Assembly (NCBI GenBank): GCA_017454355.1
Contig: JAFTDD010000089.1
Coordinates: 1-40,796, forward strand
Origin: Muribaculaceae bacterium
GTDB lineage: Bacteria; Bacteroidota; Bacteroidia; Bacteroidales; Muribaculaceae
Length of the DNA stretch: 40,796 bases
Reading direction: 5' to 3'
Below, piece by piece: positions 1-40,796 of the stretch; the first letter of the stretch is position 1, and every line of letters begins with the position of its first letter. The position numbers were made by a program, and so were the translations under genes. The notes under the pieces are model-generated. The model was not told the origin of the DNA, did not search any database, and was given only the letters and a program-made list of their open reading frames with translations.

Positions 1-137
1 GTAAATTTTCGTAAATCCACGTAAATTAATTTTAGTAATAATTTTCTGTGAATAAAATATTTACGAAAATTTACGCAAATTTACGAGAGATCTATTTTCG
101 ATAATTTTCGAGAGAGAAATATCAAGTTGCGGAATTA
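1..137. repeat. AT-rich palindromic element with 10-bp phased TTTACG units (copy 1, left end cut by window)
   Basis: Bases 1-47 (TTTTCGTAAAT/CACGTAAATT-type sequence) and 48-120 form two halves of an imperfect inverted repeat. In the right half three units TTTACGAAAA, TTTACGCAAA, TTTACGAGAG follow at exact 10-bp spacing (60-89), then TTTTCG-containing units and an AGAGAGAAA end. The same element recurs at 6929-7240, where its two arms are separated by about 150 bp. No coding potential. The stretch 138-244 holds no gene; it contains a small GGCAA/TTGCC stem near 197-211. The function is unknown; a small non-autonomous mobile repeat is the most likely explanation. Confidence 0.7.
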
Positions 138-244
138 AGGTTTAAATAAAGTCTCCTGTCTAAAATTCATGGATATTCATGCTTAAAAAATACCGGTGGC
201 AAACGGTTGCCTGAAAGAAAAAAATCTGACTGAAAGCCAAAAAA

Positions 245-276
245 TTTGGCTGTTTCAAAAATGTTTAGTAATTTTG
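245..276 (+). promoter_or_regulatory. Bacteroidetes-type promoter for the tRNA-Glu/rpsT cluster
   Basis: TTTG at 245-248 and TAATTTTG at 269-276 are separated by 20 bases, matching the Bacteroidetes -33/-7 consensus. Transcription would start near 283, ahead of the first tRNA. A 7-bp stem (AGCCAAA 235-241, TTTGGCT 245-251) overlaps the -33 box; it may be an upstream terminator or coincidence. Confidence 0.75.
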
Positions 277-307
277 CAGTCGTTTTTGCCCCCGTGGCAA
301 TTTTCCC

Positions 308-379
308 GGCCCATTCGTCTATCGGTTAGGACGCAAGATTTTCATTCTTGAAAGAGCAGTTCGACTCTGCTATGGGCTA
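308..379 (+). tRNA. tRNA-Glu (anticodon TTC), first copy
   Basis: The acceptor stem GGCCCAT pairs with ATGGGCT (G1-U72 wobble), with discriminator A379. The anticodon stem CAAGA/TCTTG closes a loop TTTTCAT with TTC at positions 34-36, which reads glutamate codons. The T arm AGAGC-AGTTCGACT-GCT carries the canonical TTCGA-type loop. CCA is not encoded. An identical gene lies at 721-792, on the other side of rpsT. Confidence 0.93.
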
Positions 380-428
380 CAATAAATCAATCGAAACAGA
401 AATAAAATCAATCAGTTAAAACATTCAA

Positions 429-695
429 ATGGCAAATCACAAGTCTGCTAAGAAGAGAATCCGCCAGTCGGAGGCCCGTCGTCTCCGCAATCGTTACTAT
501 GCCAAGACGATGCGCAACGCCGTGCGTGACATCCGCAAGATGAACGACGCCGCCGCAGTTGCCGAGGCCCTGCCGCGCGTCACCTCGATGCTCGACAAAC
601 TCGCCCGCAAGAACGTGATCTCGAAGAACAAAGCCGCCAACCTCAAGTCAAAGTTGGCTCTCCACCTCAACAAGTTGGCTCCGGCCAAGGCTTGA
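429..695 (+). CDS. rpsT: 30S ribosomal protein S20
   Basis: This 88-residue very basic protein is S20, a primary 16S rRNA binding protein of the small subunit. The N-terminus [18 protein letters not shown] and the alanine/lysine-rich helical remainder ([18 protein letters not shown]) are diagnostic, and the length matches the family. The start ATG at 429 is preceded by AT-rich sequence without a Shine-Dalgarno motif, as usual in Bacteroidetes. It sits 49 bases after one tRNA-Glu and 25 bases before an identical second one, so all three are probably co-transcribed from the promoter at 245-276. Codon use is like its GC-rich neighbours. Confidence 0.97.
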
Positions 696-720
696 GGCAA
701 CCGATAACGCTGAACTTTCC

Positions 721-792
721 GGCCCATTCGTCTATCGGTTAGGACGCAAGATTTTCATTCTTGAAAGAGCAGTTCGACTCTGCTATGGGCTA
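721..792 (+). tRNA. tRNA-Glu (anticodon TTC), second identical copy
   Basis: Base for base the same as the tRNA at 308-379, including a short CTTTCC/TTTTCCC-like 5' flank. The two copies make 72-bp direct repeats around rpsT. Downstream (793-883) there is no gene, only a weak stem GGGGCGAT (808-815)/ATCGCCC (832-838) before the convergent ATPase gene ends at 884. Confidence 0.93.
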
Positions 793-883
793 CGTCAGCC
801 GCCCGATGGGGCGATTGTTGGCGTGAGGCGCATCGCCCTTACCGGCGGTGTGCGCTTTGTTGTTGTCTGACTCGCCGTCCTGT

Positions 884-2326
884 TTACGGCGCGAAAAGGT
901 CGTTGAGAGTTACCACGGCGGCGATGTACTCGCTATATGCGTTCACGGCGAGCGCATTGGTGGTCACGATGACCGGCATGACGCCGCCTTTATAGGCCGT
1001 CGAGCGAACAAACAAATCGATGCGCCGTTGCAAGCGCTCATGCTCCGGTTTGGACAGGGCGTACTCCCGTTGGCTATATTTCATCTCGCAGATGTTGGCG
1101 ATGCGGTCGGCGCGCTCGATGACCAAATCGATTTGCGCCCGCTCACCGCTGCTCTCATCGTGCCCGCGCCACGCGTAGTACTCGGTGCGTATCGTGTCGA
1201 TGTGCAGGGCACGCTTGAGTTGCTCGACATGCTTGACACACACACGCTCAAACGCCAACCCAAGCCAAGTGTTCTGCACCGGCGTGTTGAGGCTGTTTTG
1301 CCAATAGTTGCGGTCGGTGGTCGCCTCCTTGACAAACTTCATGAAAAAGTTGCTGAACATGTCTGTCAACTGGTAAATGCCGCCGCGAGTGGAAATCTTT
1401 TTCTCTTTGGTGCGGTAAAATCTCACGATGTCACAGTCAAGAAGGTTTCGCAGCATCGCCGTCAAGCGGCCGTTAGGCTCGATGTTGAGGGCGGTGGCCA
1501 CTTCGGCGCGTGTGAGGCCTTGTTGCTTTTTTGCCAAAGCCTCCACGATGGCAACGTAGGGCTCAGGCGATGAAAACAGTGTGGAATACAGCCGGTTGAA
1601 TTCCCGTTTCATTTCCGCTCCGTCGTCAAAGAACAGGCGGTCGATGTTTTGCGCCAGGCTTTCCTCCTTTGCCATCATGTCAAGATAATAAGGCACTCCG
1701 CCGCAAATCATGTATGCCTGCAGGATGGTGAGGCGGTCCCAAAGAAATCCGTTGGATTTGAGGAATAGTTCGGTGTCGTGCAGCGTGAACTCTCTCAGGT
1801 GCATCTCGTGGGTGATGCGGTCATGCAGTCCACCGTGACTGTCGATGATGTTTTTCATCATCCACGAGGTTGACGAACCGCACACGATGAGCATCATCTC
1901 CGGCTGCTGCACCGCCCAACTGTTCCAGAAGTAACCCAGCGCGTTGGCAAAGTCTGACCTCATAGTGTCGAAGCACGGCAACTCGTCGATAAAAACGATG
2001 CAGCGCTCACCTTTGACGATGCGTTTGGTCAAAAAGCGTCGCAAAACGGCAAACGCCTCATACCAATCATGCGGCATTTTCTCGACGGGGCTGCCAAAAA
2101 TATCCATCGCGTCGATAAAGGCATGCATTTGTGCCGTGGCATCGCCACCAATCACGCCTGTTGTGGCATAAGTCATCCGCTGCCGGAAAACGTTCTGGAT
2201 GAGAAAGGTTTTCCCCACGCGCCGCCTGCCGTAAATCGCGATAAATTCCGGTTTCCCGGATTGGGCATAGCGGTTGAGCAACTCAATCTCGCGTTGGCGA
2301 CCGATTATTTTATTGTTTGAGGCCAT
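884..2326 (-). CDS. AAA-type ATPase with PD-(D/E)xK-like C-terminal domain (DUF234 family), paralog 1
   Basis: This 480-residue protein belongs to the archaeal-type ATPase group found in many copies in Bacteroidetes. Visible motifs are Walker A GRRRVGKT (33-40), Walker B CIVFIDELP with D114-E115, a sensor-like segment LIVCGSSTSWM, a winged-helix-like middle (GLTRAEVATALNIEPNGRL), and a C-terminal IDLVIER-x7-CEMK (D400, E414, K416) that fits a PD-(D/E)xK nuclease core. Cellular role is unknown for the family; a DNA-acting ATPase is an inference. It is clearly paralogous to the gene at 33460-34905, with the same domain order, the catalytic-like residues at the same positions and the same L(N/D)DLF ending. 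It has its own promoter and an unusual double hairpin upstream (2369-2470). Confidence 0.85.
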   Translation of the reverse strand: MASNNKIIGRQREIELLNRYAQSGKPEFIAIYGRRRVGKTFLIQNVFRQRMTYATTGVIGGDATAQMHAFIDAMDIFGSPVEKMPHDWYEAFAVLRRFLTKRIVKGERCIVFIDELPCFDTMRSDFANALGYFWNSWAVQQPEMMLIVCGSSTSWMMKNIIDSHGGLHDRITHEMHLREFTLHDTELFLKSNGFLWDRLTILQAYMICGGVPYYLDMMAKEESLAQNIDRLFFDDGAEMKREFNRLYSTLFSSPEPYVAIVEALAKKQQGLTRAEVATALNIEPNGRLTAMLRNLLDCDIVRFYRTKEKKISTRGGIYQLTDMFSNFFMKFVKEATTDRNYWQNSLNTPVQNTWLGLAFERVCVKHVEQLKRALHIDTIRTEYYAWRGHDESSGERAQIDLVIERADRIANICEMKYSQREYALSKPEHERLQRRIDLFVRSTAYKGGVMPVIVTTNALAVNAYSEYIAAVVTLNDLFAP

Positions 2327-2348
2327 AGTAACAAGAAATTTCCGGGTG

Positions 2349-2356
2349 CAAAGTTA
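2349..2356 (-). promoter_or_regulatory. -7 box of ATPase paralog 1
   Basis: Read on minus this is TAACTTTG, followed by CACC; the ATG is 23 bases downstream at 2326. The expected -33 position (about 2376-2380) falls inside the first upstream hairpin, so the hairpin may act as an operator. No clear TTTG is seen there. Confidence 0.65.
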
Positions 2357-2368
2357 CAAAAAAAACGG

Positions 2369-2470
2369 CGAGAAAGTGCTAAATCGATAAAAAAATCTTC
2401 GGTTTAGCACTTTTTGGAAGCGAAAAAGTGCTAAATCGATTAAAAAATCTTCGATTTAGCACTTTCTCGC
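2369..2470. repeat. Tandem pair of long hairpins upstream of ATPase paralog 1
   Basis: Four copies of a roughly 20-bp unit (core AAAGTGCTAAATCGA) alternate in orientation. Hairpin 1 has arms 2373-2387 and 2399-2413 (14 pairs plus one G-T) and hairpin 2 has arms 2425-2439 and 2451-2465 (15 perfect pairs), the latter extendable outward to GCGA/TCGC. Both loops are 11 nt and, read on minus, contain AGATTTTTT. The same loop occurs in the otherwise unrelated hairpin upstream of ATPase paralog 2. The block lies between the stop of the protease gene and the ATPase promoter. Confidence 0.85.
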
Positions 2471-2471
2471 G

Positions 2472-3068
2472 TCAGCCGGCGGGCATGAAGCGGCGGATGT
2501 GGCCCGCCTTGAACACCCAGCACGTGTTGGCGTCCATCACCGCGCGCAGCCCTGGCGGCGCCGGCCTGCCGGGGTCGGGCACCTTCACCATCGTCACGAT
2601 GCCCACCACGCTGGTGCCGTCGAGCACCGGGCAGCCGCTGCACCCGTTGGTGATGTGGTCCACAGTGGCCATCAGCAGGTAGCCGTCCTCCGGGGCGTCG
2701 CCCAGCGTGACGCCGCGCGTGGCCACGCGTCGCACGCCGCCCTCGCGCCATTGCCAGCACAGCACGTCCACCTCGGCGTGGCCGCCGATGTCCTCGGTGG
2801 CCAGAGTGAGCGCGCTCTTCACGCCCGGCATCGGGTAGATGGTCACGTCATACTCCAGTTTGTCGGCAGACGGCAACAACGTGGGCGACCACAGCCCGGG
2901 CTCGAGTGTGACAAATTGTCGGTCAATCAAGGCATAGTAAGGCTGATAGTCTGTCACAACGTGTCCGGCCGTAATCAGATGACCGTCAATGAGGAAGCCG
3001 GTGCCGGCCCATGACGGGCGGCTGCAGATGCTGCGGTATATCGGTATGACAAATTGCTGCAAGTCCAT
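2472..3068 (-). CDS. Trypsin-like serine protease domain protein, no signal peptide
   Basis: This 198-residue protein has a chymotrypsin-like fold signature: GTGFLIDGHLITAGHVV with catalytic His36, Asp74 in EYDVTIY, and Ser144 in the motif GCSGCP. That is a complete catalytic triad in the usual order and spacing. There is no signal peptide or membrane segment, and no PDZ domain, so it is a small single-domain, apparently cytoplasmic peptidase; related domains are often found in stress or defence proteins. The substrate is unknown. The gene stops at 2472, directly against the double hairpin of the ATPase gene, and starts 141 bases from the divergent manA. GC content is similar to neighbours. 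The family is certain at fold level, the role is not. Confidence 0.75.
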   Translation of the reverse strand: MDLQQFVIPIYRSICSRPSWAGTGFLIDGHLITAGHVVTDYQPYYALIDRQFVTLEPGLWSPTLLPSADKLEYDVTIYPMPGVKSALTLATEDIGGHAEVDVLCWQWREGGVRRVATRGVTLGDAPEDGYLLMATVDHITNGCSGCPVLDGTSVVGIVTMVKVPDPGRPAPPGLRAVMDANTCWVFKAGHIRRFMPAG

Positions 3069-3149
3069 TAGTCATTCTCTTAAAACCCATTTCCAGCAAC
3101 AACCATGCCACCTGCCCCGGCCCGCCCCGGAAACCCACCGGATACAAAA

Positions 3150-3180
3150 ACTTCGTACTTCGTACCTCGTACTTCGTACT
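3150..3180. repeat. Heptamer array (ACTTCGT)x4 upstream of manA
   Basis: Four 7-bp units ACTTCGT, one with a single change (ACCTCGT), end directly before the manA -7 box, so the array occupies the -10 to -45 region of the promoter. The same heptamer (as AAGTACG) precedes the methyltransferase gene at 9935-9962 and lies inside pdxB at 6521-6569. Confidence 0.85.
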
Positions 3181-3187
3181 TTTTTCG

Positions 3188-3195
3188 TACCTTTG
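3188..3195 (+). promoter_or_regulatory. -7 box of manA
   Basis: TACCTTTG followed by CACTCTC; transcription near 3200 would leave a leader of about ten bases before ATG 3210. This rules out the longer reading frame that begins at 3105, whose first residues are just translated heptamer repeat. Confidence 0.7.
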
Positions 3196-3209
3196 CACTC
3201 TCAATTGTG

Positions 3210-4181
3210 ATGAGCAACCCATTGTTGCCATATTGCTTTGTCCCCCAGTACAAACACGTCATCTGGGGTGGGACACGTATCGGCGCCTTCAAGGGCGTCG
3301 ACCTTGGTGTGCACACCCACGTGGGCGAGAGTTGGGAACTTAGCGGCCTGGAGGGTCACGAGAGTGTGGTGGCCACCGGGCCGGAGGCCGGTATGCCGCT
3401 GAGCGAGTTGATCGCGCGCCACGGCGAGTGGCTGGTGGGGCGTCGTGTGCTGGAACGCTACGGCACCCGGTTTCCGCTTCTGTTCAAGTTTATTGACGCG
3501 CGGCGCGACTTGAGCGTGCAGGTGCACCCCGGCGACGAGATGGCGCGGCGCCTGCACGGCTGCATGGGCAAGAGCGAGATGTGGTATGTGGTCGACGCCG
3601 AGCCCGGCTCCCACATCGCCGCCGGCGTGACCGCCGGTCACGATGTGGCGAGTGTGGCATCGCTGCTGCGGCAGCGGCGTGTGGCAGAGGCTCTGGCGAT
3701 ATTCGACACACGTCCCGGCGATGTGTTTGACCTGCCTGCCGGCAGCCTCCACATGATTGGCGCCGGCAACCTCATCGCCGAGGTGCAGCAGGCCAGCGAC
3801 ATCACCTATCGCGTGTGGGACTACGACCGCGTGGACGCCGACGGGCGCCGCCGCGAGTTGCACACCGAGTTGGCCCTCGAGGCTTTCCGCCCCGAGCGCG
3901 GCGGACGACTGTCGCCGCGCGAGGTCTCGCCCGGAGTGAGCCCGCTGGTGAACAATTCCGCCTTTGCCGTGACGTTGCTCAATGTGGAGGGTTCCCTGCG
4001 TCTGGATATGGCCGACGACGCCTGCCGCGTGCTGATGACACTCGACGCTCCGGCCACGCTCATGCTCGACGGCGGGGTGGAGGTGGAGATGGGTCGCGGA
4101 CAGACATGGCTCGTGCCCGCCGCCGCCCGAGTGATGCAACTGAGCGGCACCGCCCGCCTGCTGTGCACCGCCCCATGTTAA
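3210..4181 (+). CDS. manA: Mannose-6-phosphate isomerase (type I)
   Basis: Interconverts mannose-6-phosphate and fructose-6-phosphate in the cytoplasm, linking mannose use to glycolysis and GDP-mannose supply. In the 323 residues the type I zinc site is visible: QVH (Q104, H106), the GKSEMWYV segment with E123, and the later DLPAGSLHMIGAGNLIAEVQQASDITYR-like region split around the active-site His and the arginine. A short cupin-like C-terminus follows. The start at 3210 is chosen because the promoter -7 box lies at 3188-3195; the upstream in-frame codons encode only the heptamer array. The next gene, tyrS, is 69 bases downstream on the same strand and has a heptamer array of its own. Confidence 0.93.
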   Translation: MSNPLLPYCFVPQYKHVIWGGTRIGAFKGVDLGVHTHVGESWELSGLEGHESVVATGPEAGMPLSELIARHGEWLVGRRVLERYGTRFPLLFKFIDARRDLSVQVHPGDEMARRLHGCMGKSEMWYVVDAEPGSHIAAGVTAGHDVASVASLLRQRRVAEALAIFDTRPGDVFDLPAGSLHMIGAGNLIAEVQQASDITYRVWDYDRVDADGRRRELHTELALEAFRPERGGRLSPREVSPGVSPLVNNSAFAVTLLNVEGSLRLDMADDACRVLMTLDAPATLMLDGGVEVEMGRGQTWLVPAAARVMQLSGTARLLCTAPC

Positions 4182-4224
4182 CGAAAAAAACGTTCGGTGT
4201 GCGGCCACACCGTGGCCGCTCCTC

Positions 4225-4245
4225 TAACGACTAACGACTAACGAC
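4225..4245. repeat. Heptamer array (TAACGAC)x3 just before tyrS
   Basis: Three perfect 7-bp units end five bases before the tyrS ATG at 4251. A similar CTAACGACTA word flanks the element in the dut leader on both sides (17567-17576, 17760-17770), and looser AACGA-type units precede the TPR gene at 20980. The upstream leader (4190-4220) resembles the leader at 20908-20940 (GTTCGGTGTGC in both). Confidence 0.8.
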
Positions 4246-4250
4246 TATAT

Positions 4251-5543
4251 ATGAACTTTGTAGAAGAACTGAAATGGCGCGGGATGATTAACAACATCAT
4301 GCCCGGCACCGAAGAACAACTCAACAAGGAGATGACCTCGGCCTACGTTGGTATCGACCCCACGGCCGATAGCCTCCACATCGGCCACCTGGTGAGCATC
4401 ATGATGCTCAAGCACCTGCAGCGCGCGGGCCATCGCCCCATCGCGCTCGTGGGCGGAGCGACGGGAATGATTGGCGACCCGTCGATGAAGAGCCAGGAGC
4501 GCGTGCTCATCGACGAACCTACGCTGCGCCACAACCAGGAGTGCATCCGCAAGCAACTCGCGCGCTTCCTCGACTTTGACAGCGACGCGCCCAACCACGC
4601 CGTGCTCGTCAACAACTACGACTGGATGAAGGAGTTCTCCTTCCTGGGCTTTATCCGCGACATCGGCAAGCACATCACCGTGAACTATATGATGGCCAAG
4701 GACAGCGTGAAAAAGCGCCTCGCGGCAAACGCCGACCACGGCATGTCGTTCACCGAGTTCAGTTACCAACTGCTGCAGGGCTACGACTTCCTGTACCTCT
4801 ACGAGCACGAGGGCTGCCGACTGCAGATGGGCGGCAGCGACCAGTGGGGCAACATCACCACAGGCACAGAACTCATCCGGCGCATCGCCGGCGGCGAGGC
4901 CTTCGCTATCACCTGCCCGCTCATCACCAAGGCCGACGGCACCAAGTTCGGCAAGACCGAGGGTGGCAACGTATGGCTCGACCCCGAGCGCACCAGCCCC
5001 TATAAGTTCTACCAGTTCTGGCTCAACGTGAGCGACGAGGACGCCGCCCGCTACATCAAGATTTTCACCGACCTCAACCGGGAGGAGATCGCCGCCCTCG
5101 AGGCCGAGCAGGCAGCCGACCCCGGCGCGCGACCGTTGCAGCGCCGCTTGGCACGCGAAATCACCACTATGGTCCACAGCGAGAAAGACTGTGAGATGGC
5201 CATTGAGGCGTCAAAGATTCTGTTCTCCAAAAACGCCACCGAGGCGCTCCATCACATCGACGAGCGCACCCTGCTGCAAGTCTTTGACGGCGTGAAGCAG
5301 TTTGAGGTGCCGCGCTCACTGATTGAGGCCGGCGTGCCCGCCATCGTGCTGCTCACCGAGCATGCCCCGATCTTCCCGAGCAAGGGCGAGATGCGCAAGA
5401 TGACGATGAACGGCGGCGTGAGCGTCAACAAGGAGAAACTCACCGACCAGAACACCGTCATCAACACGTCGCACCTGCTCGGCGACAAGTACATCCTCGC
5501 CCAAAAAGGTAAGAAAGAGTACTGCCTGCTGCGCGTCATCTGA
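4251..5543 (+). CDS. tyrS: Tyrosyl-tRNA synthetase
   Basis: Charges tRNA-Tyr with tyrosine in the cytoplasm. The 430-residue protein has the class I signature HIGH at residues 43-46 (SLHIGHLV), the tyrosine-binding region [25 protein letters not shown], and the KMSKS-equivalent loop KFGKT near residue 232, which is typical of bacterial TyrRS. The C-terminus ([21 protein letters not shown]) is the S4-like RNA-binding domain, so the protein is full length. The start is the ATG right after the heptamer array. It is convergent with pdxB across a 319-bp repeat-filled gap. Confidence 0.97.
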
Positions 5544-5555
5544 CCCGTTTTTTAA

Positions 5556-5864
5556 AACACGAATATCCATTAATATCCATTAATTGTAGACAATCATTAT
5601 ACTCTTGATTTGGATGATGTAGGGCCTGGCCTTGGCCTGGCCGCCCATCGACAACGGTTAGCCCCGTTAGGGGCGACAGAAACCGCGTCGACAACGAGCG
5701 GGGACGGTTCTTCTGTTTCACAGCTTGCTGCTGTGAAACAGAAGAACCGTCCCCTTGTCGCTAATAGATTTTTGATAGTTTTCCCACACCCCGTCGCGAC
5801 CGAATAAGTCCGCTGTGCGGTGAATGTAGGGACACAATTCATTGTATTAATGGATATTCGTGTT
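5556..5864. repeat. Mosaic repeat region between tyrS and pdxB, bounded by 20-bp inverted repeats
   Basis: The ends AACACGAATATCCATTAATA (5556-5575) and its exact reverse complement (5845-5864) make perfect 20-bp terminal inverted repeats around about 270 bp without a gene. Inside are a TGTAGGGCCTGGCCTTGGCC block (from 5618; also at 26155 and reversed at 35831), an AGCCCCGTTAGGGGCGACAG block (about 5660; also at 27650 and 27768), the 55-bp palindrome at 5700-5754, and a GTAGGGACACAATTCATTGT block (from about 5826). It looks like nested small repeats, perhaps a MITE-like unit. Confidence 0.75.
5700..5754. terminator. GGGGACGG...CCGTCCCC palindrome, copy 1 (possible bidirectional terminator)
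   Basis: A perfect 25-bp stem (5700-5724 with 5730-5754) and a 5-nt loop, beginning GGGGACGGTTCTTCTGTTTC. Two further copies at 33386-33439 and 38218-38278 also lie between convergent genes. Similar palindromes are known as REP-like elements in other bacteria. No T-run is attached, so termination is inferred from position only. Confidence 0.7.
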
Positions 5865-6885
5865 AATAAAAAAGGTGGGGCTCGTGGCGGAGGGTGTAAG
5901 TGTTGCGGAGGGTCTCGAAGGCGGCGGGTTGTGACTTGAGGGCGGCGGTGTCGGCCAGCGGGTCGTAGCCAAGGGCGTCCCACGTGAGGTGCTCGATGCC
6001 GGTGGCGGGCACGTCAGGCCAAGCGATGTCAAGGTTGAGGCCAAAATGGGTCTCGAGCGCCTCGAGCACCATCGCCGCGCCGCGTTGCTTACCCTCGAGG
6101 CTGTAGCCGGCGATGTGCGGCGTGGCGACCATAGCGCGCTCCAGCAGCGGCAGCGACAGGCGCGGCTCGTCCTCCCAGCAGTCGATGGCCAAGGCCAGCG
6201 AGGACGGCGCCTCGAGCAGAGCCGCCGTGTCGCACACCGCGCCACGTGCCGCGTTGAGCAGCAGTCGGCAACGGCGCGCGCGCGCCAGTGTCTCGCGGTT
6301 AATCAGATGACGGGTAGCGTCGGCGCCGGTGTGTGACAGCGGTACGTGCAGCGTAATCACGTCGGCGCGCTCGAGCACCTCGTCAAACGTCACGAAGCCG
6401 TCGTCGCCCTCGCGTCGAGCGCGCGGCGGGTCACACAGCAGTACGTCCATACCCAGGTCGGCGGCCCATCTGGCCACAATCGACCCCACATGGCCCACTC
6501 CGACGACCCCGACAGTCTTTCGTTGTTCGTTATTCGTACTTTGTACTTCGTACTTTGTACTTCGTACTTGGCGCATCGCGCCCATCACCCATTGCGCCAC
6601 GGCGGGCGCGTTGCAGCCGGGTGCCGAGGCCACGGCGATGCCGTGGGCGGCGCACCACTCGCGGTCGATATGGTCGGTGCCGATGGTGGCTGTGGCCACT
6701 ATCGACACACGGCTGCCCTCGAGCAGCGCCGCGTCACACCGCGTGCGCGTTCGCACCACTACCGCGTCGGCATCGCGCACCACAGCCGGCGTGATCGCTT
6801 CCGGCGGCACACTCTCCACCACGGCGTGGCCGCGCAGCGCGTCGGCAACAAAGGGCACATGGCTCTCAACAATAACCTTTTTCAT
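5863..6885 (-). CDS. pdxB: Erythronate-4-phosphate dehydrogenase
   Basis: Oxidises 4-phosphoerythronate in the DXP-dependent route to pyridoxal phosphate. The 340 residues show the D-2-hydroxyacid dehydrogenase layout: an N-terminal substrate domain (SIVATATIGTDHIDREWC), the Rossmann motif GVGHVG (129-134), HVPLSHTGADATRHLINRE-type catalytic region, and the PdxB-type C-terminal dimerisation piece ending in FETLRNTYTLRHEP. Between QWVMGAMR and RKTVGVVG, residues about 106-121 (VRSTKYEVQSTNNEQ) are encoded by the ACTTCG-type heptamer array at 6521-6569; this is an insertion in the loop before the nucleotide-binding fold. No sure promoter is seen upstream. Confidence 0.88.
   Translation of the reverse strand: MKKVIVESHVPFVADALRGHAVVESVPPEAITPAVVRDADAVVVRTRTRCDAALLEGSRVSIVATATIGTDHIDREWCAAHGIAVASAPGCNAPAVAQWVMGAMRQVRSTKYEVQSTNNEQRKTVGVVGVGHVGSIVARWAADLGMDVLLCDPPRARREGDDGFVTFDEVLERADVITLHVPLSHTGADATRHLINRETLARARRCRLLLNAARGAVCDTAALLEAPSSLALAIDCWEDEPRLSLPLLERAMVATPHIAGYSLEGKQRGAAMVLEALETHFGLNLDIAWPDVPATGIEHLTWDALGYDPLADTAALKSQPAAFETLRNTYTLRHEPHLFY
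6521..6569. repeat. Seven heptamers inside the pdxB coding sequence
   Basis: Seven consecutive 7-bp units: CGTTGTT, CGTTATT, then CGTACTT alternating with TGTACTT (five units). This is the same unit family found in the manA and methyltransferase promoter regions. On minus it encodes VRSTKYEVQSTNNE. 49 bp is not a multiple of three, so additional bases must have been gained or lost for the frame to be kept. Confidence 0.85.
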
Positions 6886-6928
6886 TCCGAAATCAATCTT
6901 TTCTCTCCCTTAATCCCGTAACTCGATG

Positions 6929-7240
6929 TTTCTCTCTCGAAAATTCTCGAAAAATATTTTATCTCGTAAATTTCCGTAAATCTACGTAAATTAAAATTTT
7001 AAGTTTCTATGGTAGGCCTGTTGCCATAAATCACCTTGTTATATATTGCCGTTCCTCTAAACCACCTTCTAAAGTGTGGTCAAATTTCAGTCCGGAGGGC
7101 GTTATTTATGTAACCCCCAACGCCAGTGGGGGGTAGGTTGGCGATAAGATGCAGTGAATAAAATATTTACGAAAATTTACGCAAATTTACGAGAGATTGT
7201 TTTTCGATAATTTTCGGAGATTTACGTGTGGATATCAAAG
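6929..7240. repeat. AT-rich palindromic element, copy 2, with internal insert
   Basis: The left arm (6929-7000) and right arm (7154-7226) are inverted relative to each other and match the two halves of copy 1 at 1-137; bases 7154-7197 are nearly identical to 48-91, including three 10-bp TTTACG units (7166-7195). The middle (7005-7150) holds two small stems, CCCCC/GGGGG around 7122-7140 and GGCGTT/AACGCC around 7099-7125, and no gene. The whole 6886-7249 gap carries no coding sequence. Confidence 0.75.
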
Positions 7241-7249
7241 GTCGCGGAT

Positions 7250-8251
7250 TCAGACGTCAATTGTGACGACTAAGCAGACGATGAAGAGCACCGGCACGGC
7301 GAGCAGCAGCAACAGCGGCAGCAGGTAGCGCAGCGGCGAGCGGCTGTGGGCCGTGAACTGCGTCACCTCGTGGGCCGCCGTCAGGCACAGCAGCGGCAGC
7401 AGCGTGGGCACGCTGTCCACGTCGACGAGCATGGCCACAACCACGGTGACGCCCGTCAGGTGGAACACCGAGTTGTGGACGCGCAGCACCAGCCGGTTGC
7501 TCTCGGTGGCCGCCACGTTGGCAATCATCAGCGAGAGTGTGACTATGCACAACGCGATCAGCGACATCCTGGCCACCGTATTGGCCACCATTATCCGCGA
7601 GTAGCCGATGTCTAACACGCTGAGGGTGACCGGCTCCACGTGCGGCACGTTGAATTGCGACAGATGGGCCAAGCCGGTGGCCAGCACAATCCACGGCGGG
7701 GCGATAAGGCCGAGCGCGGTGGCGATAGCCGTCTTGACGTTCATCGCCTTGGCGTTAATCATGCCGATCACTATGGGCGGCAGCAGCACGGCAAATGCGT
7801 AGTCAAACAGGCATCCGGTCGAGATGACGGCGGCTGCCGTGAGGCAGCGGCGTTGTGAGGCTGGCTGCTCATAGGACTCAAAAACGAGGATCACAAGCAG
7901 CGTGAACAGCAGCGGTAGCACCATCGCCGTGCCGCACACCACCGCCGCCGGCCATGCTGCCAGCAACGCCGCCAACAGAGTGGCCTGCAGGTTGGTCACG
8001 GCGCGGATAAAGGTGTATACCTTGTTGAGCAGCAGCAACATCAGTGCGGCGGCCACGCCCAGCGCGATGGCAAGTGCCCGAGCCAACGGTGGCGAACAGA
8101 TGTAACTCACCCGCGTGGTGTAGAACAGGCCGTGGTGCACCTCATCTAACGCCGGTGGGTAAATCCACAACATCGCGGCGGCAATCGCCATGACTGCCAC
8201 CGCTACCGTTGTTGCGCCGATGTGGGCGCCTATTTTCTCCAGAAATCTCAC
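7250..8251 (-). CDS. Multi-pass inner-membrane protein of unknown function
   Basis: This 333-residue protein has about nine to ten hydrophobic helices, starting with TTVAVAVMAIAAAMLWIY and ending with YLLPLLLLLAVPVLFIVCLVVTI. The loop FESYEQPASQRR and the small polar loops between helices recall the DUF6427-type membrane proteins of Bacteroidetes, but the assignment is from memory and weak. No catalytic motif is visible. It stands alone on minus between the palindromic element and the methyltransferase gene 140 bases upstream; no convincing promoter was found in that AT-rich gap. Function cannot be assigned. Confidence 0.65.
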   Translation of the reverse strand: MRFLEKIGAHIGATTVAVAVMAIAAAMLWIYPPALDEVHHGLFYTTRVSYICSPPLARALAIALGVAAALMLLLLNKVYTFIRAVTNLQATLLAALLAAWPAAVVCGTAMVLPLLFTLLVILVFESYEQPASQRRCLTAAAVISTGCLFDYAFAVLLPPIVIGMINAKAMNVKTAIATALGLIAPPWIVLATGLAHLSQFNVPHVEPVTLSVLDIGYSRIMVANTVARMSLIALCIVTLSLMIANVAATESNRLVLRVHNSVFHLTGVTVVVAMLVDVDSVPTLLPLLCLTAAHEVTQFTAHSRSPLRYLLPLLLLLAVPVLFIVCLVVTIDV

Positions 8252-8391
8252 TTCGCGATTTTTAACGCCAATTTCTTTGAAGATAATAATGCTATAAAGA
8301 CAATTTTATATTTTGTTTTAATAGTTCTGATTTGTCCTTAAATATCTCTAAATCAAAAATATTGCCTTTAAATTAAACGATTGTCGTTAAT

Positions 8392-9891
8392 TTACTTATT
8401 GTCGTTGTTGCCGTCGGGTTTGCGGCGTCGCTCGCGCATCACGGGCACCGTTTTGTCCTCGCCCAACTGCGGCTCGCGTCCACGCAGCACCCGGCGGGCA
8501 TACTCCTCGCTGTGGCGGTCCTCGCTGTCGCTGTCGCGTCGCGGGCGGTCGTTAAACTCGCGTCGCGGGCGGTCGTTAAACTCGCGTCGCGGACGGTCGT
8601 TAAACTCGCGCCGCGGGCGGTCGTCGCCGTCACGTCGCGGACGGTCGGCGCGCATCTCGCGGAAGCGGCGGTGCTCGCCGCGATGCTCGTCGCTGGCGCG
8701 GAACTCGCCGCCGCGAATGGTCTCGCCGCGGCCGCGCATCTCGTCATATTTACCCTCAAACATCACGTAGTGCAACAGGTTACACTCGATGGCGCCGTTC
8801 AACAGCGGATAGCGTTGCGATGGCTTGAGGCCGATGTGGCGCACGAGTTCCTTGTCGTCGATGCAAATCAGCCACGCGTTGCAGCCCTTGAACACGTGCT
8901 TGAGGCGCTCGCCGATGGCGGCATAGAGTGCCTGCAGGTTCTCGTCGCCGCCCAGGCGCTTGCCGTAGGGCGGGTTGCTGATCACCGTGCAGCCCTGCGG
9001 CGCGCTCTCGATGGTGGTAAGGTCGCGCAGTTCGAGTTCGATGTGGCGAGCCATGCCGGCGCTCTTGGCGTTGGCGCGAGCGATGGCGATTGCCTTGCCC
9101 GAGAGGTCGCTGCCGTAAATCTTGTGGGTGAACTCGCGCTCCTCGCTGTCGTCGTTGTAAATCTCGTCGTAGAGGTCGGCGTCATAGTCCGGCCAGCGCT
9201 GGAAGGCATAGTCGTTGCGGAAGACGCCCGGCGCGGTGTTGGTGGCAATCATCGCCGCTTCCACCAGGAACGTGCCGCTGCCGCACATCGGGTCCACCAG
9301 GTCGCTCTCGCCTCGCCAGCCGCTGAGCAACACGATGCCGGCCGCCAGCACCTCGTTGATGGGAGCATCGGTTTGGCCCACGCGCCACCCACGCTTGTAG
9401 AGCGGGTCGCCGCTGCTGTTGAGCGACAGCGTGACCTCGGTGCCGGCGATGTGAACGTCAAAGCGCACGTCGGGGTTGGTGACGCGGATTGACGGACGCT
9501 TGTCGCCGTGAGAGGTGAAGTAGTCCACGATGGCGTCCTTCACGCGATAGGTCACAAACTGCGTGTTGCGGAACTCGTTGCCCGAGGCGGTGACGCTGAT
9601 GGCAAACGTCTGGTTGACGGACATTATCCGGCTCCAGTCGTAGTCCAGCAGGCGCCGATAGAGGTCGTCAACATCGTCACTGCGGAATTTATAGAACGGT
9701 TTGAGGATCGACAACGCCGTGCGGCAAGCGAAGTTGGCCTTATACATCAGCCGCTTGTCGCCGCGGAATGATACCATGCGCACGCCCTGCGCCACCTCGT
9801 CGGCACCCAGTGCCGTCAACTCGTCGGCAAGCACACCTTCCAGGCCCTGGAAGGTCTTGGCGACCATTTCAAAAGTGGAATTGTTGCTCAC
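8392..9891 (-). CDS. THUMP-domain 23S rRNA methyltransferase (RlmL N-half/YpsC type) with repetitive basic tail
   Basis: SAM-dependent RNA methyltransferase of the UPF0020 group, likely making m2G in 23S rRNA. Residues about 1-160 form the ferredoxin-like/THUMP part (ALGADEVAQGVRMVSFRGD, YRVKDAIVDYF). The catalytic domain has motif I DPMCGSGTFLVEAA and motif IV SNPPYGKRLG. Unlike E. coli RlmKL there is no second (RlmK) domain. Instead residues about 395-499 are a charged Arg/Asp/Glu-rich tail with NDRPRREF repeated three times plus degenerate copies, encoded by 24-bp tandem repeats at 8537-8632; such tails often aid RNA binding. It has its own promoter, with the kelch pseudogene frame running 23 bases into it. 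Confidence 0.88.
   Translation of the reverse strand: MSNNSTFEMVAKTFQGLEGVLADELTALGADEVAQGVRMVSFRGDKRLMYKANFACRTALSILKPFYKFRSDDVDDLYRRLLDYDWSRIMSVNQTFAISVTASGNEFRNTQFVTYRVKDAIVDYFTSHGDKRPSIRVTNPDVRFDVHIAGTEVTLSLNSSGDPLYKRGWRVGQTDAPINEVLAAGIVLLSGWRGESDLVDPMCGSGTFLVEAAMIATNTAPGVFRNDYAFQRWPDYDADLYDEIYNDDSEEREFTHKIYGSDLSGKAIAIARANAKSAGMARHIELELRDLTTIESAPQGCTVISNPPYGKRLGGDENLQALYAAIGERLKHVFKGCNAWLICIDDKELVRHIGLKPSQRYPLLNGAIECNLLHYVMFEGKYDEMRGRGETIRGGEFRASDEHRGEHRRFREMRADRPRRDGDDRPRREFNDRPRREFNDRPRREFNDRPRRDSDSEDRHSEEYARRVLRGREPQLGEDKTVPVMRERRRKPDGNNDNK
8537..8632. repeat. 24-bp in-frame tandem repeats in the methyltransferase tail
   Basis: Three nearly identical 24-bp units (8537-8560, 8561-8584, 8585-8608) and one degenerate unit (8609-8632) encode NDRPRREF blocks. 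Because 24 is a multiple of three, copy-number changes would lengthen or shorten the tail without a frameshift. Confidence 0.85.
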
Positions 9892-11155
9892 AAGAAAAGA
9901 TCTCTAATGATTTGAGACCACAAAGGTACAAAATAAGTACGAAGTACGAAGTACAAAGTACGAAGTTTTTCGGGTCACTCGGCAAGTTTGGTGTGAAGTT
10001 GCCTTTTTTGGTGGCACCACCGGCAATGATAATGTCGCCGCTGGGGGTCAACGTGGGTTGTGAATAGCCTGCCTCGGGCACTGGCCGGCTGACGTGCAAC
10101 GTCATCGGCGCCGTCCGTCCGTCGAGGGCCGGCGCATAGCCGACCTCAACAATATAGAAGCGGCGGGTGGCGTCTATGCCCACGAGGTAGGCGCGCTGTG
10201 TGCTGCGGTCGGCGATGACCTCTGAGGGATAGGTGATGCTGTCGCCGCGGAACACACGGGGAATGGGCGCCGACAGCCTCAGCAGGGCGAAGGACGGCTC
10301 GCTGTCCGTACCTCCGGTGACGCGCATCAGAGCCATCTCGCCTTGGGCATTCTCGACCGTGATGAGGTAGTCATAGACTCCGGAGGCTTCGTTGCCGATG
10401 AAACTGTTGGAACTGCGGCGCTGTGTGTGGACATGACGTGGGCGCCACGTCTGAAGCAGTGGTGGCCGCAGGCTCCCGCCTTGCAGCCGGTCCACAATGA
10501 CGCTGTCGAGAGGGTCACCTCTGGTGTCGACGGCTCCGAAGATGACGGCATCGTCAGGTGCCGTCTGCAGCACGCAGGGCTGCGAGCGTTGCTGTGCTGT
10601 GGCGGCCAGGGCCACGCATTGACGCTCGCCATTGAACATCTCGGTGGCGTCGCGCTCGTACTAGTTGCCGCTGATGACGACCTTGCCGCCGCCCAGCGCT
10701 GTCCCGTCGGCATAGGCGCGTTTGGTGTCGAGACACCCGAACCCTTCGAAGGTGTGCGTCGCGGGGTCGTACAACTCTAGGGTGAATGTCTGTCCTATGC
10801 CTAAGGACTGCTCATGGCCGCCGGCGAGGAGGATGCGGCCTGTGTGAAGAGGTACCATCAAGGCTTGGTCGTGGGTGTACACCATCGGCATGACATGCCA
10901 CACGCCATTGCTGTAGCGTTCGGCCGTCGGCGTAGGCACAAAGCCATGTGTGTGACCGCCAAAGACCACAATCTCGCCACCCGCTGCCACTGTGGCGTGG
11001 CCCGCACGGGCGATGTTGAGGTCTGGCAGCCGCTGCACTGGCATCTCCACCACGGGACAACCGTTGCCGAGGCTGTCCGCGATTGCCGCTGCCCGCGACG
11101 GCAGCGACAGACAAAGGGTGAGACACAAACTGATGATAAGACGCTCGATAGCCAT
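9869..11155 (-). pseudogene. Secreted kelch-repeat protein interrupted by an in-frame TAG and altered 3' end
   Basis: Two pieces in the same frame form one gene. The first (11155 to 10661) has a signal peptide (IERLIISLCLTLCLSLPSRA) and kelch units such as GHATVAAGGEIVVFGG, GRILLAGG and GGGKVVISGN, then TAG at 10663-10661. Reading continues with YERDATEMFNG and ends in SGDIIIAGG. Related proteins usually have Trp at this place (GNWY), so a single TGG to TAG change is likely. After about residue NFTPNLPSDPKN the frame runs through the heptamer array, the next gene's promoter and 23 bases of that gene, so the true C-terminus is also lost. Start 11155 was chosen because the promoter -7 box is at 11163-11170. 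Stop-codon readthrough is a less likely alternative. Confidence 0.75.
9921..9962 (-). promoter_or_regulatory. Methyltransferase promoter: -7 box with heptamer array upstream
   Basis: On minus, TACCTTTG (9928-9921) lies 30 bases before ATG 9891. Directly upstream, at 9935-9962, are four AAGTACG/AAGTACA heptamers, the reverse complement of the units upstream of manA. The arrangement (array, TACCTTTG, short leader, ATG) is the same at both genes. Confidence 0.75.
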
Positions 11156-11162
11156 TTGGCTA

Positions 11163-11194
11163 CAAAGGTACATAAAAATCGGGTTACCTGCAAA
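11163..11194 (-). promoter_or_regulatory. Promoter of the kelch pseudogene
   Basis: On minus: TTTG (11194-11191), 20 bases, TACCTTTG (11170-11163), then ATG at 11155. An exact Bacteroidetes promoter match, showing that the 5' end is still intact although the gene is broken. Confidence 0.75.
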
Positions 11195-11221
11195 ATCCTG
11201 TGTTTATAACAGCCTTACCCA

Positions 11222-11320
11222 TGCAAGTCGAGACTTGCACATGTGTGAAACTCCACGAGCTCCGTCACGTGGGTGCAGAGACGGCCCTTTTGTCTCGGGT
11301 TGTGAGACAAAAGGGCCGTC
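11222..11320. terminator. Two strong hairpins between hpf and the kelch pseudogene
   Basis: Stem 1: TGCAAGTC (11222-11229) with GACTTGCA (11232-11239), a 2-base gap. Stem 2: a perfect 17-bp stem, GACGGCCCTTTTGTCTC (11280-11296) with 11304-11320 and a 7-nt loop. Stem 2 resembles the GGGGACGG palindromes in design (ACGG-nCTTnTGTnTC) and may be a diverged member. It lies just after the hpf stop (11343) and could end the xerC-hpf transcript. Confidence 0.6.
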
Positions 11321-11342
11321 ACAGTGGTTCGCCAAAACTCAC

Positions 11343-11633
11343 TCAACGCTTGTCGCCGCGCTCGAGTTGGCGCTTGAGGGCGTCAACACAGAGGTCGACA
11401 GCCTCCTCAAAGGTGTCGGCCGTCTTGTTGGCGAACAGGTCGTCGCGCTGCGACACCTGCAACTTCACTGACGCCTCCTTGTTCATGGCGGTCTCGGGCT
11501 TGACGACCTTGAGGGTCACCTCCACGGCACTAATCTCCTCGTGCTTGCGCGCGAGTTTGTCGATCTTCTTCTCGATGAAGTCCTGCAACTTCTCGGTTGC
11601 GTCAAAGTGGATGGCTTTAATCTTGAGTTCCAT
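11343..11633 (-). CDS. hpf: Short-form ribosome hibernation promoting factor
   Basis: This 96-residue protein (MELKIKAIHFDATEKLQDFIEKKIDKLARK) is the short HPF/YfiA type, which binds the 30S decoding centre and inactivates ribosomes in stationary phase. The beta-alpha-beta-beta-beta-alpha pattern and the C-terminal DTFEEAVDLCVDALKRQLER fit the family. I chose ATG 11633 rather than the in-frame codon at 11693, because the extra N-terminus is untypical and would overlap xerC, whose stop is at 11638. The 4-base gap to xerC indicates a two-gene operon, an arrangement common in Bacteroidetes. Confidence 0.92.
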   Translation of the reverse strand: MELKIKAIHFDATEKLQDFIEKKIDKLARKHEEISAVEVTLKVVKPETAMNKEASVKLQVSQRDDLFANKTADTFEEAVDLCVDALKRQLERGDKR

Positions 11634-11637
11634 AATC

Positions 11638-12531
11638 TTACTGTTGTTTAGAAGCCCGTGGGTGGGCTTGTTTATAATTATGTTGTAGTTCACTCATTGT
11701 TACGTGGGTGTAGACCTGGGTGGCGGCCAGCGACTGGTGGCCGAGCAGTTCCTTGACGCTCTGCAGGCCGGCGCCGTCGCTCAGCAGCGCGCTGGCGTAA
11801 CTGTGGCGCAGCACGTGGGGGCTCACCTGTCCGGAGGCGCCCGCTTGGCGCAGGCTGTCGTGCACGATGTGCCACACCAGCGATGGGTAGAGCGGTTTGC
11901 CCGACGCCGTGACCAAAAACGGCTCGTCGCCGCCGGCCACCGGGCCGCGCGCGGCGCGCCACCGCTCAATCATCGCGGCCAGTTCCGGTCCGTAGGGCAC
12001 GATGCGCTGCTTGTCGCGCTTGCCGGTCACCTTGAGTTCGCGACGCACGTTGTCCACGTCGCTGTCGCGCAGGCCGATGAGTTCGGCGCGGCGTATGCCG
12101 GTCTCATAGAGCATGGCGACCACCAGGCGGTCGCGCACGGCCGTGCTGTCGCCCTCGTCCAGCGGCTCGTCGAGCACGGCGTCCATTGTTGCCGGACGCA
12201 CCCATTGCGGCAACCTCACCGGCAGTTTGGCCGCCTCGATGTCGCGCGTGGGGTCGCCGTCGGCGATGCCTTTCTTGACCAGATAGCGCCACAGCGCGCG
12301 CGTGGCGGCAACCTTGCGACGCAACGTGCGCGCGCTGTCGCCGCCGCCCGCCCGCGCGGCGAGCCACAGGCGCAGGTCGCCCGTGGTTAGCGACACCAGC
12401 GACGCCGCGTCGCGAGCCGGAGCCAAATAGTCGGCCATCTGCTCCAGGTCGTTGCGATAAGCGTCAACGGTCAGTTGCGACCGGTTGAGTTCATAGCGTG
12501 CGTAGTATAGAAATTGCTCTATCAGGTTCAT
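11638..12531 (-). CDS. xerC: Tyrosine recombinase XerC
   Basis: Site-specific recombinase that, with XerD, resolves chromosome dimers at dif. The 297 residues contain an N-terminal SAM-like core-binding domain (FLYYARYELNRSQLTVDAYRNDLEQM) and the catalytic domain with all active residues: R147 (TGIRRAEL), K171, H239 and R242 (SPHVLRHSYA), H265 (LLGHQSLAATQVYTHV) and nucleophile Y274. The length is typical of chromosomal XerC/D and it is not next to mobile-element genes, so a housekeeping role is most likely. Co-transcribed with hpf. Confidence 0.93.
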   Translation of the reverse strand: MNLIEQFLYYARYELNRSQLTVDAYRNDLEQMADYLAPARDAASLVSLTTGDLRLWLAARAGGGDSARTLRRKVAATRALWRYLVKKGIADGDPTRDIEAAKLPVRLPQWVRPATMDAVLDEPLDEGDSTAVRDRLVVAMLYETGIRRAELIGLRDSDVDNVRRELKVTGKRDKQRIVPYGPELAAMIERWRAARGPVAGGDEPFLVTASGKPLYPSLVWHIVHDSLRQAGASGQVSPHVLRHSYASALLSDGAGLQSVKELLGHQSLAATQVYTHVTMSELQHNYKQAHPRASKQQ

Positions 12532-12547
12532 CTTTTGTTTCGTGCCA

Positions 12548-12579
12548 CGAATATACGACTTTTTCCTGACTTGTGCAAC
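12548..12579 (-). promoter_or_regulatory. Promoter of xerC-hpf
   Basis: On minus: GTTG (12579-12576), 20 bases, then TATATTCG (12555-12548), close to the Bacteroidetes consensus; leader of about ten bases before ATG 12531. Confidence 0.55.
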
Positions 12580-12621
12580 TTTTTCTCAACAATTCACACT
12601 TTGACCATTCGATTGCTCTAC

Positions 12622-13422
12622 TTATGGCCGCAGTTGCCAGCATGCGACGGCCGTGGCGGCGGCCACGTTGAGCGAGTCGATGCCGCGCGCCATGGGTATA
12701 GTCACCACGTGGGTGGCGCTGTCGATGACGTCTTGCGGCAGGCCGTCGCCCTCGGTGCCCATCACCAGCGCCAGGCGCGGCAGCGCCTTCAGGCGGGGGT
12801 CGTCGAGAGTCAGCGCGTCGCGGTGTAGCGCCATAGCAAGCGTGGCGAAGCCCAACGAGTGCAGTTGTTCCAGGCCGCCGGGCAGGCGCGTCCACGGTAC
12901 GGCAAACACGGTGCCCATCGACACTCGCGCCGCGCGGCGGTTCAACGGGTCGCACGCGTCGGGCGACAACAGCACGCCGTCAACACCCAGCGCGGCCGCC
13001 GACCGGAAGATGGCGCCCACGTTGGTGGTGTCGCACACGCCGTGCACCACCACCAGGCGCCTCGCCCCCCGGCACACCTGCTCCACACCGGGCAACGGCC
13101 GCCGCCGCATCGCGCACAGCACGCCCCGGGTGAGCGTATAGCCCGTTAGGCGCGCCAACACCGGGCGCTCGCCGGTGTACACCGGCACCGCATCGGGCAG
13201 CCGCGCGATAATCGGTGCCGCGTCGCCCTCGATGTGGCGCCGCTCACACAGCAGCGACACCGCCTCATAGCCCGCGTCCAGCGCCATCGCGATCACCTTG
13301 GGGCTCTCGGCGATAAACACGCCGCGCTCCGGCTCCAGGCGGTTGCGCAGTTGTGCCTCGGTCAGCGCGCCGTACACCGCCACCCCCGGCTCTTGCTCGA
13401 GCGACTCGATCTCAATCGTCAT
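12622..13422 (-). CDS. TrmH/SpoU-family RNA 2'-O-methyltransferase
   Basis: This 266-residue protein methylates ribose in tRNA or rRNA. The SPOUT trefoil-knot motifs are present: motif 1 NVGAIFRSA (134-142), motif 2 LVMGTEGDGLP, and motif 3 IPMARGIDSLNVAAATAVA at the C-terminus. The N-terminal about 110 residues are a substrate-binding domain (NRLEPERGVFIAESPKVIAMAL) as in RlmB/TsnR-type enzymes. The exact RNA target cannot be told from sequence. It lies 90 bases upstream of xerC and follows the coiled-coil lipoprotein gene across the heptamer block at 13433-13510. Confidence 0.88.
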   Translation of the reverse strand: MTIEIESLEQEPGVAVYGALTEAQLRNRLEPERGVFIAESPKVIAMALDAGYEAVSLLCERRHIEGDAAPIIARLPDAVPVYTGERPVLARLTGYTLTRGVLCAMRRRPLPGVEQVCRGARRLVVVHGVCDTTNVGAIFRSAAALGVDGVLLSPDACDPLNRRAARVSMGTVFAVPWTRLPGGLEQLHSLGFATLAMALHRDALTLDDPRLKALPRLALVMGTEGDGLPQDVIDSATHVVTIPMARGIDSLNVAAATAVACWQLRP

Positions 13423-13432
13423 CGTTTCAAAA

Positions 13433-13510
13433 GTTGACCGTTGACCGTTGACTGTTGACCGTGCCGCGCGCCCTCGCGCCGGCCGCTGCGGTCAACGGTC
13501 AACGGTCAAC
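13433..13510. repeat. Inverted heptamer arrays (GTTGACC)x4 ... (GGTCAAC)x3
   Basis: Four 7-bp units at 13433-13460 (one is GTTGACT) and three inverted units at 13490-13510 flank a 29-bp GC-rich centre, so the block can fold as one long hairpin or pair in several registers. It fills the 101-bp gap between the lipoprotein gene and the SpoU methyltransferase, ending 10 bases above the latter's ATG. It is structurally like the GGTTGAG composite elements, with a different unit. Confidence 0.85.
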
Positions 13511-13523
13511 CTTTCACAATAAG

Positions 13524-14405
13524 TCAGTTGATTTGAATTACCAGGTAGTTGCTCAGTTCCCAGAAGGCACGGGCGTTGGTGATGCGCAGCGACTTGGTGG
13601 TGCCGTTGTCGATAATCTGATAGGAGCCGTCGGGGTGCTTGGAGAGCACGTTCACCTTCTTGCTGTGGAGATTGAGCGACGTGAGTTGGCGCTTGTCGGC
13701 CTGTGTGAAACTGCTGCGCTCAAAGTCGCCTTCCATAATCTTGGTGCGGCGCAGGAAGCCCCCCTCAATCACTTTGGCGGCCTTTAACTCTTTTTTGGTG
13801 CCGATGATGTAGTAGCACACGTTCAGTTCGTCGCGCGTGCGCTCGGTCTCCTCGCGGGCCTGCTCACGCTGTTCGGTCACCGCCTCGTTGGCCACGCGCA
13901 GGCTGTCGACATTGCCACGCAGGTTGGTGATGTCGGCCTTGGCTTGGGCCAACTGTGAGGTGAGCGAGGCGATAATCGTCTGCTGGTCGGCAAGTTGGGC
14001 CTTGAGGCTCTCGATGTTGCGCTTGAGTTGCTCGTTGTAGTTCTCGCCGCTCTTGAGGCGCTGCTCCAGCGAGGCCAGCCGCTGCTGTTTCTCGGCGATG
14101 GACTGTTGGATGAGCCGCATGTCGTTGCGCAACTGCTGCTTCTGGCTCGACGTCTCGCGCGACAGGTCGCTCGAGGCGACAATCTGCTGCATGTCCTTGA
14201 TTTTCACCAGGCCGTCGCCAATCTCGGTCATCAGCGCCAGCAGGGTGTCCTTCTCGGCGTTGGCGCGCGCGAGCGAGTCCACAAGGCTCTGGTTGACGTT
14301 GGTCAGGTTGGCCACCTGCTGCTCGCGCTGTTGCTTGTCGCCGTCGCAGGCCGTCACGACGACGGCCAGCAGCACGGCGGCGATGATAAACTTAATGTGT
14401 TTCAT
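13524..14405 (-). CDS. Coiled-coil lipoprotein of unknown function
   Basis: 293 residues with a lipoprotein signal (MKHIKFIIAAVLLAVVVTAC, lipobox V17-T-A-C20), so anchored in a membrane facing the periplasm or surface. Residues about 25-190 are a long heptad-rich coiled coil (IAEKQQRLASLEQRLKSGENYNEQLKRNIESLKAQLADQQ region, split in the text by Q/E/L-rich repeats). The C-terminal 100 residues form a globular domain (VCYYIIGTKKELKAAKVIEGGF). Similar lipoproteins are widespread in Bacteroidales, with no known role. It follows rsmI on minus by 64 bases. Confidence 0.8.
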   Translation of the reverse strand: MKHIKFIIAAVLLAVVVTACDGDKQQREQQVANLTNVNQSLVDSLARANAEKDTLLALMTEIGDGLVKIKDMQQIVASSDLSRETSSQKQQLRNDMRLIQQSIAEKQQRLASLEQRLKSGENYNEQLKRNIESLKAQLADQQTIIASLTSQLAQAKADITNLRGNVDSLRVANEAVTEQREQAREETERTRDELNVCYYIIGTKKELKAAKVIEGGFLRRTKIMEGDFERSSFTQADKRQLTSLNLHSKKVNVLSKHPDGSYQIIDNGTTKSLRITNARAFWELSNYLVIQIN

Positions 14406-14469
14406 CTTTTTATCTTTTTTAGTTACTTTCTATGGTGTGGAGTGCACAACGGCCTTGCCGCTGTGAGGC

Positions 14470-15198
14470 TCACTCTTGATGCTTGAAGCGGGCATACTTG
14501 TCCACCTTTTCTTTTGGGGCGGTGGCGGCGCCGGCCACCACGAGCACAATCTCGCCGCGCGGCGCCTCGGCCGTGAAGTGCTCTACAAGGGTGGCGAGAG
14601 TGCCGTGCACTGTGGTCTCGTGCAACTTGCTGATTTCGCGGCACACCGTCGCCTCGCGCTCGGCGCCAAAGGCCTCGGCCAACTGGCTCAACGTCTTGAC
14701 CAGACGCACCGGCGACTCATAGATTACCATCGTGCGCGGCTCCACTGCCAACTCGGCCAGCCGCGTGGCGCGCCCCTTCTTGACGGGCAGGAAGCCCTCG
14801 AACACAAACCGGTCGCATGGCAGCCCGCTGTTGACGAGCGCGGGCACCATCGCCGTGGCGCCGGGCAGCGTCTCCACCGTGATGCCGTGGCGGCGGCACT
14901 CGCGCGAGAGCAGGAAACCGGGGTCGCTCACTCCGGGAGTGCCCGCGTCGCTAATCAGCGCCAGCGTGGCACCGCCGGCCAACTGCTCCACAAGGGGCGC
15001 GACGGTCTCGTGCTCGTTAAACTTGTGGTGGCTGCGCAGCGGCGTGGTGATGCCAAAGTGGCGCAGCAGCGGCGCGCTGGTGCGAGTGTCCTCGGCCAAA
15101 ACAGCGTCTACGCTGCGCAGCACCTCCACCGCGCGCGGCGTCATGTCGCCCAGGTTGCCCACCGGAGTGGGCACAATGTATAATTTGCCTGCCATCAA
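14470..15198 (-). CDS. rsmI: 16S rRNA (cytidine-1402-2'-O)-methyltransferase
   Basis: Methylates the ribose of C1402 in the ribosomal P site. This 242-residue protein has the tetrapyrrole-methylase-like fold: N-terminal LYIVPTPVGNLGDMTPRA, AEDTRTSAPLLRHFGI, the SAM loop LISDAGTPGVSDPGFLL, and LPGATAMVPALVNSGLP. It lacks the long C-terminal tail of E. coli RsmI, as is usual in this phylum. Start could be the first or second Met (15198 or 15195). The gap upstream to the next gene contains ATTCATA/CTCTGC-type short repeats (15204-15260). Confidence 0.93.
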   Translation of the reverse strand: MMAGKLYIVPTPVGNLGDMTPRAVEVLRSVDAVLAEDTRTSAPLLRHFGITTPLRSHHKFNEHETVAPLVEQLAGGATLALISDAGTPGVSDPGFLLSRECRRHGITVETLPGATAMVPALVNSGLPCDRFVFEGFLPVKKGRATRLAELAVEPRTMVIYESPVRLVKTLSQLAEAFGAEREATVCREISKLHETTVHGTLATLVEHFTAEAPRGEIVLVVAGAATAPKEKVDKYARFKHQE

Positions 15199-15266
15199 AT
15201 TAATTCATAATTCATAATGCATAATTCTGATGCTCTGCTGAACTCTGCCGAACTCTCAGATGTTAC

Positions 15267-15911
15267 TCAACTGAGGTGGTTGCGCACTATGGCGAGAAAG
15301 TCGGCGGCGGTGGCGTCGTCTGCGTCCCAACCAAGGTCTTGCAGGAAGTAGCGCTCGGCCTCGGCGTAACTCGTCATGCCTTCGATGCGGCGCAAGGCGT
15401 CGTCCATCAGGGCATCGTTGCCGCGGAACAGTTCGCGGCGGAAGCGGAAGCGATCGTTCAGCGAGAAGGCGCGGCGCAGTTCGCGCGCTATGGCCCGCTG
15501 CAGTTTCTCGTCCACGCGCATTGTCTCCTCGGGGGCCGACGCGGGGGCGTCGGCATGGCCAACGGGAGCCGACGCGGGGTCAACCGGAGCCGACGCGGGG
15601 GCGTCGGCATGGCCAACCTTGGGAGGCTCTGTGTATTCGGCCGCGCCGAACATTTCGCGCGGCTCGTCCTCGTCGCTGTGGTCCGGCTGGTCGTCCCCAC
15701 GTGCGTCCCCGCCAAGGCGAGGCCCTACATCCTCCGAACCGTCCCCGCCAAGGCGAGGCTCAGCATCAACACGCGCCTCGACGATTGCCGATAATTGCCG
15801 CGTCTTGTCGCGCAGCAACTCCAACGCCTCGGCCGGTGCCTCGTCGCCGCGTCTGTCGAGCAGCAGCGCCAGACTCTCCACCTCGAGAGCCAGTTTTAAT
15901 ATCTCGTTCAT
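15267..15911 (-). CDS. Conserved protein of unknown function with inserted intergenic-type repeats
   Basis: 214 residues. The N-terminus (NEILKLALEVESLALLLDRRGD) is helical; the C-terminal about 80 residues (LNDRFRFRRELF, YFLQDLGWDADDATAADFLAIV) are the conserved part that I recognise from Bacteroidales proteins next to cell-wall genes, without known function. The middle is low-complexity: residues 50-72 hold PRLGGD twice, and residues 98-129 hold GHADAPASAP twice. In DNA these correspond to two GCCAAGGCGAGG blocks and two GCCGACGC/GCGTCGGC palindromes that resemble intergenic repeats. It follows dacB by 45 bases and precedes rsmI. Confidence 0.7.
   Translation of the reverse strand: MNEILKLALEVESLALLLDRRGDEAPAEALELLRDKTRQLSAIVEARVDAEPRLGGDGSEDVGPRLGGDARGDDQPDHSDEDEPREMFGAAEYTEPPKVGHADAPASAPVDPASAPVGHADAPASAPEETMRVDEKLQRAIARELRRAFSLNDRFRFRRELFRGNDALMDDALRRIEGMTSYAEAERYFLQDLGWDADDATAADFLAIVRNHLS
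15535..15764. repeat. Repeat insertions inside the 15267-15911 gene
   Basis: Two copies of an 8-bp stem with GGGG loop, GCCGACGC/GCGTCGGC (15535-15554 and 15589-15608), and two copies of CCCCGCCAAGGCGAGGC (about 15707-15723 and 15743-15759). The first of the latter continues as CCTACA, giving GCCAAGGCGAGGCCCTACA, which differs at two positions from the intergenic block at 35835-35853 (GCCAAGGCCAGGTCCTACA). Confidence 0.75.
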
Positions 15912-15918
15912 CTCTTTT

Positions 15919-15972
15919 TTCTAGTGTTTCTAGTTTTTCTAGGGATTCTAGTTTTTCTAGGGATTCTGGGGT
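15919..15972. repeat. 9-bp array (TTCTAGTTT/TTCTAGGGA) overlapping the dacB 3' end
   Basis: Six 9-bp units: TTCTAGTGT, TTCTAGTTT, TTCTAGGGA, TTCTAGTTT, TTCTAGGGA, TTCTGGGGT. The dacB stop codon (15959-15957) and its last residues KPQNP are made by the array. It ends 8 bases above the ATG of the next gene. The unit is related to that of the 12-unit array at 23976-24083. Confidence 0.85.
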
Positions 15973-17435
15973 TTCGGGCCGAACAGGTTCACCAGCAGTT
16001 GCCCCAGGCCGCCGCGCAGCGTGCGCCGCGGGCAGGTGTAGTTGTTGACCAGCGTGGCCCACGTGTAGCGCGGCTCGTCGGCCGGCCAGTAACCCACAAA
16101 GCATTGCACATCGCTCATGCTGCCGCTCTTGAGCACAATCTCGCCGGCCAGCGGCGACCCCGTGAGCGGCTCGCCCACGCGTGCGGCGGCCTGCGGCATC
16201 AAGTGCCGCAGTTTGATGTCGCCGGCATACATGCGGCTCTCGGCCACACGCAGCATATCGGCAAAAAAGCGCGCCGACGACTTGTTAGCCCTTGCCAGGC
16301 CGCTGCCGTCGCGCATGAATAGCGGCGCGGTGTCTATGCCCAGGCCTTTGAGGCAGCGCTTGACGGCGGCCACACCGGCCACGTCGAGGTCGACAGCCTC
16401 GCCGGCGGCGCACGCCGCCAGATAGGCGCTGTCGCGCACGGCCACGGCGCGCAGCAGCGAGTGGGCAAACATATTGTCGCTACGGTCGAGCAACGACCGG
16501 ATAATCTCGGCCACAGTGGGCGAGTGGTGCGTCAGCAGCAACTCGCGGTCCTCGCCGTGGCCCGGTTGCTCGCCCATTGGGATGCCGGCACGCTCGAGGG
16601 CGGCGCGCAGTTCGGCCTCAAACAGTGCCGCCGGCAGCGGGTTGGCCGCCGTGAAACCGTGATGACGCCGGTCCACCTCGCCGTGCACCACAATCGTGGG
16701 CACACCGTAGCCGGCGGTGCAGTCGAGCGTGTTGCCTCGTGCCACCACTGTGGTGTTGTCGACAAGCGTCAGCCCCGGCACGCTCGGCGTGGTGTAGAGG
16801 ATTGCGATGCCATCGCGGTCCACATCCAGCGACAACTCGATGAGGTTGTCGCGCCAGTTGAAGGAGTGCACGCCCGCGCCGTAGTCCCACGCCAGGTCGT
16901 TGACACACCAGTCGACCTGATAGGGCGTGGTGTTGCCGTAGAGCGAGCCGTCCACGCGCAGGCAACCCATCACGCGCTTGATGCCGCGCCGCTGCAGGGC
17001 GGCAACGATTTGCTGCACCAGGTCGCTGTCCTGCTTGATATATCGCGAGGCCATCGCCGGGTCGCCGCTGCCCGTCACCATCAGGTCGCCGTGCAGCGTG
17101 CCGTCACGGTCCACCTTGCCGCAGGTCCACACCGGCGTGGCAAAGCGGTAGTCGGCGCCAAGCGTCTCCAGGGCGGTGAGCGATGTGACGGTCTTCATCG
17201 TCGAGGCGGTGATCTCGCTGCAGTCCACATCGTGGCCGGCAACCATCTCGCCCGTGGCGATGTCCATCACGGCCACGCCCAGCGACGCGTGTCGCATATA
17301 CGGCTTGCCGGCAAGCGTATCCACCGCCCACTGCGGCGGCACGGCCGCGACGCTCAGGCAGCATAGAAGCAGTCCGGCTACCAGCCCCATTCTGAAGGAG
17401 GGCGTGATGAGTGTCTCGATTATTTTCTTCAGCAT
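15957..17435 (-). CDS. dacB: D-alanyl-D-alanine carboxypeptidase/endopeptidase (PBP4 type)
   Basis: Periplasmic penicillin-binding protein that trims or cleaves peptidoglycan cross-links. The 492-residue protein has a signal anchor (MGLVAGLLLCCLSVAAVPP) and the three active-site motifs: S78-T-M-K81, S317-D-N319 and K436-S-G. The insert between motif 1 and 2 is long, as in the S13 family. Its own promoter lies at 17483-17490, divergent from dut. The last codons are formed by the 9-bp array at 15919-15972, so the C-terminal tail (GPKPQNP) has probably been rewritten by the repeat. Confidence 0.92.
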   Translation of the reverse strand: MLKKIIETLITPSFRMGLVAGLLLCCLSVAAVPPQWAVDTLAGKPYMRHASLGVAVMDIATGEMVAGHDVDCSEITASTMKTVTSLTALETLGADYRFATPVWTCGKVDRDGTLHGDLMVTGSGDPAMASRYIKQDSDLVQQIVAALQRRGIKRVMGCLRVDGSLYGNTTPYQVDWCVNDLAWDYGAGVHSFNWRDNLIELSLDVDRDGIAILYTTPSVPGLTLVDNTTVVARGNTLDCTAGYGVPTIVVHGEVDRRHHGFTAANPLPAALFEAELRAALERAGIPMGEQPGHGEDRELLLTHHSPTVAEIIRSLLDRSDNMFAHSLLRAVAVRDSAYLAACAAGEAVDLDVAGVAAVKRCLKGLGIDTAPLFMRDGSGLARANKSSARFFADMLRVAESRMYAGDIKLRHLMPQAAARVGEPLTGSPLAGEIVLKSGSMSDVQCFVGYWPADEPRYTWATLVNNYTCPRRTLRGGLGQLLVNLFGPKPQNP

Positions 17436-17482
17436 TTGTTATTTGGTTGATTCGAGTGGTCGAGTAGTCGATTATTAGAATG

Positions 17483-17490
17483 CAAAGGTA
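17483..17490 (-). promoter_or_regulatory. -7 box of dacB
   Basis: On minus: TACCTTTG followed by CATTC; leader of about 45 bases containing CGACTACT/CGACCACT 8-bp repeats before ATG 17435. The divergent dut promoter is 62 bases away. Confidence 0.7.
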
Positions 17491-17552
17491 CAAAAAAGTT
17501 TTTACAATCGTTATTTTAAACGTTCTTGTTTCATGATTTGCCACATTTTTTA

Positions 17553-17560
17553 TACCTTTG
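17553..17560 (+). promoter_or_regulatory. -7 box of dut
   Basis: TACCTTTG, with TGCC after it. Transcription near 17567 would give a leader of roughly 205 bases that contains the entire composite element at 17578-17759. Confidence 0.65.
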
Positions 17561-17577
17561 TGCCATCTAACGACTAT

Positions 17578-17759
17578 CGTTGAGGGGTTGAGCGTTGAGA
17601 GGTTGAGCCAATCGCTGTTGCGATTGGGAAGGAATGTAGGGTCCGGCAAAGACAAGGCAAGCCTCGTCCCTACAACCTGACTGCAAGCAGAGACAAATCA
17701 ATTCTCTCCGAGCGCGTCAGCGCGAGGCTCAACCTCTCAACCTCTCAACCTCTCAACCT
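17578..17759. repeat. GGTTGAG composite element, copy 1 (dut leader)
   Basis: The left array CGTTGAG/GGGTTGAG/CGTTGAG/AGGTTGAG (17578-17607) is followed by the stem CCAATCGC (17608-17615)/GCGATTGG (17620-17627), a TGTAGGG-type middle, a CGCG-TCAG-CGCG mini-stem (about 17713-17724) and the right array (CTCAACCT)x4 (17728-17759). The two arrays are inverted repeats. CTAACGACTA words on both sides may be duplicated target or heptamer remnants. Other copies: 26105, 31437, 35716. Confidence 0.85.
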
Positions 17760-17773
17760 CTAAACGACTAAAT

Positions 17774-18214
17774 ATGATTACAGTGAAAGTTGTCAACCGT
17801 TCGCCGCACGCGCTGCCGTCGGCGGCCACCGCGCTGAGCGCGGGCATGGACCTGCGGGCATGGCTGCCCGAGGGACCGCTCACGTTGCAGCCGCTCGCGC
17901 GCGCCCTGGTGCCCACAGGCCTGTTTATCGAGTTGCCCGCCGGCTATGAGTGTCAGGTGAGGCCACGCAGCGGGCTCGCCCTCAAGCGCGGTCTGACGGT
18001 GCTCAACACGCCGGGCACGATCGATGCCGACTATCGCGGCGAGGTGGGCGTGATTTTGGTAAACCTGGACGCTGAGCCGCAGACCATCGCCGACGGCGAC
18101 CGCATCGCCCAGATGGTGGTGGCGCGCCATGAGACTGTTGAATGGCGGCCCGTCGACGCCCTCGACCACAGCGACCGCGGCGCCGGCGGCTTTGGCCACA
18201 CCGGCCGCCGCTAA
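17774..18214 (+). CDS. dut: Deoxyuridine 5'-triphosphate nucleotidohydrolase
   Basis: Hydrolyses dUTP to dUMP and pyrophosphate, keeping uracil out of DNA and feeding thymidylate synthesis. The 146-residue trimeric-type enzyme shows all five motifs: SAGMDLRA (I), RPRSGLAL (II), [14 protein letters not shown] (III), GDRIAQMVV (IV) and the C-terminal [11 protein letters not shown] (V). Start ATG follows the composite repeat element closely, which therefore sits in its mRNA leader. The next gene starts 62 bases downstream with its own promoter. Confidence 0.96.
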
Positions 18215-18239
18215 CCCTCCCCAATCGCCAAAAAAACCG

Positions 18240-18247
18240 TAACTTTG
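18240..18247 (+). promoter_or_regulatory. -7 box of the kinase-like gene
   Basis: TAACTTTG followed by CAACC, 29 bases before ATG 18277. This supports start 18277 over a longer upstream frame that begins inside dut. Confidence 0.65.
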
Positions 18248-18276
18248 CAACCAATAATAATTTATCAGACCTGATT

Positions 18277-19092
18277 ATGAATAACGCAGATTTTTGGGCT
18301 TCCGTTCGCAGTATTATTGCCGAGGGCTTCTCGCCTGAAGGTCTGCTAAAACTAGATAGTTATGCAGAACAGTTTATCAGTGGAAGGCTTGTATATCAAC
18401 GATTTTCATCGCGAGAACAGTATGGCTGCGCAATTGGCGGTACGACAAATGTCATTGCGTCCCTACTCGCGGGAGCAGAAGATTGCCCAAATCAAGATGT
18501 TGCACACACTCTCAGCGACTTCCAAAGTGAACTCGAACGCGGAGCGAAGCAGGAGACTGTTATAGAGTGTTGGGCTAAGGCAGTTGGTTGCTGGAATGAT
18601 AACGTTGACTCATTGCTACAAAGTTCCTTTGGTGAGGAAATCGCTGAAGGTGGTGAAGCGATGGTGTACGATCACGGTGCAACTTTAATAAAGAGTATAG
18701 GCCTAGATTATTTTATTTTGCCCATTTTAGCATTGGATAGAATATCTCTCCACAATGCATATTTTCCCGAAACACAATTGATCGTGTTGGGATTCGGCAG
18801 GGATAGCAAAAACGAGTTCAAAATTATATGTGAACAACCATTCATTGTGGGCTCACATGTCAGCGACAATGAAATTGCGGGATATATGCGTCGCATGGGG
18901 TTTGAACTGAAAAATGCCCGCAACTGGACTTATGCAACACCTGACATCTATTTGAGCGATATGCATGATGAGAATGTGATAATTGCCGAAAACGGAGCGT
19001 TCTGTGTCGTGGATTGCGACATCAGAATTAATACTCCTGAACTAAGGCAGGGAGGCATAAGAAAACTCACCACTAAAGTGAAGTTTTTGTGA
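18277..19092 (+). CDS. Putative kinase of the polyvalent-protein kinase type, AT-rich, probably acquired
   Basis: 271 residues. The motif IYLSDMHDENVIIAENGAFCVVDCDIRINTP (split here: DMHDENV, then FCVVDCDIRIN) matches the catalytic loop D-x-H-x-x-N and the metal-binding D of the kinase domain known from phage and mobile-element polyvalent proteins; EEIAEGGEAMVYDHGATLIK resembles the glycine loop and lysine strand. The N-terminus (RLVYQRFSSREQYGCAIGG) recurs in stand-alone relatives in Bacteroidetes. The coding sequence is visibly more AT-rich, with different codon choice, than dut before and the TPR gene after it. I infer horizontal transfer. Substrate unknown; kinase assignment is moderately sure. 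Confidence 0.7.
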   Translation: MNNADFWASVRSIIAEGFSPEGLLKLDSYAEQFISGRLVYQRFSSREQYGCAIGGTTNVIASLLAGAEDCPNQDVAHTLSDFQSELERGAKQETVIECWAKAVGCWNDNVDSLLQSSFGEEIAEGGEAMVYDHGATLIKSIGLDYFILPILALDRISLHNAYFPETQLIVLGFGRDSKNEFKIICEQPFIVGSHVSDNEIAGYMRRMGFELKNARNWTYATPDIYLSDMHDENVIIAENGAFCVVDCDIRINTPELRQGGIRKLTTKVKFL

Positions 19093-19157
19093 GCCTTTCA
19101 CCAAGAATCTCCATACAAGATGTTAATGAAAATGCTCGAAAAAATCGAAATTTGAGA

Positions 19158-20846
19158 ATGATAAAGAAACTGATAAAGAACGTCATCTCCCACTCCTTCG
19201 GGAGGGTGGCGATACTATGCCTGCTCGCTTGTTGCTTTGTTTTCTCCTCCTCCTTTAGGGGGGGGGTTGGGGGAGGACTTGCTCTGGCCGGCGACGACGA
19301 CGCGCGCTGGCGCCGCGCCAAGAGCGAGTACGCCTTTGAGGAGGCGTTGCGCATGGACGCCCTCGACAGTGCCGAGGCCACTGTGGCCTTGCTGCGCCAC
19401 GCGCTCGCCCTGGACAGCACCAACACCGCTGCGGCCTACTATCTGGGTCTGGCCGGCATGGCGCAACAAGGCCGCGACATGGAACACTATCAAGAGGCGC
19501 TTGCCATGATGAAACGGCACTTTGACGCTCACCCCGGCGACTACTACGAGGCGATGATCTACGGCGACGCGTGCGCCGCCATCGGTCAGCCGCGGCAGGC
19601 GCTGGCCGCCGCCCAAGCCATCGCGGCCGTGGAGCCCAATAAGTTTGAGGTGCTGGCGCGTCTGGCCCGGGCCTACTCCATCAACCGTATGCCCGAGCGG
19701 GCGCTGGCCGTCTATGACAGCATCGAGGCCATGCACGGCACGAGCCAGGCCGTGACCGACCGCAAGATCGAGTGCCGCCTGCAGATGGGCGACAGCGCCG
19801 GCGCTGTCGCCGAGCAGCGCACCCTGTTGGCCACCGCGCCCCAGAGCGTGGAGTACACCCTGGCGATGGCCAACGTGATGTTCCAACTTGACCGGCGCGA
19901 CAGCGCGTTGGTCTATCTTGACCGCGCCGAGGCCATCGCCCCGAGCGACGGCAACGTGTTCGCCACGCGCGCTCTGTTCTATAACGCCGTGGGCGACAGC
20001 GTGAACTACCTCAAGGAGACCTATCGCGCGCTCACCAGCGATAACCTCGACCTGGACGACAAGCAGCGGCTGCTGGTGAACGCCGCGCGGCGCCTCTATG
20101 TGCCCGGCGACACGAGCGCGCGGGCGGCGACACTCTTCGAGACGCTCATCGCCCGTCACCCCCACGAACCCGTCTTCCACCGCAACTACGCCGACTATCT
20201 GGTGGCCTGCGAGCGCTACACCCAGGCGGCCGAGGAACTCTCCTACGCCCTCGACATGGACCCCACCGACGTCGAGTTGTGGCACCGCCTGATGATTGTG
20301 CAACTCATTGACCACGATTATGAGAAGACCATCGCCACCGCCGCCAAGGCCATCGAGTATAACGACAGCGACCCCGAGGTGCACTCCTACGTTGGCCAGG
20401 CCTATTACCAGATGCAGCGCTATGACGAGGCCGTGGCGGCCTACGACCGCGCGTTGGCATTGAGCGACAGCACCGATGTGGAGGAACTGTCCAACCTGAC
20501 GGGAGTGCGCGGCGACGCCCTCTTCCAGGCCGGCGACACCGTGGCCGCCTTTCAAGCCTACGAGCAGTCGCTCGCCCTCAACCCCGATAACGCCGGCATA
20601 CTCAATAATTACGCCTACTTCCTCGCCCTGAGCAACCGCGACTTGGACCGCGCCCTGCAGATGGCGCGGCGCGCCGTGGATCTCACTCCCGGCAGCGCCA
20701 CCTACCTTGACACCCTCGCCTGGGTCTACCACATGCTCGGCGACCGCGACAACGCCCTGCTCTACATCCGTCAGGCCATCGACGCCGAGCCTGACCCCCA
20801 GGGCGAACTGCTCGACCACCTCCACGCCATTGAGTCCTCCCAATAA
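19158..20846 (+). CDS. Secreted tetratricopeptide-repeat protein
   Basis: 562 residues with a signal-like N-terminus (VAILCLLACCFVFSSS) and then about a dozen TPR units, for example AAAYYLGLAGMAQQGRD, YDEAVAAYDRALALSDST and NNYAYFLALSNRDLDRAL. Such proteins are periplasmic or outer-membrane scaffolds; the partner is unknown. Start ATG 19158 (MIKKLIKN) is preferred to the GTG at 19089, which overlaps the previous gene. Just after the hydrophobic core, FRGGVGGGL is encoded by a CTCCTTTAGGGGGGG-TTGGGGGAGG stretch (19245-19280) of the kind usually seen between genes; this may be another repeat insertion. Confidence 0.85.
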   Translation: MIKKLIKNVISHSFGRVAILCLLACCFVFSSSFRGGVGGGLALAGDDDARWRRAKSEYAFEEALRMDALDSAEATVALLRHALALDSTNTAAAYYLGLAGMAQQGRDMEHYQEALAMMKRHFDAHPGDYYEAMIYGDACAAIGQPRQALAAAQAIAAVEPNKFEVLARLARAYSINRMPERALAVYDSIEAMHGTSQAVTDRKIECRLQMGDSAGAVAEQRTLLATAPQSVEYTLAMANVMFQLDRRDSALVYLDRAEAIAPSDGNVFATRALFYNAVGDSVNYLKETYRALTSDNLDLDDKQRLLVNAARRLYVPGDTSARAATLFETLIARHPHEPVFHRNYADYLVACERYTQAAEELSYALDMDPTDVELWHRLMIVQLIDHDYEKTIATAAKAIEYNDSDPEVHSYVGQAYYQMQRYDEAVAAYDRALALSDSTDVEELSNLTGVRGDALFQAGDTVAAFQAYEQSLALNPDNAGILNNYAYFLALSNRDLDRALQMARRAVDLTPGSATYLDTLAWVYHMLGDRDNALLYIRQAIDAEPDPQGELLDHLHAIESSQ

Positions 20847-20882
20847 TTCACAATTCATAATGTGTAATGCAAAAATATTTTG

Positions 20883-20890
20883 TACCTTTG
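20883..20890 (+). promoter_or_regulatory. -7 box of the TPR/beta-barrel operon
   Basis: TACCTTTG with CATTTC after it. The leader of about 82 bases carries GTTCGGTGTGC, as in the tyrS leader, and loose AACGA-type 7-bp units ending at the ATG (20980). Confidence 0.7.
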
Positions 20891-20979
20891 CATTTCAAAA
20901 ACAAAACCCGTTCGGTGTGCAACCCCTCGTGGCTGTCCCCGGCGACCAATGACCAACGAATAACGACAAACGACCAACT

Positions 20980-23967
20980 ATGACGATAAAAACCTTACTT
21001 TTTGCGCTCGCGGCGGTCTCGCCGCTGGCAATGGCCGCCCAGCCGTCTACGATGGGCGCGATGCCGCCGGCCTTTGTTGAACGTGCCGACCTGATGTTCG
21101 ACTCGCGCAACCCGGCCGGAGCCATCGACCAACTCAAGCACGCCGCCATCAACGACTACAGCAACGAGCACAGCGAACTGCTGATGGCGCTGGCCCACTT
21201 TGAGCGGGGCGAGAGCGACACCCCCGACCTGCTCACCGCCTTTATCGAGCAATATCCGGGCTCGCCGCTGGCCACCGAGGCGCAGATGCGTCTTGCCGAC
21301 TGGTACTTCTACCACGGCGACTACGAGAACGCGTGGGCCTGCTATGAGTTCGTCAGGTCGCGCTCGCTTGACGGCGACACCGACGAGGACTTGATTTACC
21401 GCCGGGCCTACTGCCTGCTGCGGCTGCAACGCTACGACGAGGCCACCGACCTCTACTCGAGCCTGGCCACCAGCAAGCGATATGGCGCGGCGACGTGGTT
21501 CTATAAGGCCTATATCGACTACGCCGACGGACGCTACACCGAGGCCGCCGAGAAGTTCCGCGCCGTGGGCACACACGGCGAACTGGGCTATCAGGCGCAA
21601 TACTACCTGACGCAGATGGACTACCTCAAGGCCGACTATCCCGCCACCATCGCCGCCGGCACACAACTGCTGCAGGAGGGCAAAAACGACTACTTTGACG
21701 CCGAACTCAACCGCATGGTGGGCGAGAGTTACTACCACACCGGCGACAACCGTCTGGCGCGCCGCTTCCTGCAACAATACTTCGACACCACCGAGGACGA
21801 GCCGACACCCTCGGCGCAATACACGATGGGTGTGCTCGACTTCCAGGCCGCCGACTACGCTTCGGCAGTCAGCCACTTGAGCAAGGCCATCGACGGCGAC
21901 GACGCCATCGCCCAGAGCGCGCTGCTGCACCTGGGCCTGTCACACCTCAAGCAGGGCGACTCGCGCGCTGCCATGCTTGACCTGGAGCGCGCCGCCACAA
22001 TGCGCCACGACGACAAGGCGCGCGAGGCCGCGCTCTACAACTACGCCGTGGGCCTGAGCCGCGGCGAGCGCACCACCTTCGACCGCTCGATCGACATGTT
22101 TGAGACCTTCCTCAACGACTATCCCAACAGCAAGCACTACAACGAGGTGGAGGGTTATCTGGTGGACACCTACGCCAGCAGCAGCGACCACGCGCGCGCC
22201 CTGCAGAGCATCAACCGCATCAAGAAACCCGGCCGCCGCGTGCTCCAGGTCAAGCAGCGCGTGCTCTACAACCTGGGCGTGCAGGAGGTTGCCTCGGGCG
22301 ATAATAAGAGCGCGATTGCCCACCTCAAGGAGGCCGCCACGATGGGCACATACGACGCGACGGCGGCCGCCGAGAGCCGCCTGTGGCTCGCCGAGGCGCA
22401 GTATCGCGACGGCGACTATGCCGCCGCCGCCAAGAGCCAGCAGGAATATGTCAAGGGCGGTACCTCGCAGCAAAACTACGGCCTGGCTCAGTACAACCTG
22501 GGCTACAGCCTGTTCCAGCAGCGCAAGTACGCCGACGCCCGCCGCGCCTTTGAGAAAGCCGTCAAGGCCGGCACGCTCTCCAAAGACCTCATCGCCGACG
22601 CCTATAACCGCATCGGCGACACCCAATACTACGACAAGCAGTTTGCCGCCGCCCGCGACAGTTACGCCCTCGCCGTGAAGGCCGACGGCGCCGCCGCCGG
22701 CGACTACGCCCTCTATCAGCAGGCCGTCATGAGCGGCCACGCCCGCCAGAGCGAACTGCAGGTGCAGCAACTGGACGAGTTGCTGGCCGCCTATCCCGCC
22801 TCGCAGTATGCCGCCGCCGCGATGGCCGACAAGGCCGCCGCCCTGGCCACCATGGGACGCGGCGAGGACGCCGTGAAGGCCTACGACGCCTTGCTGGCCG
22901 CCTATCCCAAGAGCGAGCAGGCACGCAAAGGCCTCTTGCAGAAGGCTATCGTACTCGCCAATATGGGTCGCGCGGACGACGCCCTCGAGGCCAACCGTCA
23001 AGTCATCGCCACCTATCCCACGAGCGACGAGGCGCAGGCCGCCGCCGAGGCCCTTAAACTGGCCTACGCCGAGCAGGGCCGGTTGGGCGAACTTGACGCG
23101 TTCCTCGCCGGCGTGCCGGGCGCGCCGCGCCTCGACGTGAACGAGGTGGAGCGCCTCACCTTTGACGCCGCCGAGAAGGCCGCCATCGCCACCAAACCCT
23201 CCACCGCCCGCATGAGCGACTACCTCAAGCAATATCCGGCCGGAGCCTTCGCCGCCAAGGCTCATTACTACATCGGCCGCCAACTCTATATCGACGGCAA
23301 GGACAACCGCAAGGCGCTCGACGAACTCTCGACGGCCCTCGAGGGTAACACGGCGGCGCCGTGGGCCGAGGACGCGATGACCATGCAGGCCGCGCTGCTC
23401 AGCCGCGCCGGCGACCACAGTGCCGCCTTGAAGGCCTATCGCGAACTGGATGAGATCGCCACCACGCCCGATAACCGCGTGGCTGCCCGCCTGGGCCTGC
23501 TGCGCGCCTCCGAGGCCGCCGGCGACTACGCCACCGTGGCCGCTACGGCCGCCACACTGCTCTCCGACGGTGGCCTGACGGCAGCCGAGGAACTCGACAC
23601 GCGACTGGCTCAGGCCATGGCCAACAAGCGGCAGGGACGCATGACGGAGGCCATCGCCCAACTCGAGGCGCTCGTCGCCGACCCGCAGACCGAGCAGGGC
23701 GCCCGCGCAGCCTACGAGTTGGCGCAACTCCACTACGACAACGGCAACCACAGCCGCGCCGAGGCCACCGCAACGGCACTCATCGACGCCGGCACGCCGC
23801 ACGCCTACTGGCTCGCGCGCACCTTTATCGTCCTGGCCGACACCTACAGCGCCACCGGACGCAAGGCCGACGCCCGCGCCTACCTCCAGAGCCTGCGCAG
23901 CAACTACCCCGGCAAGGAGGCCGACATCAAGCAAGCAATTGACGCCCGCCTCAAGGCCCTGAAATAA
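20980..23967 (+). CDS. Large periplasmic tetratricopeptide-repeat protein
   Basis: 995 residues, with a cleavable signal (TIKTLLFALAAVSPLAMAA) followed by TPR and YbgF/BamD-like repeats along the whole length (e.g. YYHTGDNRLARRFLQQYFD, YNLGYSLFQQRKYADARRAF, AAYPKSEQARKGLLQKAIVL). It ends in SLRSNYPGKEADIKQAIDARLKAL. Proteins of this kind in Bacteroidales are coupled to an outer-membrane beta-barrel gene, as here (24110, 142 bases downstream through the 9-bp array). A role in assembling or supporting an outer-membrane complex is an inference. Several shadow frames on the other strand are artefacts of high GC. Confidence 0.85.
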   Translation: MTIKTLLFALAAVSPLAMAAQPSTMGAMPPAFVERADLMFDSRNPAGAIDQLKHAAINDYSNEHSELLMALAHFERGESDTPDLLTAFIEQYPGSPLATEAQMRLADWYFYHGDYENAWACYEFVRSRSLDGDTDEDLIYRRAYCLLRLQRYDEATDLYSSLATSKRYGAATWFYKAYIDYADGRYTEAAEKFRAVGTHGELGYQAQYYLTQMDYLKADYPATIAAGTQLLQEGKNDYFDAELNRMVGESYYHTGDNRLARRFLQQYFDTTEDEPTPSAQYTMGVLDFQAADYASAVSHLSKAIDGDDAIAQSALLHLGLSHLKQGDSRAAMLDLERAATMRHDDKAREAALYNYAVGLSRGERTTFDRSIDMFETFLNDYPNSKHYNEVEGYLVDTYASSSDHARALQSINRIKKPGRRVLQVKQRVLYNLGVQEVASGDNKSAIAHLKEAATMGTYDATAAAESRLWLAEAQYRDGDYAAAAKSQQEYVKGGTSQQNYGLAQYNLGYSLFQQRKYADARRAFEKAVKAGTLSKDLIADAYNRIGDTQYYDKQFAAARDSYALAVKADGAAAGDYALYQQAVMSGHARQSELQVQQLDELLAAYPASQYAAAAMADKAAALATMGRGEDAVKAYDALLAAYPKSEQARKGLLQKAIVLANMGRADDALEANRQVIATYPTSDEAQAAAEALKLAYAEQGRLGELDAFLAGVPGAPRLDVNEVERLTFDAAEKAAIATKPSTARMSDYLKQYPAGAFAAKAHYYIGRQLYIDGKDNRKALDELSTALEGNTAAPWAEDAMTMQAALLSRAGDHSAALKAYRELDEIATTPDNRVAARLGLLRASEAAGDYATVAATAATLLSDGGLTAAEELDTRLAQAMANKRQGRMTEAIAQLEALVADPQTEQGARAAYELAQLHYDNGNHSRAEATATALIDAGTPHAYWLARTFIVLADTYSATGRKADARAYLQSLRSNYPGKEADIKQAIDARLKALK

Positions 23968-23975
23968 AGGAGACC

Positions 23976-24083
23976 GAACCCTAGGAATCCTAGAAACCCT
24001 AGAAACCCTAGGAACCCTAGAAACCCTAGGAACCCTAGAAACCCTAGGAACCCTAGAAACCCTAGGAACCCTAGGAACCCTAG
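23976..24083. repeat. Tandem array of twelve 9-bp units (G/A)AACCCTAG
   Basis: Twelve consecutive units from 23976, one with a change (GAATCCTAG); GAACCCTAG and AAACCCTAG alternate almost regularly in the middle, so there is an 18-bp higher-order unit. Two degenerate A-rich units (24084-24101) follow, then the ATG at 24110. It fills the gap between the TPR and beta-barrel genes and would be transcribed. There are no spacers, so it is not a CRISPR array. Confidence 0.95.
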
Positions 24084-24109
24084 AAAAACAAGAAAAAACA
24101 GAAACGACT

Positions 24110-26089
24110 ATGAGATATAATATATTGCCAGCGGCGGCCTTGGCCGCGATGTGCGTGACGCTGGGCGCCGCCGCCCAGCAGCAGCCGGACCTCACCCGCC
24201 AAATCGAACTCGAGAAGGAAGTGGTGCCCGTCGAGAAAAAAGCCACCAAGAAGAATAAGTTGCCCGGCGTGGCCCCGTCGGCCATCACCGCGCCACCGGC
24301 CACACTGCGCTATGCCGACGGCGCCGTGCTCACCGACGTGCCCGCCACCATCCCCACCATGCAGCCCTACGGCTACCGCACGCTGCACAATTTCTCCGAC
24401 TCGCGCGGATACTTTGACTTTGGCGGAGGCACCCATGCCAACTTCACCGGCTCGCTGGGCTACCGCATCCTCGACAGCGAGGCGACAAAACTCGCCGCGT
24501 GGGTCCAGCACAACAGCACCTGGGCCGGGCGCAACACGTCCACCGTCGAGCCCGTGTGGGGCATCGACCCCGCCACATTAGGCGGCACGCTGGGAGACCC
24601 CGTCAAGCAGGAGTTCAACGACAACCTGCTGGGCATCGACTTCAGCCACAAGTTGGGCGCCGGCACACTGCTCGCCAACGGACGCCTCCACTTCGACAGT
24701 TTCAACTACTATGGCGGCCGCTCGTTCCTGCCCATCGGGAACGGCATCGCCCAGGCGCTGCCCACAATCGACTGGCAAGACCTCAAGCAGAGTTACCTCG
24801 CCGCCGACCTCGCCGTGGGCTGGGAGAGCACCGTCGCTATCGGCGACCGCTCGCTGGGCTATAACGCCGCGCTCTCGCTGGGCTACGCCGCTTTGAGCAA
24901 GGCCCTCGACACCCGCCACGACAAGGGCGCCAAGGACTTTGACCTGCGCGTGGACCTGGGCGCGAACTATACTCTCAACGACAACCTCACCCTGGGACTG
25001 GATCTGAGCCTGGAGCGCGACGCGTTCAATAACCGAGCCAACGCCATCCTCGCCGACTGGACCGGCCTCTATTACAACAAGCGCAACAAACTGCTGTTCA
25101 CCGCGCTGCCCAACATCGCCTATCGCGGCGGAAACGTGTCGCTACTGGCCGGACTGCGCATTGACGTCACCAACGCCGACGCCGAGATCTATGACGGCGC
25201 CAAGAAGGTGAGCCTCTCGCCCGAGTTGAACCTTGACGTGGCTCTGGGCCGCGGCATCGGCCTCTTTGCCACCGCCACCGGCGGACGCGTCATCGACCGT
25301 ATCACCACCGCCCACGACAACTTCCGCTACGTCAACCCCAACGCCGCTCTGGCCGTGCGCTACACGCCCGTCGAGGCGCTCGTGGGTCTTAACATCGGCC
25401 CGTTCAGCGGCTTCAGCGCCAAGGCATACGTGGGCTACGGCATGAGCAAGTTCACCAACAACGCCCTGGTCATGCCGGCCAGCGCGTTCAACATGGCCCT
25501 CATGGGCGGCTCGATACAGAACATCGCTGTGGACTGCAGCGGCATGATTTTCGGCGCCGAATTGGAGTATAAATACCGGTCGCTGCTGGAGGCGCGCCTC
25601 AAATGGGCCTACTCGCCGTCGGACGACGACTTTGACGCCGGCCACGGCTACGTCACGCCGTTGAGCACCGCCATGGAGGTTGCCGGCATCTCGATGCTAA
25701 ACCGCACCGGCGTCTTCTACAGCGGCTACGGCATCGACGAGTACGGCTCATCGATGATGCTCGAGGCCGAGGTGGACGTCCACCCCATCAAGCGCCTCAC
25801 TGTCGGCGTGGGATTTGAATTGCGCAAGGATGTCTCCATCTTTGCCGCCGACGATGTCGCCGTGACGATCAACGACGACGGGGCGCCGGACTATAACCTC
25901 ACCAGCCACGTGGGCCTGGTGGACGTGCCGGACATCATCAACCTCAAGGCGCATGCCCGCTACCAGTTCAACAAGACTCTGGCGGCGTGGGTCAAAGCCG
26001 ACAACCTGCTGGGCCGCCACTACGACCTGAACTACGGCATGGGCGCACAGCGCTTCGCCGTCATCGCCGGCCTGGCCGTCAACTTCTGA
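24110..26089 (+). CDS. Outer-membrane beta-barrel protein, TonB-receptor-like, without plug
   Basis: 659 residues with a signal peptide (LPAAALAAMCVTLGAAAQQ), a short periplasmic stretch (QIELEKEVVPVEKKATKKNK) and many alternating beta strands from about residue 90 (GYFDFGGGTHANFTGSLGYRI). It ends in a terminal aromatic (AVIAGLAVNF), the usual outer-membrane insertion signal, after a TonB-receptor-like last strand region (KADNLLGRHYDLNYGMG). No plug domain or TonB box is visible, so transport through TonB is doubtful. Relatives in Bacteroidales are annotated as TonB-dependent receptors and sit next to a TPR gene, as here. Confidence 0.85.
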   Translation: MRYNILPAAALAAMCVTLGAAAQQQPDLTRQIELEKEVVPVEKKATKKNKLPGVAPSAITAPPATLRYADGAVLTDVPATIPTMQPYGYRTLHNFSDSRGYFDFGGGTHANFTGSLGYRILDSEATKLAAWVQHNSTWAGRNTSTVEPVWGIDPATLGGTLGDPVKQEFNDNLLGIDFSHKLGAGTLLANGRLHFDSFNYYGGRSFLPIGNGIAQALPTIDWQDLKQSYLAADLAVGWESTVAIGDRSLGYNAALSLGYAALSKALDTRHDKGAKDFDLRVDLGANYTLNDNLTLGLDLSLERDAFNNRANAILADWTGLYYNKRNKLLFTALPNIAYRGGNVSLLAGLRIDVTNADAEIYDGAKKVSLSPELNLDVALGRGIGLFATATGGRVIDRITTAHDNFRYVNPNAALAVRYTPVEALVGLNIGPFSGFSAKAYVGYGMSKFTNNALVMPASAFNMALMGGSIQNIAVDCSGMIFGAELEYKYRSLLEARLKWAYSPSDDDFDAGHGYVTPLSTAMEVAGISMLNRTGVFYSGYGIDEYGSSMMLEAEVDVHPIKRLTVGVGFELRKDVSIFAADDVAVTINDDGAPDYNLTSHVGLVDVPDIINLKAHARYQFNKTLAAWVKADNLLGRHYDLNYGMGAQRFAVIAGLAVNF

Positions 26090-26104
26090 CTGTGAAAGGA
26101 TGAG

Positions 26105-26284
26105 AGGTTGAGTGTTGAGGGGTTGAGCCATTTGCTGTAGCAAATGGGGAGAAATGTAGGGCCTGGCCTTGGCCTGGCCGCGTGCGGAGCCAAATCCATT
26201 ATTCCCGAGCGCGCTAGCGCGAGGCTCAACCCCTCAACTTTCAACCCCTCAACCCTCACCCCCTCAACCCTCACCCCCCTCAAC
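26105..26284. repeat. GGTTGAG composite element, copy 2 (before mtaB)
   Basis: Left array AGGTTGAG/TGTTGAG/GGGTTGAG (26105-26127); stem CCATTTGC (26128-26135)/GCAAATGG (26140-26147); the TGTAGGGCCTGGCCTTGGCC block (from 26155); mini-stem CGCG-CTAG-CGCG (26210-26221); and a right array of CTCAACCC-like units running to 26284, just before ATG 26292. The stem differs from copy 1 by two compensated base-pair changes. Confidence 0.9.
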
Positions 26285-26291
26285 GATATAG

Positions 26292-27536
26292 ATGACTTAC
26301 CGGATTGAGACGCTGGGTTGCAAACTCAACTTCAGCGAGAGCGCCACCATCGGAGCGCGTCTGCAGCAGGCCGGCATCACGCCGGCCTGCGACGGCGACA
26401 TGCCCGATGTGGTGGTGGTGAACACCTGTTCGGTCACGTCGATGGCCGACCGCAAGTGCCGCCAGCAAATCCGCCATCTCACGCGCCTCTACCCCGCGGC
26501 GCTCGTGGTGGTGACAGGCTGCTACGCCCAACTGCAAAGCCGCGAGGTGGCCGCCATCGACGGCGTGGACATCGTGCTCGGCGCCGAGCAGAAAGGCAAC
26601 CTCGTGGACTACGTGCTGGCCGAAATTAAGGAGGGAGGAAAACTGGTGGACGTCAGCCCGCTGCGCGACATACGGACGTTCGCCCCGTCGTGTGAGCGCG
26701 GCGAGCGCACTCGCTATTGGCTCAAGGTTCAGGACGGCTGTGACTACTACTGCAGTTATTGCACTATCCCGCGCGCTCGCGGCCGCAGCCGTAGCGGCTC
26801 CATCGCCTCGCTCGTCGACCAGGCACGCGCCGTGGCCGATGCCGGCGGCCTCGAGATTGTCATCACCGGCGTGAATATCGGCGACTTCGGCAAGAACACC
26901 GGCGAGCGGTTTATCGACCTGCTGCGCGCCCTCGACGCCGTCGATGGCATCGCACGCTACCGCATCTCGAGCCTCGAGCCGGACCTGCTCACCGACGAGA
27001 TTATCGACTTTGTGGCCGCCTCGCGGGCTTTCATGCCACACTGGCACCTGCCGCTGCAAAGCGGCAGCGACACCGTGCTGCGCCTCATGGGTCGCCACTA
27101 CGACGCCGCCCTGTTCCGCGACCGTGTGGAGCGGGTGCGACGCGTGATGCCCGACTGCTTCATCGGCGTCGACGTGATGACCGGCTGCCGCGGCGAGACG
27201 CCCGAGTGCCACCGCGAGAGCCTCGCCCTGCTGCGCGACCTCGACGTGCAGCACCTGCACGTGTTTCCCTACAGCGAGCGTCCCGGCACACGCGCGCTGG
27301 CTATTCCCTACATCGTCAGCGCAGCCGACAAGACGGCGCGCGCCCGCGAGTTGCAGGCCTTGAGCGACCGGAAGGAGGCCGAGTTTGCCGCACGCTTTGT
27401 CGGCACCGTGCGCCCTGTCCTGTTCGAGCACCCCCACGGTGCCCCCGTCATGCACGGCTACACCGACAACTACATCCGCGTCAGCCGTCCCGCCGACCCC
27501 TCCCTGCTCGACCGCCTCGTCCCCGTCACCCTCTAA
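26292..27536 (+). CDS. mtaB: tRNA t6A37 methylthiotransferase MtaB
   Basis: Radical SAM enzyme that adds a methylthio group to t6A37 in ANN-decoding tRNAs. The 414 residues show the MTTase N-domain (YRIETLGCKLNFSES, VVVNTCSVTSMADRKCRQQ, VVTGCYAQL with cluster cysteines), the radical SAM motif C150-x3-C154-x2-C157 (DGCDYYCSYCTIPRARG), and SLEPDLLTDE. The C-terminal TRAM-like part is short (VLFEHPHGAPVMHGYTDNYIRV). The leader is occupied by a composite repeat element; no separate promoter was recognised, so it may be read from the TPR/beta-barrel operon. Confidence 0.95.
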   Translation: MTYRIETLGCKLNFSESATIGARLQQAGITPACDGDMPDVVVVNTCSVTSMADRKCRQQIRHLTRLYPAALVVVTGCYAQLQSREVAAIDGVDIVLGAEQKGNLVDYVLAEIKEGGKLVDVSPLRDIRTFAPSCERGERTRYWLKVQDGCDYYCSYCTIPRARGRSRSGSIASLVDQARAVADAGGLEIVITGVNIGDFGKNTGERFIDLLRALDAVDGIARYRISSLEPDLLTDEIIDFVAASRAFMPHWHLPLQSGSDTVLRLMGRHYDAALFRDRVERVRRVMPDCFIGVDVMTGCRGETPECHRESLALLRDLDVQHLHVFPYSERPGTRALAIPYIVSAADKTARARELQALSDRKEAEFAARFVGTVRPVLFEHPHGAPVMHGYTDNYIRVSRPADPSLLDRLVPVTL

Positions 27537-27597
27537 CCCCCCACATCCACGCGGATTATTAAACACCAATAACCATAAATTCTCCATTCCGCCAACC

Positions 27598-28160
27598 TGT
27601 AGGGACAGAATTTATTCTGCCCACACCGCGCGTGGAGGACGAAGCGTTAGCCCCGTTAGGGGCGGCAGCCCGTAGGCGGGATTTGTTGACATTAATTGTC
27701 GGTGGCCCCGTCAACTTGTAGGGGCAGAATTTATTCTGCCCACACCGAGCGGGGAGGACGAAGCGTGAGCCCCGTTAGGGGCGACAGTCCGTAGGCGGGG
27801 GCGTTAGCCCCCGTAACCATCGCGTGCCCCCACACAAATATAGCCCCGTAGAAGGGCGCGCAGGCCGTCGTCGGCGTTTCTGTCGCCCCTACGGGGCATT
27901 GATTGAGGAAAAAATCACGTCATAGTCACGGGGGCTAACGCCCCCGCCTATGGGCTGTCACCCGCTCCGCGGGTTTGGCGACGCCGCCCCTTGCGACTCT
28001 TATCGGCCGCGCCGCCGCGCGTGAAATTCTCAAAAATCTAAATTTGTTGACTTTAATTGTCGGCCGTTGGGGTGGGCAGAATGAATTCTGCCCTACATTC
28101 TCGGCATCGAGGATTTATCGGCCGCGCCGCCTTCGGCGGGAAATCTTTCAAAATCTTTTA
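27598..28160. repeat. Repeat-filled 709-bp gap between mtaB and the next lipoprotein gene
   Basis: No gene. Direct repeats of 83 bp (27598-27680 and 27717-27799) differ at six positions; each contains a GGGCAGAAT/ATTCTGCCC palindrome and an AGCCCCGTTAGGGGCG block. A third palindrome is at 28074-28093. Two copies of TTGTTGAC(A/T)TTAATTGTCGG (27683-27703, 28044-28063) and two of TTATCGGCCGCGCCGCC (about 27999 and 28115) also occur. The blocks recur at 5660 and 35771, so this is a mosaic of dispersed families. Confidence 0.85.
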
Positions 28161-28217
28161 TGGTAATTCGCGTTTATAAATTTGCGGTGGAATAGTGGGC
28201 GCTTGGCGTTTTTTTTG

Positions 28218-28225
28218 TATATTTG
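28218..28225 (+). promoter_or_regulatory. -7 box of the two-lipoprotein operon
   Basis: TATATTTG after a T-run, 20 bases before ATG 28246. No clear -33 box at the normal distance. Confidence 0.55.
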
Positions 28226-28245
28226 CAGGATAAAAGTGTTGAACG

Positions 28246-29301
28246 ATGGGCATACGTGTGTTTTACATACTGGCGGCGGCGCTGACGGTGGCGCTGGCGG
28301 CGTGCAACCGTGGGCCGGGCGACGTGCCCGGCGCGGTGCCGGCAGCGGTGTACTATTGGCGGACGACGATGTCGCTCGACAGCGCGGAGCGGGCCTTTCT
28401 CACGCGCCATCATGTGGAGAAGATGTACGTGCGCTTCTTCGACGTGGTGCTGCGCGGCGGCCACGCTGTGCCCAACGCCACCATCACCGGGTTAGACTCG
28501 GTGCCGCCGGGTGTGGAGGTCGTGCCAACGGTGTTTATTATGGAGAACAGCCTGCGCGCCGACAGCGCGCTGCTGCCCGGGCTGCTGGTCAAGCGCGTCA
28601 AGCAGATGTGTGAGACCCACGGCATCGCGGCGCGCGAGTTGCAGGTGGACTGTGACTGGACGCTGCGCTCGATGCCGCTCTACTACAAGATGCTCGAGGC
28701 GATGCGCAGTCAGACCGGGGCTCTCGGGTGGCGGCTGAGCGCGACGGTGAGGCTGCACCAGTTGTCGATGCCGGCGCCGCCGGTCGACTACGGCGTGCTG
28801 ATGATATACAACACGGGTGACGTGCGCCGCCGCGACGGCACCGACCCCATCCTCGACGCGCGCCATGTGGCGCCCTACCTGCGCCGTCTGGCCGACTATC
28901 CGTTGCCGCTGTGCGCGGCCTATCCGTGCTTCACTTGGCAACTGCTCTACGCCCACGGCGACGGCCACTTCAAGGCCATCCTGCGTGACGACGACTTGGG
29001 CGACACCACCCGCTTCCGCGGCATCTCAACCCTCAACTCTCAACCTCTCAACCTTTCATATCTGGTGACGCGCAACAGCGAGTTGCCCGAGAGCAACAGC
29101 GACGGCAGCGCCTCGACGCGTATGATGGTGGGCGACACGGTGGTGGTGGCGCGCCCCACCGAGCATGACATCCTCGCCACGCGCGACGCTCTGGAGGCCC
29201 ACCGGCCGGGCATCAACCGCCAGGTGGTGCTCTACAGCATGAACAGCAATCAAATGAAACATTATAACGACAGCCTTTATGAAAAGATTTTCAATCCTTA
29301 G
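28246..29301 (+). CDS. Lipoprotein of unknown function, possible TIM-barrel-like, with in-frame repeat insertion
   Basis: 351 residues with a lipoprotein signal (lipobox L17-A-A-C20). The body (AAVYYWRTTMSL, VEKMYVRFFDVVL, RELQVDCDWTLRSMPLYYKM, YGVLMIYNTGDVRR) has alternating strands and helices reminiscent of glycoside-hydrolase-like barrels, but no family can be named with confidence. Residues about 260-270 (STLNSQPLNLS) are encoded by four CTCAACC-type units at 29025-29054. The 3' end overlaps the next gene by 23 bases, so the two are translationally coupled. Confidence 0.75.
   Translation: MGIRVFYILAAALTVALAACNRGPGDVPGAVPAAVYYWRTTMSLDSAERAFLTRHHVEKMYVRFFDVVLRGGHAVPNATITGLDSVPPGVEVVPTVFIMENSLRADSALLPGLLVKRVKQMCETHGIAARELQVDCDWTLRSMPLYYKMLEAMRSQTGALGWRLSATVRLHQLSMPAPPVDYGVLMIYNTGDVRRRDGTDPILDARHVAPYLRRLADYPLPLCAAYPCFTWQLLYAHGDGHFKAILRDDDLGDTTRFRGISTLNSQPLNLSYLVTRNSELPESNSDGSASTRMMVGDTVVVARPTEHDILATRDALEAHRPGINRQVVLYSMNSNQMKHYNDSLYEKIFNP
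29025..29054. repeat. CTCAACC array inside the lipoprotein coding sequence
   Basis: Units of 7, 7, 8 and 8 bp (CTCAACC, CTCAACT, CTCAACCT, CTCAACCT) total 30 bp, exactly ten codons, so the reading frame is unaffected. They are the same units as the arrays of the composite elements at 17728, 31554 and 35881, without the central stems. Confidence 0.88.
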
Positions 29302-31432
29302 CATTGTGGCGCTCGCCGCGTGGACGGCGGTGATGGCGTGCGGCCCGTGGGCGCGGCCGGACTACTACGTCTTCAGCGTGTACCACCGCTCGCAGTTGAG
29401 CGACGCGGCCCTCAAGCCGATGTATGACTTCTGGCAGCAGTATGGCGGCGCGGACAACGTGAGCACATGGGATGTTGACGGCCTGTCGCGGGTGTCGCCC
29501 GACGAACTGCAGACCACCGACAACCCCATCGTTCAGGCTGCGCGCACCCGTGGCGACAGCGAGATGATGGCCTACCTGCGGCAGTTGACGTCCTACCTGC
29601 AGTTGGCCGAGCCGGCCGACACGTGGGACTACCCGTCGCGCTCGCAGCAGGCCGACCGCAAGGCTCGCCTGCAGGCCATCGAGCAGGCCGCGTGCGCCTA
29701 CAAGGGATCGCGCCTGCGCGACCAGTATGCCCTGCTCACCGTGCGCGCCCTCACCCGCCTGGGCGACGCCCCCGGCGTGATTGACTATTGGGAGAAAACC
29801 TTCAGCCGCCGGCCGCAGAGCGTCTATAGCGACATGGCGCGCGGCCTTTATGCCTGGGCGCTCATCAGCCAGGGACGCCAGCGCGACGCCATCAACGTCT
29901 ACGGCGAGATGGGCGACATGACCTCCATCAAGTGGCTCATGGAGAAGAAGCGCAACCTGCGCGGCATTCGTGACGAGTATGCCGCCGACCCCAACTCGCC
30001 GGCGCTGCTCTTCCTCGTGCAGGACTTTGTGAACAACACTGTCGATAGTTACACCCATCAGCGCGCGTTCCTCGCCCATTACGACGACGAGGAGATGAGC
30101 GCCGCGACCGCTCAGACTCAGGTCGAGATCACGGACTTTATCAAGTTCTGCCGTCAGGTGGTGGATCAGGGCAAGACCCGGTGCCCGTCGATGTGGATGG
30201 CGGCGGCGGGTTTCGCGGCCTATAAGGTGGGCGACACGGCGCAGTGCATGCCGCTGCTCAACCGTGCCGTCACGCTCGACGGCACGCCGCGTATGCTCGA
30301 CAACGCGCGCGTGTGCCGCATGGTGGCCAGCGCCGCCGTCGAGCACGACCTCACCGTGGGCTACGACAACCGCCTGCTGGGCGAACTGAAGTGGCTGCGC
30401 TCCAAGGTGGAGAGCGAGCCCACGCTCGACAACGCTTACGGCTTCCACGGCAACCACTATATGGAGGTGCTGTCCAATTTGGTTTACGACCGGTTGGTGC
30501 CCTTCTATCAGGAACACGGCGGCGCGAGCACGGCGGCCGCGCTCTGCGGCGCGCAGCAGGCCTACGAGCGCAGTTACAACAGCGAGGACAACGGCTACTA
30601 CGCCAACGGCGACTACGACTACCTGCTCGACCGCATGACCAGCCAAGAGATGATCAACTACCGCGCGATGATCCTGCGCGGCGGCGACGGCGACCTCGAC
30701 CGCTGGGCCATCGCCCAACTCGACACGGACAACGACCCGCTTTACTTCATCGACCGCATCGGCACCAAACTGATGCGCGAGGGCGAGTTCCGGCAGGCTC
30801 TCGAGTGGGTGGAACAGGTGCCGGCGAGTTACGTCTCGCAGCAGGGCATCAGCCGCTATATGGCGCGCCGCGACTACACGCTCGACCGCTGGTTTGTGCG
30901 CCAAGTGGTGGACCGCGACTGGAACGATATTTACGAGCCCACGCCCACCGCGCTCTACAGTAACCAGAAGGTGAACTACTGCCGCGACGTGCTGGCCGCA
31001 CAGAAGACCGTCAACGACAACCCCAACGACGCCACCGCGCTCTACCGCCTGGCCTCGCTCTACTATCAGGCGAGTTGGTGGGGAGACTGCTGGTATCTGA
31101 CCAACTACTCGTGGAGTGGCGCCGGACCGCAGGACTACCCGATGCAGAAGGACCTGCGCATGGAGGCCGTCGCGCTGCTGCTGCGCGCCAAGGCCAATGT
31201 GGGCAAGGACCGCGACCTGCGGCAGGCAATCCTCTACGCGCTGGCATTTATCCCCTACGACACGCCATACGTCACCTACGAGTACGACGCCGACTATAAC
31301 CTCATCACCAAGTATAACTACGACTCGCCGGGCTATAAGGCGTTGGCCGAACTGGCCGACTTCTACGCCGCCAACCGCGGCAACGTGGCGCCCTACATCA
31401 GCCGCTGCGACGTCCTCAAGAATTTTATGTGA
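29279..31432 (+). CDS. Large lipoprotein of unknown function
   Basis: 717 residues with a lipoprotein signal (lipobox V18-M-A-C21). It is rich in tyrosine and aspartate and largely helical by composition; repeated segments such as ATALYRLASLYYQASWWGDCWYL and RLRDQYALLTVRALTRLGDAPGVIDYWEKTF suggest TPR-like solenoid units in the second half and around residue 140. No catalytic motif is visible. Overlap with the preceding lipoprotein implies that the two products work together, perhaps as a surface or periplasmic complex (inference). It ends four bases before the composite repeat element. Confidence 0.75.
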   Translation: MKRFSILSIVALAAWTAVMACGPWARPDYYVFSVYHRSQLSDAALKPMYDFWQQYGGADNVSTWDVDGLSRVSPDELQTTDNPIVQAARTRGDSEMMAYLRQLTSYLQLAEPADTWDYPSRSQQADRKARLQAIEQAACAYKGSRLRDQYALLTVRALTRLGDAPGVIDYWEKTFSRRPQSVYSDMARGLYAWALISQGRQRDAINVYGEMGDMTSIKWLMEKKRNLRGIRDEYAADPNSPALLFLVQDFVNNTVDSYTHQRAFLAHYDDEEMSAATAQTQVEITDFIKFCRQVVDQGKTRCPSMWMAAAGFAAYKVGDTAQCMPLLNRAVTLDGTPRMLDNARVCRMVASAAVEHDLTVGYDNRLLGELKWLRSKVESEPTLDNAYGFHGNHYMEVLSNLVYDRLVPFYQEHGGASTAAALCGAQQAYERSYNSEDNGYYANGDYDYLLDRMTSQEMINYRAMILRGGDGDLDRWAIAQLDTDNDPLYFIDRIGTKLMREGEFRQALEWVEQVPASYVSQQGISRYMARRDYTLDRWFVRQVVDRDWNDIYEPTPTALYSNQKVNYCRDVLAAQKTVNDNPNDATALYRLASLYYQASWWGDCWYLTNYSWSGAGPQDYPMQKDLRMEAVALLLRAKANVGKDRDLRQAILYALAFIPYDTPYVTYEYDADYNLITKYNYDSPGYKALAELADFYAANRGNVAPYISRCDVLKNFM

Positions 31433-31436
31433 TGAA

Positions 31437-31583
31437 AGGTTGAGGGGTTGAGCGTTGAGAGGTTGAGCGTTGAGAGGTTGAGCGTTGAGAGGTTGAGCCT
31501 CGCGCTATCGCGCTCGGTAATAATACATTTTTCCCATTTGCGATAGCAAATGGCTCAACCCTCAACGCTCAACCCCTCAACCT
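31437..31583. repeat. GGTTGAG composite element, copy 3, inverted core (before rnz)
   Basis: Left array of eight units alternating 8 and 7 bp, i.e. a 15-bp repeat AGGTTGAGCGTTGAG (31437-31497); then the core in opposite orientation to copies 1-2: CGCG-CTAT-CGCG (31501-31512) and stem CCATTTGC (31534-31541)/GCAAATGG (31546-31553); right array CTCAACC/CTCAACG/CTCAACCC/CTCAACCT (31554-31583). This is the short form: the TGTAGGG-type middle block is missing. Confidence 0.9.
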
Positions 31584-31596
31584 TTGAGAAAAAACG

Positions 31597-32529
31597 ATGA
31601 CGCGGTTTGAGTTGAACATACTGGGTTGCGGGTCGGCCACGTGTACGCGGCGCCACATGCCGTCGTGCCAGGTGCTGAACGTGCGCGACCGCCTGCTGAT
31701 GATTGACTGCGGCGAGGCGGCGCAACTGCAGTTGCGCCGTATGCGCCTCAAGCCGTCGCGCCTGGGCCACATCTTCCTGAGCCACATGCACGGCGACCAC
31801 GTGTTCGGCCTGCCGGGGCTGGTGTCGACGCTGGCGCTGCTCAACTGCCGCGGCACGCTCACGGTACACACCTTTGCCGAGGCGGCCGAGGTGCTGCGCC
31901 GGTTTATCGACACTTTCTGCCAGCGTGTGAACCTCGACCTGCGCTTCAATGTGATCTCGCCGGAGGGCGGCGAGACGGTGCTTGACGAGGCGGGCTTCAC
32001 CGTGAGCACGTTCAAACTCTACCACCGGGTGCCCTGCGTGGGCTTTCTGGTGAGGGAGAAACCAAAACTGCGACACATCAACGGCGAGATGGCGCGCTTT
32101 CACGGTGTGCCGACCTACGCGATGCAGGCGCTGCGCGAGGGTGCCGACTGGGAAGCACCCGACGGCCGCGTGATCCCCAACGAGTGGCTCACCACGCCCG
32201 CCGACGCTTCCATCAGTTACGCCTATTGCAGCGACACCGTTTACGACCGCCGTGTGGCCGCCGCCGTGCAAGGCGTCGACTGGCTCTACCATGAGGCAAC
32301 CTACGGCGACGACGCGGCGCCAAAGGCCATGCCGCGCGGCCACAGCACCGCGCGCCAGGCGGCGATGGTGGCGCGCGAGGCCGGCGTGAAACGGCTGATT
32401 ATCGGACACTACAGTTCGCAATACAACGACGAGGAGCCGCTGCTGGCCCAGGCCCGCGAGGTCTTCCCCGACACCCTCCTCGCCACCGAGGGCCTCCGCC
32501 TCAACCTGCAACACCCATCAACTGAATGA
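31597..32529 (+). CDS. rnz: Ribonuclease Z (tRNA 3' endonuclease)
   Basis: Metallo-beta-lactamase-fold endonuclease that removes the 3' trailer of tRNA precursors lacking encoded CCA, which fits the two tRNA-Glu genes here. In 310 residues the metal motif is H63-M-H65-G-D67-H68 (LSHMHGDHVFGLPG), followed by the conserved YHRVPCVGFLVREK, SYAYCSDTVYD, and EATYGDD with the AxDxGHST-like ARGHSTARQAA segment written here as PRGHSTARQA. The gene overlaps the next by four bases (ATGA). Confidence 0.94.
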   Translation: MTRFELNILGCGSATCTRRHMPSCQVLNVRDRLLMIDCGEAAQLQLRRMRLKPSRLGHIFLSHMHGDHVFGLPGLVSTLALLNCRGTLTVHTFAEAAEVLRRFIDTFCQRVNLDLRFNVISPEGGETVLDEAGFTVSTFKLYHRVPCVGFLVREKPKLRHINGEMARFHGVPTYAMQALREGADWEAPDGRVIPNEWLTTPADASISYAYCSDTVYDRRVAAAVQGVDWLYHEATYGDDAAPKAMPRGHSTARQAAMVAREAGVKRLIIGHYSSQYNDEEPLLAQAREVFPDTLLATEGLRLNLQHPSTE

Positions 32530-33380
32530 GCAAGAGATCGCTGATAATAATTATTGTGATGCTGGTCGTTGTGAACGTGCTGGCCGGCCTCTACTACCTG
32601 GGCGCGCGCATGGAGAGCGAGGGCCGCGGCCTTGAGTTGCCGAGCGGCGACACCCTCAGCGAGCGCGCCGACACGGTGGATATCGTCACCGTGGCAGACG
32701 TGTTCCTGCCGTGGGAGTCGCGCCGCAAGACGTATGTGAGCCCCGTCGACAGCGATGCCGCCGGCCGCCAGAGGGTGTGCGCGCTGGCCGTGAAGATGCG
32801 TCTTCCCTCGAGCGTCAACGGCAACGACAGCCTGTCGCACCTGCGGCGCGAACTGGCGCGTGCCGCCTTCGGCGGCAACCCGCTCTCGCTCGACGCCGCC
32901 ATCACCGACTTTCTCGCGCGTCCGCAGTGGAACACCTCGACAATGGCAATCACCGTGACCATCGAGCCGCGTATGACCTCACAGCGACTGCTCGTGCTGG
33001 CTGCCGAACGCACCGTGGCGACACCGGCCGACACGACCACCACCACAACCTACGTCCACTACGACCGCCTGACACATCACGTGCTCGCGCGAGCAGACAT
33101 CCTGTTGCCACAAGCCGAGCGCGAACTCCTGAAACGGATTAACGATAAGATTGCCGTGCTCAACGACGAGAAGCACCTCGACCTGCAGGCCGCCTCGCGT
33201 GTGCCCTCCAGTTTCCGCGCACAGCGCACCGGACTGCTGTTCTGCTACAACGAGGGCGAACTCACATCGCCACGCCGAGGCTCCATCGACGTGCTCGTCA
33301 GTTACAAAGTGCTCGGCCCCTGCCTCACCCCAGCCTTCAAACACCTGCTCTGGAACAACGCCGACTACCGCAACCTCTGA
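32526..33380 (+). CDS. Membrane-anchored protein, DUF3298/RsiV-like
   Basis: 284 residues with one N-terminal transmembrane helix (LIIIIVMLVVVNVLAGLYYL) and a periplasmic domain. The C-terminal half (LLPQAERELLKRINDKI, PSSFRAQRTGLLFCYNEGE, GSIDVLVSYKVLGPCLTP) follows the pattern of DUF3298-containing proteins, known from RsiV-type anti-sigma factors and other Bacteroidetes membrane proteins. No DUF4163 part is obvious. Role unknown. It is coupled to rnz by an ATGA overlap and ends six bases before the palindrome at 33386. Confidence 0.75.
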   Translation: MSKRSLIIIIVMLVVVNVLAGLYYLGARMESEGRGLELPSGDTLSERADTVDIVTVADVFLPWESRRKTYVSPVDSDAAGRQRVCALAVKMRLPSSVNGNDSLSHLRRELARAAFGGNPLSLDAAITDFLARPQWNTSTMAITVTIEPRMTSQRLLVLAAERTVATPADTTTTTTYVHYDRLTHHVLARADILLPQAERELLKRINDKIAVLNDEKHLDLQAASRVPSSFRAQRTGLLFCYNEGELTSPRRGSIDVLVSYKVLGPCLTPAFKHLLWNNADYRNL

Positions 33381-33385
33381 CTGGT

Positions 33386-33439
33386 GGGGACGGTTCTTCT
33401 GTTTCAGCCGCGAAGCGGTGAAACAGAAGAACCGTCCCC
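33386..33439. terminator. GGGGACGG...CCGTCCCC palindrome, copy 2 (possible bidirectional terminator)
   Basis: A 54-bp hairpin. The first 20 bases GGGGACGGTTCTTCTGTTTC are identical to copy 1 and pair perfectly with the end; the inner part is a CCGC/GCGG stem with a small mismatch. It lies between the convergent DUF3298-like gene (stop 33380) and the ATPase gene (stop 33460). Confidence 0.7.
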
Positions 33440-33459
33440 GCGTGCCGCAAGGGAAAAGG

Positions 33460-34905
33460 TTATTGGAAGAGGTCATCGAGAGTTATTTGTTGGTTGACAT
33501 CTTTGCAGTGCCCATTGGGCGTGAGGCCGGCCGTTGTGACCATGACGAGTTGGACGGAGTGGGTCTTGGTGTGCTGACGGCTGTGCAGAAAAGCGTCGAT
33601 TTTGTTTTCCAACTCTGTCTCATATTGCTTGTCGATGGTGAACCGGTGTTCGCTGAACTTCATCTCACAGAGGTAATCGGTGCGTTCACCTTTCCATTCG
33701 AGCACCAAGTCAATCTGGTGTCTGTCACCGTCCGGAGCGGCGCCATTCCAGCAGTAGTTGCGTGAGATGGTGGCGATGCGCAGTTTGTCTTTGATTTGAG
33801 GCAAGTGTTCGATGCATAACATCTCAAAGGTGTTGCCAGCCCATGTGAAGAATGACGGGGTGCGCTGGAGGGCGCGCCAATTGCCTGTATCGGTGCCCTT
33901 GCGGTGGATAAAATGCAAGTAGAAGAGTGAGAAAAAGTCTTTCAGTTGGTAGACTGTTTCGACGCGTTGCTTGCCGTAGCGCGGGTATTGCCTGATGATG
34001 CCTGACTCGTGGAGGTTGCTCAAGATTTTGCTCAATGTGCCCCCCGGTTCGATGCCTACGGTTGCCGCGAGTTCCCTGCGCGTCATGCCGTAGAATTTTG
34101 TGCAAAGTGCTTTGACGATGTCTATATATCTTTCTGAGGTGACGTATAGACCGGTGTATACGTCGCGGAATTCCCGGTCACTGCTGCCGTCAAAGAAGAA
34201 CGCGTCAATGTTCTCCGAGAGATTTTTCTCGTTGTCGATGCGGTCAAGATAATATGGAATGCCTCCCAGTGCCATATAGGCGATAGCAATCTCATAGCGC
34301 GAGAGGTGGAAGCCGTGCCGCTTGAAGTAGGTTTCGGTTTCTTTGAGAGTGAAGGGCAGCAGTCGTATGGTGCTGGTCAGCCGGCCGTGTAGTCCTCCAT
34401 AATCACTGATGACGTTGTCCAGCATCCAACTTGTCGCCGAGCCACACACCACGAGTACGATGTTGCGTTGCCGGTCGGCCCATGAGTTCCAAAAGTAACC
34501 CAGTTCCGAAATCATTTCGGAGGACTGCGGTCCGGCGAGCCACGGCAGTTCGTCGAGAAAGATGACGCGTCGCTTGGACTTTAATCCATTCAAGAAGTTG
34601 CGCAGCAGTCTGAATGCCTCTCGCCAGTTGGTCGGGCGCGGCGTGTCGTTCGGCATGCCGCTATTGAGGAGGCTGTCGTGGAAATGGTCGAGTTGCGTTT
34701 GCCTGTAACTTTTCTCATCGCCTGCCTTGAGATAGGAACCCACGGCTCTGAAAACGATATTGTTGCGGTAGACTTCCTCGACGAGAAAAGACTTGCCGAC
34801 TCTTCGTCGCCCGTAGATTGCGACGAATTCCGACTTTGAGGACTTTAGGATTTTTTTCAGTTTTTTGATTTCCTCAATTCGCCCGATGATATTGTGATAT
34901 TCCAT
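33460..34905 (-). CDS. AAA-type ATPase with PD-(D/E)xK-like C-terminal domain, paralog 2
   Basis: 481 residues, the same family and domain order as the gene at 884-2326: Walker A GRRRVGKS near residue 31, Walker B RVIFLDELPW, VVCGSATSWML, GMTRRELAATVGIEPGGTLSK (winged helix), and the C-terminal IDLVLEW-x8-CEMK with D399, E414 and K416. The ends LDDLFQ and LNDLFAP are also alike. Identity is moderate, so these are old paralogs and not a recent duplication. Promoter and a single perfect 18-bp hairpin are just upstream. Unlike typical prophage or IS cargo, neighbours are housekeeping genes (adk, hpt). Confidence 0.85.
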   Translation of the reverse strand: MEYHNIIGRIEEIKKLKKILKSSKSEFVAIYGRRRVGKSFLVEEVYRNNIVFRAVGSYLKAGDEKSYRQTQLDHFHDSLLNSGMPNDTPRPTNWREAFRLLRNFLNGLKSKRRVIFLDELPWLAGPQSSEMISELGYFWNSWADRQRNIVLVVCGSATSWMLDNVISDYGGLHGRLTSTIRLLPFTLKETETYFKRHGFHLSRYEIAIAYMALGGIPYYLDRIDNEKNLSENIDAFFFDGSSDREFRDVYTGLYVTSERYIDIVKALCTKFYGMTRRELAATVGIEPGGTLSKILSNLHESGIIRQYPRYGKQRVETVYQLKDFFSLFYLHFIHRKGTDTGNWRALQRTPSFFTWAGNTFEMLCIEHLPQIKDKLRIATISRNYCWNGAAPDGDRHQIDLVLEWKGERTDYLCEMKFSEHRFTIDKQYETELENKIDAFLHSRQHTKTHSVQLVMVTTAGLTPNGHCKDVNQQITLDDLFQ

Positions 34906-34927
34906 TTGTCTTGTGTTTTTGATGGTG

Positions 34928-34957
34928 CAAAGGTAGTAAAATGTATCCGATTTGCAA
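34928..34957 (-). promoter_or_regulatory. Promoter of ATPase paralog 2
   Basis: On minus: TTG (34957-34955), about 19 bases, TACCTTTG (34935-34928), then CACC and ATG at 34905. The TTTGCACC word is shared with the promoter of paralog 1. The hairpin begins just upstream of the -33 region. Confidence 0.65.
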
Positions 34958-34960
34958 GAT

Positions 34961-35006
34961 AAAAGTCAGCCGTTTTCAAGATTTTTTTTGAAAACGGCTG
35001 ACTTTT
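34961..35006. repeat. Perfect 18-bp hairpin upstream of ATPase paralog 2
   Basis: Arms AAAAGTCAGCCGTTTTCA (34961-34978) and exact complement (34989-35006), loop AGATTTTTTT; outer TTGCAA (34952-34957, and again at 35011-35016) extends the symmetry. The stem is unrelated to that of paralog 1, but the loop and the outer AAAGT/ACTTT ends are the same. Confidence 0.88.
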
Positions 35007-35115
35007 GACATTGCAAGTTGTTTTTTAACATCAATTCCGCAACTTTTTGCAGCGGACTCATTATTTTGGTCGTTAAGTAAATTTTTGTTTTTGATTGTCC
35101 TTGATTGTCTTTGGG

Positions 35116-35706
35116 TTAACTCTTGTCTTTAGGCAGGGTGGCGAGGTGGGCGGCGATGCGGGCGGCGACGGCGTCGATGCCGCCAGTGCCCTGCACGGCG
35201 TGGTAGAGGCCGCGTTCGCGGTAGTAGTCGCGCAGCGGCGAGGTCTGGCGGTGGTAAACGTCGAGACGTTTTTGGGCCGTCTCGAGGGTGTCGTCGCTGC
35301 GGCCGGTGAGGCGTCCGCGGTTGAGGATGCGCTCGATGAGTTCCTGCTCGTCGACCTCGAGGCCGATGACGGTGGTGACGGAGGTGCCCCGCCGGGCGAG
35401 CATTTGCTCGAGGGCCTCGGCTTGGGCGATGGTGCGCGGAAAGCCGTCGAAGATGACGCCGCGGGCTGCGGCCTCCCGGTTGTCGTCGAGCACGCCGGCC
35501 AGGATGTCGATCATCAGTTCGTCGGGGATGAGTTGACCGCGGTCGATAAATTGGCGGGCGGTGTTGCCCAGTTCGGTGCCGCGGCGCATGTGGTCGCGCA
35601 GCACGTCGCCGGTGCTGATGTGGAACAGGCCGTAGTTCGCGATGAGCCTGTCGCTTTGGGTGCCTTTGCCGCTGCCGGGGGCGCCGAAGATAACGATGTT
35701 GAGCAT
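35116..35706 (-). CDS. adk: Adenylate kinase
   Basis: Converts ATP plus AMP to two ADP. The 196-residue protein has the P-loop GAPGSGKGT (8-16), the AMP-binding FHISTGDVLR and FDGFPRTIAQAE, and GRLTGRSDDTLETAQKRL. The LID region is the short form, without zinc-binding cysteines. It follows hpt on minus, separated by the composite element at 35716-35917. Two 10-bp GACAATCA-type repeats directly follow the stop codon (35092-35113). Confidence 0.95.
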   Translation of the reverse strand: MLNIVIFGAPGSGKGTQSDRLIANYGLFHISTGDVLRDHMRRGTELGNTARQFIDRGQLIPDELMIDILAGVLDDNREAAARGVIFDGFPRTIAQAEALEQMLARRGTSVTTVIGLEVDEQELIERILNRGRLTGRSDDTLETAQKRLDVYHRQTSPLRDYYRERGLYHAVQGTGGIDAVAARIAAHLATLPKDKS

Positions 35707-35715
35707 AGTGTTAAA

Positions 35716-35917
35716 AAGGTTGAAGGTTGAGAGGTTGAGAGTTGAGGGTTGAGAGGTTGAGCATCGAAGTGGGCAGAATAAATTCTGCCCCTACAAGCGA
35801 TTGGGGATGATGGATTGGACATCGCTCGCGGCCAGGCCAAGGCCAGGTCCTACAATTATCCCTAGCGCGACAGCGCGAGGCTCAACCTCTCAACCTCTCA
35901 ACGCTCAACCTCTCAAC
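35716..35917. repeat. GGTTGAG composite element, copy 4, with nested palindrome (between hpt and adk)
   Basis: GGTTGAG-type array (35716-35761), then a GGGCAGAAT-AA-ATTCTGCCC palindrome (35771-35790) and CCTACAA placed where the left half of the CCAATCGC stem should be; the right half GCGATTGG survives (35797-35804). Then the GGCCAGGCCAAGGCCAGG block (35831-35848), CGCG-ACAG-CGCG (about 35867-35878) and the right array CTCAACCT (from 35881). The hpt stop codon (35915-35913) lies within the array. Looks like one repeat inserted into another. Confidence 0.85.
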
Positions 35918-36455
35918 TCTTGAGGACGTAGATGTCGGGCAGGTTGCGCGCCAGACCGTCAAGGTCGAGGCCGTAGCCGATGATAAACTTGGAGGGGATG
36001 TTGAAGCCGACGTACTCCGGTGCTTCTCCAGCCTTGAGCGAGTCGGGCTTGAAGAGCAGGGTGGCCATTGCCACGCGTTTTGGCTGTTGCTCGAGGAGTT
36101 TGCGGCGCAGGTGGTCGGCGGTGAGGCCGGTGTCGACGATGTCCTCGATGATGATCACGGTGCGGCCCTTGATGTCGGTGTCAAGGCCCATGACCTCATT
36201 GATTTTGCCTGTGCTGGAGGTTCCCTCATAACTTTTGAAGCGAATGAAGGCGATTTCGGCGTTTTGGATGCCGCACTCGCGGAAGAGGTCCGCGGCAAAG
36301 ATGTATGCTCCGTTGAGCACACACAGGAAAAGCGGGATCTCGCCCGGGTCGATGTCGCGCCGGATTTCGGCGGCGACGCGTTTGACTTGCTCGGCGATGG
36401 CGTCTCGCGTGATGTAGGGCTCGAAGGTGAGTCCGTTGTAAGTAACCTCTGCCAT
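35913..36455 (-). CDS. hpt: Hypoxanthine phosphoribosyltransferase
   Basis: Salvages hypoxanthine (and guanine) to IMP/GMP with PRPP. In 180 residues the PRPP loop IIIEDIVDTGLTADHL is diagnostic, with LCVLNGAYIFAADLFRE and the C-terminal VGFNIPSKFIIGYGLDLDG hood/purine region. The last codons (LKS and TGA) are formed at the edge of the CTCAACC array of copy 4. Promoter at 36560-36590; adk is probably in the same transcript, with the repeat between them. Confidence 0.95.
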   Translation of the reverse strand: MAEVTYNGLTFEPYITRDAIAEQVKRVAAEIRRDIDPGEIPLFLCVLNGAYIFAADLFRECGIQNAEIAFIRFKSYEGTSSTGKINEVMGLDTDIKGRTVIIIEDIVDTGLTADHLRRKLLEQQPKRVAMATLLFKPDSLKAGEAPEYVGFNIPSKFIIGYGLDLDGLARNLPDIYVLKS

Positions 36456-36559
36456 GACTGTTGTTTATCTGTTTAAAATGAAATATCGCAGGGATACGAG
36501 ACATTGTCTCGCATTAGGAAACATATATATCAAAGGGGCGTTTTTTTGAAAAATTTGCA

Positions 36560-36590
36560 CAAAGTTACGAAACAATCGCGTGTTATCAAA
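36560..36590 (-). promoter_or_regulatory. Promoter of hpt
   Basis: On minus: TTTG (36590-36587), 19 bases, TAACTTTG (36567-36560); leader of about 95 bases before ATG 36455. Exact consensus in both boxes. Confidence 0.75.
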
Positions 36591-36660
36591 ATTTATAGTG
36601 ACAAAAATTTTTTTTCTGTGATTTTGTTATGTTGCTGCCTATGGTATGGATAAAAATTTG

Positions 36661-36668
36661 TAATTTTG
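36661..36668 (+). promoter_or_regulatory. -7 box of nnr
   Basis: TAATTTTG, 27 bases before ATG 36696; no -33 TTTG at the normal distance. Divergent from the hpt promoter. Confidence 0.55.
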
Positions 36669-36695
36669 TAGGCTTTAACCAGAAAAAAAGATTTA

Positions 36696-38210
36696 ATGAA
36701 GATATTCACAACCGAGACAATACGTCAGATTGGCGAGGCGTCGATTAAGGCCGAAGGCATCAGCACGCTCGATATGGTTGAGCGTGAGGCCGCTGCGGCG
36801 GCCTATGAGATTATGTCGCGCTGGCGCCCCTCGAAACGCATCTATATTTTTGCCGGCCCGGGCAACAACGGCGCCGACGCGCTTGCCGTGTCGCGCCTGC
36901 TTCACGACCAGGGCTATAAGCCCACGACCTATCTGTTCAACACGCGCAACAGTCACCTGACGGCGGCTTGCTCGGTCAACCGCGAGCGGTTGCTGCAGGT
37001 GGAGGGGGCGGACTTCAACGAGATAGAGCGCACCTTTGAGCCGCCGGAGTTGACGGCAGACGATGTGGTTGTCGACGGCCTGTTCGGCACGGGGCTGTCG
37101 GCGCCCCTCACCGGCGGCTATAAGTCGCTGGTGCAGTTGTTCAACGAGAGTGAGGCGTTTGTGGTATCGCTCGACATACCCAGCGGCTTGTTTGGCGAGT
37201 GGAACACGGGCAACGACCGCCGCTATGTGGTCAAGGCGTCGCTCACGCTGTGCTACCAGTATCCGCGGTTGTCTTTCTATTTCGCCGAGAATGCCGAGCA
37301 CATCGGCGAGGTGGTGATGCTCGACCTGGATCTGAACAAGGACGGCGAGTTGCGTCCGCAGAGCGACTTTTACCTTATCGAGCGGCGTCAGGCCAAGCGT
37401 CAGATTGTGGCGCGCGACCCTTATACCCAAAAGTATGACTACGGCACGGTGCTTCTGGTTGCCGGCAGTTACGGCATGATGGGCGCGGCGGTGCTGGCGG
37501 CGCGCGGCGCGATGCGCGCCGGCGCGGGTCTGGTGACGGTGCACGCGCCGCGATGTGGCTACGACGTGATACAGACGGCGGTGCCCGAGGCGCTTTTTGA
37601 GCCCGACGAGAGTCAACTGGTGAGTTCGCTCATCGAGACCAAGCGGCGTTACAGCGTCGTGGCCATCGGCCCGGGCATCAGCACAAGCCCCGAGACGGTG
37701 GATGCCATCGATGTGTTTCTCAAGCGGCACAAGGGACGCATCATCCTCGATGCCGACGCGCTGAACTGCATCTCGATGCGTCCGCAGTTGCTCAACTGCA
37801 TTCCGCGCGGGTCGATTATCACGCCGAGCGCGATTGAGTTTGACCGCCTGTTCGGCCACCACGACACCGACGAGGAGCGGTTGAAGAAGGCCATCGACAT
37901 GTCGCGTCGTCGCGACCTGACGATTGTGCTCAAGGGTCACCACACGATGACGGTGCGCCCCAACGGCAAAGTGTTTATCAACGACAGCGGCAACGCCGGC
38001 ATGTCGACGGCCGGCAGCGGCGATGTGCTCACCGGAGTGATCGCGGGCTTGCTGGCACAGGGTTACGCGAGCGACACGGCGGTGGTGCTGGCGGTGTATA
38101 TCCACGGGTTGGCCGGCGACTTGGCGGCCGAGGAGCACAGCGAGTTCGGCGTGATGGCGGGCGACATTGCCGACGGCATCGGCCGCGCCTTCCGCGCCCT
38201 GTCGCGATAA
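36696..38210 (+). CDS. nnr: Bifunctional NAD(P)H-hydrate epimerase / ADP-dependent dehydratase
   Basis: Repairs hydrated NADH and NADPH. The 504 residues combine both halves of YjeF-type proteins: N-terminal epimerase (IYIFAGPGNNGADALAVSRLL, DDVVVDGLFGTGLSAPLTG, VVSLDIPSGLFGEW) and C-terminal ribokinase-like dehydratase (VLLVAGSYGMMGAAVLAARG, AIGPGIST, LKGHHTMTV and the catalytic NAGMSTAGSGDVLTGVIAGL). Full length, GC content as neighbours. Stop is seven bases before the palindrome at 38218, convergent with the leucine-rich protein gene. Confidence 0.96.
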   Translation: MKIFTTETIRQIGEASIKAEGISTLDMVEREAAAAAYEIMSRWRPSKRIYIFAGPGNNGADALAVSRLLHDQGYKPTTYLFNTRNSHLTAACSVNRERLLQVEGADFNEIERTFEPPELTADDVVVDGLFGTGLSAPLTGGYKSLVQLFNESEAFVVSLDIPSGLFGEWNTGNDRRYVVKASLTLCYQYPRLSFYFAENAEHIGEVVMLDLDLNKDGELRPQSDFYLIERRQAKRQIVARDPYTQKYDYGTVLLVAGSYGMMGAAVLAARGAMRAGAGLVTVHAPRCGYDVIQTAVPEALFEPDESQLVSSLIETKRRYSVVAIGPGISTSPETVDAIDVFLKRHKGRIILDADALNCISMRPQLLNCIPRGSIITPSAIEFDRLFGHHDTDEERLKKAIDMSRRRDLTIVLKGHHTMTVRPNGKVFINDSGNAGMSTAGSGDVLTGVIAGLLAQGYASDTAVVLAVYIHGLAGDLAAEEHSEFGVMAGDIADGIGRAFRALSR

Positions 38211-38217
38211 GTGGCAC

Positions 38218-38278
38218 GCGCGGGGACGGTTCTTGTGTCTCACCGCTCAGCGGCTGAGACACAAGAACCGTCCCCGCG
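38218..38278. terminator. GGGGACGG...CCGTCCCC palindrome, copy 3 (possible bidirectional terminator)
   Basis: Left arm GGGGACGGTTCTTGTGTCTC and its complement (38222-38275) with a CCGCT/AGCGG inner stem; GCGC extends the stem on both sides. Compared with copies 1 and 2, the two arms have changed together (TTCTTCTGTTTC to TTCTTGTGTCTC), keeping the pairing. It lies between convergent nnr and the leucine-rich gene. Confidence 0.7.
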
Positions 38279-38293
38279 CAGGTCACAAAGGAG

Positions 38294-40642
38294 TCAATGG
38301 ATGTCCTCGCTCTCGAGGATTGCCTTCAGGATGGCATTCACGTCGCCAACGTCGACTGCGTGGTCGCCGTTGGCGTCCATGCCGCTGTTGTAGTTGCTGT
38401 TGAGGATGGCATCAAGGACCTGGTTCACTTCGCCCACGTCCACAACGCCGTCGCCATTCATGTCATCAACGACCATCACATGGCATTCGACGGGCTGAGC
38501 GTCGCCCTGGGCGTCGCTCACGGTAACGGTCGCGAATCCAGGTTTGAGTCCCAGCGCCTGGATGCTGCCGCCTGACACTCGCGCGACGGCAACCTCGCCG
38601 TTGTCGCTTGCGGCACTCAGCACCGCGCCCAGCGGCACCACCGTGGGAGTGATCGTCACCATCTTGCCCACGCTCACAGCGACATGCTGGCGGTCAACGG
38701 CAATCTGGTCCGACACGATGATGTGGCACGATGCCTGATGGTCGGCACACTTGACGACAATGTCACACTTGCCAAATCCAACGGCAATGACGTTGACTTT
38801 AGTCGGCTCGGAGGAACTGTGGATGCATTTTGTCACTGTTGCCACGTTGTCGTCGCTCGAGGCAGCCCACACTTTTGACGCCATGTCGGCATTGTCGACA
38901 TCGGCGGTGAGCAGCAGTTCCTTCTGTCCCTCATGCAACACCGCCTCGCTCTCGCTGAGCGTCAGCCTGAAGTCGGGATAAGGCACCTCGACGTGGCACA
39001 CGGCGACCATGTCCAGGCAATGCGCCGTGATGTCACATTCGCCATAACCAACCGCGATCACCTCGCCACCGCTCGACACCTTGGCGACCCGGCTGTTGCT
39101 GGACGTAAAGCGGACCATGCTTTCATACAGCGCCTGCGGCTCGATGTTGACCTCGAGCGTCACCGTTTCGCCCTTCTCCAGGGTGAGGCTTTCGGTATTG
39201 AGCGTCAGCGACTCCATTGGCGCGATATCATTGTGCAGGTTGGCGAACTGGCTCCACTTCTCATCGGCGAAGTAGGCTGCCAGTGCTTGCTGTGGCACAT
39301 GCAGCGTCGCGCCATAGCCGGCAAACGCATTGTCAAAGGCGGGCGGCGTGACGCCGAAACAGTATATTTCGCTCGGGTTCAGCTCCTTGAAGTCCGGCAG
39401 ACGTGTCACGCCAGGCTCCACCACCAGCGACTGAACGCGTTGAACGCGCCAAGTCACTTTCCCGCGCTCATCCGGCGTGAGTTCGATGTCCTCAAAGGCA
39501 CCCTCGCCGTTGAGTGTCAGCGAGGTGATGTTGGCGCCGTAGAAGGCGTCGGAGTGCATCTTGCGCAGCGTCGTCGGCAATGTGACGTGACTCACGTTGG
39601 TGCCATAGAAGATGTTTGCTCCCAACTCGGTGTATGCGCCGGGAAACTTTACCGTGGTCAGGCTCTTGCAACCATAGAACAACTGGCCGTAGATCGCTTT
39701 CACTCCATCGGGAATCTCCACACTCGACAACTTGGTGCAACCATAAAATGCGCCGCCGCCAATCGACGTCACCGACTGCGGAATGTCTATCGAGGTCAAG
39801 CCGCAGTTATAGAATGCGTTCGTGCCGATAGTGATCAGCGACTCGGGCAACAGGATGCTGGTTAACGACGGTTTATCGTAGAAGGCGCCACCGGCGATGC
39901 CAAGAGTGCCTTCGCGGATCTCAATCGGTTTGGACGAGGAGATTGAACCAACGTACTTGTACGCCACATTGCCTATGTACACCATCCCGGCACCAGACTG
40001 GCTCGACAGAAACCCCGTGTTCTCGAACGCGTTGAAGCCAATGGAGGCAAGGCTCTCGGGCAACGTGATGTCGGTCAGTGACGTGCAACCCATGAATGCA
40101 AGGTCGCCAATCTCGGTCAACCGTTCTTTCATGACGACTTTGGTCAGGTTGACACACTCTCCAAAGGCATTTGCCTTAATGCTTGTGATGTGGTCAGGTA
40201 TAATGACTTCGTTCAGCATGGGGCAATTGAAATAGAGCCCTTCGGCAATAGCGGTGACATGTGACGGCAACGTGACTGCCGACAAATGGGTCTCGCGAAA
40301 GGCGTGGGATTGAATCTCAGTGATTGACTCAGGCAGGTTGATTGACGACAACTGCGTGCGGTAGAACGCATATGAGCCGATGCGTGTGATGGTCTCCGGC
40401 AACTGTATGCCAGTAACATCATAAATGAGGCTGAATGCGCCGTTGCCAATCGCCGTGACAGTGTAGGTCACGCCATCATGCACCACAGTGGCGGGAATCA
40501 CGACAGTGCCCTCGCCTGTCGACTTTTGAGCCACCTCCACCTCGGTGCCGTCGCCAATGATTGTGAAGGCGAGGCTGCCCTCCTTGAAGTCGTATGCCGA
40601 AAGTTGAACCGTCGGCAACATGGCCATCGCTATGACCATCAT
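38294..40642 (-). CDS. Secreted BspA-like leucine-rich protein with Ig-like domains and dockerin-like C-terminus
   Basis: 782 residues. After a hydrophobic signal (VIAMAMLPTVQLSA) come about 12 LRR_5 repeats of the type LPESITEIQSHAFRETHLSAV (N-terminal half), then three Ig-like BIG2 segments (TLEKGETVTLEVNIEP, LHEGQKELLLTADV, VSVGKMVTITPTVVP) and a dockerin-like pair of calcium loops: DMNGDGVVDVGE and DANGDHAVDVGD. It is probably exported and surface-attached, binding a host or diet ligand; no T9SS tail is visible. The start is uncertain: the ATG at 40661 is out of frame by one base and the frame from 40642 lacks basic residues, see findings. Confidence 0.85.
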   Translation of the reverse strand: MMVIAMAMLPTVQLSAYDFKEGSLAFTIIGDGTEVEVAQKSTGEGTVVIPATVVHDGVTYTVTAIGNGAFSLIYDVTGIQLPETITRIGSYAFYRTQLSSINLPESITEIQSHAFRETHLSAVTLPSHVTAIAEGLYFNCPMLNEVIIPDHITSIKANAFGECVNLTKVVMKERLTEIGDLAFMGCTSLTDITLPESLASIGFNAFENTGFLSSQSGAGMVYIGNVAYKYVGSISSSKPIEIREGTLGIAGGAFYDKPSLTSILLPESLITIGTNAFYNCGLTSIDIPQSVTSIGGGAFYGCTKLSSVEIPDGVKAIYGQLFYGCKSLTTVKFPGAYTELGANIFYGTNVSHVTLPTTLRKMHSDAFYGANITSLTLNGEGAFEDIELTPDERGKVTWRVQRVQSLVVEPGVTRLPDFKELNPSEIYCFGVTPPAFDNAFAGYGATLHVPQQALAAYFADEKWSQFANLHNDIAPMESLTLNTESLTLEKGETVTLEVNIEPQALYESMVRFTSSNSRVAKVSSGGEVIAVGYGECDITAHCLDMVAVCHVEVPYPDFRLTLSESEAVLHEGQKELLLTADVDNADMASKVWAASSDDNVATVTKCIHSSSEPTKVNVIAVGFGKCDIVVKCADHQASCHIIVSDQIAVDRQHVAVSVGKMVTITPTVVPLGAVLSAASDNGEVAVARVSGGSIQALGLKPGFATVTVSDAQGDAQPVECHVMVVDDMNGDGVVDVGEVNQVLDAILNSNYNSGMDANGDHAVDVGDVNAILKAILESEDIH

Positions 40643-40662
40643 GAGTTTTAATAGAGTTCATT

Positions 40663-40670
40663 CGAAAATA
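40663..40670 (-). promoter_or_regulatory. Possible -7 box of the leucine-rich protein gene
   Basis: On minus: TATTTTCG, a TAnnTTcG-type match one base before the out-of-frame ATG at 40661. If used, transcription would begin near 40656, so ATG 40642 would be the first start codon. Weak. The rest of 40671-40796 shows no gene. Confidence 0.3.
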
Positions 40671-40796
40671 TTTGTGTTATAAAGAGCTGATTTCCAGCAC
40701 TTCGGGTTAATAATTCTATTTAATGGCAGACGAAAGAAAGCACACTGCTTGTGGCGGCATGCGGCTATTGTCGTCGGCGTTTAAGTTTTAAAACGA

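Follow-up and report, generated by a model that had tools for sequence, protein, structure and literature searches.

Cyanobacterial STRRs are arrays of heptamers in intergenic DNA. Arrays of the heptamer TAACTGA occur in Beggiatoaceae, Cyanobacteria and five Bacteroidetes, in the sections of PMC4679880 cited here. REPINs and BIMEs are doublets of REP sequences that go with RAYT transposases (PMC3116915, PMC3733652), and published REPs also lie near the 3' end of the upstream gene (PMC3733652, section 15). The loop and the stem mismatches are determinants of recognition by TnpA-REP (PMC8266576). Among Y1 transposases, the signature Y---Q--HH marks subclass 1.2, whose members generally lack typical terminal structures according to the cited part of PMC6006769. 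Extra-stable mini-hairpins form in DNA when a GNA or GNNA loop is closed by two or more G-C pairs (PMC4686876).

We analysed a repeat element in a 40,796-nt stretch of a Muribaculaceae genome, referred to here as the window. Four copies of a GGTTGAG family sit at 17578, 26105, 31437 and 35716, where an earlier note on this DNA had placed them, and GGTTGAG is enriched in the window: it occurs 39 times against 4.57 expected (s.d. 2.45), with 0/100 shuffles as high. In the whole genome (G000, 2.7 Mb), the 15-nt junction GCGCGAGGCTCAACC has 50 exact matches, and at least 67 bipartite elements were parsed. This number is a minimum because only stretches around junction matches were parsed and the parser missed copies, window copy 4 included.

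Every copy has two inverted hairpins, usually an AT-type and a GCGC-type one, between inverted 7/8-nt GTTGAG arrays. The order from the outside in is often GAAAG, array, hairpin, spacer, second hairpin and inverted array; GAAAG, found just outside the array at 23/134 ends, is common but not universal. Array units are GTTGAGAG, GTTGAGGG, GTTGAGC and GTTGAGG, with some GTTTAG, and four units is the commonest array size (57/134 ends). These head-to-tail 7-nt units in intergenic DNA resemble STRR-type arrays, here with a spacing that is mostly 8 (314/468 steps, with 7 in 124/468). The inverted arrays are terminal inverted repeats, a MITE-like feature, and the commonest exact 29-nt end recurs at 6/134 ends. 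AT-type stems are mostly ATTTGC, with AATCGC, ATTCGC and ATTGGC also present, and the GCGC-type hairpin has an internal tandem mismatch. The orientation of the hairpin pair on the contig strand is mixed (33/67 versus 28/67); of the remaining copies, three carry GCGC hairpins at both ends, one carries AT hairpins at both and two are unclassed. Core length across the 67 parsed copies is 32–145 nt. The minimal core measures 56–57 nt, and longer cores (85, 97, 121 nt and others) hold further palindromes. A GTAG-type palindrome sits within a hairpin loop in 8/67 copies, and this subfamily, common to both sister genomes described below at one orthologous site, propagated as a unit.

Copy 1 (+ strand) begins with a left GTTGAG array (17579–17607), followed by the AT-type hairpin CCAATCGC-TGTT-GCGATTGG (17608–17627), the GCGC-type hairpin CCGAGCGC-GTCA-GCGCGAGG (17708–17727) and a right CTCAAC array (17728–17765) that ends 8 nt 5' of the start codon of the ORF at 17774–18214. 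Copy 2 (+ strand) has its left array at 26101–26127, the AT-type hairpin CCATTTGC-TGTA-GCAAATGG at 26128–26147, the GCGC-type hairpin at 26205–26224 and its right array at 26225–26284, the last being shorter in the sister genome G016. In copy 3, arrays on the + strand (31438–31497, eight units, and 31554–31582) enclose a minimal 56-nt core of GCGC hairpin, linker and AT hairpin on the − strand (31498–31553), inverted relative to the orthologous G016 site. Copy 4 (+ strand) comprises a left array (35716–35761), an AATCGC-type hairpin (35762–35804) with a GTAG-type palindrome, GGGCAGAATAAATTCTGCCC as read here, in place of its loop, a GCGC-type hairpin (35861–35880) and a right array (35881–35917).

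The compensatory stem change first noticed in these copies is genuine: CCAATCGC/GCGATTGG in copy 1 becomes CCATTTGC/GCAAATGG in copies 2 and 3. Copy 4 has kept half of the copy 1 stem, retaining GCGATTGG alone because the GTAG-type palindrome occupies the loop of that hairpin. A CGCG-NNNN-CGCG mini-stem had also been described; the motif is there, but as the inner portion of a longer hairpin-like CCGAGCGC-GNNA-GCGCGAGG with an internal tandem G.A mismatch, not as a separate structure. A solo half-array of four units with a TGAAAG outer motif lies on the − strand at 29024–29059, within the ORF at 28246–29301. It adds six or seven residues relative to 9/11 relatives, the remaining 2/11 carrying a longer stretch of other sequence at this position; G016 has the half-array too.

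The GCGC hairpin pattern is found in 2/101 same-genus genomes, G000 and its sister MAG G016, where the element load is similar. This pattern, a stricter screen than a covariance model, occurs in 0/99 of the other same-genus genomes, and a covariance-model scan of these 99 under stricter filters gave no convincing copy. Weak covariance-model matches in one of them, G001 (E 5.8e-4; second 0.0099), were rejected as resembling one hairpin that lacks arrays. Less specificity is seen with the bare array pattern GGTTGAGNGGTTGAG, which occurs in G000, in G016 and 1–4 times in 9/99 other relatives. A 23-base pattern scanned against 84,980 species genomes, a collection that may not include the element's own genome, matched only CAMHQD01, which is G016; the same pattern matched nothing among viral contigs, and copy 2 as a query had no match in plasmid and phage collections. 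An Rfam search of the window at gathering scores returned two tRNAs and nothing else, and no title or abstract listed from the open-access library searched describes the element. The earlier characterization of a mobile, structured element of no obvious known family is supported: at least 67 copies are dispersed, with the core in two genomes only among those searched, some sites are occupied in one sister and absent in the other, further copies revealed more covarying stems, and Rfam recognized only the tRNAs.

Comparison with REPINs and BIMEs (PMC3116915, PMC3733652; sections cited) reveals extensive likeness: two inverted small-loop palindromes around a spacer that varies, a scatter of many copies outside genes, compensatory changes in the stems, a position close behind stop codons and confinement of families, often, to one or a few species. 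Unlike them, the element has no GTAG at the hairpin foot, no copy-flanked cognate transposase among the loci examined for it, and inverted 7/8-nt arrays outside its hairpins. With the foot defined by the parsing rule as GTT(G/T)AG-CC, GTAG within 2 nt outside it was counted at 0/134 ends. Since neither the GTAG tag nor a flanking transposase was found, we regard the element as a REPIN-like variant and not as a REPIN. With TAACTGA arrays it shares 7-nt tandem units in gaps, often by start or stop codons, and the absence of some from the same place in close relatives; those arrays, however, are direct, with a single inverted set in the cited part of PMC4679880, whereas here facing arrays surround a repeated two-hairpin core. 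Subterminal DNA hairpins recall IS200/IS605-type ends, which are recognized single-stranded, and the subclass 1.2 signature is found in Y1 proteins of this genome; unlike IS200/IS605, as described in the sections used, the element has symmetric, inverted ends, and none of the 67 parsed cores is long enough for a gene (PMC6006769). We hold at roughly even confidence that the element is a REPIN-like miniature non-autonomous DNA family, probably moved in trans by a Y1 transposase.

The two sisters were compared at orthologous sites. Across window positions 26292–31432, G016 is 93–95% identical in the main pieces, and other genus members match the first gene of this region at 68–74%; over a longer stretch, identity to G016 drops to 77–93% in places. 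Thirty G000 copies were located in G016 loci, 28 of them shared and two absent (one at a site without an insert), and 4 of 32 G016 copies located in G000 stretches were absent, although presence is over-counted because G016 loci were mostly chosen for carrying elements. The single site without an insert has no clear target duplication. At absent sites the other sister may hold an unrelated array (the 9-mer AACCCTAGR, inverted GTGAATT or TTTCTTAGA) or coreless arrays. An AACCCTAGR array is also found in the window at 23977–24086, where the G016 gap has a different short-unit array.

Shared sites have been remodelled as well. The core is inverted between sisters at 3/28 (window copy 3, C22:13975 and C61:8525); the inverted core of copy 3 is nearly identical in both, and core lengths differ at the other two (97 versus 57 and 86 versus 57). 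One end is swapped between sisters at C84:26976, and one 4-nt loop is flipped. Window copy 4, which is not among the 28 shared sites, has arrays in both sisters but both hairpins differ, and at the site of copy 1 the upstream sequence differs in G016.

Short arrays are abundant in the genus, with 62 period-7 arrays in 441 kb (the window plus five genomes), where a single shuffle gave 2. Of 49 intergenic-like arrays in the five other genomes, 18 lie within 150 nt of a similar stretch in inverted orientation and 2 of a direct one, counting each member of a pair separately and excluding the window because the crude 'intergenic' test put 17/23 of its arrays into long open frames. The paired units listed there differ from GGTTGAG. 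Given these inverted pairs in other genus members, inverted arrays look like a wider habit of the genus; what sets the two sisters apart is the two-hairpin core. Within the window, inverted GTTGACC heptamer arrays surround a GC-rich centre at 13433–13510, like the bipartite design with a different unit, and a CGTACTT heptamer array lies at 6512–6584 within the ORF at 5863–6885, with similar arrays at 3150–3181 and 9935–9966.

Such arrays, and their tendency to pair in inverted form, are what would be expected had the element arisen and spread with no transposase at all, through slippage during replication, switching of the template at palindromes and gene conversion between intergenic arrays of similar sequence. 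The entirely different 7–9-nt arrays that orthologous gaps of the sisters may hold, and the local exchange of hairpins, loops and core orientation, point the same way. We nevertheless find this account rather doubtful as a whole. At least 67 dispersed copies have a specific two-hairpin core in two genomes only among those searched, a composite subfamily (8/67) has multiplied as a unit, and transport of the core to distant sites goes beyond local slippage. Slippage and template switching clearly contribute to the present forms of the element.

Stem covariation in the element is real. Among 16 minimal copies, 3/8 pairs of the AT hairpin and 1/7 array pairs are changed on both sides; the GCGC hairpin is invariant and therefore uninformative. 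Two-sided changes in the AT hairpin and array together occupy 6/336 cells; only 4 of 500 shuffles give as many. On the strand that leads out of the hairpin into the array, 110 of the 125 hairpins that could be scored have a GNNA loop, in 108 cases GNYA, and 123/125 have C-G and G-C as the two pairs nearest the loop (134 ends in total; 8 of the 9 unscorable carry an inserted palindrome). The element is built of two inverted GC-GNNA-GC mini-hairpins, a short spacer and inverted 7/8-nt arrays. A DNA energy model finds AT-type hairpins stable (z about −6); support for the GCGC type is weak (z about −1.4), with the inner four pairs alone paired, and the GNNA strand is favoured by only 0.4–0.6 kcal/mol.

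RNA tetraloops favour the GNRA class. Because the loops here are GNYA, not GNRA, and match the DNA mini-hairpin class, we place the function in single-stranded DNA, which this loop signature fits better than RNA. Two further observations point to DNA: palindromes near Y1 genes of both genomes have the same type of loop, and between the sisters cores are inverted and sites gained, lost or filled with other 7–9-nt arrays. Gene context bears on the same question. Using codon-scored gene calls trained on the window, neighbours could be assigned to 62/67 copies: 56 are co-directional, 4 divergent and 2 convergent. Plain longest-ORF calls (12/47 convergent) were rejected, as they picked spurious antisense ORFs. 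Hence the earlier rule of co-directional and never convergent neighbours holds for most copies but is looser than proposed. For the 56 copies in co-directional gaps, median distances are 6 nt from the upstream stop codon to the beginning of the array and 22 nt from its end to the downstream start codon.

This arrangement makes transcription, which the earlier note had offered as a perhaps, possible, while the loop signature speaks for DNA; overall its interpretation is partly supported. The arrangement also favours an RNA structure, transcribed between cistrons and under selection for its part in mRNA processing or in decoupling neighbouring genes, as do the stem covariation and the folding of the four window copies as RNA (−85.5 to −114.1 kcal/mol). 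We consider such a structure improbable. Its loops are not of the RNA class, DNA palindromes predict covariation equally, and elements are lost or replaced between sisters. Core orientation relative to the co-directional genes is mixed (36 versus 20, p = 0.04), and most gene pairs are co-directional anyway, the share among copies not being clearly different from that of window gene pairs (22/29; Fisher p = 0.10). A site-specific switch, in which a recombinase flips the core and alters expression of the next gene, would account for the three inverted cores and the near identity of that in copy 3 but is very unlikely, as two of the three inverted sites differ in core length, which replacement by another copy also fits, and the inverted arms suffice to explain flips.

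Returning to movement by a Y1 transposase, we found 10 Pfam Y1_Tnp matches in G000 and 9 in G016, two of which are pieces of one gene (L084, L086). A script detected Y---Q--HH at 12/19 of these loci, missing the L084/L086 gene. Near Y1 genes at all 19 loci, GNA/GNNA loops cap 29/48 distinct palindromes against 12/80 in five other members of the genus (400 kb; p about 2e-7), although palindromes within one locus, or across orthologous loci, are not independent. The proportion is 26/35 for the 13-locus Y---Q--HH set (L084 included) and 6/18 for the six Y1 loci outside it, one of which overlaps a set locus; in the element's own genome, away from arrays, a GNNA-type apex is found in 7/28. Given the 7/28 and 6/18 backgrounds, the GNNA apex could reflect a general stability of DNA palindromes. 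Eight of the nine Y1 families looked at have GNA/GNNA palindromes, and the Y1 proteins of L079–L084 and L236–L242 show the Y---Q--HH signature and have such palindromes on their flanks, despite the description of subclass 1.2 as generally lacking typical terminal structures.

Element hairpins were found near 0/19 Y1 matches, in flanks reaching about 1.5 kb per side, some ended by contig edges, and in the L083/L240 family alone does a bare GTTGAG array abut its palindromes, in both sisters. The link to a transposase is therefore circumstantial. The L083-type protein is 98% identical in G016, with a best match of 48% outside the two sisters (61 genomes, E ≤1e-10), a restriction that is suggestive only because, within these 61 genomes, a control, the L081-type protein, has relatives of 42–63% in 13 others (E ≤1e-25). 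At a further locus (L085, G000:C31:90208; 1143–2606), clusters of CGTC-type palindromes (GGGGACGGTTCTTTTGTTTC) flank a 289-aa Y1_Tnp frame that contains a YIHLNP motif. CGTC repeats apparently have no dedicated transposase in the cited part of PMC3733652. CGTC-type palindromes (GGGGACGGTTCTT...) also lie near gene ends in the window, at 33386–33442 and 38222–38278.

Y1 transposition is the likeliest mechanism, with a probability of about one half. On an exposed single strand, for example the lagging strand, each element end would fold into a DNA mini-hairpin whose loop and closing G-C pairs would let one of the encoded Y1 HUH transposases of Y---Q--HH type recognize it in trans. The element would then be copied into gaps, mostly just past stop codons. 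Its arrays would lengthen and shorten by slippage, and template switching or recombination may flip the core and exchange hairpins between copies, because the arms are inverted repeats. Dispersal, propagation as a unit, gain and loss between sisters, the hairpin class, the loops near Y1 genes, the position behind stop codons and the flips count in favour of a Y1-moved REPIN-like family. Against it count the absence of a Y1 gene flanked by element hairpins in the flanks covered, the missing GTAG foot, the one empty site without a clear duplication, the chance that GNNA apices are simply stable in DNA palindromes, the dependence among palindromes of the same or orthologous Y1 loci, and the small strand difference and weak GCGC hairpin in the energy model. 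More speculatively, Bacteroidales transposases of the subclass 1.2 type may each own a GC-GN(N)A-GC palindromic family, and the GGTTGAG element may be an orphan REP-like family that captured heptamer arrays as its ends and flips in place because those arrays are inverted.

The element joins two puzzles that are usually kept apart, intergenic short tandem arrays and palindromic REP-like repeats. In the two uncultured sister species, the same sites can differ in whether the element is present, which way its core points and which hairpins it carries, and the comparison so shows the manner in which repeats of this kind spread among genes and flip. Should the loop signature indeed be what subclass 1.2-type Y1 proteins recognize, these transposases, which have no known DNA partners, would gain testable substrates.
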